This document shows, piece by piece, positions 1-64,000 of a stretch of DNA of 64,000 bases. The translations under genes and the position numbers were made by a program. This DNA comes from Cheilinus undulatus (Eukaryota > Chordata > Actinopteri > Labriformes > Labridae), in contig NC_054877.1 in the NCBI RefSeq assembly GCF_018320785.1, forward strand, positions 22,798,329-22,862,328. The letters run 5' to 3'. A model generated the notes under the pieces. That model saw only the letters and a list, made by a program, of their open reading frames with translations, was not told where the DNA came from and did no database searches. Each line of letters starts with the position of its first letter. Position 1 is the first letter of the stretch.

Positions 1-725
1 TCCTTCCCCTGCTTTGTGAGCATCAATAATTATTTTTCTCAAGTCTAAACAGATGTCTTTTGTTTTTGCCATGAAACTTTCTCAACTGACAGCTCAAACC
101 CTTACTTAATTATTTAACTGTGTGTAAACTGGGAGACAAAACTTTTTTTACTTGATTTTACAAGCTTTGAGTACTAAATAGTTAAAGCACATCATTGCAC
201 TACAGTAGTTTGTGCTTTGGCTCAACAAAAAGGTCAGTTTTAAAGGAGAGTAATGGGAACCTCTTATGTCAGGGATATGCTGCATTCATGGACTATACCC
301 TGTGGGACAAGCCAGACTCTGTTGACGCATTAAAACTCGATCATTCTGTTTCTGTTACATTATATGTGCAGCGTGAGCCAAGTTCACCATGCCAGCAGCC
401 TAATCAGTGAAAACCTAATTAAAAATCAAGGTTTCCCAATTTTTACGTAAAAAGGCGTTTGATAAGAAACCACGTTATCTAAAATGCTCCGATATCGGAG
501 CCTCCATACAGCACATGAATGCACACGTACAGTAATAGATGACAGGAAATGAAATTTAAAAAATAAGAAAATCAACAATAATATTTTTTAAAATCACTTT
601 ATGGGGCGTAGACGGGGAAGTCGTGGCTCTGCATGGGATAATTTTTAGTTCATGATAACTTTTTAACTGTTGTGAAGGATTGTTTGGTCACGTGACTAAA
701 GGTCAAAAGTTTCGCGGGAACCAAA
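1..725. other. Intergenic DNA and wrnip1 upstream region
   Basis: AT-rich DNA with no supported gene. The last 40 bases before the wrnip1 start hold promoter-like motifs, listed separately. The first 130 bases vaguely resemble fish Tc1-type transposon sequence, but too weakly to call. Confidence 0.5.
687..720 (+). promoter_or_regulatory. wrnip1 proximal promoter: palindromic CACGTG box and E2F-like site
   Basis: GTCACGTGAC at 687-696 is a perfect 10-bp palindrome, of the kind bound by USF and TFE/MITF bHLH-Zip factors. TTTCGCGGGAA at 710-720 matches the E2F consensus and ends 5 bases before the ATG. The close spacing suggests an initiation region with a very short 5' leader and control linked to the cell cycle. 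The motifs are seen; binding is inferred. Confidence 0.55.
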
Positions 726-3700
726 ATGGCGAACGAGATGACATCCACAGCACCGGGTTCTGTACAGTGTCCGGTTTGTTTTCAAGACTTCACGCCCTCT
801 ACGATTAATGGACACCTCGACGTGTGCTTGTTGAACACTGTGGCGGACAGCGGTCCGTCAACAACTGACGGGACCGAACCTCCCATAAAGAAATCTCGCA
901 TTAGTGCCGAGGCTGCTTCCCCTAGCACCAGTGTCAACAGACCAACGGTCAGCTCACCTTCCTCCTCCTCGTCCAGGTCGGGTACAACGTCATCTTCTGT
1001 ATTTTCTCTGTTTCAGGGCAATAAGAGTAAAACTCCGACTCAGAGTGAACGTATTGGTGCACTGGCAGGTAAACAAACTGCTAACAAGGGACTTAAACGT
1101 ACTTTGCTGAGGGACTCCGAGCCTGGACCTGCCGGTTCAGATAACGGCCAACTCCCGGGATCAAACGGGCCAGCAATGAAAATTTCAAGTAGTATCCCTC
1201 CGCGGAGCCTGCTAACCATGGATAAACCGCTGGCAGACACGCTGAGACCAAACACGCTGGAGGAGTACTTCGGCCAGAGCAAAGTAGTAGGCCAGGAAAC
1301 ACTCCTCCGTTCACTTCTGGACTCCCAGGAAATACCATCATTGATCCTGTGGGGACCACCAGGTTGCGGAAAGGTAAGGCTGATAGTAGCTTCTTATGCG
1401 TTTAATCATAACACATTTCCTTTTGCAAGTACTTTAAAAAATATTTTTATTTAGAATTTTTGTCCTTGAGGTATTACGATTAGAAAAGGTTTATGCTGGT
1501 TCTATTTAGGTTTGGAATTGTAAAATAGGAATATAATATCTCAACAATTGTTTAATGTAAATTATCAAAGCAGATTTGATTGGTGACAAAAGAGGCATAT
1601 ATTTGACCCCATAACAATAGGAAACATTAGATAATATGCAGAAGAATATGTCAGACATCAAGTCTCTAGTTTAGCTTTATAAACCTGCATTCTGTTGAAC
1701 TTAATAGAGAGAGACACATCTTTTATAGCACAGTTAAATAGTAAGATATCATGTCTCTGGCTGTAAGGATTGACCTCACCAGTGTTGTTTATCACACCTG
1801 AATACAGCATGTTAATGACTCCTTAGGCATACCTAGCTTCGAAGATGGATTGTCTTTCAGCAGCTTGTCATACCTAGACTTTATCGACATGCTTCAGTAA
1901 CAATCTAACTCTTTATCTCCCCCTGTCAGTTGTCTTGAAGCATTAAGCTTTCCAATTGAAGGGTTATTTTTAGAGCCTGTTATAAGGATTTACAGTGAGG
2001 ATGTGATTTGTAAAGGTCTCAGGGTTGTTTCATTAGTTATCATTGAGGTATTGCATACGTTTTATTCAGATTCTGATATTTCAGTGATTGCTATGGTGCT
2101 GTCTAATTGTCTTTCAGACCACTCTGGCTCACATTATTGCCAGCACCAGCAAAAAGAAGGGGACGGCCCGTTTTATGAGTCTTTCTGCCACCAGTGCGTC
2201 TGTCAGTGATGTTAGAGAGGTGATCAAGCAGGCCCAGAATGAGCTGCGACTGTGCAAGAGGAAGACCATCCTGTTCATTGATGAAATTCACCGCTTCAAC
2301 AAATCCCAACAGGTAGAGTATTCATCCAGAGAGGAACGTTCTGATCAGTGTTTGTATTGCCAACTGTAACCAGGGCATTTTTTCAAATAACTACTGGGGA
2401 AAAACCCTAATACTGGTGACTGGTGGTTTAAAGGTGCAGTGTGTAATATTTAGCCTATTAGCATTTAGCAAAACAAGCTTGATTAAAATGAAACATAACA
2501 TTTATAAGTAGATTGATCTAAATTAGTGTTGACATCTGATAACACATTTTTTAAATTTATGTTTTAAATTAACTCAGAATAAGCCTTTTATTCATACATA
2601 GGGAGGGTCCCCTCCAAGGAAGCTGCCATCTTGGATTTTTGCATTTTGCCTGTTTCTATGGCACCATAGAAGGAACCAAATAACAGTTAAGCATGGATTG
2701 ATTTTTAAACTTTACTGGTTCCCACAGTTATCACCAAAGAAATGATCATCACACTCCAGAATTGACTGTTATATGTTGATAGTCCCAATTTTACACACTG
2801 CTCCTTTAAGTTTTATATATGGAGTTTGTATGTCTACCAAATATATATGTATTAGATTGGAAAATTAATAGCTCTCCATCAGGAAAATAAACATATTTGC
2901 TTCATTCACTGGTAACATGAATCATGAGCACAGTTTCTTTATCATTTTAACTTTTTCAGACAATGTCTGAGCTAAGGTTTACCCTGTTTTTCTCAGGTTC
3001 TGCTTGCTCTGGCTCTGCTTGTTTCATTCAGTAACTTTATTATAAATGAAATGGCTTTTATAATCTCCTTAAGTGAGGAGGTTCCTTCAGGTTTTTAATT
3101 CGGTAAGCTTGCATTCAAAAATAGTAGTTTTCCTAATAGCTCAATCAACACATGATACACATGAACTCATGATAGCTGAATGAAGGAATATTTTTAAACA
3201 TTTTAATAGAAGTCAAATATTGTACAAATACTCACCCTGGAAATCCTGCCATTTCAGTGATGGTCAATGTTTGCTCCCATGTTTACTTTTTCACTCCAGT
3301 TTCTCCTCTATGTGTAACTGGCTCTGCAGGACACCTTCCTTCCTCATGTGGAGTGTGGGACCGTTATTCTGATCGGGGCAACCACAGAAAATCCATCTTT
3401 CCAGGTAAATTCTGCCTTGTTGAGCAGGTGCAGGGTTCTAGTCCTGGAGAGACTCTCTGTGGAGGCAATGGGTTCGATTCTGAACAGGGCTGTCGATATA
3501 CTGGGCATCAGAGTACCGGAACGAGAAACTGAGGATCTAGACCAATCAGATGAACATGGGTAAGTTCTCCCCCAGCCTTCAGTATCACTTTAAATTCAAG
3601 AGTTAGGCCTGTTCTCTCCTTCTGTTTTTGGCTTTCTGGGTTGACTCAGATAACACATGGGAGGAGTGCGCAGGTCATTGTTGGAGCCCCAGCAATCCTT

Positions 3701-6700
3701 TTAGCTCTGGTCTGGTCCGACATGTTGACAGAGAAGAATTTACTCATGATTTGTCGACGATGAGACAGCTGTGAGTGCTGGCTGCTGAGGGTATGTGATT
3801 ATGAACCACAGAAAAATAATAAAACACTTTGTCAGATGTATTGTTTGTGAAGCTCTGATAGCTGGGCCTGTGACACATGGAGAGATTAAAGGGTTAGACA
3901 GCGAACATGAGGCTCAAACCAGAATGAAGCTGGTTCACTTTTAGCCAGGATAAATCATCATGGTAACCTATGCAACACAGCTTTCCTATTAAAGGGTGGG
4001 TTCATATCAGGGGAGCAGATCAAAACATGTGAACAGCACATCTTTCTTAAAAGGCGATAAATTAAAGAACTGCACTTACAAAAACAGGGGATGTTATTTT
4101 TGGGATTATTTTCTTGTTAATTGTTTCAGAGGAGTTCAATTTACTGACGAAATCTTCATCATTTAATGGGCTAGAGTTGTAGAAATGTCATTCAGCTCAA
4201 AATTAAATTAATTATTAGGTGATGATTAGACACACTTAACCATGTCATTTTACAGAGCAGTATAGTCATTTCATTTTCATTTAGAATTTTAATCTTACAC
4301 ATAAAGTGCAGTGTAATATTTATTGTTCTGAATATGACTTTTCAACAAAAATTGCACTCAGTAGGTTGTATTTACTCAGCAAAAAACTAGTTTTACGTTT
4401 CATTGATGAATTTCTCATTATGATGGAGAAAAGCTGTTAGTAGTGGCTCTACAGGTTAGTGTTGCAGACGCTTTTAACTAGGGATTTGATGGTATGGAAA
4501 AATTTTGGTTCGATTTGTACCTCGGTTTTAAAGTCACGGTTCAGTACATTTTCTGTACGGTATTTAAAACGAATAAATAACATTTTTTTGATGTTATTAG
4601 ATTGTATTGAAATAAACAGGCAGAGTAAATTACATTAAAATTATGAATAATGCTGCAACCTCCTTCCAAAAGGTCTTCAATGAATACAAATATTAATAAA
4701 TAAATACATTTTTGAATTACTAGGTTATTTTGATTTATATATTGATATATTATATGCCCATTCTTTAAATGCTAAAATTTCCCAGCCAACTTGAACACAT
4801 CATCAAACAACCGTAAGTTAGCTTGTTAAGTATGCTAAGTAACGTCTATCCCGCTGATTTCAACACAGACTTCAACACTGGATTACTTTTTCAACCAGTG
4901 GGACCTACTACAAAGTTTGTAGAACTTTTCACAGCTCATCTTGGCGGATAAAGAGGTTAGAGCTGTGTGAAATCTGAGCATAGCTTTACCTTTGAAGCAG
5001 CTGCAGACATGATGGAGTCTCCTCTCCCCCTCCTCAGAGGCTGACAGTTGAAGATACCACATTTAAAATTCATTTGGTTCACAAAACCAGAGCACCATTG
5101 GAATAATAAAAGGATCTTAAATCATGGGAAAGTCATAACTGGCTGGTGAGACGTTTTGTTGTTCCTCCTTGTTACACTCATTTTTTTGTTTGAGTTGTGC
5201 CTTTTCAAATGCTTTGATTGATCTGCTGGAGCGGCACACCTGATGAATATTGTCAGCGCTACTGTGGTCGTCTTTGTCCACTGTTGTATTTTACTGGGAA
5301 AAAAAGTGTTCTTAAATATCCAAACTTCATTTCAGAATTATGTTGTTAATCCCAAATAATCTCCCCTCTTGTCACATTTTGAAATTCGACTTTTATGTTT
5401 TGATGTTATTTAGAAGATGCTTTTGTACAAAGCGACATACATATGAGCGAAAGGACAACACAAGCAAAGATCTAGAAAAGGGGAAACAAAATCAGTAAAT
5501 GTGAAAAAGTGCTCAAAGTCTTTAAAGCACTTTGGTAACTGACTTGCTTTTATTTTGAAAGAAAAAAAAAGTAACATTATGTTGATCAAAGGTTATGACG
5601 TAAACTTCACAGTGGAAAAATGAACCTTTTATGGACTATTCAAGGATCGAATCAAATTGAATTGGATCAGATCGAATTGAATTGGGACCCTGTTAATTGG
5701 AATCAAATTGATTCAGGCAAACAGTGACGATACCCAGCCTTACCACTGAGCTGTTTGTGAGGTTTTTAAACTGAAAATAGACAATAAAAAGCAGTGGTGT
5801 ACTTATCTTACTTTATTGTGGCTCCAGGGAGATGTTGCAGTGGCTTAACAAGTGAAAGGGACAATAAAGCATGCGATTGACCATGATTAAAAATAAAAAT
5901 GAATGTACTAATGCTGGACCTTAAAGCTGTTTGACCAACTTTGAGATTAATCAGTTGGCTGTTTGTGATGCTCTATTTTGTTATATAGTTACTGGTGTTT
6001 TAATAATTTTGTCCACACGTGTATTATCAGTAAGGAGGATAGGGAAAGGAACAAACTTTGCAATAGTCTGTTAGACTGTGTAATTCTTACTTCTAACTAC
6101 AAACCTGTAGAATGAAGACTTCGTTGTTTGAAGGATGTTTGGGAAGACACCTATTATATTGCAAGTTTTATGAGCTGTTGTCATGCCTGCACAAAGGAAC
6201 ACTTCAGGTAAAAATATACCAATACAAGCAAATTCTTAATTTAAACTTTAAACCCAGCCTGCCCCCCAACTAAAATTTCTTTATGAAGTTGTAATGTGCT
6301 GATATCTGCTTGCTAGAATGAACTTAACCATTCATTTGTTGATAGTGTAAATATATTCAATCACACATAGCATTAATATAATAATAAAAACAGTGTGAAA
6401 ACAGCTTAATGTACCCTCTCCTACATTTTTGATGTTTTTGTGTACATTTGCTCCTCTTGGAGGGAGTTCTAATGGACAATTGCCAGAACAGACCAGACAC
6501 TGAGATAGTGCTAAAATAAAGGAAGGCATAAAGAATTTTGATGATGCTTCCTGCGTTATACCTGTGCTGAGCTGTTCATGGGTCTACTTTGATCACCTCT
6601 AGAGGTGCTTGAGGCTTTTGAGGAGCTAAGAGTGGCACCCCCCTTACCTACAAAGGGTTTGTCAACATTTGAGACCAAGACCAAGGAAGTCTTTGGCAAG

Positions 6701-9700
6701 GAAGTGTGATGTCTCCGATGTCCTAGGTGGATGTCTTGTAACAATTTTCTGAGTTTGCAGGCAGCCATGAATTCACGAAATAACATAATCTCAGTCTTGT
6801 TGAAGTGGTAGAAATACTAAATATCAGTAGCTGTGATAGAATAAGCATTATCATCATTGTCAGAACTTTAATAGGAGTATAGACATTGTTTAGGTATCTT
6901 TTGTGTTTTTGTTGTTCTCAGGCCAAAGATCTTCATTGAACAAAAAGCCCTGGACACTATAGCTTTTCTTTGTGATGGGGACGCCAGAGTCGGACTCAAT
7001 TGTCTGCAACTGGCTGTTCAGGCTCAGGTGAACTCGGCCCGATACGTCTCATCAGAACAGGGTGGTTCTCAGAAAATACTGGTGAAGGAGGAGCACATCA
7101 AGGAAGCTCTTCAGAGGTCCCACATTCTCTATGACAAAGCTGGTAAGCCCAGATGTTTTTGTCAAACAAAGTGATGTCTTTTCCAATGATAGGTCTACCT
7201 AGATTAAATAAAACAACCAGTTACTTCTACTTGTTGTAAAGCAATAACACTTGGTAGACTTAGAAATTGTTACTAATGTTGGCTAAAATAAAAAAAAAAC
7301 TTAGGTGAGAAAATCAGTTCCAGGACAGCTTTTGTCATTGTCATGTTATGAAACAGCATAACCCAATCAGTTCTTTTGGTTTACGCATTAAGTGTCTGCC
7401 CTTTGGAACAGGGTTCATCCAAACAAAATGCTTTTTTTCTTCTTTTACAAGAAAAGGAGTGACTTTTTATCAAGGAAGTCTGATATCTTCAAAATAAATT
7501 TAACTTTGAAATTTTTAGTTTAGATTTCAGGCAAGATATGTGCTCAAGATTGTTCAGATACACCAGTGAAGAAGGATGTCTTACAGTTGTCATACAGAGC
7601 ATTTCAGAAGGTTCTCATCTGTATTACAGTGTATTATCATGTATTATTTATTGCAGTATTCTTTTTATGATTATTAAAATAATCCCAGCATTCTCATTAA
7701 AACATCCTCTGTCAATACCTTTATTTAAATGGAATCTAAATTACTCCTGGCTTAACTATCATATCCTATTACTTCCCAGAGACTGGGATCACTATGATGT
7801 CATGAGGCTTTACATGAAATGCATTGTATAAGATTTATAAGGGGTCAAAACCTGAGCAATGCATGTAATCAGGGTGTGTTTATAGGATTGTCCATGGTTG
7901 CGTGTGGATGACATGTGCTTGCTTTGTTTGTGCAAAACACATCGGAGCACTTCAGTGCAAACGTAGGTAGAGCCACAGTGTCATCCCCAAATGAAAATTC
8001 ATAAATCAATGTATGTATTTTTTCCACTCAGTGCAATATCTACATCTACTGTGGTTGCCGCCCTACCTCTCTCCCTGAGTATCCATAGATAACTCACTCT
8101 CACTCTTTCATCCTAGCTAATTCTTAAAGAGTCTTTCATGCCATCCTGTTATGTAACACATCAGCTGTCCTAAAAGACCGAGATTTACTGTCCCCCTTAA
8201 CAGGGTGATGAAACAGTCCCCAGCTTGACCAGCTGCTTTAATGGATACACTATTCCTCCTTTAGTCATAGCTTTTGAAAAACTTACCATAATTGATTTCC
8301 GTGTCTTTAAAACAATTTTTGTGAAAGTTTCAGACTGATCATTTAAATCTCTTAATGCATCTGCTTTTCATCCACATGTGTTGTTTGTAACTCTTCAGGT
8401 GAAGAGCATTATAACTGCATCTCAGCATTGCACAAGTCCTTGAGAGGCTCCCATGAGAATGCATCTCTCTACTGGCTGGGCCGCATGCTGGAGGGGGGTG
8501 AGGATCCTCTCTATGTGGCTCGCAGACTGGTCCGCTTTGCTAGCGAGGATATTGGTAAGCAGCATTATAAATGATATCTTCTGGCCCTCTTAACTACATA
8601 AGGATAAGACAGTGTGTAGTTGTCAATTTGTAAAGATGTTAAAATGTTGCTAACATCTCTTGGCCTCACCACTATAGTGGCCATTGATGTTTGGATGACA
8701 TTTTACAGACATGTGCTTCATTTTAGTCATCACCTCTGGGACAAAGGGTCTCCAAAGCAGCTTTTAAAACTTGTTTGATTTTTAAGTCAAATTTGATCTT
8801 ACTTTACTATGCAGACAGGAATGGAATTTAGTTTTGTGTGTTTTAAGGTGCATCTGAGTTATTTTTGCTCTTATTTTAGACTTTTGTGGGAATGTAAGGA
8901 TATAGTTTCTTATTTACAATACAAACTATTCTGGCATAAAAGATTCTATTATCACAGTCAGTAGAAATTATAGTGATCATTGTATTGTAGTGAGATGAAA
9001 AGAATCACTTCTTTAAAAGCCTTTTTAGCCTCAAGCCTTTGTTTATTTTAGACTGTATGGTGTTTTTTTAACTTGTTCCCAACTTTTTCCTTTGAGCACA
9101 GTGTGGGGCTACTGGCTGCTTCAGCTGTTTTGTTACCGGGGGGAAAGTAAAACAGCAAAAATACACCCAGAAAATTAAAAGAAAAGATTTTGAGCAAAAA
9201 CCAGATGATTTAATACAATGTGACCAAAAAGTCTGTCTTTTGTTTCATCATGCATCCCTCAGGTTTGGCTGATCCTGCTGCTCTTCCTCAGGCTGTGTCT
9301 GCCTTTCAAGCCTGTCACTTTATTGGCATGCCTGAATGTGAGGTAAGCCTGACATGATCATGGTCTTTTAGTCTTAAGTCATGACAAAACATCCTATTTT
9401 TCAGATATTTGAGCAAGAATGTATATGCACCTCTTTGTCATTTTCTTCTTCCACTGCTCATCAGGTGATCTTGGCTCAGTGTGTAGTTTATATGGCACGA
9501 GCACCTAAGTCCGTGGATGTCTACAAGGCCTATGCTAACGTGAAGTCCTGTTTGAGGAATCACAAAGGTCCCCTACCTCCCGTCCCTCTGCATCTCCGCA
9601 ACGCCCCCACCAGGCTGATGAAACAGCTGGGCTATGCTAAAGGCTACAAATACAACCCAGCCTTCAGTGGCACTGTGGAGCAGGAGTACTTACCAGAGGA

Positions 9701-9746
9701 GCTACGGGATGTAGACTTCTTTACGTGGACACCCTCAGGCCCCTGA
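726..9746 (+). CDS. wrnip1: WRNIP1, Werner helicase-interacting AAA+ ATPase
   Basis: Seven coding exons: 726-1373, 2118-2312, 3330-3559, 6922-7142, 8399-8554, 9263-9342 and 9465-9746. All junctions are in phase and give about 603 residues; human WRNIP1 has about 665. The N-terminus has a UBZ zinc finger ([19 protein letters not shown], residues about 14-32, then C), which in the family binds ubiquitin. A Ser/Thr-rich linker follows. The clamp-loader-like AAA+ ATPase has Walker A GPPGCGKTT, split by the first intron, and Walker B LFIDEIH. The C-terminal part ends in [12 protein letters not shown], very like the vertebrate proteins. In other vertebrates WRNIP1 protects stalled replication forks and works with ubiquitinated PCNA. 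The ATG lies just after an E2F-like site and is the first in frame. The convergent elastase gene ends about 550 bases downstream. Confidence 0.95.
2432..2805. mobile_element. TTAA-flanked MITE in wrnip1 intron 2
   Basis: Terminal inverted repeats AGGTGCAGTGTGTAA and TTACACACTGCTCCT differ at one position. TTAA lies directly outside each end (2428-2431 and 2806-2809). TTAA target duplication is the habit of piggyBac and Kolobok transposases. No transposase is encoded, so this is a non-autonomous element of 374 bp. An internal block around 2600-2640 recurs near 63580-63620. Confidence 0.7.
4480..5742. repeat. Probable old hAT-like repeat region in wrnip1 intron 3
   Basis: The left part (4480-4570) has text like GGTTCGATTTGTACCTCGG, and the right part (5640-5742) ends GACGATACCCAGCC. 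Both look like ends of fish hAT-type elements. Around 5410-5445 is a block like the common fish motif 'gcttttatccaaagcgac'. No clear target duplication or transposase is visible, so whether this is one element or several is open. The rest of intron 3 (3560-6921) shows nothing I recognise. Confidence 0.35.
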
Positions 9747-9998
9747 GGGCGTGTGGCAATGACTGACAAAATAGTATAAGTCAAAACTGGGGCTGCTCAA
9801 TGAGAGCAGTCTTGTAAAATGACCAATAATGGGGATGAATGTAAGGCTTATGCTGCAGATCTGAGTTAATTTTATGGTCTTGTTGTGTTTTCTGCATTGA
9901 TTAACTGCTGAGGGAAAAGAAGGAATAACATCCATCAGGATCACCACTAACCATCATGTAACATTTAATGACTTGTTGATTTTTTTAATGAATATGTT

Positions 9999-10004
9999 AT
10001 TAAA
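9999..10004 (+). terminator. Candidate wrnip1 poly(A) signal ATTAAA
   Basis: ATTAAA about 250 bases after the stop codon, in AT-rich DNA. Another ATTAAA-like run lies near 10193. Which one is used cannot be told from sequence. Confidence 0.35.
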
Positions 10005-10275
10005 GTACTCAAACATATACAGTTATTTTTAGATCTATATTGGTTTAAACAGAATAGATAAACAAAACGTACAGTATGCACACAGTAAAGCTTTGTATTT
10101 CTAAAATACACCTTTCTATGTTGACCATGTTCAAAACATGTTTGTTTACCTTTGTTCTGTCCATGTAACGTTTTCCACTTTGCATAAACTTATTAAAATG
10201 TTTTTTTTTATGTTAAATTCTGTACATAATTTGATCAAATACAAGACAAATATAAAAGGATGTTTTATGATACAG

Positions 10276-10281
10276 TTTATT
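10276..10281 (-). terminator. Elastase gene poly(A) signal AATAAA
   Basis: AATAAA on the minus strand begins only 19 bases beyond the TAA stop. Very short 3' leaders are normal for vertebrate pancreatic protease genes, which supports the inferred tiny last exon. Confidence 0.65.
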
Positions 10282-10299
10282 GTTCTTTTGCTTCTTCTT

Positions 10300-11820
10300 T
10301 TATAGCAACTCCTTCAGTTTTTGACCATGGTCTGGGGGAAAAAACACAAGATTTGGTTATAACTTTCACAATAAATTTTGATTTTTTTAACTTTAAGGCA
10401 AGTGCCCTCACCTCACTGATCCAGGGGATGAAAGATGCCACACGGGTGAACATTGTTGGCCTCTTGGGAGTATTACAACCTCGTCCATCCACAAAACTTG
10501 TCACCCCTTCTACGTACCACTTACCATCTCTGCCCTTACAGTTCAGAGGCCCTCCAGAGTCCCCCTGAAGACAAAAGTAGATATTAGCTAGAGTGATGAA
10601 AATCTGTGGTGTTTGTTTAGCGAAAGTGTGTTAGTTGTTGTGTTGTTTCTCACATGGCATGCTGACTTGCTCTCTCCTCCTGCACAGACCATTGTTGTCT
10701 TTGCTGAGCTCCCCCACCAGTCGCTCTGACTGCAGGTGCTGTGATCCACTACAGGAAGAAGGGCCTGCTGCAGGGTAGTCGCCATAGGACCATTGGCTAC
10801 AGAAAAAAAAAACATGTCAAACAAGCATATGAAGATCTGATAGATCTCTACTGGTACCAGTGTCATGATTTTGGGTGTTCTTACAGTAGAGTCTACCCCA
10901 GCCAGTGACGTAGCAGGGCTGGTTGTGGACAAGAGTGGCACTGTGCTCAGGAAGGCAGGCTGTCTGAACCTTATCATTGATAACAGCACTTTTCTCCAGT
11001 TTAAGCAGGGCAATGTCATTCCTACAATGAAACATGGCAGTAATCAAGTTGTTCTCTAAGTTTAGTGAACAAAAAGCCATTTTTTTTTCCCACAGGTGAA
11101 GATGTATTCATTTTCTTTCATAAAAAGTGTATTTACTCAGCTGCAGCTCAGCAAAACCTCTCAGGGTATGCACCATTTCAAGGCCAGATAGATGTTGCTT
11201 TATTATCAAGAAAAAAACATGGCCTACCCACAAGAGACACAGTTGTCGTTCCACTTGGGATGAATGAACATTTCTGACACCATGATAAACTGTTCAGGCC
11301 CCTCGTCCTTTTTCATGTCATGCTCAGCAAGAACCACCCTGTATGTGTGGAACCTGGATTGCAAAATGTAAATATATGTATATTTTATATTGTGCATACA
11401 ATATAAAAGTAAAAATATGCAAAATTTTGTGATAAAAAACCGTGTGAATGTATTTTTCATCCTCACTCCTTTCATTAAAAAGTATGTCTTGGAGTTGTAG
11501 GAAATTAAATCTGCCCTCACGTGATACAGTGTGCAGCAGTCAAGACCCAGTCAGGAGCAATAAGTGTTCCTCCACAGGTGGGAAAGAAAGACTCCAAAGA
11601 AATCTGCCATGGCCAACTGTATGGATGGGCTTCTTCTCCGTTCACCACACGGCTGGTGTCAGGCTGGATACTGGGTTCACCACACCCAGATACTTCAACA
11701 GAGGCAAGAAAATGCATACGCTTTTTATATGTGTTATATACACAACATGTATCCATTTCTAGATGCCAGTAGTTACTTACCAGTTGTGACAGCCAGGAGA
11801 AGGACAAGTATCAGTTCCAT
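10300..11820 (-). CDS. ela3l: Pancreatic elastase, CELA3/ela3l-like chymotrypsin-family protease
   Basis: Seven minus-strand exons: 11781-11820, 11521-11692, 11228-11353, 10885-11021, 10654-10796, 10412-10564 and 10300-10311, all in phase, giving about 260 residues (family about 265-270). A short hydrophobic signal peptide ([14 protein letters not shown]) is followed by an activation peptide starting SGCGEP. The mature enzyme starts RVVNGEE, so trypsin would cut before VVNG. The catalytic triad is complete: TAAHC (His), NDIALLKL (Asp) and GDSGGP (Ser). Stretches such as GWGRLYSNGP, EALLPVVD-like [11 protein letters not shown] and GVTSF favour CELA3/ela3l over CELA2 or CTRC. The last exon codes only Glu-Leu-Leu-stop; this border is the least certain. 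The product should be secreted by the exocrine pancreas and digest protein. The start lies just downstream of a TATA-like box. Confidence 0.88.
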
Positions 11821-11858
11821 CTCTAATTCATCCAGAAGAGCTGGCCTTTCATGCAGAG

Positions 11859-11870
11859 CTATTTATGGGC
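11859..11870 (-). promoter_or_regulatory. TATA-like box of the elastase gene
   Basis: On the minus strand CCATAAATAGC lies about 40 bases before the ATG, the right place for a TATA box with a 5' leader of about 15-20 bases. A CAGCTG E-box followed by GAAAA sits about 55 bases further upstream and could be half of a PTF1-type pancreas site; that is inference. Confidence 0.5.
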
Positions 11871-12845
11871 AGCAGTCCAGATGATACCAGACACAGCCTG
11901 GGAGTTTTCTTCTTATTTTCCAGCTGGCAAGGCAAGCTGTGTTAAAAAAAAAGGCAGATAATCTGAATATTAGACTCTGTACAGTATGTGTAGAATACAG
12001 TTTTACAGCTTATGCTTTCTTAATAATTGCAACAATCACATAAACCAAAAGCTGTTTGAATACAAATGTTCCATTATTTTCAAAGCAGGTTTTCTTTTCT
12101 TTAAATTTCACAGGCATCAGAACTATATGCTCTGTTATTTTAAGACAAGAAGTTAGGTTTTATGAGGGATGTGGCAATGTGTCCCTAAACAGAAGTCATG
12201 AAGCCATAAAACATTTGCAGATTAAGGCCATTTGATGGTGCTCACCCAGTTTAACACGGCTCATGTACAGTTGTACATTATGGTTTCAAATATGTTCTAA
12301 GAAGGGTTGATTACAGAGCTGGAAACCTCAAAGCTCTATTTCTTAATAATGTAGGTTGTTGAAATGTTTTTACCTTTGATTTTTTTTTTAAATCCTGTTG
12401 AAGAATAAGGCTGTTTTCTCAGTTGTGGACTTAATAATTACATCCACAAAAAGTAAATCAAGTTATGAATTAATTGCTGAGGAATTTTACATTTTTCTCC
12501 AAATTGAACCATCACTTATGGAAATGTATGTGTACCCCTGAATCCACTTAGGCTTCTCATTCTTACATAATCTATCATAAATGAAGTTGTTTTAAATAGA
12601 TTCTAGATTTAGATTGAAAAATGTGAGGAACTGATACAAACTCTAAAACCCTGCTATTTCATTTGATCTTCTTGATTTGACTTGTTCATGGAGTCTTTGC
12701 TTTTGAATGAAATACGTTTAAAGATGTTCCTGAATGAAATTGTTAATGATATGTAGAAAGTGGCCAAATGTTCCACATTGTGGTTTACATTTTGTTTAGT
12801 GTCAAATGCTTATTAATTTATTTCAACAACTGTTATTTGCTTATC

Positions 12846-13912
12846 TGTGGAAGCCCATTTTTGCCACGTAAAAAATAAATGACACCTAGGTAAGTATAGA
12901 ATTAAAAATTTTAAGTTGGGTCAATGAGAAAGTAAGTCAATATTGTGAGATGAAAGTCAAAAATAATGAGATAAGCAGTCAAAATTATGGGAAATAAGTC
13001 ACAGTTATGAGAAATAAAGTAATAATCAAAGTGTAAGTCATAATTAAGAGATTAGTCAAAAAAAATGTTTATCTCATAATTCAGTTATCTTTTAATTCTG
13101 ACATAACCATTTCATAATTTTGTCTTTTTATCTCATAATTTTGACTTATTTTCTCATAATTATGACTTATTGTCTCATACTTGTGCCTTTTTCTCATGAT
13201 TATGATCTACTTTCTTAAATTTATATTCTATCTCATTATTTTTAACTCTTAATTTCAATATCACAAATAAATATCTCATAAATTTGACTTTTTATCTCAG
13301 AATTTTGACTTACTTTCTCATACTTTTAACTATTGATCACATTACTATGATTAACAGTAATATAATTGTGTCTCTTTCTCGTAATATTGTGTTTTATCTC
13401 AAAATGTTGACTGTACTGCCTGTTATCTCATTATTATGACTTAATCCTCATATTTACCTTAAGTCTCATAACCATGACTAACTTTCTCAATTTTGACTCT
13501 TTATCTCATTATTATAACCAACAAAAAGCAGAATTTTGACTTATATCCTTTTATTCTGACTTTTTATCTTATCATTACAACTATTTATCTATAGTTATGA
13601 TGTAATATCTCATATTTTTGACTTTGTGTCAAATTATCACGACTTACTATCTCATAATTATAGCTTCTATATATTTTACTATGACTTATTACCGAATTAT
13701 TCCAACTTTTTGTCCCATACTTTTGACTTTATCTCATTGTCACGACTTTTATCTCATGATTATGAGCAGAATTTCTACTCTCTATTTCATAATTGCGACT
13801 TTTTGTCTCATCATACTGAATAATTACTATCTAATAATAATATCTAATAATTTCGACTTGAGATATATTTTATTATATGTATTTTCCGTACATCCTTTTT
13901 TTATTTTTATTA

Positions 13913-13944
<32 letters not shown>

Positions 13945-13974
13945 ATTTTATTTTATTTTTTGAGGGGCTCCGTA
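12846..13974. mobile_element. Long foldback element with inverted arrays of a TCATAATTATGA-type unit
   Basis: The left end TGTGGAAGCCC and right end GGGGCTCCGTA are rough inverted copies. From about 12925 to 13070 the units read like AAGTCAAAATTATGAGAT. From about 13070 to 13880 they run in the opposite sense (TCTCATAATTTTGACTT). The RNA or single strand could therefore fold on itself. The unit core is close to the palindrome TCATAATTATGA. Units are very degenerate, so the element is old. The ends resemble those of the 33850-34276 element, suggesting one family. Confidence 0.6.
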
Positions 13975-14119
13975 GAAATTGACTTCCATATTTATTAACT
14001 GTTACAAGAAAAAATACATTTATTTCAAATAATGAGAATTGCCCTTCCGAACCGAAGGGTGTCGCTGTAAACATTGAGTGTTAATTACAGCCAACAAGCA
14101 CAGAAGAAGAACTTTAAAG

Positions 14120-17100
14120 ATGGCGCTACCCGGTGTTTTACTCGTGCGGCTCAGAGCACTGTGCAATATTACAAAATGTGCTCATTCAGGCGGCCAAACT
14201 ACGTCCAGCTGGAGCAGAGAATTGCGCTGGTACAGGACAAAAACCCGGGGCTCCCAGGAAAACGATACACCATATTTGCAGAGAAATAAAGGTGAGTGAA
14301 ATCGGCCTACTGTTAGCAGGTGATAACCAGCAGTGCCCAACCTCAAGGGCATCATCTTGTGAAAACACGACAGTCACGTTTGTATTCGGGCTCTTACTTT
14401 TCTGTTGATGTGAAAAAAATCAACAGCTGACCTCACGATGTACGTTTGTGTTATTGTTTAGGTAAGGAGAGCCTTGACCTCTTGAAGGAGTTCCCAGATC
14501 CTAAAAGTCTCCTGAACAGCACAATCTCCCGTTCACTGGGAGTCAGCGACATGTCCCAGTTCATCCAGTACAGCTGCACTGAACATGCAGGGCTCAAGGT
14601 CAGAACAGATGTCAAACTGAAACGTAATATAACATCTTTAACACCTCTAAGCTGAGTTTAGTCATTGTTGCTCTTTTTCTATAGAAAGCCGTTGTTTCAC
14701 TTCAGTGGCCCTGCAAGATCGAAGAGGTTGGTCGTGCATCCAGGAAGAGTGATGCAGAGCGACTTGCTGCAGCTGCTGCATGTCTCAAGCTAAAGGTAAG
14801 TGAGAAAAAATAATCAAGTTTAAATTTCATCCCACTAATTCGAAGTGACATTCATTTCACTCTCTGCATTCAGGAAATGGGTGTCATTGGTCCAAACAAT
14901 CAGCCCCCTAGAAGTAGAGCTGGAAGAGGGGGACTAACGTCAGCTCTTTATGGAGATGAAGGCTTGACAGAAAATTTCCACATGCCTACACAAAAAGCAG
15001 GAGACAAAGAGCCTCCTGAAGTGGACACCTCCTGCATCTCTGAAGCTCTCTCCCTGTTCCCACAACCCAAATCCCTCCTCACCAGGGTCATCCAGGTGGC
15101 CACGTCATCCAACAGAGTCAGGGTTTGTAGCTCCCATCCTTTGCACACAACAAGCTGAGCACGGTTAGATCAACCCTTAACCAGCCACTCTACTGTATGT
15201 CTAATAGGAGCTGATGCAGTTCAGGACAACAGGAGGAAAGTTCAAGAGCTGTGAGCTGACCCTGTCCTGGCCTGAGGAGATGAAGTTCTCAGCTACAGCT
15301 AGAAATCGAGTGATGGCAGAAAAAGGAGCAGCAGCTCTGGCTTGCATGAAACTAAAGGTGAGCAGAACTTTCAGTAGCTACCTTTTACTTTTATGTTAGA
15401 GCCCTGCTAATTTATTTTTCCTTATTACCTGCTCCAGGAGCTGGAGCTGCTTGACAAGGACAACAACCCACTGACTCATGCCAAGTACCATCGAGGGGAG
15501 GTGAGGGAGGCTGTACAGCGAGACAGACGTCCCTTCTCACTGGAAGTCCCTGAGTACCTGGAAGAACAAATGAGACAGTACCTTGCAAAGGTGAGTCTCA
15601 CTCATGTTTTTTTTTTTATGGCAGGAAATTAACTTTCAATCTGCCCATCACTAGTTTAACCCCTTAGAGTTCTGGGTGAAATGAGTCAAAAACTCCCACC
15701 CAGGTATACCTAAATTAAATTGAATGCTGTGATTGAACCATTTGGAGTAAGCGCACAAACAAGGTGTCTTTAGAAAGGTAACACTTGGTAGTTTCTTCCT
15801 AAACTGCTAGAATCACTGTAGCTGCTACTAGTATTGAGTAATATAACAAAAAAACATTTAGTTCTGTCTGATTTTGTATTGTGAAAAAGAGGTCTGTAGA
15901 TCAAACTTTAAACTTTATTTATATAGCACTTGATGACTGTAGCTGGGAGGTGTTAGCTTGAAAACTCACCTGGACCGAAGCAAGTTCAAAGTTGATAACA
16001 ATAGAACAGAAAATGAGTATGTTAAACCTGTTTTATGAGGAAAGTCCAGGTGTTTCAAACTGGAAACTGGCAGACATTTTTCTGTCTTGCATTGCTAATA
16101 ATTGCCTGTAAAAAGACATTAGTGCCGCCAATCCAGTGGATTATTGAGAACAGAATTTGAAATTATACAAAACCAGTCCATGGATCTTTATGGATGTAAT
16201 TCTGTTTTTTGACTAAATATTTGACAGGACTTAGATTGTGTGGACTCTTTCTGATGCAGCAAGACTGTTTTTGATGGAATATTCTGATCAGGAAAGTACA
16301 GGAAAGCTTCTAGTGGTGAGGTGTGTCACTTTTGTTATTGTTTGTTCTCTGGCAAATGCATTAATTGTGGCTGCTGTGGTGGTTTTATCCTGATATGGCT
16401 TGCATGGTCAGAATCATGACATTTACAGCTTTATTGTGGTGTACAACATGTTATATTTACATTTTGTAAATAACTGAATAGTTGAGAGAGGGTTGAGAAT
16501 TCAGATCATTTGCTGTTTGTACAAATGACTGTTAATGATTCCTCAGTGTTATTCAGTGTAGCCTTTTTTGAAAATCCACTACTAAGTTTGGGTCTGGGAT
16601 ACTTTTACTATGCAGCACATCACCCAATGATGGGTCAGGAAACATGGTTAGCCTCTGAAGAGTCAAAAAGCAAGTAGCGTTCTTCATTTCAGGCTTAAGT
16701 CTATGGGAATAAGACCTTTTTGACTGAGAAATGCAAGAGTTATATTTCTAACCTGCATTTTGTATAAAAGCTCAAAAACCTATCAATTTAAAGAAATCAT
16801 AGCTGAAGCTCTGCGGAGGTTTTAGAATATTTTACCTCGTTTGGTTAACAGCGCCTCTAATATGCACTCGGAGGATTTATAAATGAAAAATTGTTTGAGA
16901 TTTTCCATATGTCTGTGGTCTCCCATGTTTTTAAAATTGTTTAAGATTTGAAAATTGTCTAGTGTGTGGCCAGCCTTGAGCAAGCAGGTGAGGTACTGAC
17001 GTTTAAACAGTATTACGCGGCCCGGGCACAAACAATTTGATGTTCACGCATGTAATGCAGCAACATCAAACTCTTCTGCTAGCAAGTATGTACGTTTCCA

Positions 17101-20100
17101 CTCTTTGATTGATATTATCAATGGGTCCAACTGCATGTAGCATTGATTTATTAAAGACTAAACTGTCATAGTTCAGATTTTGTCATGTTTTCTGCCTTTT
17201 TTTGATTCCCCCAGTGTCTTTTTTAAGATCCTCCACTGCCTCTTTTTGGGATAAAGGTGTAAATCTAATTGTAGAAATACCATTGATTTTTGTTTCTGAT
17301 ATTGATCAATTTTTGATGTACTTTCTGTGAGTCAAAATAAGTTTAACAGTCTGATTATTTATTAATGTTCTTTAAAAAGTGACTCTGGTTCTCTACTGTT
17401 TAATAGTATCCAGTGGCAACAGAAGTTCAGAAGCTGTGGGAGGAAGAAGAGGCAGGAGGACAGCAGTCGGTGAACCAGGAGGAGGAAGAGGAAGAAGAGG
17501 AAGACATGGTGACTGATGCCATCACAGGCAAACCTTACAGGCCTCTGTCTGAACACGAGATCCGACAGCTCAACACCCGTCTGATGGAGAGATGGGAGAG
17601 AGTAAACCCTGAGCTGAGTGTGGAGCTCCCTGTGGACGCCCACCGTCGCCGTGTGGTGTCAGCAGTTCAGTCCTCCAGGGTGGTCGTGATCGATGGTGAA
17701 ACGGGATGTGGAAAAACAACTCGGATCCCTCGCTTCCTGCTGGAGGAGTGCGTGAGACGAGGCGAGGGAGCCGAGTGCAACATCCTGGTTACACAGCCTC
17801 GAAGGATCAGCGCTGTGTCTGTGGCTCATCGGGTTGCTCATGAGATGGGACCAGCACTAAAACACTCTGTGGGATATCAGGTAGTTCACATTCGTAGTAT
17901 AATCTACTTGCTCTTTACCACATTTTTTATTTTGCCAGTCAAAGTTACTTTACAAAGCCTTAACTTTAGCCTCTAGAGAAGCAAACAACACATCTAAAGG
18001 CTCATTTATGCTCTGTCTGAAATGCATATGGTTAATGGACAACACTTTCTGTCACTGTTCAGCATTTATTTTGTTCATATTCTAGGATAAAAACAGAAAA
18101 TAGATTTAAGAGGAGATTTTAAAAGAGCATGCCTTTTTTGCTGCCTGAGATTTAGAAGAGTTACAAAGTTATGAGGCCCACACTTTTATCTATTCATCTT
18201 TTTTATTCCTAGGTCAGACTTGAAAGCCGTCCACCAGAGCAGAGCGGGGGAGCCCTTCTCTTCCTCACAGTGGGTGTCCTGCTGAGGAAGCTGCAGTCTA
18301 ACCCTTCCTTGAAGGGAATCAGCCATGTGGTGGTGGATGAGGTTCATGAGAGAGACATCAACACAGACCTGCTGCTGGCTCTGCTGCGCTCTAGCCTAAA
18401 GGAGAACCCCGACCTAAAAGTGGTGCTAATGAGCGCTACAGGGGACAAGGACAGACTGGTTCGGTACTTTGGAGACTGCCCAGTCGTCAAAGTTCCTGGG
18501 TTCATGCACCCAGTGAGGGACAGATACCTGGAGGATGTATTAAGGGAGTTGGGTCGCCCTTTGTCGAGTGTCCAATATGGAGAGCAGGAAGACAAGCAGG
18601 TGGGGCTTTCAGATTCATCTTACTAACATTTGCTATGTGAAGGTTTCTTTTGTCACATTCCTAAACCTCCTATTTTTTTAATCTTGTTTAAGAGAGGAAA
18701 AGAGGAGCTGTCACCAGACGTAGATTTAGTGGCAGATTTAATCGAACACATCGACAAGCATGGAGAGCCGGGTAAAGAACAGATTCCTCTAATCTTTGCT
18801 TTTTTGATGCTGATTATGAACAGCATTTAAATTAATATTGTTCTGTAAATAAAATCTTTCCAATCATGCCTCAGGGGCGGTATTGTGTTTCCTCCCTGGA
18901 TGGCAGGATATAAAAGCTGTTCAGGAGACCCTGGAGTCCAGGCCTCACTTTTCCCCAGGCTCACACATGATCCTACCACGTAAGAGAGACAGATTTTTTT
19001 TTTTAAAGACTGTTTTCATCTTTTTTTCAAAACATATTAGGTGATTTTCTCAAATTCATTCTGGTTTCTTTCACTGTTTCTTTTAGTACATTCTAGTTTA
19101 TCAGTAACAGACCAGCAGGCTGTATTCCAGCGCCCCCAAGTGGGCCAAAGGAAGATTGTCCTCACCACTAATGTTGCAGAGACCTCCATCACCATTGATG
19201 ATATTGTTCATGTGGTGGACACAGGAACTCACAAAGAACAGAATTATGACCCACACACTAAGGTTAGTTTTAATCTGTTAAGACATGCAAAAAAACAGAC
19301 ATTTTCTGATTGAAAATGTAAAGTTGGAGGACATAAATCTTTGTTTTGCAGGTCTCCTGTCTGGACACAGTCTGGATTTCTCGCTCTAATGTCACCCAAA
19401 GAAAAGGGAGAGCAGGGCGATGTCAACCGGGACAGTCCTACCACCTCTTCCCACAGAAACAGCTAAAATCTATGACTCCCTTCCCCATTCCAGAGATCCT
19501 CCGCACCCCGCTGGAGAATTTAGTCTTACAGGCCAAAATCCATAGTCCTAACTGCAAGGTAGGTAATGAATACAAAGTCATATATCATTAGCCTCACAGC
19601 ATAGTTGCCGAAGACATGTTTTAAGGTTTTTTGGAAAATAAGGCACAATGAATCAGCAGCAAGGCCATGGTCCTCAGTCGGAAAAGGGTGGAATGCCCTC
19701 TCCAGGTTGGAAATGAGATCCTGCCCCAAGTGGAAGAGTTCAAGTATCTTGGGGTCTTGTTCATGAGTGAGGGAAGAATGAAGTGGGAGATTGACAGGCA
19801 GATCAGTGCAGCGTCAGCAGTGATGCGGTCTCTGTATCGGTCTGTTGTGTTGAAGAAAGAGCTGAGTCAAAAGACGGAGCTCTTGATTTACCGGCCGATC
19901 TACGTTCCTGCCCTCACCTATGGTCATGAGCTGTGGGTAGTGACCAAAAGGAGTTCACGGATACAGGTGGCCAAAATGAGTTTCCTCCGCAGGGTGTCTG
20001 GGCTCTCCCTTAGAGATAGGGTGAGAAGCTCGGCGATCCGGATGCCTCCTGGACGTCTCCCTGGTATAGTGTTTCGGGCAGGTCCCACCGGGAGGAGGTC

Positions 20101-22688
20101 CCGGGGAAGACCCAGGACACGCTGGAGAGACTATGTCTCTCAGCTGGCCTGGGAACGCCTTGGGATCCCCTGGGAAGAGCTGGATGAAGTGGCCAGGGAG
20201 AGGGAAGTCTGGGCTTCCCTGCTTAAGCTGCTGCCCCTGCAACCCAACCCCAGAAAAGTGGAAGAAGATGGATGGATGAATTAGCAGCGTTAGGAGAGCA
20301 GAGTTAGGCAGATATCACAATTTGGCCAAAATGATTTAGGCAATTATGCTATGAGGCTAATGACACTATTTCAACATATTGAATCATGTTTTGTGTTTGT
20401 AGGCTGTAGCTTTCTTATCCCAAGTTTTGGACTGTCCAGAGAAAGAAGCTGTGAGAGACGCTGTCCGTAATCTCCAAGATATTGGTAATTTTGATCTGGA
20501 TTTTGTGGTGACACTAAAACTTTCATGTGTATCCAACTTTAAATCTTCAGTGAATCCAAATCTGAGCTATCCATTTTTTCTTAATAGGAGTTCTGGACAA
20601 GACTGAAACCCTGACTCCTCTTGGAGAGCACATTGCCTGCATGTCATGTGACCCACGTCTGGGCAAAGTGCTGGTCCTCAGTGCCATGTTCAGATGTGTT
20701 CTGCCCATGCTGGCTGTGGCTGCATGTCTGACTAGAGATCCTTTTCACAACAGTCTGCAAAACAGAGCACTTGTCACCAAGGTGAGATGCTTTAACAGTC
20801 ACCTTATGATTTTTGTAGATTTAAATACAGACGAGTGATTATGTGCGTCTGTTAACTTTTGGTTGTTTTTGTTCTGTTTGTCCAGGCAAAAGAGGCTCTG
20901 AGTGGCTCCAGCTTCAGCGACTATTTAGTGTTTGTTAGAGCCGTGTTGGGCTGGAGGAGAGCTCAGCAGGAGGGTGACAGAGAGGACAGAGATGAATATT
21001 TGGAGAGGCACACTCTGTCCAAGTTCAGCCTGAGATTTATCAATGGTACGTTTGAATCACTCATGAATACAGACTTATTTCAATATTTTCAGACAAAGCA
21101 AATCAAAGCAATTTCTCAAATCAGATCTTTTAACTATCTGCACTATTATTTGCAAGTTTAAAGACAGGATTTGTTCATAGTGACATCCTTTAAGTATCTC
21201 TATCTCTATGGACAAAATCATCACTGTAGTATGACAGGTGACATAAATGGCCCTCTGAAATTGTAGCATCAAGTATCAAAAACTAAATCTCTTCAATGGA
21301 ATAACATTTGAAAACCAGTTCAAAATGAGGCTGAAATTCTTCATATTTTAAAAATATAGAAAAATAGATGTTTTTTAGTCTGTAGGTTTATAGAAGGGTG
21401 AAGGCAGGCCTGGCAAGTGTATTTAATGGGATTTGCAGACTTGAAATCAACACTGATTGCCTGTAAATCATCTCAGTGCAGGATCTGGATATTTAACAGC
21501 CTCTTTCTCTCTATCTCATACAAAATGCTTTCTGCTCTGCTGCAGGTCTCATCTCTCAGTTCAGTGAAAATCTGCATGAAGCCATGCTGGTGTCTCGTGC
21601 CAATGAGTGCCAGCGTCACTCTTCTCTCTACAATGAGCATAGCAATGAGGATGAGCTGCTGAAAGCTGTACTGCTGGCTGGACTCTATCCAAACCTCATT
21701 CAGGTAGCTGGCAACAAGGGATTCTATTATAGAAGCACTTTTGTACAACTATTAGAGGCTGAACTCTTGCTATTTTGTAAAGTTTTTGCTATGTTTTTTT
21801 TTCCTAAACCTTCATCTTCTCTTTGTGTTAACTCTCATGAAAAGTTCCATTCAGATGATAAAACAGTTTACTTTTTTCTCAGGTGAAGAAAGGTGTTGTG
21901 ACTAAAGGACGCTTCCGCCCTGACAGTATTTCTCTCTGCACTTTCAGTGGACCTGTGCTGCTCCACCGCTCCTCTGTGAACAGGTTTGAGCATGCTTCTA
22001 AATTCAGCTTTTGCAGATATTTATTGTATATTCTGTTTAATGTGTGCTATTGTCCTCTTCTTTGTTGTAGAGGAAAATCAGAGCTCCCCTGTCGCTGGCT
22101 GACCTTCTTCAGTGCTGTCAAATCCAATGAAAATGTTTTCATCAGAGACTCTTCAGCCGTCCATCCCCTCGCCCTGCTGCTGCTCACAGACTGTGACATC
22201 ACAGAGACAGGTAAGATGTGACCTCCACATTAAAGGCAATTAACTACTAAATTTCTGTCCGGTTGGATAATAATGACAATAATAAGCCTCAGAGATGGTT
22301 TTAAAATGATCCTTCTTATCATACAAAATATATAGATGTGCTTCTCCCAAGCATTCAGATAAAATCTCTGTTGCATCCTCAGACTTGAGGCGTACTTTCC
22401 TCTCTAACTTTTTTCTCTTAAACCACAGTAAATGGAGACAGAGTGGAAGTGTCACTTCCTGGGCGACCTCTGGTGCGTTGTGAACTGCCTGTAGACACCT
22501 GGGAGCTTCTTTGGGAGCTACGCACATCCGTTCAGACAATGCTGTACCGCAATCTCAGCAATCCACGCAACGCCATCACCTATTCCTCTCAAGACGGAGA
22601 GCTCATCTCTTTACTTGTGGAGCTGCTCAACGAGACAGACTCTAACCCTTTCAGTCAGACCCACAACAGTGACAGCGAGGTGGATTAA
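14120..22688 (+). CDS. dhx30: DHX30, DEAH-box RNA helicase with double-stranded RNA-binding domains
   Basis: Nineteen exons, all in phase: 14120-14291, 14462-14598, 14685-14795, 14874-15122, 15208-15357, 15438-15590, 17407-17880, 18213-18599, 18693-18771, 18875-18979, 19087-19262, 19352-19558, 20403-20484, 20588-20781, 20886-21045, 21546-21703, 21883-21983, 22071-22210 and 22429-22688. They give about 1164 residues (human about 1194). The start is Arg-rich and hydrophobic with no acids ([15 protein letters not shown]), like a mitochondrial targeting peptide. Two dsRNA-binding-like domains follow, beginning [13 protein letters not shown] and [13 protein letters not shown]. The helicase core has motif [10 protein letters not shown], motif II DEVH, motif III SAT and motif [10 protein letters not shown], then HA2 and OB-fold parts. 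In mammals DHX30 helps mitochondrial ribosome assembly and RNA handling. The second exon's donor (AAG|gtcaga) is slightly unusual. Intron 12 carries a Rex3 fragment. Confidence 0.95.
15591..17406. other. dhx30 intron 6, no gene seen
   Basis: Longest dhx30 intron, 1816 bp. Around 15905-15935 is text like 'ctttatttatatagcac', a phrase common in dispersed fish repeats. Otherwise I recognise nothing. Confidence 0.4.
19655..20284 (+). mobile_element. 5'-truncated Rex3-type (RTE clade) LINE fragment in dhx30 intron 12
   Basis: An open frame from 19667 to 20284 codes the C-terminal end of a fish RTE reverse transcriptase, with landmarks [40 protein letters not shown] and [17 protein letters not shown]. 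It ends in GATGGATGGATGAA, matching the GATG repeats described at Rex3 3' ends. Compared with my memory of the family, about 25 residues are missing between [12 protein letters not shown] and MPPGRLPG, yet the frame stays open. Severe 5' truncation is usual for LINE copies. It has the same orientation as dhx30. Confidence 0.85.
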
Positions 22689-23063
22689 TGTCCCTGAAAG
22701 CACTTTCTACGTGTGTGTGATGGATCTGCTGGCTGGTACCAAGTTTCCAGAGAGGATGATGTCTGTATATTTTCTTTTTCGTTAAAGAGTACCTGTGAGT
22801 ACCTGAGAAAGTATAATATATGCTATAATATATGCTAAAATGGACTTGTTGAGAGACAAAATCTAAAGCAGACTGTTGTCTGCTGTTATTTTTGGGGTAA
22901 ATGATGAACTAAATGTGGATAAATCCATAGCTGTGGGTTTTGGACTGTGGTTTCTTTTTTCTTGTTTGCTTTTAGTGAGAAGCAGAAGTTGAATATTACT
23001 CAGATGAGTAAAGGCAAAGGACAACTGGCCAAAGGTCAAAGACTGTGTGCAGAACATAGTATA

Positions 23064-23077
23064 TTTATTGAAATAAA
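23064..23077. terminator. Two-way poly(A) signal shared by dhx30 and the gpt2-like gene
   Basis: The run TTTATTGAAATAAA reads AATAAA on the plus strand at 23072-23077 (for dhx30, about 385 bases after its stop). It reads AATAAA on the minus strand at 23064-23069 (for the gpt2-like gene, about 120 bases after its stop). If both are used, the two transcripts overlap by a few tens of bases. Confidence 0.6.
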
Positions 23078-23186
23078 TATTTACATGCTGACATGAGAAA
23101 CTATCCTTTTTATTTGCATATTTTTTTAATGAGTATTAATCAGCAGATGGATGCAGGAAGAAAAGAAGTCATACTTTTGTCTCCCT

Positions 23187-26100
23187 TTAAGAAAAATCCT
23201 CCATAAACTGTGTGTGAAAGCTGCTTATACGTCTCAAAACTTCTTCCATAGTTTCTTTTGGGTTCATGATGCAAATTCTACAAAGAAAATAAAAGGTTTA
23301 GATGTTAGATATCACTTTTTCCATATATCCATGTGCATTGCATAGTTGCTGCATGATATATGCAACTTTAGCTTTAAATTAGCCTCTTATCCACATCAAA
23401 CCAGCTACAGTGCTGTAGGAAAAGTATTTGCCCCCTTTCTGACTTCTGTTTTTGGCCTTTGAACTCTTCAATGGATGCCATTTTTGCCCAGTCTCTTTCT
23501 TCTTGTTGAATCATAAACACGGACCTTAACTGAGTCAAGTGAGGCCTGCAGGTCTTAAGATGTTGTTCTGGGTTCTTTAAGCCCTCCTGGATGAGTCTTC
23601 GATGTGCTCTGTGTTTAATTTTGGTAGGATGGCCACTCCTGGGAAGGTTCACCACTGTTCCAAGTATTCTCCATTTGTGGATAATGGTTCTCACCATGGT
23701 TCGCTGGAGTCCCAAAGCCTTGGAAATGGCTTTGGGACTCCAGGGTAATAGATGTCACTGACTTTGTTTCTCATCTGTTCTTGAATTTCTTTAGATCCAA
23801 GCATGATGTTTTTGAGGTACTTTAGCCCACTTAACTTTGTCAGACAGGTTCTATTTAAGTGATTTCTTAACTCAACAGGTCTGGCAGTTATCATGCTTGG
23901 TTGTGGCTAATGAAATTGAACTCAGCTTTCTGAAGAGTGGTTAATTTCAGTGAGTTCATGATTTAACAAGAGGGGCTTTGACTTTTCCACATAGGACCAG
24001 GTAGGTTTTGATGGTTTTTCCTAAATAAATGAAATCATAATCTAAAAACTGCATTCTTTATTTACTGAAGTTGTCTTTGTCTAAGATTAAAATTTGTTTG
24101 AGCTGAAACATTTAAGTGTGACAAATAAGAAGAAATCAGGAAGTGGGAAATACAGCACTGCATTTATTGCTTTATTCTGAAATTTGAAAAATGCTGAATG
24201 TTAATAATTCATACCTGATGTGAAAGGTGCCCTCCTTCTGCTCATACTCTGACCCAGGAAGTACTAACACTCCAGCCTCTTCCAGCAGTCTGATACAGTA
24301 GAAACTGTCCGGGTGCAGTTCCATTTCCTGATAATAAACCATCACAAATAGATCTGAAACATTTAGTGACATTTACAACAGATATGTGAAACTTTTAAGT
24401 GATTATATCACTCTGTTTTGCTGTTGATGCTGAAGATAAGATTGCAACCTTAGCTTTCTGAATAACTTTTGGTGGGAGATACAGCCTCGGAAATGCAAAT
24501 GCCCCTCCCTCCACAGGCTGGCAGCAGAAACCCGGCAGGCTGTTTAAAACCTCCGGTACTATTTTCACATTGTGAGCCAGTGTCTTCCTGATGTGTTCTG
24601 TCTCCTGCAGAAAATAAGAGTTAAATTTGAAACTAAACAAGATTAAACTTGTGCATTAGTTATCATGAAAGCATGCTTATTCATCTCACTGTAACATAGA
24701 GTGGGTATGAGGGATCTCCTGGCTGTGGAGGATTCGTCATCAGATCCAGGGCGATCTGACCCAACACAGGAGCACAGCTGTCAGTGGAGAACATAGTATG
24801 GATGTGTTTCATAACAGCCGAGTCCAAGTTTACCATCTCCACATATCCTCCACGCAGACCACACCTAGTGTAACAAAAAAGACGTAAAAACTTGATTTTT
24901 AGAGCATTTTGAGGTTGTGGTGTTTCCTAAGACACTCGGATGGCGAAGAAACAGACTGAAATTACTACTGATTCCTCTTAATGACTGACAAAATCAAGCA
25001 AGTCCAGTAGAACAAGACCAATTTTTACTATTAAGTTGTTTTAAATGATTTTAACAGCTGTTGCTGGGTAGGTGACTATAAGCATACTACCAAAACAGCC
25101 ATTTAAAATGTGTCACTCAAAAGATTCTAGACATTTAAAGCAAAGAGGGGTGAGATTTTTTGTAAGGAAACACTTTATTCATGCATAGGTTAAAGGTAAT
25201 ATGGACATAAAATGGCCTGCTTTGTCAAAGGGAGGCACCACAGTTGGCACAAACTGAAGATCTAGATCTAGTTTTGCACCTGTAAATTTAAAATGTCTCT
25301 GTTCACACTGTTGGGATGAAGCTTAACTGAACATGTTTATGTTTTACTCAGAGGCTCACACTTTTTATACATGTTTTTTTCCAGTGACACCCTTCCTGTC
25401 TTTTGGTCTTTGGCCCTCCTGGTTTTACTAAAGTCTTGTGAGACCTGGATGTCGACTGATGGCCAGAAACACCAGCTAGACTCCTTTGGGACTATTTCTA
25501 TTTGGCACATTTTTGGGTTTCATTGGTAAGACTGTGTGTCTAATGCTGACGTGCTCAGCAGAGCAGGGATGGGAAGGGTCAGCTGCCTGATACGGAAACG
25601 GCAGCTGGGCTTTAACGGGTACCTGATGCAGGCCTGATCCTGGTCACTCCATACTTGGTGCCCAGGACCCAGTGGGTTGGTATAGATGCCAAGGGCGGCT
25701 GGTGGGACGATACCTGGAGAAATGGGGCATGGGCCTTGTGCAAGCCTGGATGATGGTCATCAGGAGGCCAGAGTAGTACAGAACCAACACTGGCACGGCA
25801 AAGAGCCAAACCGGCATATGCTCCAATACCTGAGCTGACCTGGAATCCCCGTCCAGCTGTTAGCCCTGCCACCATGAGGGATAACAGAGACGGCCCACTC
25901 AAAGATGCAATATTAATGATAAGATTCTCTGCCTGAGACCAGCCCAATCTCACCTAAGACTTGGAACCAAGTAGAGCCAGGATCCCTGCCCCTCCCCTTG
26001 GGCCCAGGCCAGGCTCAGGGAGAGTTAAAGATGTCTTAGCAGCATAACTGTATTTCTACCCTAGATCTTGGAGTTTCTATTTTTCCTTTACAAACTCCCG

Positions 26101-29100
26101 ACAACCTTCTTCCATACAAAAATACAAAATTGCACATTTAAAGGAGGCAGGATTTTCGGTAGGCACCAGTCAGGCCAGCTAAAGGGGGCTAAGGGTGCCA
26201 CAGGTTATTTGCAGTAGTTTGAGGCCTGACAGAGTACTGTGGTCTACTAGTCAGCGTATAGTTTATTTCATAGATCTGACAGTTCCATAGGAGGAATTTG
26301 TGGAGGAAGCACATGAAAGAAAAAGCTTAGATTTGCAGATTTCGAGCACAAGCTAAACAGTGAGGATGGAAAGTTAGAACTCTTCCGGTAGAAGTGGGGT
26401 GTAGCAAGGTCAGCAGTTTCATTTCTTAGAAATCTGGCAGCACAGGGGCATACAGTGCCATGAAAAAGTATTTGCCCCCTCTCTGATTCCTGATGTTTTT
26501 GCATATTTATCACACTTAAATGTTTGGAATCATCAAACCAATTTTTATATTTCACAAAGACAACCCAAGTAAATAGAAAATGCAGTGTCTGAATGATTAT
26601 TTATTTTTTCCAGGGGTGTGGGGGTCCAAACCTACCTGGCCCTGTGTGGCCTCTCCACAGAATTGTTTTAACTCAGCCATATTGGAGGGTTTTCGAGCAT
26701 GAACTGCTATTTAAGGTCACACCACAGCATCTTAGTTGGATTTAAGTCCAGACGCTGAATGGGCCACTCCAAAACCTTAACTTTGTTTTTCTTGAGCCAT
26801 TCAGAGGTGGACTTGCTGGAACTCTCCCATGATGCCATTTTTGCCCAGTGTCTTTCTTATGGTTGAGTCATGAACTCTGACCTTAATTGAGGCCAGTGAG
26901 GCCTACTAGTCTTCGGATGTCATTCTAGGGTCTCTTGTGACCTCCTGGATGAGTCGTTGTTGCACTCTTGGAGTCATTTTGGTTGGCCGACCCCTCCTGG
27001 GAAGGTTCACGACTGTTCCCAGTTTTCTCCATTTGTGGATAATGGTTCTGACTGTGGTTTGCTGGAGTCCCAAAGCCTTGAAAATGGCTTTGTAACCTTT
27101 TCCAGACTGATAGATTTCAATCACTTTGTTTTCTCATTTGTTCTTGAATTTTTTGGATAGTGGCATGATGTGTTTCTTTCTAAGATCTTGTAGCCTACTT
27201 CACTTCTATTTAAGAGATTTCTTGATTCAACAAATCTGGCTGTAATCAGGTCTGGATTTGGCCAGTGAAATTGAACTCAGCTTTCCAAAAACTGTGGTTA
27301 ATCCAAGTTAACTTGGGATTTAACAAGGGGGACAACTACTTTTTCACAAAGGGCCAGATAGGTTTGGATTTTTCCCCCCCTTAAAAAATTAAATAGTTAT
27401 TACAACACTACATTTTCTTTTTACTTGGGTTGTCTTTGTGAAATATAAAAATTGGTTTGATGATCAGAAACATCTGTGTGTGATAAACATGCAAAAACCT
27501 CAGGAATCAGAGAGGGGGCAAATACTTTTTCACAGCACTGTAGTTTGCAAAAGACAGTTGAGGAGATGTCAGATGAAGCCAGTTAGTGAATTTGGATCAG
27601 GAGGAATAATGCTGGCTGGGGGGGAATTATGGTTGATAGTTGTAATTACAAGTCATGTTATGGCAGGCAGAAGATGGAGGTCAAGTGTTTGCCAAGTTCA
27701 CCTGGGGCGAGTGCTAGCCCCAGTCAGGGCACCTCACTCTAGCTCTGCCTCCCCCATCCTCTTGTTGAGCTCTCTCTCTCTCCTTATTCTGTCTTGACTT
27801 GAGTACGGTCAGGCTGGAATCTTTGGCCCTTGTCTCATGTTTTGTCTCAATAGTATTTCAAGGATAGCCACTGGGTTTTCCAAACCAAATACTTTGAAGA
27901 AATAAGTACTTTGGGCTACATATCTGAATGTAGATCAGTCCTACAAACACTGAATTTGATCAGAGCACTGAGGGAGGGATAGAGCGAGAGGCAGACGGGG
28001 GGCCATGCATTGAGGAACAGTCTTGTTCAGGTGCTGAAGTGCAAAATCTACTGAACAGCTACTCTGAAAGTCATAGTATACCTTAAAGTCTGTTTTGTCA
28101 TTAGGTACATTTCTTCAATGCTCAGTTAATATATGGATGCTTTTTCTTATTTGAAAAACAAACCTACTCTCCTATGAAGCCTTTGGATGCAGAGTGGAAG
28201 GATGCCAGCTCTGCTGTGTCTGAGAGAGGAAGACCCATCTCTGCTAGGACCCTCTTGTAGGAGAGGAACTCATTCTCATCCCCATAAACCAAATCCTGAT
28301 AGACCTGTGGAGGAGAATATTCAGGGCATTTTTCCACACAGAAAAGTTCATTTGCATATCATTTTTAGTGCTATTTGACATCCACCTCATCAGCCAGAAG
28401 GAAGAGCCTCTTCTCTGAAACAAACTGGATCACCTCCTGCATTGATTTTCTGCTTTGTACCTGACCTGTTGGCATGAAAACTACCATATAAAGCACAGTC
28501 TGGCACAAACATGCTTAAATTAGTTCCTTCCTGGTGGTGTTTTCTTACCTGAGGGGTTTCCAGGGTTGATGACATACAAAGCCACAGGGTTGCACACTCC
28601 CTTTGCAAACTCCAGCGCACGCTGTAGCTCCGCCACCTGCAGCTGCCAGCCCTGCTCCTCAGTGAGGTAGTAGGGAACGACGACTCCTCCCAGACTAGTA
28701 ATGCATGAGGTGGTGGTGCAGTGGCTTGGTACTGGAGTCAGCACACCTGTTCTAGGGTTGCTCTCACTGTTCACTAACACCTTTAGGATATTCTGAGGAA
28801 AAATATTTAAGAAATAAAAGAAGATTAAGTTAACTCAAAGTTGATCTGACACAGAGAGAATATTTTTGTATGTGGTTATCAGCCATTACCATGATTGACC
28901 ACTGTGACCCGGGGCTTATGTAGATGTTTTCAGGGACTGATGGGGCCCCACCATCTCGTCTTGTTATGAATTCAGAGATACTGTGGACTATCTCTGGTAT
29001 ACCTGCTGTATGGGTGTAAGAACCTGGGGAGGAAACACAACACAGATATGCAACACCAGGTAAAAAACAGGTGACGAAATCAGGATTTCTTCTTTGGTGC

Positions 29101-31970
29101 ATTAAAGCCCCTGACAGTCAGCTGTAGACTGATTCTTAAACAAACTCTGTGCACATTATACAATTCCCCTGATCATTATTGTAAAGCAGAGAATTTGGAG
29201 AAAGTTCTGTAAAATCTTGGCCAAAGAAACCAAGATGCTTTAGCCATCATTAACATACAACCCCAATTCCAAAAAAGTTGGGTCGCTTTGTAAAATGTAA
29301 ATAAAACAGAAAGCATATGAATATTTTATTCACAATGGAATATAAACAACTTATCAGATGTTGAAACTGACACATTTTTCCATTTCATGAAAATATCAGC
29401 TCATTTTGATTTTCATGGCTGCAGCACATCTCAAAAAAGTAGCGACAGGATCATGTTTACCATTATGTAGCATCCCCTCTTCTTTCAACAACAGTCTGTA
29501 AACATCTGGGAAGTGAGGAGACTAGTTTTTGGAGTTTTGGGAGAGGAATGTTGCCCCATTCTCGTCTGATGTAGGATTCTAGTAGCTCAACAGTGATGGG
29601 TCTGCTTTACTGGATTTTGTTTTCTGCACACCAAATGTTTTCTATTGTTAAGGCCTGGACTGCAGGCATGCGAGTTCAGCACCCAGACTCGTCTACTGTG
29701 AGGCCATACTGTTGTGATGGATGCTGTATGTGGTTTAGTATTGTATTGCTGAAATATGCAAGGCCTTCCCTGACAGGAAGGACAGGCTCTCTGGATGGGA
29801 GTATATGTTTCTCTAAATCCTCCTTCAGCACTGGTAGCGCCTTTCCGGATGTGTAGGCTGGCCACACCATAGGTAATAATGCAACCCCATATCATCAGAG
29901 ATGCAGGCTTCTAAACTATGCACTAACAAACTGGACCGCCCCACCCCTGTCCTCTGTTGTCTGCAGGACACTGTGCCAGGGATTTTAAAAAAGAATTTTA
30001 TATTTTGATTCATCTGAACACAGGACAATTTTCCATTTTGCCTCAGTCCAATTAAATGAGCTTTGGCTCAGAGAAGATGGTAGTCTATCTGTTTCATGTT
30101 CACGTATGGCTTCTTCTTTGCATGATACAGATTTAACTTGCGTTTGTGGATGGCACAGGGAACTGTGTTGACAGGCAGTGATTTCTGGAAGTTTCCTGAG
30201 TCCATAAAATGATTTCCATTACAGAATCATGCCTGTTTTTATTACAGTGCCTCCTGAGGATGTCTGTGGCCTACAAAAAGAATTTCACATTTTGATTAAT
30301 CTGACCACAGAACAGTTTTCCATTTTGCCTCTGTCCTTTTTTGGGGTTGTTTAGCCTTTATTGTAGAGAAAGGACAAAGGATAGAGCTGGGCTGAGAGAC
30401 TGGGGAACGACACGTAGAAAGAGCCACAGGCCAGACTTGAACCCAGGCTGCCCACGTACATGGGGTATGACCCAACTGCTAGGCTATCTGTGCCCTACCT
30501 CAGTCCATTTTAAATGAGCTTAGGTCCAGAGAGGACAGCAGCGTTAGATCGTGTTCACATATGTCTTCTTCTTTGAATGATACAGCTTTAACTTGCATTT
30601 TGGATGGCATGGAAAACTGTTGACTGATGTTGATTTCTGGAAGTGTTCCTGCAGGTGTTTCCAGTAGAGAATCATACCTGATTCTAATACAGTGCCTTCT
30701 TTGGGTGCCCATCGCCTACAAAAATAATTTCAATTTTTGATTTTTGACATTTTGACTCATCTGAACAGTTTTCCATTTTGTCTGAGTTCTTTGTTTCCAA
30801 TTTCTTTGAAGGCTTTTTGCCTTTATTCAAGAAGTGTTCCTAAGGCCATGCAGTGGTTTCCAGTATGGAATCATCCCTGGTTTTAATGCAGAACCACCTG
30901 AGGGTCTGAAAATCACGAGCATCCAACATTGACCTTCAGTCTTGACCCTTTTGCACAAAGATTTCTCCAGATTCTCTGAATTGTTACACAATTCTCAGAT
31001 GCAGTTTGTCACCAATTGGTTAACCTTTGCCCATCTTTACTTCTAGGACACTCGTCCTCTCTAAAATGTTCCCTTTATACACAGTAATGTCACTGATTAG
31101 TTACCAATTAACCTATTAGTTGCAAAATGCTCCTTTAACAGTTTGTTGTTATTACCACTTTCCTTGCTTTTTCTACTTTCTAGCCTTTTGTTACCCTGTC
31201 CCTACTTTTTTTAAATGTGTTGCTGCCATCAATTTCAAAATTAGCTAATATTTTTCATGAAATGATAAAATGTCTCACTTTCAACATCTGACATGTTTTG
31301 TGTTCTATTGCAAATAAAATGTGAGTTTGTGAGATTTGAAAATCATTGCATGGTGTTTTTTTTTTTTTTTGTTACCATTTGACAAAGAGCCCCAACTTTT
31401 ATGGAATTAGGGTTGTAAATGTCTGTAGGAAAGTAGTATTTATACTCTTATTAAACTAAGCTATCTTTTTAACATTTATATTGAATAAGAAATGCAAAGC
31501 TCTTACCTACACTTCCTCCAACACATTCTCCAAGCAGCTTCTGAGCTCTCTGTCTGACATCCACAGGCAGTTTGCTGCTGTTTACAAGCGGAGGGTAAAG
31601 ACATGCTGCAAGAACCTGCAAAACAAAGCAATAAGAAGATTTTAGGCTAAAAGGCCAATCAAATATCTCAAACAACAAATATTAAATACAATACCTGTCG
31701 AATGAATGACAGAGGCTTCAGACCGGACATGTGCAGGTCCCCCATAGAGACATCTATCACCTCCTTGAATGGCTTCCTCACTCCCTGTGGAAAGGGGGAT
31801 TCAAAAGAAACAGATATCAGACAACACCAAACAAAAAAGATATCAATTAAAGTCCCTTTTTTTACCCTTCTGAGCTCTTTTTTGATCAGATTCAGTTGTC
31901 TGGCAAGGATGTTGAACTCTAAGGGCTTAATGTTCTTTACATTCTGGCTGATCTCTTGCAGGATGGACAT
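23187..31970 (-). CDS. gpt2l: Alanine aminotransferase 2-like enzyme (PLP-dependent), divergent
   Basis: Eleven minus-strand exons in phase: 31866-31970, 31695-31784, 31507-31615, 28890-29023, 28549-28792, 28386-28465, 28168-28304, 24690-24864, 24449-24604, 24215-24327 and 23187-23277, about 477 residues (human GPT 496, GPT2 523). Family marks include [36 protein letters not shown], the PLP-lysine motif [11 protein letters not shown] and RGGY. By family knowledge the enzyme moves an amino group between alanine and 2-oxoglutarate. The first ATG reads MSILQEIS, with no obvious mitochondrial presequence, so a cytosolic product is likely unless an upstream exon exists. Two usual cofactor-pocket stretches are changed: TGASDG is replaced by PGSQWS, and PQYPLYSA by PSHCTTTS. 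The activity may therefore differ. Introns hold several Tc1-like copies. A gpt2 paralogue is the alternative name. Confidence 0.87.
23406..24162 (-). mobile_element. Tc1/mariner copy 1 ('AAAGTATTTGCCCCC' family) in the gpt2-like gene
   Basis: Starts TACAGTGCTGTAGGAAAAGT and ends AATACAGCACTGCA. The minus strand codes Tc1 transposase helix-turn-helix text ([20 protein letters not shown]). At 757 bp it is about half the usual autonomous length, with internal deletions and frame breaks, so it is a dead copy. Confidence 0.8.
24865..28167. other. gpt2-like intron 7, partly unclassified GC-richer block
   Basis: Apart from the Tc1 copy at 26451-27542, the stretches 25430-26230 and 27545-27830 are richer in GC than their surroundings and look like repeat-derived sequence (for example around 25560-26000). 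I could not assign them to a family, and no convincing protein was seen. Confidence 0.35.
26451..27542 (-). mobile_element. Tc1/mariner copy 2 ('AAAGTATTTGCCCCC' family)
   Basis: Inverted ends TACAGTGCCATGAAAAAGTA and TACTTTTTCACAGCACTGTA with TA at both tips; the TIR and subterminal match runs for dozens of bases. The minus strand carries the same Tc1 DNA-binding text as copy 1 ([20 protein letters not shown]). At 1092 bp, part of the catalytic region is missing. It is better preserved than copy 1. Confidence 0.85.
29256..31417 (-). mobile_element. Composite Tc1/mariner-like element ('CAACCCCAATTCC' ends) in gpt2-like intron 3
   Basis: TA-flanked inverted ends TACAACCCCAATTCCAAAAA and TTTTTATGG-like ..AATTAGGGTTGTA. 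A minus-strand relic at about 29590-29890 reads like Tc1-type transposase ([29 protein letters not shown]). The DNA-binding end is repeated about three times in tandem (roughly 29984-30264, 30265-30706 and 30707-30906), and a SINE sits in the middle repeat. At 2162 bp it is longer than a normal member for this reason. It fills most of the 2483-bp intron. Confidence 0.75.
30325..30497 (-). mobile_element. tRNA-derived SINE nested in the Tc1-like element
   Basis: On the minus strand an A box (TAGCCTAGCAGTTGG, 30472-30486) and a B box (GGTTCAAGTCTGG, 30431-30443) lie about 30 bases apart, as in Pol III tRNA-type promoters. The body ends in an A-rich tail (plus strand TTTTTTTGG side). It is flanked by CCTCTGTCC and CCTCAGTCC, a near-perfect target duplication. 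The family name is not known to me. Confidence 0.65.
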
Positions 31971-32358
31971 CTTGCTAACTTCTCTCCTCTTCCTGACAGG
32001 CAGTTGTGTTGACTTGATCTGAGCTGAGCTGTGAGTCAATGGCTTACTTTCTGCAGGCTGTTCACATGCATGATCATAAATGATTTCTAGTTAAAGATAC
32101 ATAGATGATTACAGTCTGCAGCTGGTGTGGTGTCACATTTTCCAGTTCCTCCTCTAAGGCAGCAAGTGAATAAAAATTGACTTCTTTGTTATCTATTAAC
32201 CTTTAAAATCAACTCTGTATGTCACCATCTGAAATTACACCGTAACCACTCAAGAGCCAGACCACCACATTAAGAAACAGTTCATAATCATTGAAATCTG
32301 GGAAGGAATTCACAGTAGTCTGAAGTAAAGGTAGAACAAATGTTTGACACTGAAAAAA

Positions 32359-33277
32359 TGCATTATATGGATAAAAGTATTTTGCCACACCTGTTGATTA
32401 TTGAATTCAGGTCATTTAATTAGACCTGTTGCCACAGGTGTATTAAATCAAGTACCTAACCATGTAGTCTCCATTTGCAAACATTTGTGATACAAAATGG
32501 GTCATTCTGGAGAGCTCAGTGAATTAGAGTTAAGTACTGTGATGGATGCCACCTTTGCAATTGAACAGTTCGTGAAATTTATCCCTGCTGGATATTTCAC
32601 AGTTAGCTGTCAGTGATATTATTAGAGAGTGGAAGTGTTTAGGAACAACAGCAACTCAGCCCTGAAGTGAAGGAGCACGCAAAATTACAGAGCAGGATCA
32701 ACGACTGCTAAGGCGAATGGTGCATAAATGCTCTGCTGATTCCATAGCTGCAGAGCTCTAAATTTCCACTGGCATTAATGTGAGCACAAAAATTGTGTGG
32801 CGGGAGCTTCATGGAATTGATTTCTGTGACCAAGCAGCTGCATGAAAGCCTCACTTTATCAAGACTAATGCCAAGCAGTGGATGGAGAGGAGTAAAGCAC
32901 ACTGACACTGGACTGCGGAGCAGTGGAAATGCCTTCTGACTAGTGATCAGTCACGCTTCTCCATTTGGCAGTCAGATGGGTGAGTCTCGGTTTGACAGAT
33001 GCTGGGAGAATGTCGCCTGTCTGACTGCATTGTGCCTAATGTGAAGTTTGGTGAAGGAGGGATATTGGCATGGGGCTGTTTTTCTGAGTTTGGGCTAGGC
33101 TACTTATCTCCAGTGAAGGACAATCTTAATGCTTCAGCAAAAACACTCCCTTGTGGAAAGTCTTCCAAGGAGCTGCAAAAGAGGGGCCGACTCCTTATCA
33201 AATACATGTACGTATTTGAATACAGTCCCCGTTTGTACAACGGTTAGGCAGCTTAATATTTTTGTCCATAAAGTGTA
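32359..33277 (+). mobile_element. Tc1-type transposon copy ('TATGGACAAAAGTATT' ends)
   Basis: Left end TATATGGATAAAAGTATT; right end, inverted, TACACTTTATGGACAAAAAT. Plus-strand transposase relics include [20 protein letters not shown], the region just after the first catalytic Asp of Tc1 transposases. At 919 bp the C-terminal half is largely deleted and the frame is broken. A related copy lies at 48242-49277. Confidence 0.75.
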
Positions 33278-33719
33278 TCTCAGCTGTCTACTCCTACATA
33301 TAACTCACATGATCTTTAGGTGTGATTCAGATAAAAACAGATCCTCCTCACAGAGAAGTTTCTGCTTTGCAAACCAGTTACAGGCCTGTGATTAACACTG
33401 AGCAAACAGCTGACATCACTCCAGAAATGAGTCCTTGCACTGGTTGCAACATCTTTGATAATCATATTAATATGCCATAGTATTCATAATGCCTATGTTA
33501 CTCAACCATTAAAGGAGCTATATTGCTTCAAAAAAGCAATTTGTAGTTTTTCCTGAGTGATCCAACCATTTAGAGATTTGTATGTGTAAGGCAGGTTGTT
33601 GAATGCTATGGAAAGGGCACAACAATCCATTTAATGTCCAACAAAATTACTATCTTTTCTTCCTGTTTCAACTGGACTTATTTTATTTATCTATTTATTA
33701 TTTGTTTATTTGATAGTTC

Positions 33720-34978
33720 TGTAATAACATTGCAGAAAAATTAAAGAACTGTAAAGTTAATCTTTAAGCAGATGATGCAACAATATATTCCTCAGCACCC
33801 TCACAAAGTCAAGCTGTATCTCGGTTACAGTCTGATTCCAATGCATTCCTACGGAAGAGTATTAGGGCCACTGAAAAAAAAAATTGAGACGAATTTTTTT
33901 TTCACTCGTGAGAAAAAAGTCAGAATTCTGAGATTAAAGTCAGAATTCTGAGTTTAAACTCAGAATTCTGAGATTAAAGTCAGAATTCTGAGAAAAAGTC
34001 AGAATTCTGAGATTAAAGTCAGAATTCTGAGAAAAAAGTCAGAATTCTGAGTTTAATCTCAGAAGTCTGAAAAAAAATTTGAAACTTTTTTTTCATTTGA
34101 AGAATAAAGTCAGAATTCTGAGATTAAAGTCAGAATTCTGACTTTTTTCTCAGAATTCTGACTTTTTTCTCAGAATTCTGACTTTAATCTCAGAATTCTG
34201 ACTTTTTTCTCACAAGTGAAAAAAAAAATTTCGTCTCAAAATTTTTTTTTTTCAGTGGCCCCAATACTCTTCCGTACATTCCAGCAAGCTCTAACTGATC
34301 CTAAACTAATACTAACCCCAACAAGACAATGTATATACAGTATGATTTTCTCAAAGCAGAGCACTGACCATCTTGATGCCACCTTGTATACATTATGTAA
34401 TGTAAAAACTGAATGTGTTCAATAATTTGAGTATTGGGTATATGGATCTGTCTTTTAGGTCACATCTCACATTTAATGTAGGCCGGCTCTAGTTAAGTCA
34501 GCATAGAAAGCAGCACAGTATTCTGTTTATTTACAGAGCACTCATTGGTAAACTCCATCTTAAATGGCTTCTCTCCTGTCCATAAACATCTCAACCTGTA
34601 CAACCAGATCTCAGAGCTGGATCACTTAAAAAAAAAAGCCAAGGTTTAGAACTGACTGGGGTAGGACTGCTTTAATATGGATGCAGCCATTATGTGGAAT
34701 AATTTCCAATCGACTGTCAAACTGCCCCCTCTGGTATCATGTGGCATTTTAAAGAGGCTGTGTCTGAATCATACAAGGAAGTTGATTGCAACTGCTTTAA
34801 AATATGATTTATTAACCAGGGTATCGGTTTACAATGATACTATTGTAATTACCTTAACAATGTTATACATGTTTTTCTTATTATGTCTTTTATTTTTTTG
34901 CTACAGGGCAGCCCTGGAAAAGAGACCTTGGTCTCAGTGGGTATCTCTGCTAAAACAAAGGATAAATAAAATATAGGT
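33720..34978 (+). mobile_element. Old LINE 3' region with reverse transcriptase relics, split by a foldback element
   Basis: At 33770-33849 the text reads ADDATIYSSAPSQSQAV.., the YADD box region of a LINE reverse transcriptase (Tyr codon now a stop). It resumes after the insert as FQQALTDPKLILTPTR. Downstream, 34680-34975 contains an end such as ALEKRPWSQWVSLLKQ and an ATAAATAAAATA tail, as in L2/Rex1-like fish LINEs. Many breaks; the exact clade is uncertain. Confidence 0.65.
33850..34276. mobile_element. Foldback element made of TCAGAATTCTGA units, clean 6-bp target duplication
   Basis: Ends TACGGAAGAGTATTAGGGCC and GGCCCCAATACTCTTCCGTA are near-perfect inverted copies. CATTCC stands directly outside both ends (33844-33849 and 34277-34282). 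The arms are arrays of about 20-bp units (AGTCAGAATTCTGAGATTAA), in opposite sense in the two halves. Each unit has the 12-bp perfect palindrome TCAGAATTCTGA. No coding capacity. Confidence 0.8.
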
Positions 34979-35543
34979 AAATCTTAACATTACAAGTGCT
35001 TCAGGATTGCTCTCATAAAAGAAGAATACGTGTTTCACATTTAAATTTGCTATTGGATGTGTTACGTCTTTCTGTTTGTTTTGTTTGTGTTTAACGTTTG
35101 TACATTTTATAAATTTATTAAACTTGATTATACTTTTTGGCTTTGATAACTGATATTAGCTTCTTTGTGGTATTGAAATAATGATAATAATAATGTTTTT
35201 TTTGTTGTTGTTGTTGTTTTCTTTTCTTTTTTTTTTATCTTAAAGTATTGGTCTGTGGGGTATAGGGGTATAGTATAATATTCGACCTCCGAGTTTCTCT
35301 ACGGACATAAATATAAGACGTACCGCAGCACTTCCTGTTTTGTTTTTCTTTCGCTCTGTGTCCACTCGGCTCGGGTCGATATGGAAGAATTTTCAAGGCG
35401 TGGAGACACCCACAGCCTCACCGTGAAGAAACACGGTCCTTTCGGCCACGGGTGGACCTTATAAAGCGAACACAAGCAGCGGGCAGCGGTCACACCTGCC
35501 GCGGGGCTTCAGACACCTTACTCCGCCTCTGAGTCCCCGCGAC

Positions 35544-38500
35544 ATGGCTCTGAGCTCGGGAGGCTGGGCTGCTCCAGCCCCGGTCTCTGCCTCATCCCAG
35601 CAGACTGCATGCGGTGGTCCCGCGCTCACGGCTTGCTGCAGCACCGTATTAATGTCAGTCCGGGTCTCGGTGTGCCATTCCGGGATCCGGCCCTTGTGCC
35701 TCCCCGGAGCTGGAAGCGAGGCTCTGCGGCTGCAGCTCAGCATGGACCCGAGCCGGGCCGGAGAGTTCCGACTAGCGCTGAGAGACACGAGCGGAAACCG
35801 CAGTGTGGTGAGATGTCATATATACACCTGGTTGTTCTTAACGTGTGGTGTCGTTAACCTCTCTAAACGTGGATGTCATGAACCAGTTTGTGAAATGTTG
35901 CATTTTATCTCCCGCGTAGGCCTGTAAACATACACGCCATTTTAATGGAAGCTTTCAGACTCAGCGCGAGCAGCATCACTGAAACAGAATTACTACAGAT
36001 TAATGAAGGCATGCGACAATAAAAACAAAATCTACAACACATATAAATACTCACCTTGATTAATGTATTTACAAACAGATATCAGGAAAAGTGACAGTCT
36101 CCTCTTAACCTTTCTCATCCGGTTAAAGCTCCCATGTAAGCATTTAACAGGAAACCTCCACTTTCTGAAAAGCCTGTTAGCAACACTTTATGTTAGAGGG
36201 GTTTTAAGTTTCACTTTCTACTCCATGCTTTCTGTATTCACTTCACATTGAGGTTTGTTGTCAATCTTGAGTGGAACGCTCTAACTGGGCACAGTTTTTT
36301 GCTGTAAGACTCTGAGCTGTCAGCTATCAAAGAAACTAAAAGTTTTCAACGTTATGGTTGTCATTTGTGGCATGACAAGCTTGTTATTCAGTGCCTTTAA
36401 ACATACCACCATCTGTTTCAAAACTGTACACCAGGGGTTTTCAGTTAGTTTGGCATGAGGGCCAGTTTCTGAAAAAGGAAAATGAAGAGCAGAGGAGATA
36501 TCGTATCACAAATGAGTAGTAATTTGTATAAGTTCAATCAGAATGTTTTTCTCCTCCTCAGTTGGCAAAATCAGTCATAAGGGGTATAATACCGACTGGC
36601 TCTACATCTGAAAATGACTTTGTTGTCCATGCCACTGTTAGTGACTCTGATTTAGCTCTCACTTGTTCTGTACAAGCCTGAAAAATGGTGTGACATTATT
36701 GCTTATAAGACGAAGTTGCCCAAAAATCTTCTCACAGCAAACATCGGATTAAAGTTTTCTTAAATTTCTTGAAGTCTCATGAACAGTCAAGAGGAGAGCA
36801 GTTTATCTCTGCTGAAAATCAGCATGTCACTGTCTGACACGCATAATAATCCTACATTGATAATAATAGTACCTGAAACTGAGGTCTTACATCTTTCATC
36901 TCAGTCTGGAGCAGATGCAGGCTGGCCTCCACCTGTTTTTGTGCTGCTTCTTTTAGTACCCACTTTTACATACCCACAGTAAACGGCATATAATCATCAC
37001 TCAAATCAAAATCGCATATGTAACCTTTGCTTTAGCTTGGTGTGGTGTTATTATCCCTGCAGAAGCCTGCTGATCAGAGGGTATAAGTGCGTGGCAGAAG
37101 GTGACAAAAAGCCAAAAGCAGCGTTGTAAATTAGTGCCTGACACAGAGGTTTTTTGTTTTTTTTGGGGGGGGGGGGGGGCGCAAATTAAGTGCTTTGTAC
37201 ACTTTTGACACAGTGTACAGGCAAGCCAACTTATTTTCATGGCCCATTTTTGTTCATAACTTGTTAAACTATGCGGATAAACGTTCCCATCTACAGCCAT
37301 TATGCCGCGGATCTCTCTGAGCTCGTAATAACCACGGGAGCAACTTTCACAGAAATCACTGCAGGTTAATGCCACTACTACAGGGAAGTACCTCATACAA
37401 CCCAACTTCAAAAATCCGAAATATCCCTTTAAGCATTGAATGACATGCATTTCATAAAGCTGCAGCTTTTTGGTAGCATTCAGGACTGACAAAGCCTTTC
37501 TATGAGATGTAAAGAGTGGTTACAAGTGTAACAGTGAATAACGAATACAAATTGTACACAAAATGGAACGTATGTGGGTGTAAACAGGAAGTAACACTTT
37601 CATTTACATCCATTTATCACCAGCAAATGAATATAGAGGATCTAACTGCTCAGCTGACTCTTTGCTCCCATAAATCTACACTTTATTTCTGAAGCAACAT
37701 TAAGAGTTAAATTGTATTTGTTAAATGTTGAGTATACTCTTTTAGCCTTTGTTCACCAGAGCAAGATAAACTGCTTTACTCTGTGATAACCTGAGTGCTC
37801 AGCTCTGGAAAAATCCTGCTGTGAATGAGGAGGGGTGAGTCAGAGCCTGCTCATTATACCTGAGCCTGATGAGTGTGGGATGGAGGATATGAATATGAGA
37901 TGAGATGGCACCTGTATGTTTCTCTTAAATAATGAATCTCCTTCCTGGAGAGAGAGATTGCTCTGTAGGCCCCAAGCCCACCTCAGGACCTTAGTGGCTC
38001 TGATAGATTACGCAAAGGGCAAACAAAAGCTCTGTGTTCTGTTGTGTTTTTACACCTTTAGGTAGTCATGATTGATCTAACAGCTATTTGAGTGGTTGTT
38101 TTTTGTTTTGTTTTTTTATAGCACAGTGATAAAAACTTTGAACCGATTAGCTGACATCTATTTTTATATTGTAAGTGGATTGGGAAAATGTGTTTTGGGG
38201 CTTTGGCATCAGGTTGCTACTCAGTAGTTGTAATTATACTGTATGGAAAAGTCAAATTACATAACCCTGGCACACTTTATTGAATTTGGAGTCAAAGCAT
38301 GCCAGCAGTTGAATGTTAAGAATTTATGCTGCATACGACATTATCGGTCTATCGTCAGATCTCTTGGCCTGTGTAATTTCCAAATCATTTCACATTGCAC
38401 AAAGTAATTCCCAAGTAGACTTTATTCTAACAAGTTAAAACCTTATACTCTCATAAAAATAATCAAGGTTACTTTCTTTTAGTTGAAAAAATCTCCTCCG

Positions 38501-41500
38501 GAGTCAGAGAAGAAAAATTCTACATTGTTTTCTCAAACACATCACATGTTTAGTGTGTGCTGCACTTTTCAGCCATTTGTTGAGCAGTTTTAACCATGAC
38601 CATTTTTAGCATTATAGCAATATGAGCATTAACAATTTTAAAAACAATGTAAAGGTAAAAAAAAAATGTCAATGTTGATGTTCATAATCAGAGTTCAGTT
38701 GTCTGCATTAGTGCTGTTGTGGTCATGCAGCAGTGATTCCCTTCCAGACGTTGTTTTTTTTGTTTGTTTTTTTTCTTTTTAATCCCACTTTTCAGGCTGA
38801 CAACAGGATTTATTTTCTCTCACATCTCTTACCAAGAGACTGACACCATAACAAGGGGAGAGTTATTTTTGCCATATTACATACTTCAGTGTTAGGGATG
38901 AGTATCAAAATCCGGTACTGACATGATAACGTTACCAGCTGATACCTATTTGTCTGAATTGCAACACATCTATTGATACTTAGCTAATTTCTATAACCTG
39001 CCACCACAGATGAAAGGCAAGAAACATGTGTGATTCACGTGTTAAGTTTCCTTCTCTTATCCCATGTAAAACACCAGCAACGACACCGTATGAAAAATAT
39101 CAATAAACGAAAAACAATATTTAAAAAACAACAATACTCAACCCTATTCAATGTTGTACACTCTTGGAGCAAGGCAGGTTGAATATATGCACATCGTTAC
39201 TTAAACGATGACTGTTATCAACACTATTTCCATGCTTTGATTGTCCAGAAATACTAATTTCATAAATCCCATGTGGACTTTGTTGAAAGTTGATTTCGAC
39301 ATCCAGATCTACACTGTCTGATTTTTACACCATATTGATAAAAGAGGGTCAGTGTGCCTTTATTTGAGCTGTTGGTTGGCAGCCTGATTTTGATGTTTCA
39401 CTCAGCTTTAGTACCATCAGATAAACCTTTAGATAGATATCAGCTACCCTCAGGTTAATTCATGCAAGTTTAATGGTAAAAAACACATCAGTAAGATGAT
39501 GAAAACTGAATGGCAAACTCCTGGTGATGTAAGGTAGTACTGGGAATTTAATCAGGTTCCAATTTCAGTCACAATTTTGGCTTCCTACAATCTTGAAAAC
39601 AAGATAACCATGATTAAGCAACTATTGTGCCTCATTTTGTCCAAATGTTTCTGTGTTTTTTGTGATAATTTTTCCATGAATGTAAATATTTTTGTTTATC
39701 ATTGTTATTGTATGTCATTATTTTACATATTAATGTTTTTTTTCAGTCATTTATATTTATGTGTTGTCCATGTAAACAAAATTGGTTGGCATGTTTTCCT
39801 GAGTGCCCATGTTTTTACCTTAAATGCCCTGATTATATAAAGGCGTCTACCTTAATCCTTGGCTTTAGTGAGGGTGCCTGAGGGCCTCTGGCTCCCTCGC
39901 AGCCTAAAAAAACCCTTTTTGTATTAATTTAGATTCATGTTGAAAACACAGTTGTTGTAGTACACATGAAGACAGCATTCAGATAGAGTTCTAGCTGATA
40001 AGTTCTATTTCTTTTTCCGAATATATCAGTTTTATTTATGGCAATGTTGATCAATGTTATTCCACAAGGCGTATTTTCCTCCTATTGCTCTGATCCATTT
40101 GCAGCTGGTATTTTGGTTTCTTAGTTATTTTCTCTTTCTGAGCAAGTCTTCAGAGGGCAGAATTGCCTCACACACTTGAGAAGTAAAACAGATCAGCTTC
40201 CAGAATTTAATCTGCAAATATTTTGATCATCCATCTTAATGTAAAGGGTTTTTTTTATTTATTTTAAGCAGAAATTGAAAACGCTCACTCATTAAAGCCT
40301 CTTTAGTGTAAGGGATTGCAGCTTTTTCACATTTAATTCAAACTTTATTTCACTGAAATTATCATTTTTGTCATCGTTAAGAACCAATGCAATTGAGGTT
40401 GTCAACATTTTTGATGCTTCATCAATACTAAAGAATACTACATGTTTTAAAATGATGCAACCTCTGTTACTTTAGTGAAAGTAGTAGTAGTAGTTTAGCC
40501 CATTGGCTTCCAGCCTGGAGTCTGGACCCCCTAGGGGGAATGCCACAGCTTCCGGGGGGGGGGACTGAAGTGGTCAAAATTAGGTTTGAATATGAAACTT
40601 AGCATAAAAGTACAAAAAAATGTGTTTGGTATATAATTTCTTTGGTAGATTCTAAACTGTTTTACATTGGCAGAGAATGGCAAGTTTTTCATGGGTCTAG
40701 TCAAAATACTCAGCTCTGCTGCTCACCACACAAATGTATTTGCCTTACAAATGTGGTAGTGAAATAAAGAGTCTTTCCAATGGTACAAGATTTCATGTGA
40801 AGAATTGTTTTTGCAACAAAGTAATAATCTACAAAACACACATCCTTACTTTTTGTGTTCATTTTTAACACTCTGCTTGGTTCATAGAAAGATCTTTTGG
40901 TAGTACAGGCCTGTTTTACTGGTATTTTATCACTAAAACAATTCAACTTGACAATGATCTCTGACATAAATGTGTCAGGTTGTTTGGGGGTTGATCCTTA
41001 AGGGGGGGTTATCATTTTTTACGATACAAGTAGAGGGTGCTCTGAGGAAAAAGGTTGGGTACCACTGGTTTAGCTGATATCCACCCTTTGGCAGATATCA
41101 GCCATCGGCTAGTAATGGGGATGTGAATGGATATAAGTTGATGGTGTTTATCTGTTGTGTCTTAACAATTTAATGCCAACATTTAGCACATCTAGCTGCT
41201 GATTCTGAGCACAGATTAACTATTGGGCAGATGATGTGACCTGTTGAACAAACTGATCTGTTTCCTGGTTAAACATGAGAAACGTTGGCACTGTGGGAGG
41301 GTTACACCAAAATAAGTAATCTAAAAACACTGGTATTGGCCTTCAGCCAAGTTGTTATTTTAAAAATCTGTCTGGGCATCAGTCCTGTTTTACAATTGGT
41401 GCAATTATATTCCCATCAGTAATACCTTGGCAACACTGCAAACCCCCAGAATGATCAATGTATTTGTGCAATTTAGACAGTGTGTAGTGTCGAGTTTGCC

Positions 41501-44500
41501 TCCATGTTTTTGGTAATTAACAGCCAGAAGTTATCCAATATTGGCTGCCCACAATCAATATTTTGTTGCTGTGGTATAAGAACAGGTATTGGTATCATCT
41601 GATTTGAACCAACACGAACAAAAGTTTGAAATGACAGTCCTGTTCTGAATAGACGTTTCTAGACTTTGTTCATCATAGTGTAGATCTTTTACTATTTTCT
41701 GGCATTTTATGCATAAAACCATTCATCTAGTGATGAGTCTGTGACTAATCAGTCTGTGGGCTGATTAGGTATTGAGGTAATGATGGTACTCAGAGACTGT
41801 GGGACACATTTCATAACAAGGACAACATCTGTCCTCTCTTCCCTTAGCCATCATGGGCCGTCACTGCAGACGCGCACACTCCAACACTGCAGAAGTTGAC
41901 CCTTCATTGCACTTTGCCTTTTTCACCCCGTCCTAACTTCTCTCCAAAATTTTTCCTTTGTTTGTCGAGTTCACTCTGTGCAGTCTCCCGAAAAACCCGA
42001 CACGCTCCGAATCGCCTTTTCATCTCTGTAGAATCTCAGTCAGACAGATTCTCCCCTGATGATGGAGCGGCTTCTTGATTTGCACGGTTTCCCTTTGATC
42101 CCGGCTTCTTTTAGCTCTGCTGTCTGGGCTGGCAGACTCCTCGCACACAATTTTAGCAGAGTGTATTTGCACGCACACACACTGCAGTAGGAGTCAAATC
42201 CCTCCACAACTGACTAAAGCACCCTAATGATTCTCTCCATCGCCACAGTGAATGTTAGACTGCAGATTATGTTTAAAATCTGCTCTGCAAAACTCGCTCT
42301 TTTATTCTTCATCTCTGTGACAATTTTACTTTCTCTCTACTCGGTTAGAGGGAATTATTTCCTTTTTTTTATTCTATAATCATTTTGCAAGGAAGTTGTA
42401 TAATTATCCATGTTTTGTTCTTTATTCTCCCTACATGAAACATATCCAGAACTTCATATAAAGCAGAGAGAAAAGCTTTGGGACATTGTTTTACAGCCAT
42501 TGTGTGTTTACTAATTAGGCCATAATTCAAGTAGTAATGCCCCTAAATATTACTAATTTACCAGTTTTGTTGGTTATCTAATATTACCTGGATTTTGCAC
42601 ATAACAGTCTGTCTATGAGTCATTGTAGAGGTTATAAACAGTTCAAGCTTTAATCAGTGTGAAAATAACTGTAAGCCAAATCCCCAGAACTCTAAGTAGG
42701 TAACCAGAGGGCTAGAAGTCAAACTGTACTGCATTCTTACAGAATGAAGTGTGGCAACTTTTTCTCAAGCTGTATCAATTAACTAAATGTTTTTTTGTTT
42801 TACTCTACTTTCAGTTCATTGCAGAGTTTGACCTGCGCTTGGTGCAGTATGAGGTCAAGTCCTCACGCTGCCATGAGATGCGTCTTGCTGCTCCGCCCCA
42901 TGACTGCATCCGCTTCAACTTCCGCTGCGACCGGGAAGCCGAGGAGTGGGCCACAGTGGTGATGTCATCACTAAGAGAGGCACACAGAGGTAAGTTTAAT
43001 AACTGTTTTATTTATCATTCATCCCTGCCTGCTTTGTCTGTGAACAATAAAAGAAAGGGACAAATAATAGCCACTTACAATGATGCTGACTCAGTAATTA
43101 AGTCAGGACCATTTTGTCAAGAAACACACATGAATTGCAGTTATAAATGTTTGTCTTTATTAGCAGGTATTAATTTGCTCTTATTACCTCTGCCAAGGAG
43201 GTTATGTGATTGGGAGGGTTTTTTCGTTTGTTAGTTAGCTAGTTTGTTAGCAACATAACTCAAAAAGTTAAAGACGGATTTTGATGAAATTTTTTAGGAA
43301 ATGTCCGAAATGGCACAAGGAAGAACTGATTAGATTTTGGGAGTGATTCAGATCACCGTCTGGATCCAGGAATTTTTCAAAGGATTCTTCACTATTGGGA
43401 GATAGGGCTAATGGTGGAGGTCTGCGCTCTCCGAGTGCTTTTCTAGTTGCTGTTATTTATATTTGGTGGTGTTGCTGTTCTGGTGTCACCCTGCTCTTCC
43501 TCAAGCCTATGTGGAAAGCACGAAACAGGAACAACACACATTCCTGCTCTTGCTGTAGCTAGAAGGATAACCAGGGGCAGGGGGAGAAGCAGCAATAAAC
43601 CCAGAGCAGAGCAGGCATCAGCAACAACAGAATGTCACTGATAAAGTCATATATAGCATAAAGGAGGAGCTGGGGTGGAGGAGGGTTGCAAAAAAGAGCT
43701 TGCAGAGGGGGCAGCAAAGAGTAGGCAGGCTAGAGCAGTTTCCTTATGGTAGCATGAGTGCAGTTAGACAATAGCGTGCTTAAATAGAATCAGCTGGTCA
43801 TCATCCGATGAGGGCTTGTTGAGAACATCTGATCTACACCGTTTTCCACATTATTAAGCAAATGACATTTTTGTCTTATTTTCCTAAATATTTATGCAAA
43901 TGACAGTCAGAGTATTTTTCAAGTCATCAGCCATTAGAGCATAATTCAAATGTTTTTGAACAAACTTTATGATGATAACCTTAATTTTTTTTTAAATAAA
44001 AACCTCAAAATGCACTTTTCCACATTATTAAGCAGGCCACAGGTTGCAAGCAATATGGAAAAGAAAAAGATCTCTCTTCTGCTGAAAAGTGTCAAATAGT
44101 GTAATGCCTTGGACAAGGAATTAAAACATTCGATATTTCCTGAAAAATTAATTGTGATCAACGCATTGTGAAGAAATTTGTGGCTGATTCAGAGCACAGA
44201 CGGGTTCATGCAGATAAAGGCATAATGAGGAAGGTTTCTACCAGACACATTCATCGGATTAAGAGAGCAGATGCTAAAATGCCATTACAAAGCAGCAAAC
44301 AGGTATTTGAAGCTGCTGGTGCGTCTGGAGTCCCACCAACCTCAAGGTGTAGGATCCTCCAGAGGCTTGCAGTCGTGTATAAACCTACTGTTCGGCCGCC
44401 CAATCCATTGCTCACAAGTAGAAACGGTTGCAGTGGGCCCAGAAATACATGAAGACTCATTTTCAACCAGTCTTGTTGACTGAGTGCCGTGCAACCCTGG

Positions 44501-47500
44501 ATGGTCTAGAACTTCCCATCCTCCCCAAAAAGATTGTTAGGAGAATATATATCAATTTAATCCGTAAATCCCGACAGATATTAAAGAAACTCCAAAACAG
44601 TTAAGACTGAAACTGTTTTTTCTGGAATTACTTAATTGTTATGGGTTTTCTTTTCTAGAAATCCACCTGTCAGTCAAATATTTACCTTTTATTTATAGTA
44701 TTTTAATTTCATAAACAGGGAATTTCAATGCAAATGCTTGGCTTTTAGATAAAATAACATTACTCAGAAAGTGTTTTGTGGGGATTCATGAACCTGCCAT
44801 TTATTTTAATTTAATCAGGCATCTGCAAAGTCACTTACATTTTCTTGTTTAATATTAATCTCTTTAAACATACCTGGTCCAGCAAAGTCTTCTAAAGTAG
44901 CATCAATGACTCTAAAGACACTTAAATCTTCTATAAGTCAAGTGGCAAGCAGCAAAATAGAATGTTAAACAGTGTCTCCAGTTAATCCAACACCAGTTAA
45001 ACTGTGACACCAGTTGTATACAACAACCAAAATAAATGATAAAAAAGCTCTCCATTTTTCCTGCAGCTGTCTAAATGGCAAAAAGCCCCACATGTAATCT
45101 TAGAAAATAGTCATAATAACAAGCATCCTGGTGTGTAAGCTGCTTCTCAGCCACTCTGCTTTATGACTTCTTCTCTCTACTGACTGTGGTTTTTTAGTAC
45201 TCTCGTAATATAGCATTACATGTGGAGGGAGTAAAGTTTTGAAAATTTTTCAGAAGGTAACTTTTGCCTGCAAGAAAGACTTTGGAGAGCTGAGTGAGCT
45301 CCTTTTTGGGATATTAATCACTGTCTGTTGAAGAATTTAGTGTCACACTGTCGAGGCCACTTTTCAAAGTTGAACATGATATTAGGGCTGAACTTTAAGC
45401 TGAAAAGAGTTATTAAGAAGCTATTTGTGAAGTCTTGTCAGCTAAAGTTGCTACACAAAAAGTGTGTGATTACATTTAGATACTTAAGGAGTATTAGAGT
45501 GCCTGTGGGCTGAAAACCTTCTGTTATTGAAGGACTCTGCCAATTTGTGTTTAGGAACTCTATACCTTTATCAGCCAAACTGATATTAGTAGTTGTTTGT
45601 GTTTGTTGACACATTTTGAGCTCTTTTGTAACAAAGTTCTCTTGTTTTTCCACTGACAGTTGCAAATATCAATACATGTGAATCAGACGGCAGACATAGC
45701 AGCACAACAGCAGCTTCTACCGAGCAGTGGAGCTCAGCCTCACTGCCGCTCACTGGTGTGTATCTCTGTTTACTGTCATGTTTCTTCTCTCCCTGCTCAG
45801 GACGTGCTCTAAAAATGTCATCTTTGACTACTTGTCTCTTTTGTTTTTTTTTTAGAGGAGCTGTGCCTGGAGCTCGCCAGGGCGATCGAAGCAGGGGACA
45901 CTCAGGCAGCCTCACAGCACGCCGCTGCGATGGCCCAGCAGAAAGCAGCGCTGACGATTCAACTGACAGAGAAGAACTACACAGACGGAGAGATCAGGTG
46001 GGGAATGAAAAGTGTTTAGGATTCACTCAAAGTTTCTGTGACTGGTATTTCTTGTAATTTATTTGTTTCTCTGCTTCTCATGCTGCCATATGTTTTTTTA
46101 CAGTTTATCTGTAGTCGTGGAGGATGTTTCGTCATCCTGTTGTGTCACAGTCAAAGTCTTTCCTTACATGAATGTGGCTGCACTCAAGCAACAGGTGAGA
46201 GAATCATCAGTGAAGCAATAATTACGGTAACTATAAAAGTATTCACCCCCTTGGATGTTTTACCCTTTTATTTATTTTATAAATCAATCATGGCCAATAT
46301 GATTTGGCTTTTTTTTTACAAAAATGTACAAAAAAAAAACCCTTTAATGTCAAAGTGAAAACAGATATCTACAAAGTGATGTCAATTAAATAAAAACATG
46401 TGATGTAAAATAAGTGACTGCATAAATATTCACCCCTTTTAAGTCAGTATTTAGTAGATGCACCTGTGGCTGCAATCACAGAACTGAGTCTGTATGGATA
46501 GGTCTCAATCAGGCTTGCACATCTGGACACTGCGGTTTTTACTCCACTCCTCTTTGCAAATCTGCTCAAGCTCTGCAGGTTGCACAGGGATCTATAGTTC
46601 TCGTGCAGACTGAATAAGATTGTTCCCCAGGATTTTGTCATATTTTGCCAAATTCATTTTACCCTCTACCTTGACGAGCCTCCTGGGCCAGCTGTGGAGA
46701 AGCACCCCAACAGCATGATGCTGCCACCACCGTGCTTCAGTGGGGATGGTGTGTTTGTAGTGATGTGCAGTGTTTGGTGTCCGCCAACATTGTGTCTTGT
46801 CTGATGGCCAAAAAACACCATTCTGTTCTCTTCAGGCCAAAGAACTTTCTTCAACTTGATCATGGAGTCTCTCACATGCCTTTTGATGAACTCTAGTTGA
46901 GATTTCATGAGTTTTCAGTGGCTGTCTCTTTGCCACCCTACCATAAACTATGACTGATGGAGAACACGGCCAACAGTTGTTGTATCCAGAGTCTCTCCCA
47001 TCTCAGCTACTGAAGCTTGTAACTCCTTCAGAGTAGTAACACATAGGTGTGTTAGTGGCCTCTCTCACTGGTTTCTTTCTTGCACAGTCACTCAGTCACG
47101 GACTGATCTAGGCAGATTTACACGTGCTTTATTCCTTCCATTTCTTAATGATGGATTTAACTGAACTCCAGGGGATGTTCAGTGCCTTGGAATTTTTTGG
47201 TATCCCTCCCCTGACTTATACTCTTCATTAACATTTTCTCTGAGCTGCTTGGAGTGTTATTTTGTCTTCATGGTGTAATGGTAGCCAGGAACACTGATTA
47301 ACCAGTGACTGGACCTTCCAGACACAGGAGTCTCTGTACTACTATTACTTAAGAAAATTAATTTGTAGAAATCTGTTTTCTCTTTGACATTAAAGAGTTT
47401 GTTTTTATTTTTTGTCAAAAAGCCAAATTATATTGATCATGACTAATTTATGAAATCAATAAAAGGGTGAAACATCCAAGGGAGTGAATGTTTTTATAGC

Positions 47501-50500
47501 TACTGTAAGTAGATCCAGTATCTGCTCTAGCTGACTCACTCCACCCTCATTCTTCAGGTGTTCCTCGAGTACGGTTTCCATCCTCGCGTGCAGCGCTGGG
47601 TCATCGGTCAGTGTTTGTGCACTGAGCCGAGGTCGCTGGCCTCCTATGGGGTGCAGAAGGACGGCGATACGGCATACCTCTACCTGATATCTGCCCGACA
47701 GGCCCGCATTACCCGCCAGCTGTTCCAGCAGGACCTGGAGAGCGCCTTCCTTGCTCCACCCCTCCCACCAGGCAACGGCCCCACCTCCCAAGACTGGAGG
47801 GGCTACAATACTCTGCCTTCAAGGCTCATCCATAACAAACAGGGTGAGCTTTACAAATGTAACTATTCTGTGAAAAAGTGCAGATGAAAAGTGTGGGAAT
47901 TAAGATACTAGATACCTGGTGATGTATGTGAGCTTCGGAGACTTCAGTCTTTTGCATAAATGAATGCAAAAGATTCGCCGCTTAGTTTTAAATTCCAGTT
48001 TCAAAATATTTATTTGCTAAATCTCTTACAAACAATGTGATGATTTGCAAAGCAATGAAACCCCATAACACACTGGAAATAGAACAAAAACAACATATTA
48101 CATTTTTAAACTGACACCATGTCTCTGTTTTTGGAAATGTATACACTCAATTTGAATTTGATGCTGACAACATGTTTCAAAAAAGTCTGGACAGCAGCAA
48201 CAAAGATTAGAAAAGTTGTCAAATGCTAAAAAAAAAAAAAAACACAGGATTGAGCACCTTACAGTGAGTTTTCAAACACATGTACTTCAGTATGGAGTTG
48301 GTCACCCTTTTGCTGCTGTAACAGCCTCCACTCTTCTTGGAAGACTTTCCACAGCAATGTGCCCATTGCTTCTGTAGAGCATTTATGAGATCAGGCACCA
48401 GTGTTGGACATGAAGACCTGGCTCACAATCTCCAACTAATTCATCCCAAAGGTGCTCAGTGGGGTTGAATGCGAGGCTTTGTGAGGGCCAGTCAAGTTCT
48501 TCCACACCAACCTCATCGAACCATGTCTTTATAGTCCTTGCTTTGTGCACTGGGGCACAGTCATGTTGGAATAGAAAAGAGCCTTCCCCAAACTGTTGCC
48601 ACAAAGTTGGAAGCATAGCAGTGTCCGAAATGTGTCGGTACGATGAAGCATTAAGATTGTCCTTCACTGGAGGTAAGGGGCCTAGCCCAGACTCTGAAAA
48701 ACAGCCCCATATCATTTTCCCTCCTCCACCAAATTTCATAGTTGACATAATGCAGCCAGGCAGGGAACGTTCTCCCAGCATCCACCAAACCCAGACTCAC
48801 CCATCTGACTAACAAACAGAGAAGTGTGATTCATCATGCCACAGAACATGTTTTCTCTGCTCCACAGTCCAGTGTCTGTGTTCTTTAAACCACTCCATCT
48901 GACCCTTAGCATTGAATTTGGTGATGTGAGGCTTGCATACAGCTGTGAGGCCATGGAAACACATTCATGGGACTCCTGCTTCATGGCTAAGCTGCTGTTG
49001 CTCCTAAACGCTTCAACTTTCTAATAACATCACTCACAGTTGACTGTGGGATATCCAGCATGGATGAAATTTCACAAACTGTTTTATTGCATCCATCACA
49101 GCACCACGTTTTAAGTCACTGAACACTACAGAACAATCCATTTTGTATCACTAATGTTTGCAAATGGAGACTGCATGGCTAGGGGCTTGATTTTATACAT
49201 CTGTAGCAATGAGTCTGATCGACACACCCGAGTTCAATAATTAACAAGTGTGGCCATATACCTTTGTCCATATTGTAGTATGGATAGTGTAGTCCAATAC
49301 ATCCATTTTTACTTTCTATAAGTTAATTTAAGAAAATGCACGTTTTTGATCTTCTGGATGGATTATTAATGGTCTGTATTTACAGCAGAGCAAGGATTTA
49401 TCAATGTGTGATCAAGCTTGGCTTTTAATGAAAGAGAAGGAGAGTGCTCATGATGGGCTCAGGAACACTTTAAAAAGGGGGCATACCTACACATGGCATT
49501 GGGGTCCCGCACAATGCTGACAGGAACCACCAATACCAAGTGATACATAGGTTTTGGAGCAATATGCTTCCAAATGGTCAACATTCTGCAAATATTACAC
49601 CAGCATGGCTATTCTCTATTAAAAATGAGGTTTCAGTGTTTTGCAAAGCATCACGTTGTTTATTTATTTACATTTAATACAAAGTCCCAACTCATTTGAA
49701 TTTGGGCTTGTAAATTAAAGGGTTTAAGTCAAGTTCATGTTATCCTTTAAGCCTAAAACTGTTGTAATTTCCAAACCAGCAAAACATATACTTCTGCTGC
49801 ATTCAAAACCCTTTTTTCTCTGTGATTCATAACTTTTTTATAGTAACGAGGTCTGACTTTTTAATATCAATAACCTTTCTAAAGTTCTCAATCTTTGTAA
49901 TATTGTAACTTTTCATAATATTGTTTAAAACATTTACAAAACTTCCATTCTCTAATACTATCCCATTTTAATCCAAACTCTAGTCCTTGCAGTTATTCAA
50001 GTACAGCATGAATACCAGACTCCTTACAAATACCAAATTCAATGTAGAGAAAAGAAGGTTTAAAAACTGTCTTTTTTGTGAACTTTAGGGAGCCCAAGTG
50101 GTGGAGCCGACAGAACGGGTGACGTCAAAGATGTTCTTGACATTGAGAATCTGCAGCTGAATGATCACAGCAACAAAGCCAGTAAAACACAGGTATGCCA
50201 GAAGTCTGATGGGTTATGAAAGAGGGACACAAAAAGTAATCTGATTGATTTCAGAAGAAATTTAGCTTTTGCCAGTCTAACACAAAGAAGGCAAGCATGC
50301 AGTGTGCTGAATCAAAGCTGACAATTTGCCTCTGGCATCTCAATACTCTGTTTTCCCAGTGAGAGAGGATAGGAGTCAACTGCCAAGTTATGCTAGAAAT
50401 TTATACTCTTAAAAAACAGTTTTTGCCTATATTCTGAAAATTGCATTTTTCTTCAGAGCTGTTCAAAATGATTTATTTCTTTTCTTGTTTTTAGATAATG

Positions 50501-51924
50501 GTCTGTTTTTTATTATGTATTTTATTCAAGGCTTGGGAAAAAAATGCAATTGTAAAAAAAAAAAAAACACCTCTTTATAAATTTGATTTTAATTTTGACA
50601 AAAATTAGCCAATATAATTATTTAACACTTTCTAGTGTGCTCATAAGTTGGAATGTTTGGCTGCTTATTGTCTGCCTGTAACTTTATTAACTGTACTGCT
50701 GCCATTTTTGTCCAGGACACTCTTGAAGAAGAGATTCTTTTCTCATTAGGGTTTTCCTGGTTAGTTAAAGGTTACATAAATAAAATAGATAAATGATATT
50801 AAACTTGTTCAATACTGAGCGCCCTCCGCTCAAGATAATGTGAAATATAGCCCAACATTAAAACCATACAAATCTCCTTTTCTAGGGTTTATTGGTGATG
50901 AGGAAATGTTACATAAATTTATGGTTCATACATTTTTCATGCCTTTAATTGTATGTAGACTCAGAAGAAGAGGTAAATGATTAACTGAGAGGCATGTTAT
51001 TTTTAAAAGCATTAAACGCCAAACTCAAGGTTTCAGTGGTGTATCAGCCTGGATTTTTTATTTCCCTTTTTTAATCCAAGCATGAAAACAGAATTACAAA
51101 AACATAGCTGAATCTGTTTCTAGTAAGAAAAAGCAAAAATTCATGTTTTACCCTTTTATTGATTTATTTTAAATCAATCGTGGTCAATATTATCATTCAA
51201 AGAAGATGGCTGCCAATGCAGGGAAGAAAACGAGCTTCAAATGTAAATTTCTGTGTTAATAGAGATCTAAAAATTACGAAAACCACTCAATATCTTAGTA
51301 TAATGTTATTTTATGGATTATTTGCCTTTTTGTAGCGTAACATTTACTTTTATTTTTATGATGGTAAGCCGGTAACCGTGCCGTCGCGAACAAGCCTACG
51401 AGTTACAACTTGGGTGGCCATTTGTCCGGCTTTAGGCTGGACAGTCCAGAATTTCAATGCCTTTCTGGTGTCCGGCGCAGCATCAAGCCGGACACATACT
51501 TGTCCTCCTTTTGGAGAACATAACACAGCATGTACATCTTAAAGAATTTCTTTTAACACACTACCTCACTGAAGAGGCTAAAAGGAGTTTTCAAAGAGAT
51601 TCATAAAACGAATCTGAACTTTGTCTGACTTTGATGTAAAAGTTTTAACAGCTCAAACTCTCATTGTCTCAGCAGACAGAGTGGGCTTGTCCCTCATGCA
51701 CTTTCATCAACAAGCCGTCACGTCCAGGCTGCGAAATCTGCGCTACAGCCAGACCTGACTCACACATCCATCAGGTACAGCATAATACCTTAGCCAATCA
51801 ATACTTCTCTGCTTCTCTTCATGTCCATTCCCCTTAGTGACAGCCTCTTTATGTGTTCTGTTCTCTCACAAAGGAGAAAGGGAGGAGGGACGACCGAGGA
51901 GAGTCTGGATTAAGCAGCAGCTGA
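35544..51924 (+). CDS. sharpin: SHARPIN, LUBAC subunit with UBL and NZF zinc finger
   Basis: Nine exons in phase: 35544-35807, 42815-42989, 45660-45755, 45856-45997, 46104-46194, 47558-47843, 50089-50192, 51673-51774 and 51874-51924, about 436 residues (human 387). Exons 1-2 match the PH-like dimerisation domain ([16 protein letters not shown], then [14 protein letters not shown]). Exons 4-6 form the ubiquitin-like domain, with hallmarks [35 protein letters not shown] and [12 protein letters not shown]. Exon 8 is an NZF finger ([10 protein letters not shown], then CEIC), with the Thr-Phe pair that contacts ubiquitin in this fold. In mammals SHARPIN, HOIL-1L and HOIP make linear ubiquitin chains in NF-kB signalling. 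There is no RING-between-RING region, so this is not rbck1. Intron 1 is about 7 kb. Confidence 0.93.
35808..42814. other. Large sharpin intron 1
   Basis: About 7 kb of AT-rich intron. It holds a hAT-type element at 40501-41067 and a run of G at about 37164-37180 that could form non-B DNA. Otherwise I recognise no gene or named repeat. Confidence 0.5.
40501..41067. mobile_element. Non-autonomous hAT element in sharpin intron 1
   Basis: Ends CATTGGCTTCCAGCCTGG and (inverted) CAGTGGTACCCAACCT match at 12 of 16 bases. Flanks GTTTAGCC (40493-40500) and GTTTAGCT (41068-41075) are an 8-bp target duplication with one change, the hAT signature. 567 bp, no transposase. Confidence 0.75.
43189..43446 (+). 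mobile_element. Small non-autonomous Helitron-like element in sharpin intron 2
   Basis: Begins TCTGCCAAGGAGGTTATG and ends with a hairpin GCGCTCTCCGAGTGC, then TTTT and CTAG followed by T. A 5' TC, a 3' hairpin about 5-10 bases before CTRR and no inverted end repeats fit Helitrons. The same 'caaggaggttatg ... gagtgcttttctag' text is, from memory, widespread in animals. Confidence 0.6.
43835..44780 (+). mobile_element. Tc1/mariner-type element ('CCACATTATTAAGCA' end), right end missing
   Basis: The left tip TACACCGTTTTCCACATTAT is repeated in part at 44012-44036. Plus-strand transposase-like relics read [20 protein letters not shown] and [20 protein letters not shown], and further on RATLDG, typical of a fish mariner-like transposase with an HTH then catalytic part. 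The matching right end was not found, so the border is approximate. Confidence 0.6.
46223..47507 (-). mobile_element. Tc1-like transposon filling sharpin intron 5
   Basis: Ends TACGGTAACTATAAAAGTAT and, inverted, TACAGTAGCTATAAAAACAT; similarity of the ends continues for about 85 bases. Minus-strand relics are [20 protein letters not shown] (around the first catalytic region) and [20 protein letters not shown] (Tc1 C-terminus), with the middle deleted. 1285 bp. It begins 28 bases after the exon donor and ends 50 bases before the next exon. Confidence 0.85.
47985..49712. mobile_element. Degenerate 'CAACCCC'-type Tc1-like element holding a second transposon
   Basis: The right end reads AACTCATTTGAATTTGGGCTTGTA and resembles the right end of the 29256-31417 family. 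The left end near 47985 (AAATTCCAGTTTCAAAATAT) is a decayed counterpart. The middle is taken up by another Tc1-type copy (48242-49277). The left border is uncertain. Confidence 0.5.
48242..49277 (-). mobile_element. Nested Tc1-type copy related to the 32359-33277 element
   Basis: The right tip (inverted) is TACAATATGGACAAAGGTAT. The minus strand has a fairly long transposase run with [33 protein letters not shown] and ELDWPSQS followed by [11 protein letters not shown], which covers the DDE catalytic Asp and Glu regions. At the left, homology stops near 48242 before a recognisable tip. Confidence 0.75.
50640..50795 (+). repeat. LINE 3'-end fragment in sharpin intron 7
   Basis: Text like CCAGGACACTCTTGAAGAAG then ..GGTTACATAAATAAAATAG matches the 3' tail of the LINE type seen at 34900-34978. 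Only the last 150 bases or so are recognisable, as with strongly 5'-truncated copies. Confidence 0.55.
51370..51530. other. CpG-richer unclassified segment in sharpin intron 7
   Basis: A short stretch with CCGGAC/GTCCGG words (around 51426, 51473 and 51490) that stands out from its AT-rich surroundings. Looks repeat-derived, but I cannot name a family. Confidence 0.3.
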
Positions 51925-52674
51925 CTGCCCATCATCGCTGTCTGCTGGCCGTCTCATCTCACTCACGTACACACGCATAACCACACATCCATGCACAGAG
52001 GAGATGCTAAATCTGCCTCTAACATGTTGACAAATACTCACATAAAGCCTGTCGAGTGCACTGAGAGTCCTCTGACAGCTGTCTGGCTGCTAACGACCGG
52101 AGTGTTTGAAGCACTGTAGCATGACGCAGAGCTGCACTGGCCGAGGATTAGACCACAAACTGCAGACAGAGAGCGTCACATCAACATGGACATGATCATG
52201 ACATACATTTGGACTGACCTCTTTGTTATTTATTTAACAGGGTGTATGTGTGTGGTGCAAACACAGACGGCCTGGTATTTATTTTAAGGGAGAGAGACGT
52301 GATGTGAGTTCTTTAGTTTCTGATGGAAAGAAAGAGGGACTTTCAGTTTGTGCAACTGTGAAGTGAGAGAAAAAGGTGTAGCCTTGTGCAATGCCCTGCT
52401 GTGTAAGTTTGTCTGTGCGTCATCCATTGGTGGCAAAATCATGCAGGATGCCGTGGCTGAGGAAAGACGGTGTGTCACGTTTACAGGGTGTTCAAGTGCT
52501 TTTATTTTTTATATCGTTGTGTTATGTGTTTTCTTTCTAACAGGACGCATTGAGTACTTGATGTACGTTTTAGCAGTTGATCTAATTTTACCCAGTTCTC
52601 TCTCAGCTGTGACAGCAATGGAATGACCTGTTTTCAGTACATAAGATTGTAAAATAATGCATTAGCTGAATAAA
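51925..52674 (+). terminator. sharpin 3' UTR and poly(A) signal
   Basis: AATAAA at 52669-52674, about 745 bases after the stop, is the first canonical plus-strand signal found. No other coding feature is seen in this stretch. Confidence 0.5.
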
Positions 52675-52814
52675 CATAATGGAACAAAACACACTCAGTC
52701 TGGTCATGTTTTTCAGGGATTCAATAACTGAAAAAGTACTTTCAGTACACAGCCTAAAGAAAGATCTTGTTTGGTCATCTCTCAAGAGTCATATTTTACT
52801 TTATTCATTTAAAG

Positions 52815-53112
52815 CCATGGGTCTAGACTGGTGGGTCAGGAACCAAAAATGAATTGCAAAGCAATTTTCAGTGGATTGTGGATGTATGCCTGGAAAAAAA
52901 TATTTGGCAAAAAGTCTGTAATATGCTGTATTTTTAAGAAAATGTCTCCATGTTTTTGTTTTGTCACATCTTTTTTTTTCCTTTTCAAATCCATGCTACC
53001 ACGTTTTTCATTAAAACGTTTGGGTATGGTTAAAAAAATCTTAACTTTGGGCCAAGACTGGTCAAAAGCGGGCAGTAGTGAGTCCTGACTGCAGGTCAAT
53101 TGAGAGCCACTG
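52815..53112. mobile_element. Short non-autonomous hAT element downstream of sharpin
   Basis: Flanked by ATTTAAAG (52807-52814) and ATTTAAAA (53113-53120), an 8-bp duplication with one change. Ends CCATGGGTCTAGACTGG and, inverted, CAGTGGCTCTCAATTGAC. 298 bp, no coding capacity. Confidence 0.6.
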
Positions 53113-53120
53113 ATTTAAAA

Positions 53121-54229
53121 TATATATAATGCAAGATAAAACATTGATGTAGTCTCAGTGAAGTCACCCTTTGGTTTCTGAAGAGGTGTTACAAAGCCTA
53201 TACTGGAAATGCTGACTCTAACTTCTGATGAATTTTGAAATAGGTAAAAAAGTGGAGTTAAAGTGGTCAAATGAATCTTGGATCTTTAAGCATAAAACAT
53301 TCAAGCTGATTTTGGCCCGAGTCCGTCCCCTCCTACCAAAAAGTTAGCGAAAGCCTTATTGTCTGACACTTAAAAGATCATCTTGCCAGATTTTTCTGTG
53401 GTGTGAGGTGAGTTAAGAGTGATTACACACTCTCTGATCTGCCAATTTGAAACTGTAAATATTAAACATGTTCATTATTGACAATCAGCCATGCCCCTTA
53501 TACCTTAGGAGTCCACAATCAAGCCGGCATGACTTCATCATGTGCTATTTTTGTCACTTGATAGCATGCAGACAGTCACATTTTGCATTGCAATCACTTT
53601 GTGTGAAAGTGGAATTTTCACTTTTTTCACTTTCAGTTTTTCTTTGATGTAAAAAGGTCAGTTATAACAGGAAATGTGATCATTTGAATTTGATATTAAG
53701 ATTAATTTTACACATAGGGTACAGTGTTCCATACTGTACTGGCACTGGTAATTTTCCATAACTTTTGCATTTTTATGCCATTAAAAATCCTTAGATTTTT
53801 ACTATCTGCTAATATTACTTCTTAATGAAGTCTTTGTAATTTAATTCTTGTAGTTGTTTACATGAAATAATTTACAGCAGGGCGATTAAAAAAATGCCCA
53901 TGAATATATGAGTGTTTTTCTGCATTTAGCTTAATTTTGACTCACTTATACAACTTTGTATGTTTAATATGCACTCCTAAGGAATCCGTCACTGTCTGGG
54001 AATTAAAAGAATGCCATATTTTTCTCCATATACTTAGGTACAAAAATTAATCTAAACTTGGGCATTGTTTAGTTGACAAACAGCACATATGGATATATAT
54101 GTATTCTGTGTAAACATTAAGTTTTAAATTGATATTTGTAATTTTACCACTTCAGTGTGTAGTTTTACAACATTTTCTAAATTTCTAACTTTTGAAAAGA
54201 CAAATTAATAATATTTTGATTTATTCATA
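53121..54229. other. Intergenic DNA, nothing recognised
   Basis: AT-rich spacer between the convergent sharpin and gpaa1 genes, with no supported gene or named repeat. Confidence 0.4.
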
Positions 54230-54772
54230 TACAGTGCTTAACAAATTTATTAGACCATCTGTCATATTTGTCTCAGAGACCATCCAGCATCATGAAGTGC
54301 TGTAATGCGGACTCTTCATTTTCAGTGAGCTCTCCACGTTTTACCATTTTGAACAGGAATGAGGGATTTCAAACTGAATTCACCCAAATTTGAGCCAGCT
54401 TACTGGGCTTCTCTGAGAAGTCAGAAATTAATCAAGCATAACATTCAACCACTAAAGCGGTTTTTTTTTGTTCAGGAATGCAAGTAAATAACTATAATTT
54501 GACATATCAAGAAATATTAATGTGCTTTACTATTCTTTTCAGTTTTTTGTAAATCAGTAAATTTGAAAATTCATGGATAACAATAATAATTATATTTTAG
54601 CATTAAAAATATCATTTGGTTAAAGAGCTTCTACATATTGGTGTATTAACCATTGCAGAAACATAAAAAAATGATTTTGGTAATTACCAAGGCTGTTAAT
54701 TTAGGGCAGCTGTGGCATAAACCTTACTTTGGTTAGGGTTAGGGTGGTCTAATAAATTTGTTAAGCACTGTA
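54230..54772. mobile_element. Tc1/mariner-type MITE
   Basis: Inverted ends TACAGTGCTTAACAAATTTA and its complement (TAAATTTGTTAAGCACTGTA) are nearly perfect over about 28 bases, with TA at both tips. 543 bp, with no transposase seen. The crisp ends suggest a fairly recent copy. Confidence 0.8.
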
Positions 54773-54859
54773 TATGTAATCAAAATTTTAAAAAATCTGT
54801 TTTTATGTTTTTGGAGGTCCTGTATCAAATACATTAACATCAATTTTAAGAATAATTTT

Positions 54860-55645
54860 TAATTCATAAAGTTGAGGTTGTGCATGGTAAATGGCAAATG
54901 TGAGGAGAGCCTTTGTGTTCTTTTTGGTCAGCAGTGGTTTTCTCCTTGGAGCTCTTTTGTGGATGCCATTTTTGCCCGTTCTCTTCCTTACTGTTAAATC
55001 ATGAATTCTGACCATAACTGAGTCAATTGAGGCCTGCAGGTCTTCAAATGTTCTGGGTTCTTTTGTTACCTCCTGGATGTGTTTTCAATTTGCTTTTTTA
55101 GTAATTTTGGTAGGCTGGCCACTCCTGGGAAGGTTTACTACTGTTCCAAGTTTTCTCCATTTGTGGGTAATGACTCACCATGGTTCACTGGTGTCCAAAA
55201 GCCTTAGAACTCTTTTTAACCCTTTCTGGACAGATAAATGCCAATGACTGTTCACCTGTTCTTGAATTTCTTTAGATCCAGGTGATGTGTTGCTCTTTGC
55301 GATCTTTTAGCCTATTCTGCTTTGTCGAACAGGTTCTAAGTGATTTCTTGATTCAACAGGTCTGGCAGTATTTAGGCCTGGTTGTGGCCAGTGAAATTGA
55401 ACTCAGCTTTCCAGAAACTGTGGTAAATCACAGGGGGGCAATTACTGTTTCCACATAGGGCCAGGTAGGTTTGGATGGCCTTCCACTTAATAAATAAAAT
55501 CATCTTTTAAAAACTGTGTTTTGTATTTACTCTGGTTATCTTTGTCACATACTAACATGCTAACAAATGTTAGTATTAACATTTGTTTGATGATCTAAAA
55601 CATTTAAGTGTGACAAATATGCAAAAACAAAAAACAACAACAACA
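54860..55645 (-). mobile_element. Tc1/mariner copy 3 ('AAAGTATTTGCCCCC' family), fragment
   Basis: Minus-strand relic RKRTGKNGIHKRAPRRKPLL followed by upstream text matching copies 1 and 2 (GGCCAGTGAAATTGAACTCA). The left (3') half of the element is missing, and the right tip is replaced by an A-rich stretch around 55625-55655. Confidence 0.7.
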
Positions 55646-56127
55646 AAAAAAAGAAATCGCCTTGGTCTAATGACTGACATGAAGATGCTGGATTGAGAAA
55701 ACTTTAAATGTTGGATTAGAAAACATAAGAGCCAAACTTCTATTTTTTTTTTATTTTGACATTTATAAATATCAAATGAACACATTCAAAGCAAGTTATC
55801 AAAACAATATAAAAAATATTAGCTGTAGTGATGGCTTTTCAAAAGACGCTGATGTAAAGACATCAAGAAAGCCGACTACAAACCAAACTTCTTGAAGCCA
55901 TTTCAATCATCATCGTCCAACCAACAGAAAACAAAACGGTGCATTCATTTCTCTTTTTGTACCACTAACAAGTTCATAAATAAAACCTTAAACCAAAATT
56001 TTTATGGAAAGCAGCCCAACCATTAAAGTTGTAACTGGAAAAGATCATCCCCTCTCCCTTTAAATGTCTTTGTAAGATGTACAGTAAAAAATACAAAAGC
56101 TTAGAACTGCCATGCCTGCAATTATTG

Positions 56128-56133
56128 TTTATT
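56128..56133 (-). terminator. Candidate gpaa1 poly(A) signal
   Basis: AATAAA on the minus strand about 390 bases after the gpaa1 stop. Other weak candidates lie further on. Confidence 0.4.
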
Positions 56134-56523
56134 TCCTTCATATAAAGAGTAAAGTTTTTTTTATCTCAAGATGACAAGATAATGAACCCATTTTTCCAAG
56201 GAAACTTTTATCTGAGATGAAAGTGTTCAAAATAATAATGGCAAGTATGTCCATTTCTCAGCTTCTGTACAAACAGTCCATTCTGCCTGGTTAGTCAACA
56301 GGATTTTTTGCCAAATGCTTTAAGATTAAAATACTTCAAAACAGATGAGGAAAAACAACAAAATGTCCAAAAAAGGGGAGTCACAGGATTCTTTCCAAGT
56401 CACTGAAAGTTATTCCTCTTTTTCAGTAGATTTAACTTGTCTGTCATTCACATTTCTCCCTATGAAGACAAACCTGAGAAAAACTCAGAGGGATTTTCTT
56501 CACTGGTCCCTTGTGACAAGCTT

Positions 56524-59500
56524 TTACTTCCAAAAGAGAATATTCCAGAAAAGCAGCCAGCAGGGATAGACCAGCAGGGCTATGAGGGGGTATACCAGAG
56601 AGCCATACAAACAGTGGTCCAGGATGCCCTGAGAGATGACCGACAGGTAGAGCAACCAGCCATCCTGGAAGCTGACTGGCACCTCCACCAGTTCTTGGAA
56701 GAAAAAGACAGAAAAGAGGAGTGTGCAGGCCGGGCTGAGGATGACCAGGATGAAGGCTGATAGGACCCTGGGGTGAGAAAAGATTGAGTGAGGTTTTAGT
56801 TTCTGTCAACCATCGTGTGGCAGTATGAGCTAATGTTAATGTCCGTGTGCAGGTGTATTACTTTGGCACATGGGGTGTAACGAAGGCAGCTACAGGCACC
56901 AGGTTGAGAGCCAGGATGAAGCCCAGGGAAAAGTTGATGAGGGCGGTACAGCCAAGTAAAACTGCCAGGTACAACACAGCGACCAGCTTCAAAACTCTCC
57001 AGCCCTGCTCTGTCCCCTCACCTGACAGGAGCCTTTGACAGCACGAAAACACAGATCATTCTTTTAAATCACAGTGTCTTGGTGAAACAGGCTACTACAA
57101 GCTTTGGTCTTGGTGAAGAGATGTGTAAACAGCTAAGTGACAGCGCAGGGACAGGATAAGGTAGGAGTCTTTAAGATGGTTGAATGGTTGTTTGCATTGC
57201 AAGTATTTGCTATAAAAGGCTGTCAACTAAAGGACACATAAGCAAATAAAGAAAATCAATCCCAGATTTAAAATCTTTCACAATAACATAGGTCTAGGCT
57301 GAGCTCATTTCAAGATTGCTATCCTTTAAATTTCTAGAGTCAATGGCTTTTAGAATTTAGAATCAAAAGTTGGAGGAGGGTCTGGCTGCAGAACGTAAAT
57401 TTCTGATGGCCACTCTCACAGACCGCTCATCTGAGACACCGCATATTTCAGAAAGGAAGTGCCATAATTTGACAGTAAAACATATTTTAAGTTTAACGTT
57501 TTGTTTTGTTTTTTTGAAAATTCAACTTTAGTAATAAACAAAGTCTGGCAGTTACATTTATGAAATAACTATGCAAACATTACAGACTAAGCAACTTTTC
57601 ATAAACAAAACCGAAAAAGACCAGCTGTCTGAACCAGGATTAAATTATGCATAGATCCTTTTCAGAAGTAATGACACGAACAGTGGCTCGGTTTAGCTTT
57701 GTTAGCTTTAGAAACGTGAGCTTTAGCAAACGTAGCTGCAGCTAACGATTACATAGTGTACCTATGTAGCCTTTTAGCAGCTCTATGAGCTTAGCTTTAA
57801 ATACATTAGCTATGATAGCTATGTAGCTCTGTTGCCAATAGCTAAGTTAGCTTTAGCAAGTATAGCCAAAGCTAACTTGGCTACACAGATAATATGGATA
57901 CGTAGCTGCTTAATGAGTTTAACTTTAGCTTTGTTAGCTTTGTTTGCTGCAAAACTACCAGGGCTACATAGCTCTGGGTTGCATGGGTTCATGTTATTTA
58001 ATCTTGTGCACTGTGCACAATAAGGTCCAATTCAGGATGAGTTGGAGTTGAAAATCCCCAGTTTCATACTCTGTATTGAAAATGCACTAAACTGCACCAT
58101 CCCTATTAGCTGTTCAAGTAACAACTCATTTTCCTTGAAGGGCATTGCTTACACTGTTTTTTTCTGTTAGTTTTTCAGAATGATGTGACAAAGACATTAC
58201 ACTCTCCCTAAAGAATCAGGCCAAAATATCATATATCTGTAAAGATGAAACTGCCATTAACACCAAGAAAATTTTATATCAAAAGGGGTGTAAAAATAAA
58301 CAATGACAAAAAATGTAAATAGTCTGAATCATGGTGTTGCAGAAGTAAGCAGCTACCTCTGTGTGTTATGTGGCAAAGCAAGTCCTGCAGTGTACACAGC
58401 GATAGCCGTCATAACCACAGCCTCAGTCTCTGACACCGGGAAATGTTCCACAGCCATCTCCTGAAAACGAATAGGCAGCGCGTACAGAGCAGCACCCGTC
58501 AGGTGGCTGATCACCAGAGGAGTCAACACTGATAGCACCCCTGGACTGGACACCTGAAAGGAAGGACATTTGATAAATGTGGTGTTTTAACAGATTAAGC
58601 CATTTTTTTGCTCTGTATGTTGTAATGCTTGTGTTTCACCTGCTCGGTGTCAGCGATTCCATCTTCTGTTCTTGGTGGCGGAGTTGAAAGTTGCACCCAC
58701 AGATCTAAGGCCTGTACAATTGTCAAGGGGAAAACAGATTGATTATAGTGTGGGGCATCAATTAGAGACAGCTGCTGACATGCTAACATTATCACAGATT
58801 TGATTTTGATTGAATAAAAGTGAAAGTAAAATGGTTATAAAAGGATACACGTAGTAGCAGGATGACGGCTAGGAGGCCAAAGGCTGGCATGTAGTAACCA
58901 ATGGAGACAAAGTGAGAAAGGGACGGCATGAGGTAGAAGAAGTAGGACTGGTGCAGTCGCTCCAGGAGGTTATTCAGCTTACGATACATTCCTTCCAAGA
59001 GCCTAGAGGACATTTATAGTATCAAAAAGTGATTGTCAGGGTAAAAGAGGTTAAGATTTAGTGAGAAAAGCATCAAATGACAACATTTAAATACCTTCCA
59101 ATAGTGGTAGCGTCAGTCTTGTACTGACGAAAGCTGTTGACACCCTTGACAGTGGCAGCCTCGATGTGGTAGCGCAAGAAGAGGCCATGATCCCCCCAAG
59201 GCCGCCCACTGGCCTGCTTCATCACCATCAGCATCATGGTCTGCACTGCATGACTGTAGCCTGACACACTGTCCCAATCATTCCTCTGCAGCTATAGGAA
59301 CAATCGCCAAGAGTTTAATTAAAAAAAGACTCCAGATCTGAGACAGCCAAGAGAATTACAACCAACATCCCATTACAAGTCATTACTTTGCCCTGGATAG
59401 TACAGAGGACTCCTATCTTCTGACAGAAGGCATAGAAGAGATTGGCTAAATCCAGGTTGGGAAGCTGGCCATTGAGTCCTTCTAACACCAGGTCCAAACT

Positions 59501-62495
59501 GGTGATGACATCACTGCTGAGTTCAAGGGACAGAGCAGCCTGGATTGAACCACCACGGCCTTGAAGTGGGGACCAGTCCATTCCTGTAGTCACCAGTACA
59601 GAGGAAAGTTTAAGGAATTAACAACATTTGGACAGACTGATAACTTGTTTTATTATATTCTGTTGATTTGTTGAATACTGATTATTACCTGTAGTGTTGG
59701 TGTGGTGGTATCCTTCCAGCCAGGCTTGCATACCAATCAGATCATGCTCATTTACAAGGAAGATGATGTCCTTGGCCCAATAAATCTGAGCTATTAAGGA
59801 ACACAGCAACCATTAAAACATGTAAAGGCATTTAATCTGCATTTAATGCTGGGAATAGTGTAGAGCTGAAACAATTCCTCAAATTATCCAAGTGATTCGA
59901 TTAAAAAAATCCCTCGAGGCAAATTATCTGCCTCGCTTAAATCAGTCATCAATCCATATACGCCCATGCTGTAAGCCTGGGCTGTGTACATGCATGATGT
60001 GAGGCGTGAAAATCACGAGGGAAGAGGAGTTGAGGCAGTAAAGTTTACAGGCAGTTGTCCTGCGTTTTTATGCATCCACTGGCCGTGGCTTCATGGAAAA
60101 TATGGCACCATGTCTGAACCTACGCAGATCTCCGAGTTTACATGCTGCCTGCATGACTTGCAGCGCTCAGTTTGTGTCTGCGGACTTCAGGGAATTTCAT
60201 TAACTTCTCTGATTGACCTGACAGTTTCACACAACACAGTCAGGCTTCACAATTTACATCCTGTTTTGGTGCTCCTTCTCTCTCCCTCTCTCTTCTGCAT
60301 GCGCACGTTATACATTTAATTATAAATTATCTAAAATTCACCAGACTGATGTCTTGATTGCAGCGTATTTTTCAAAAAGTTTCAGCATCCTGAATAATTT
60401 GGAAAGGATTTACAGCTAACCCACAGACACTGACAGAGACAGAGACTAAATAGGTTAAAGTTCATCATCGTACAGCCAGGATTCAACAGGTCATAGAAGC
60501 AGGTTTATCCCTTAAAATGTTTTCTCCATGTCAGTGGATGGTCTTAAAAGATCATATTTTTATAATGGATAAACTCACAAAAAAACCCTGCAAAAATTAA
60601 AAGTGAACACCCTTTGAAAAAATAGACCATATTCCTGTAATCTAAAGGTTTACCTTTGAGGCATCATCAGACCACTGTGTGAATGAAGGAACTTTGTTCT
60701 TGCCACAATGTGAAATATTACATTCATGCATAAACTAGAGGGTGTTAAAATGATTAAGTGCCCCTTTACTTTAATTACAAATTGGAAAATGAAAATAAAC
60801 TTCTTTTCTCATTTGTCTAGTAAGACTTTTTTTTTTTTTGAAAAAAGCAAAAGTGACTGATTTTTAAAAACTGCTATATTTCAGTCAATTAATTGCCAGA
60901 AGAATAAATAGAGTACTCGATTACAAAAAGAATCAATCACTGCAGCCCTAGAATAGTGCTGAAGTTTCTACTCACTCCTGAAGTATTGAGCCAGGCCCAG
61001 CAGAAGCCCCACTGCCTGGTTGTTGTCCCCTGGGCTGCAGGGGGCACTGAGCACCAAGGCTTCAGTCCGTGGAGCTCTAGGGGCCCGAAGAATCCCATAT
61101 ACATTTGTGCCTTTTACCATCTGAGAAATAGGAGATAGTTGGAAAATGATGATTCAATGAATATGCTTTGAAAAAGTTAGTCACTTTTTAGGAGCACACG
61201 TTTTGCCAAAAAATGGTCTTTGGTATAAAAAAAAAAAAAGTAAATAAATCATGCAATCAGAGACGTACATATCTCTCTTTGTTTTCATCAGGAAAGGGTA
61301 GAGTACGAGAAAATGTCTGGGTATACACCTCCAGCCCCCGCTCCTTCATGGTCTTCACCAGCCAATTCACTGGCATCCCACTGCAGAAAACAACATTATG
61401 GGCTCAAGACCATGAAAATGTGCAAAAAAGGTTTCTGTTGAACTCTTAAAGACTCCATATCACATTTGACCAAGCATACATCTGCTCTGCTGTTTATCTG
61501 CACAAAAATCTTAACCTGACATGCCAGACAGACTGTTTCATATATCTACTGCATGGAAATATATTCACATTCATCTGGGAAAACTCCCATAGAAAGCATT
61601 TGGGAAGGGCAGGGCTTTTCAGAATAGTTGGTAACAATTTATCTCAAGGGGTATGCATAAGACTGACATAAAACATTAAACTAAGAGCATACCCACTTGA
61701 CACTGGACAACCCAAATCAAGAGTGGAAGTTTTTCATGTACCTTGCACTCTATTTGGTTGCCCTGCAGCTTTCCTTTCCTTGAAAGCCACACAAGTAAAA
61801 ACTCAATCTTACCCCACTCTCTATGCTGGGCTACAACAGCTGGCTACAACCTTACCTTACAAAGAAGCAAAAAGGGATCAATGTCAATTTTGCATTGAAG
61901 GTGATATAATTGACTGAATGGCATTTAATGACAACATTCATAAACATTCATAAAGCCTCCTTCATTTGAATGACAGATCTCACGTCATGATTATGACAGT
62001 GTCACGTCCTCCTTATGCATACCCCTTCAAATGGTGTAACAGAATATTTAAAGAATCAATACCATTTGGTTTTAAAGTACAGTATTTTTGAAAACGGCAA
62101 TTGTAAAAAAATATATTATTGTCTTGTCTTTTCCCTTTGTAGCTTTAAACTGCTCACCCTGTTTTCTTCTTATGAGCAGAAAACTCTCTGCCCGTGGCCA
62201 GTGCTCTCTCCCCTGCAGGAAAGCGTTCCTCCACCATGGTGGATCCCATGGCATTCTCTGACATGTATGTCCGCAGAGTGAAAGGCTCAAAGGCTAACCC
62301 CATGAACCAGGTCACACCTGCCATGTAACAGACCACACTGGGAAGAGGCAGAGGAAATAATTACAGAAATGTGACAAGTCATACATTCTGGTGTTTAGGT
62401 GTGTCAGTGACTGAAACTCACCAGATTGGAGCATTGAGGCGGGTTAGCAGGCTGATCAGAGCCCGTCTTCTGTTTGGGTCAGACAGCAGTCCCAT
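56524..62495 (-). CDS. gpaa1: GPAA1, GPI-anchor transamidase subunit
   Basis: Twelve minus-strand exons in phase: 62422-62495, 62158-62337, 61269-61380, 60976-61120, 59689-59790, 59387-59583, 59095-59291, 58849-59002, 58640-58711, 58357-58553, 56862-57032 and 56524-56767, about 614 residues (human 621). The start [14 protein letters not shown] is near-identical to human as I recall it. A membrane segment (residues about 24-42) is followed by the motif [15 protein letters not shown], then a large lumenal domain of aminopeptidase-like fold ([26 protein letters not shown]). Several hydrophobic helices follow, ending [14 protein letters not shown]. In the ER membrane the complex joins GPI anchors to proteins and replaces their C-terminal signal. 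Exon 8 uses donor CGT|gtatcc to keep frame. A non-coding 5' exon probably lies near 62863-62960. Confidence 0.95.
57690..57965. repeat. AGCT-rich tract in gpaa1 intron 10
   Basis: Dozens of overlapping words such as TTAGCT, AGCTAAC and TAGCTTTAG in both senses over about 275 bases. AGCT and GCTAAC/GTTAGC are self-complementary or mutually complementary, so the tract could fold. It is irregular rather than a true tandem array. The rest of intron 10 (57033-58356) shows nothing recognised. Confidence 0.55.
59861..60950. mobile_element. hAT element filling gpaa1 intron 4
   Basis: Perfect 8-bp target duplication GAATAGTG at 59853-59860 and 60951-60958. Ends TAGAGCTGAAACAATTC and, inverted, TAGGGCTGCAGTGATTG. 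Subterminal text with repeated GATTCGATTA/TACTCGATTA words is typical of fish hAT ends. 1090 bp with no transposase recognised, so non-autonomous. It takes up 92 percent of the intron between exons 4 and 5 (59791-60975). Confidence 0.85.
61381..62157. other. gpaa1 intron 2, no gene seen
   Basis: AT-rich intron between exons 2 and 3 with no repeat I can name. Confidence 0.4.
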
Positions 62496-62502
62496 GTTGC
62501 TG

Positions 62503-62529
62503 TCAGTCGTAAATTAATAATACTCCCAT
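62503..62529 (-). promoter_or_regulatory. Possible short upstream ORF in the gpaa1 leader
   Basis: If the leader includes this DNA, an ATG opens an 8-codon frame (MGVLLIYD, then TGA) that ends 7 bases before the gpaa1 ATG. It is present only if the last 5' splice site lies upstream of it (a TAG acceptor is visible about 16 bases before the ATG). Confidence 0.35.
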
Positions 62530-62862
62530 ACACTGAAACCTAACAGCAACACATACAATGTCAATATATTAACTAAAAACTGGTTTTATGAGATTACTAT
62601 TGAAGGAACGACGCTGTTTAATCATGCATCTGTACTTATTTCATGTTTTTTCAATACATCTCGAGCTCAGAACCTTTTTTTCTCTGTCATCAATGACAAA
62701 AGATGTACTGACAGCTGTGGTTAGCCGGTGGCTAGCGAGCTCCCTGACTTCACGAGATGGTAAAATATCAAAAACAGACCTTCTCTTTGAATTTACAACA
62801 GTACTTGAGCAGTTATGAGGTCAGTGATCAAAAATGTCTAACTTAACGTCAGACAACATACC

Positions 62863-62985
62863 TCTTTCCAGTGTTCAGTGGTTCACATCCACCTGCAGAG
62901 GTGGAGCTTTCCACAGCAGCCGCTGCTAAATGCTTCAACTTCCTCGTTCCTGCGGGACGGTTAATGCGTCGGACTGACTTCCGGT
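62863..62985 (-). promoter_or_regulatory. Likely gpaa1 non-coding first exon and ETS-type promoter site
   Basis: On the minus strand GGAAAGAG|GTATGTTG gives a donor at 62862. Upstream, ACCGGAAG (62978-62985) matches ETS/GABP sites common in housekeeping promoters. The stretch is GC-richer than its surroundings. Inferred, not proven. Confidence 0.45.
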
Positions 62986-63451
62986 CAAACATACGAGGTG
63001 AAATAATAATTAAAAAAACTAAATAAATAATGGAATTTATAAAAGTTTTGAAAATAATCGAACATAAAAATAAAGCAGTATTTAAAATGCATGTCTTTTA
63101 AATGTGTATCTATGATTTTAGAATATGCTTTAAGGTGAGTTAATCGTCCTCTTTATATTCTCATATTTCGCCTGCAATTTCTGCAGAAAAATTGAATTAA
63201 ATAGATATAGCCTGCTACATAATACGATTTAAAAATAATGGAAACAATTAACCTTTTTGAAAATTGTGTTATTATTGTCTTTGCCCTTCCTTGGCAACCC
63301 CTGATTTACCTAAAGCCATTAGGTTTTAAGTGAAAGAGTCAACTGTGTCTAATACGGAAGATGTAATGGTTGATATACAATTTATTTTTCGACCTTAAGT
63401 CTGTTTTTGCTTTCAAAACTGTACAATTATGTACAATCCCATTGCATTTAA

Positions 63452-63660
63452 AGGTGTAGTAGTAGGCCTATCTAAATTTTTTAAAATTTTAAATCCTCTA
63501 TAAATATTTTAAATAGTCTTGTTTCAATTAAGATAGAATTACATTATCCCTAATAATATAATCAGCCTTGTAGTCATACATAGGAAGGGTCCCCTCCAAG
63601 GACTCTGCCATCTTCGATTTTTGAATCTTGCAAGTCTCTGCAGTGCCACGAAAAGGTTAA
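63452..63660. mobile_element. Truncated second copy of the TTAA-flanked MITE
   Basis: Begins TTTAAAGGTGTAGTAG, like the tip at 2432. It shares the internal block GGGTCCCCTCCAAGGA followed by TGCCATCTT with the copy in wrnip1 intron 2. It is cut off on the right next to a Tc1 copy. Confidence 0.55.
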
Positions 63661-63669
63661 AATAACAAA

Positions 63670-64000
63670 TACTGTGCCCTGAAAAAGTATTTTCCCCCTT
63701 TCTAATTCCTGATTTTTTTTTTCTTTTGCATATTTATCACACTTAAATGTTTCAGATCATCAAACTAAGTTTAATATCTCACAAAGACAATCAAAGCAAA
63801 TACAAAATGCAGTTTCTAAATGATGATTTTATTTATTAAGGGAAAAAAACCCAAACCTATCTGGCCCTGTGTGAAAAAGTAATTGCCTCCTGAACCTAAT
63901 AACTGGTTGTGCCACCCTTGGCAGCAATAACTGAAATCAAGTGTTTGCGATAACTGGTGATGACTCTTTCGCATCACTGTGGAGGAATTTTGGCCCACTC
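63670..64000 (-). mobile_element. Tc1/mariner copy 4, runs off the window
   Basis: Tip TACTGTGCCCTGAAAAAGTA, then the same subterminal text as copies 1-3 (GCATATTTATCACACTTAAA, GGCCCTGTGTGAAAAAGTAA). Only the left 331 bases are in view. Confidence 0.75.

Follow-up and report, generated by a model that had tools for sequence, protein, structure and literature searches.

A 427-bp element lying within a LINE of the fish Cheilinus undulatus, with inverted arms that are filled with small palindromes, is with good probability (about 0.83) a copy of a non-autonomous, MITE-like foldback family of DNA transposons of the IS3EU kind. Repeat-filled foldback ends are tied to Mutator and Galileo elements in those parts of the literature that were available to us. 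Here this architecture appears on elements with the hallmarks of IS3EU, and integrase-type elements whose ends bear the same signature are present in the genome as well. Hundreds of tip matches, a single 20-bp unit and anywhere from 0 to 26 units per copy make the family a natural series on how palindromes are gained, kept up and lost in an animal genome. The same series bears on whether repeats in transposon ends aid movement, and the family supplies a concrete candidate for the type of transposase.

Anatomy of the element and its LINE target

The window, which is the whole 64,000-nucleotide stretch of DNA that was analysed, contains the element and its surroundings in the following arrangement (window coordinates; features without a direction are marked as unstranded).

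33756..34467, + strand: interrupted LINE reverse-transcriptase fragment (the query stretch, insert excluded; the LINE may reach further)
33844..33849, unstranded: left target-site duplication CATTCC, from flank comparison
33850..34276, unstranded: whole foldback element, 427 bp
33850..33883, + strand: left outer terminal inverted repeat, TACGGAAGAGTATTAGGGCCACTG followed by an A run, 97% complementary to 34243-34276
33872..33919, + strand: left subterminal A/T-rich module, TGA-A10-TTGAGACGAA-T9-CA..GTGAG, hairpin-like in itself
33920..34070, + strand: left array of 8 palindromic units, seven perfect TCAGAATTCTGA and one TCAGAAGTCTGA, centres 19-20 bp apart
34071..34109, + strand: central module, which repeats the subterminal module in degenerate form
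34110..34201, unstranded: right array of 5 perfect palindromic units, the final three reversed in sense
34202..34259, - strand: right subterminal module
34243..34276, - strand: right outer terminal inverted repeat, terminus CTTCCGTA
34277..34282, unstranded: right target-site duplication CATTCC, from flank comparison

The element begins with TACGGAAG (33850-33857) and finishes with CTTCCGTA (34269-34276); the exact tips of the family are TACGGAAGAGTATTRGGGCCACTG, and its ends, written as an element-search pattern, are TACGGAAGAGTATTRGGGCC. The outer inverted repeats (34 bp, 97% complementary) are longer than 30 bp, as in fungal IS3EU elements, and the subterminal module is inverted too. Inward of these come 13 palindromic units, 12 of them perfect copies of TCAGAATTCTGA and one TCAGAAGTCTGA, with centres 20 bp apart in 10 of 12 intervals, 19 bp apart in one, and 51 bp apart at the centre of the element. 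Most of the element consists of its inverted arms, filled with tandem repeats, which is the foldback architecture. Chance is excluded as the origin of the palindromes, since 13 perfect 12-bp palindromes are present against a mean of 0.29, and a maximum of 4, in 1000 shuffles. Folded as a single strand, nearly end to end, the element reaches -183 kcal/mol (mean of 100 shuffles, -51). The original prediction of a foldback element made of small palindromes and bounded by inverted tips is borne out by these properties, and the sequence suggests that the element may extrude cruciforms.

What fills the central gap is the A/T-rich module known from beside the tips, present there as a third and degenerate copy: the alignment of the two modules scores 42.5, with 22.5 the largest score reached by shuffled sequence. 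The units of the two arms had been said to face in opposite senses. Unit sense runs >>o>>>>? in the left array and >x<<< in the right, so that the opposition holds for the most part and breaks down for two of the five right-arm units, which are symmetric or in the left sense. The window's two longest perfect palindromes (32 bp at 33940-33971 and 20 bp at 34126-34145) coincide with the symmetric units, o and x, where unit sense changes.

The CATTCC flanks match exactly over 6 bp and do not match at 4, 5, 7, 8 or 9 bp, which upholds the claim of a genuine target-site duplication; removing the element together with one CATTCC restores the LINE frame ..SDSNAFQQALTD.. just as had been foreseen. The flanks, joined with one CATTCC, also served as the query for a search in which 40 of 65 candidates were scored. 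Among these 40 listed matches, 37 cross the junction in one alignment, one lies beside it and two are the halves in the window itself (three of the 37 alignments were read). The LINE is therefore found uninterrupted at the insertion point, as was anticipated. The window's own LINE fragment retrieved no reverse-transcriptase family in Pfam and no solved structure in PDB, and a piece of one relative (L080) had no Pfam match; a piece of another, uninterrupted relative (L081) matches Pfam RVT_1 at 4.3e-9. This match and the junction-crossing relatives make the LINE reading right: the target is a fragment of a LINE reverse transcriptase.

The family across the genome

In the genome (1.17 Gb in 46 contigs) the 24-bp tip has 637 matches with at most one mismatch, both ends being counted, and its reversed control has none; the tips are shared by other copies, as predicted. 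A similarity search with the window element produced 1313 candidates, 40 of which were scored. The first set assembled for analysis consists of 39 listed stretches, one tandem-array neighbour and the window copy, making 41 loci, every one of them tip-paired (one, L018, has two candidate left tips, and the outer pair was taken). Six of the loci, all tandem duplicates of a single C12 insertion, were left out of the counts, so that 35 independent copies remained. The C12 array (C12:37784004-37811908) has a period of ~4.6 kb and carries seven element copies with an identical or nearly identical left flank, GAGCAAATC; these are apparently one insertion that was multiplied afterwards.

Within the first set, 6-bp duplications are exact in 21 of 35 copies and have at most one mismatch in 28, the other seven having at least two. 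Exact duplications of 3, 4, 5, 7, 8 or 9 bp occur in none of the 35, and shuffled partners give exact 6-bp duplications 0.73 times on average and 5 times at most. The first 100 of the 637 tip matches comprise 27 close pairs (158-713 bp), one pair spanning 10,458 bp and 44 unpaired tips, 20 of which were read; 16 of these have a partner within 900 bp and form the second set, in which the 6-bp duplication is exact in 13 copies and has no more than one mismatch in 14. Both sets combined, the duplication is exact at 6 bp in 34 of 51 copies and at no other tested length, and the expectation that other copies would carry it has held. Four copies (L062, L064, L065 and L076) have one intact tip, with no other within 900 bp, and end inside palindrome arrays. 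Runs of G or C stand at the outer edge of the element, without a duplication, in L052, L056 (near base 126) and L064.

Over 70 ends, from copies picked for their similarity and for tips that differ at no more than 7 of 28 positions, the first five bases are T in 69, A in 69, C or T in 69, G in 65 and G in 69. Most copies share one plan (tip, A/T-rich module, palindrome array, central module, opposite array, module, tip), and the central module could be aligned in 32 of the 35 independent copies. Array length differs widely among copies and between arms, with perfect units numbering from 0 to 26 in a copy. There are 508 units in the 35 copies, 429 of them perfect, and their spacing within a copy is 20 bp in 394 of 473 intervals and 21 bp in 31. 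Divergence from the consensus is 1.6% in the core, and the spacers are 2.3% away from the nearest main type, estimates that are biased low since the copies of the first set are the best matches. No compensatory change within the palindrome was found in the 508 units. The copies read span 154-718 bp, and no transposase was seen in them; the smallest (L071, 154 bp) has no perfect unit, its left tip is intact, and its duplication shows a single mismatch.

IS3EU as the likely source of the transposase

IS3EU families are described as having TA..TA termini and, usually, 6-bp target-site duplications (PMC10045372), and fungal IS3EU elements as having TAYGG..CCRTA ends, terminal inverted repeats longer than 30 bp and 6-bp duplications (PMC12730594). 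The available portions of two further papers have IS3EU annotated in zebrafish (PMC4746887) and contained in killifish genomes (PMC12763893). The window tips, TACGG..CCGTA, fit the TAYGG..CCRTA formula, and the duplication is exactly 6 bp in 21 of 35 and 13 of 16 copies. At the level of superfamily, IS3EU is the likely source of the transposase, a type that is recognised but has been studied little, and we infer that a transposase of this type moves the family in trans. With IS3EU (and GingerRoot) the family has in common the TA..TA termini, the TAYGG..CCRTA ends and the 6-bp duplications, and this genome contains integrase-type elements with such ends. It differs from IS3EU as described in that the copies seen are without transposase and have arms that are arrays of palindromic units. 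Tandem repeats have been linked to IS3EU in oyster (CgiSat35 and CgiSat47; PMC8268682) and, in part, in the case of beetle TCAST10; foldback or palindrome-built IS3EU elements are not mentioned in the accessible parts of IS3EU descriptions or in the listed titles of papers naming IS3EU. Other papers drawn on are PMC3706591, PMC4079207, PMC5844308 and PMC8869645.

The genome holds integrase-type elements that have the window element's end signature, its duplication length and repeat-filled ends. They came to light through the Pfam profile rva_4, which we take to be an integrase core; it has 62 matches in this genome and none in any of 14 control genomes. Ten loci were returned from the 62 matches, and five of these form one family, 94.6-99.6% identical. 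Two members could be walked to both ends (C6:26789059-26801603, 12,545 bp, and C21:33101707-33114211, 12,505 bp), and three further loci of the family are 94.6-98.2% identical over the available stretch. Both walked elements start with TATGGGAGGCCATTTAGG (first bases TATGGGAGGCCATT) and finish with its complement, the ends being TATGG..CCATA, and both are flanked by 6-bp duplications, CTTCTG/CTTCTG on C6 and CTTTTT/CTTTTT on C21. A 183-residue segment of one element matches rva_4 at 2.7e-81; it also matches rve, at 2.7e-4, which falls short of Pfam's cut-off. The C6 copy has inverted ends of ~900 bp that are 95.8% alike and contain 83-bp tandem repeats. It is in the TATGG..CCATA ends, the 6-bp duplications and the repeat-filled ends that these 12.5-kb elements resemble the window element; they are likened to IS3EU by ends and duplication length, and the Pfam match marks their protein as integrase-type.

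The first 14 tip bases of the window element and of the 12.5-kb element have TAYGGRAGNNNATT in common and then diverge (after TAYGGRAG), and palindromes of at least 10 bp are absent from the outermost 1,300 bp at both ends of the 12.5-kb element. The 24-bp tip of the window family is absent from the ten rva_4 loci over ~1,500 bp on each side of the match (the best has 9 mismatches), and no transposase element with the family's own 24-bp tips was found among the first 100 of the 637 tip matches. The 10,458-bp tip pair, which is on C4, was considered as an autonomous element and rejected: it has no duplication and only one stop-free frame of at least 120 residues (130 aa). These points, together with the seven of 35 copies whose duplication has at least two mismatches, weigh against the IS3EU reading.

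The window contains, in addition, an older A/T-rich foldback relative at 12846-13990, with tips TGTGGAAG and CTTCCATA. The motif TAYGGRAGNNNATT, shared by the window element's tips and those of the 12.5-kb element, recurs at the right end of this relative, whose left tip departs from it by one base; the similarity of its tips to those of the window element exceeds that in all 1000 shuffles. Only 4 of 6 positions are the same in the two flanks of the relative, CTTATC and TTTATT. Its interior has 33 same-sense matches to a 20-21-bp unit, TATCTCATAATTWTGACTTTT, of the TCATAATTATGA type (shuffle mean 3, largest 8).

In the mechanism that we propose, a DDE transposase of the integrase type, produced from another place in the genome, would bind the inverted ends, excise the element and insert it at a target cut with a 6-bp stagger; repair of the gaps would then yield the 6-bp duplication. 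That a different superfamily moves the element (Dada, the hAT6 branch of hAT, or a Polinton-type integrase) is quite improbable. Such candidates are suggested by their duplications, which are given as 6-7 bp for Dada of fish, as 6 bp for certain families of hAT (PMC12730594) and as 6 bp for Polintons (PMC10045372). The end reported for IS3EU, TAYGG..CCRTA (PMC12730594), speaks against all of them. Dada was the first candidate, for its 6-bp duplications, and was dropped because Dada-U6 and Dada-U1 are described, in the text available, without terminal inverted repeats and as inserting into specific RNA genes, whereas the inverted repeats of the present family are long and the window copy sits within a LINE. 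The tips of hAT elements are of the form YARNG and those of Polintons are AG..CT. Neither rule fits TACGG, and the third base, which YARNG would have as a purine, is C in 64, T in 5 and A in one of the 70 ends. An 8-10 bp duplication of the Mutator/FB type can also be set aside, exact matches of 8 or 9 bp being found in 0 of 35 copies. That the element is an artefact of assembly or an inverted repeat formed by chance, for which nothing speaks beyond the general knowledge that long hairpins are hard to assemble, is scarcely credible in the face of 637 tip matches against none in the control and of 34 exact 6-bp duplications among 51 copies in two sets.

Angel-type inverted-repeat elements of teleosts are, like the window element, short and fold into hairpins. 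Among foldback systems, Galileo is a P-type element and FB a Mutator-type element. Both can be grouped with Tm1 and Tetris as foldback transposons having tandem repeats in their ends. Tetris shares with the window family long inverted repeats that contain tandem repeats, the number of units varying among copies; it differs in its 8-10 bp duplications, its ~220-bp units and its assignment by its authors to Mutator, in contrast to the 6-bp duplication and the 20-bp unit with a palindromic core here. A stem-loop amplification model for short hairpin elements of the Angel kind is attributed to Izsvak et al. (PMC8268682).

The role of the palindromic units

The arrays may simply be a by-product of copying: tandem repeats that replication slippage and hairpin strand-switching have generated and on which movement does not depend. 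We favour this reading, at somewhat better than even odds, over one of selected binding sites, because compensatory change is absent from 508 units, a copy without a perfect unit exists (L071) and the ends of the 12.5-kb element lack palindromes of at least 10 bp. The high variability of array length by copy and by arm, and the coincidence of sense changes with symmetric units in the window copy, are in keeping with it. The 20-bp units, each around a 12-bp palindrome, would expand and contract by slippage, unequal exchange and hairpin strand-switching, and the longest palindromes sit where the unit flanks turn symmetric, as would be expected after a turn-around at a palindrome. Against a by-product stand the common plan, with its central module in 32 of 35 copies, and the very regular period; common descent alone could account for both.

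A binding role is possible, and on the whole doubtful. The units would, on that account, be putative twofold-symmetric sites for the transposase or a host protein, two helical turns (20-21 bp) apart, with longer arrays raising mobility. Their regular spacing (20 bp in 394 of 473 intervals, 21 bp in 31), the perfection of 429 of 508 units and the lower variability of core than spacers (1.6% against 2.3%) are all consistent with this, as is the presence of palindrome-like units, likewise spaced 20-21 bp, in the older relative; the Tetris paper, in the part available, has the end repeats of Galileo holding extra transposase binding sites. The absence of compensatory change argues the other way, as do the 12.5-kb element with no such palindromes near its ends and L071, with zero perfect units and yet an intact left tip and a duplication with a single mismatch. 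In the older relative one palindrome column reads 13 A, 13 T and 7 others (n=33), which also counts against a binding role. A more ambitious proposal, that IS3EU-type elements in this lineage repeatedly evolve foldback ends filled with short tandem repeats, that in the present family the repeat turned into a self-palindromic 20-bp unit, that its arrays turn around at palindromes when copied and serve the integrase-type transposase as phased docking sites of twofold symmetry, and that hairpin chemistry and binding would jointly drive the family, is speculative and strikes us as unlikely.

Searches beyond this genome add some minor observations. Six tip and unit strings of 13-16 letters, sought in the main texts of papers, occur in two of them, both on streptococci; the family may have an entry in Repbase or Dfam. 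Collections of viral and prokaryote sequence were scanned for tips and units: three viral patterns gave no match, and one viral and four prokaryote matches were obtained. The prokaryote matches (L002-L005) were rejected as relatives, since they look like unrelated bacterial palindromes; one of them (L005, 5400-5520) is a Streptomyces contig with three GGGTCAGAATTCTGACCC palindromes that bear no relation to the element. Within the window, on the - strand at 48383-48781, there is also a transposase remnant that matches Pfam DDE_3 at 1.5e-05, below Pfam's cut-off, and that we take to be Tc1/mariner-like.
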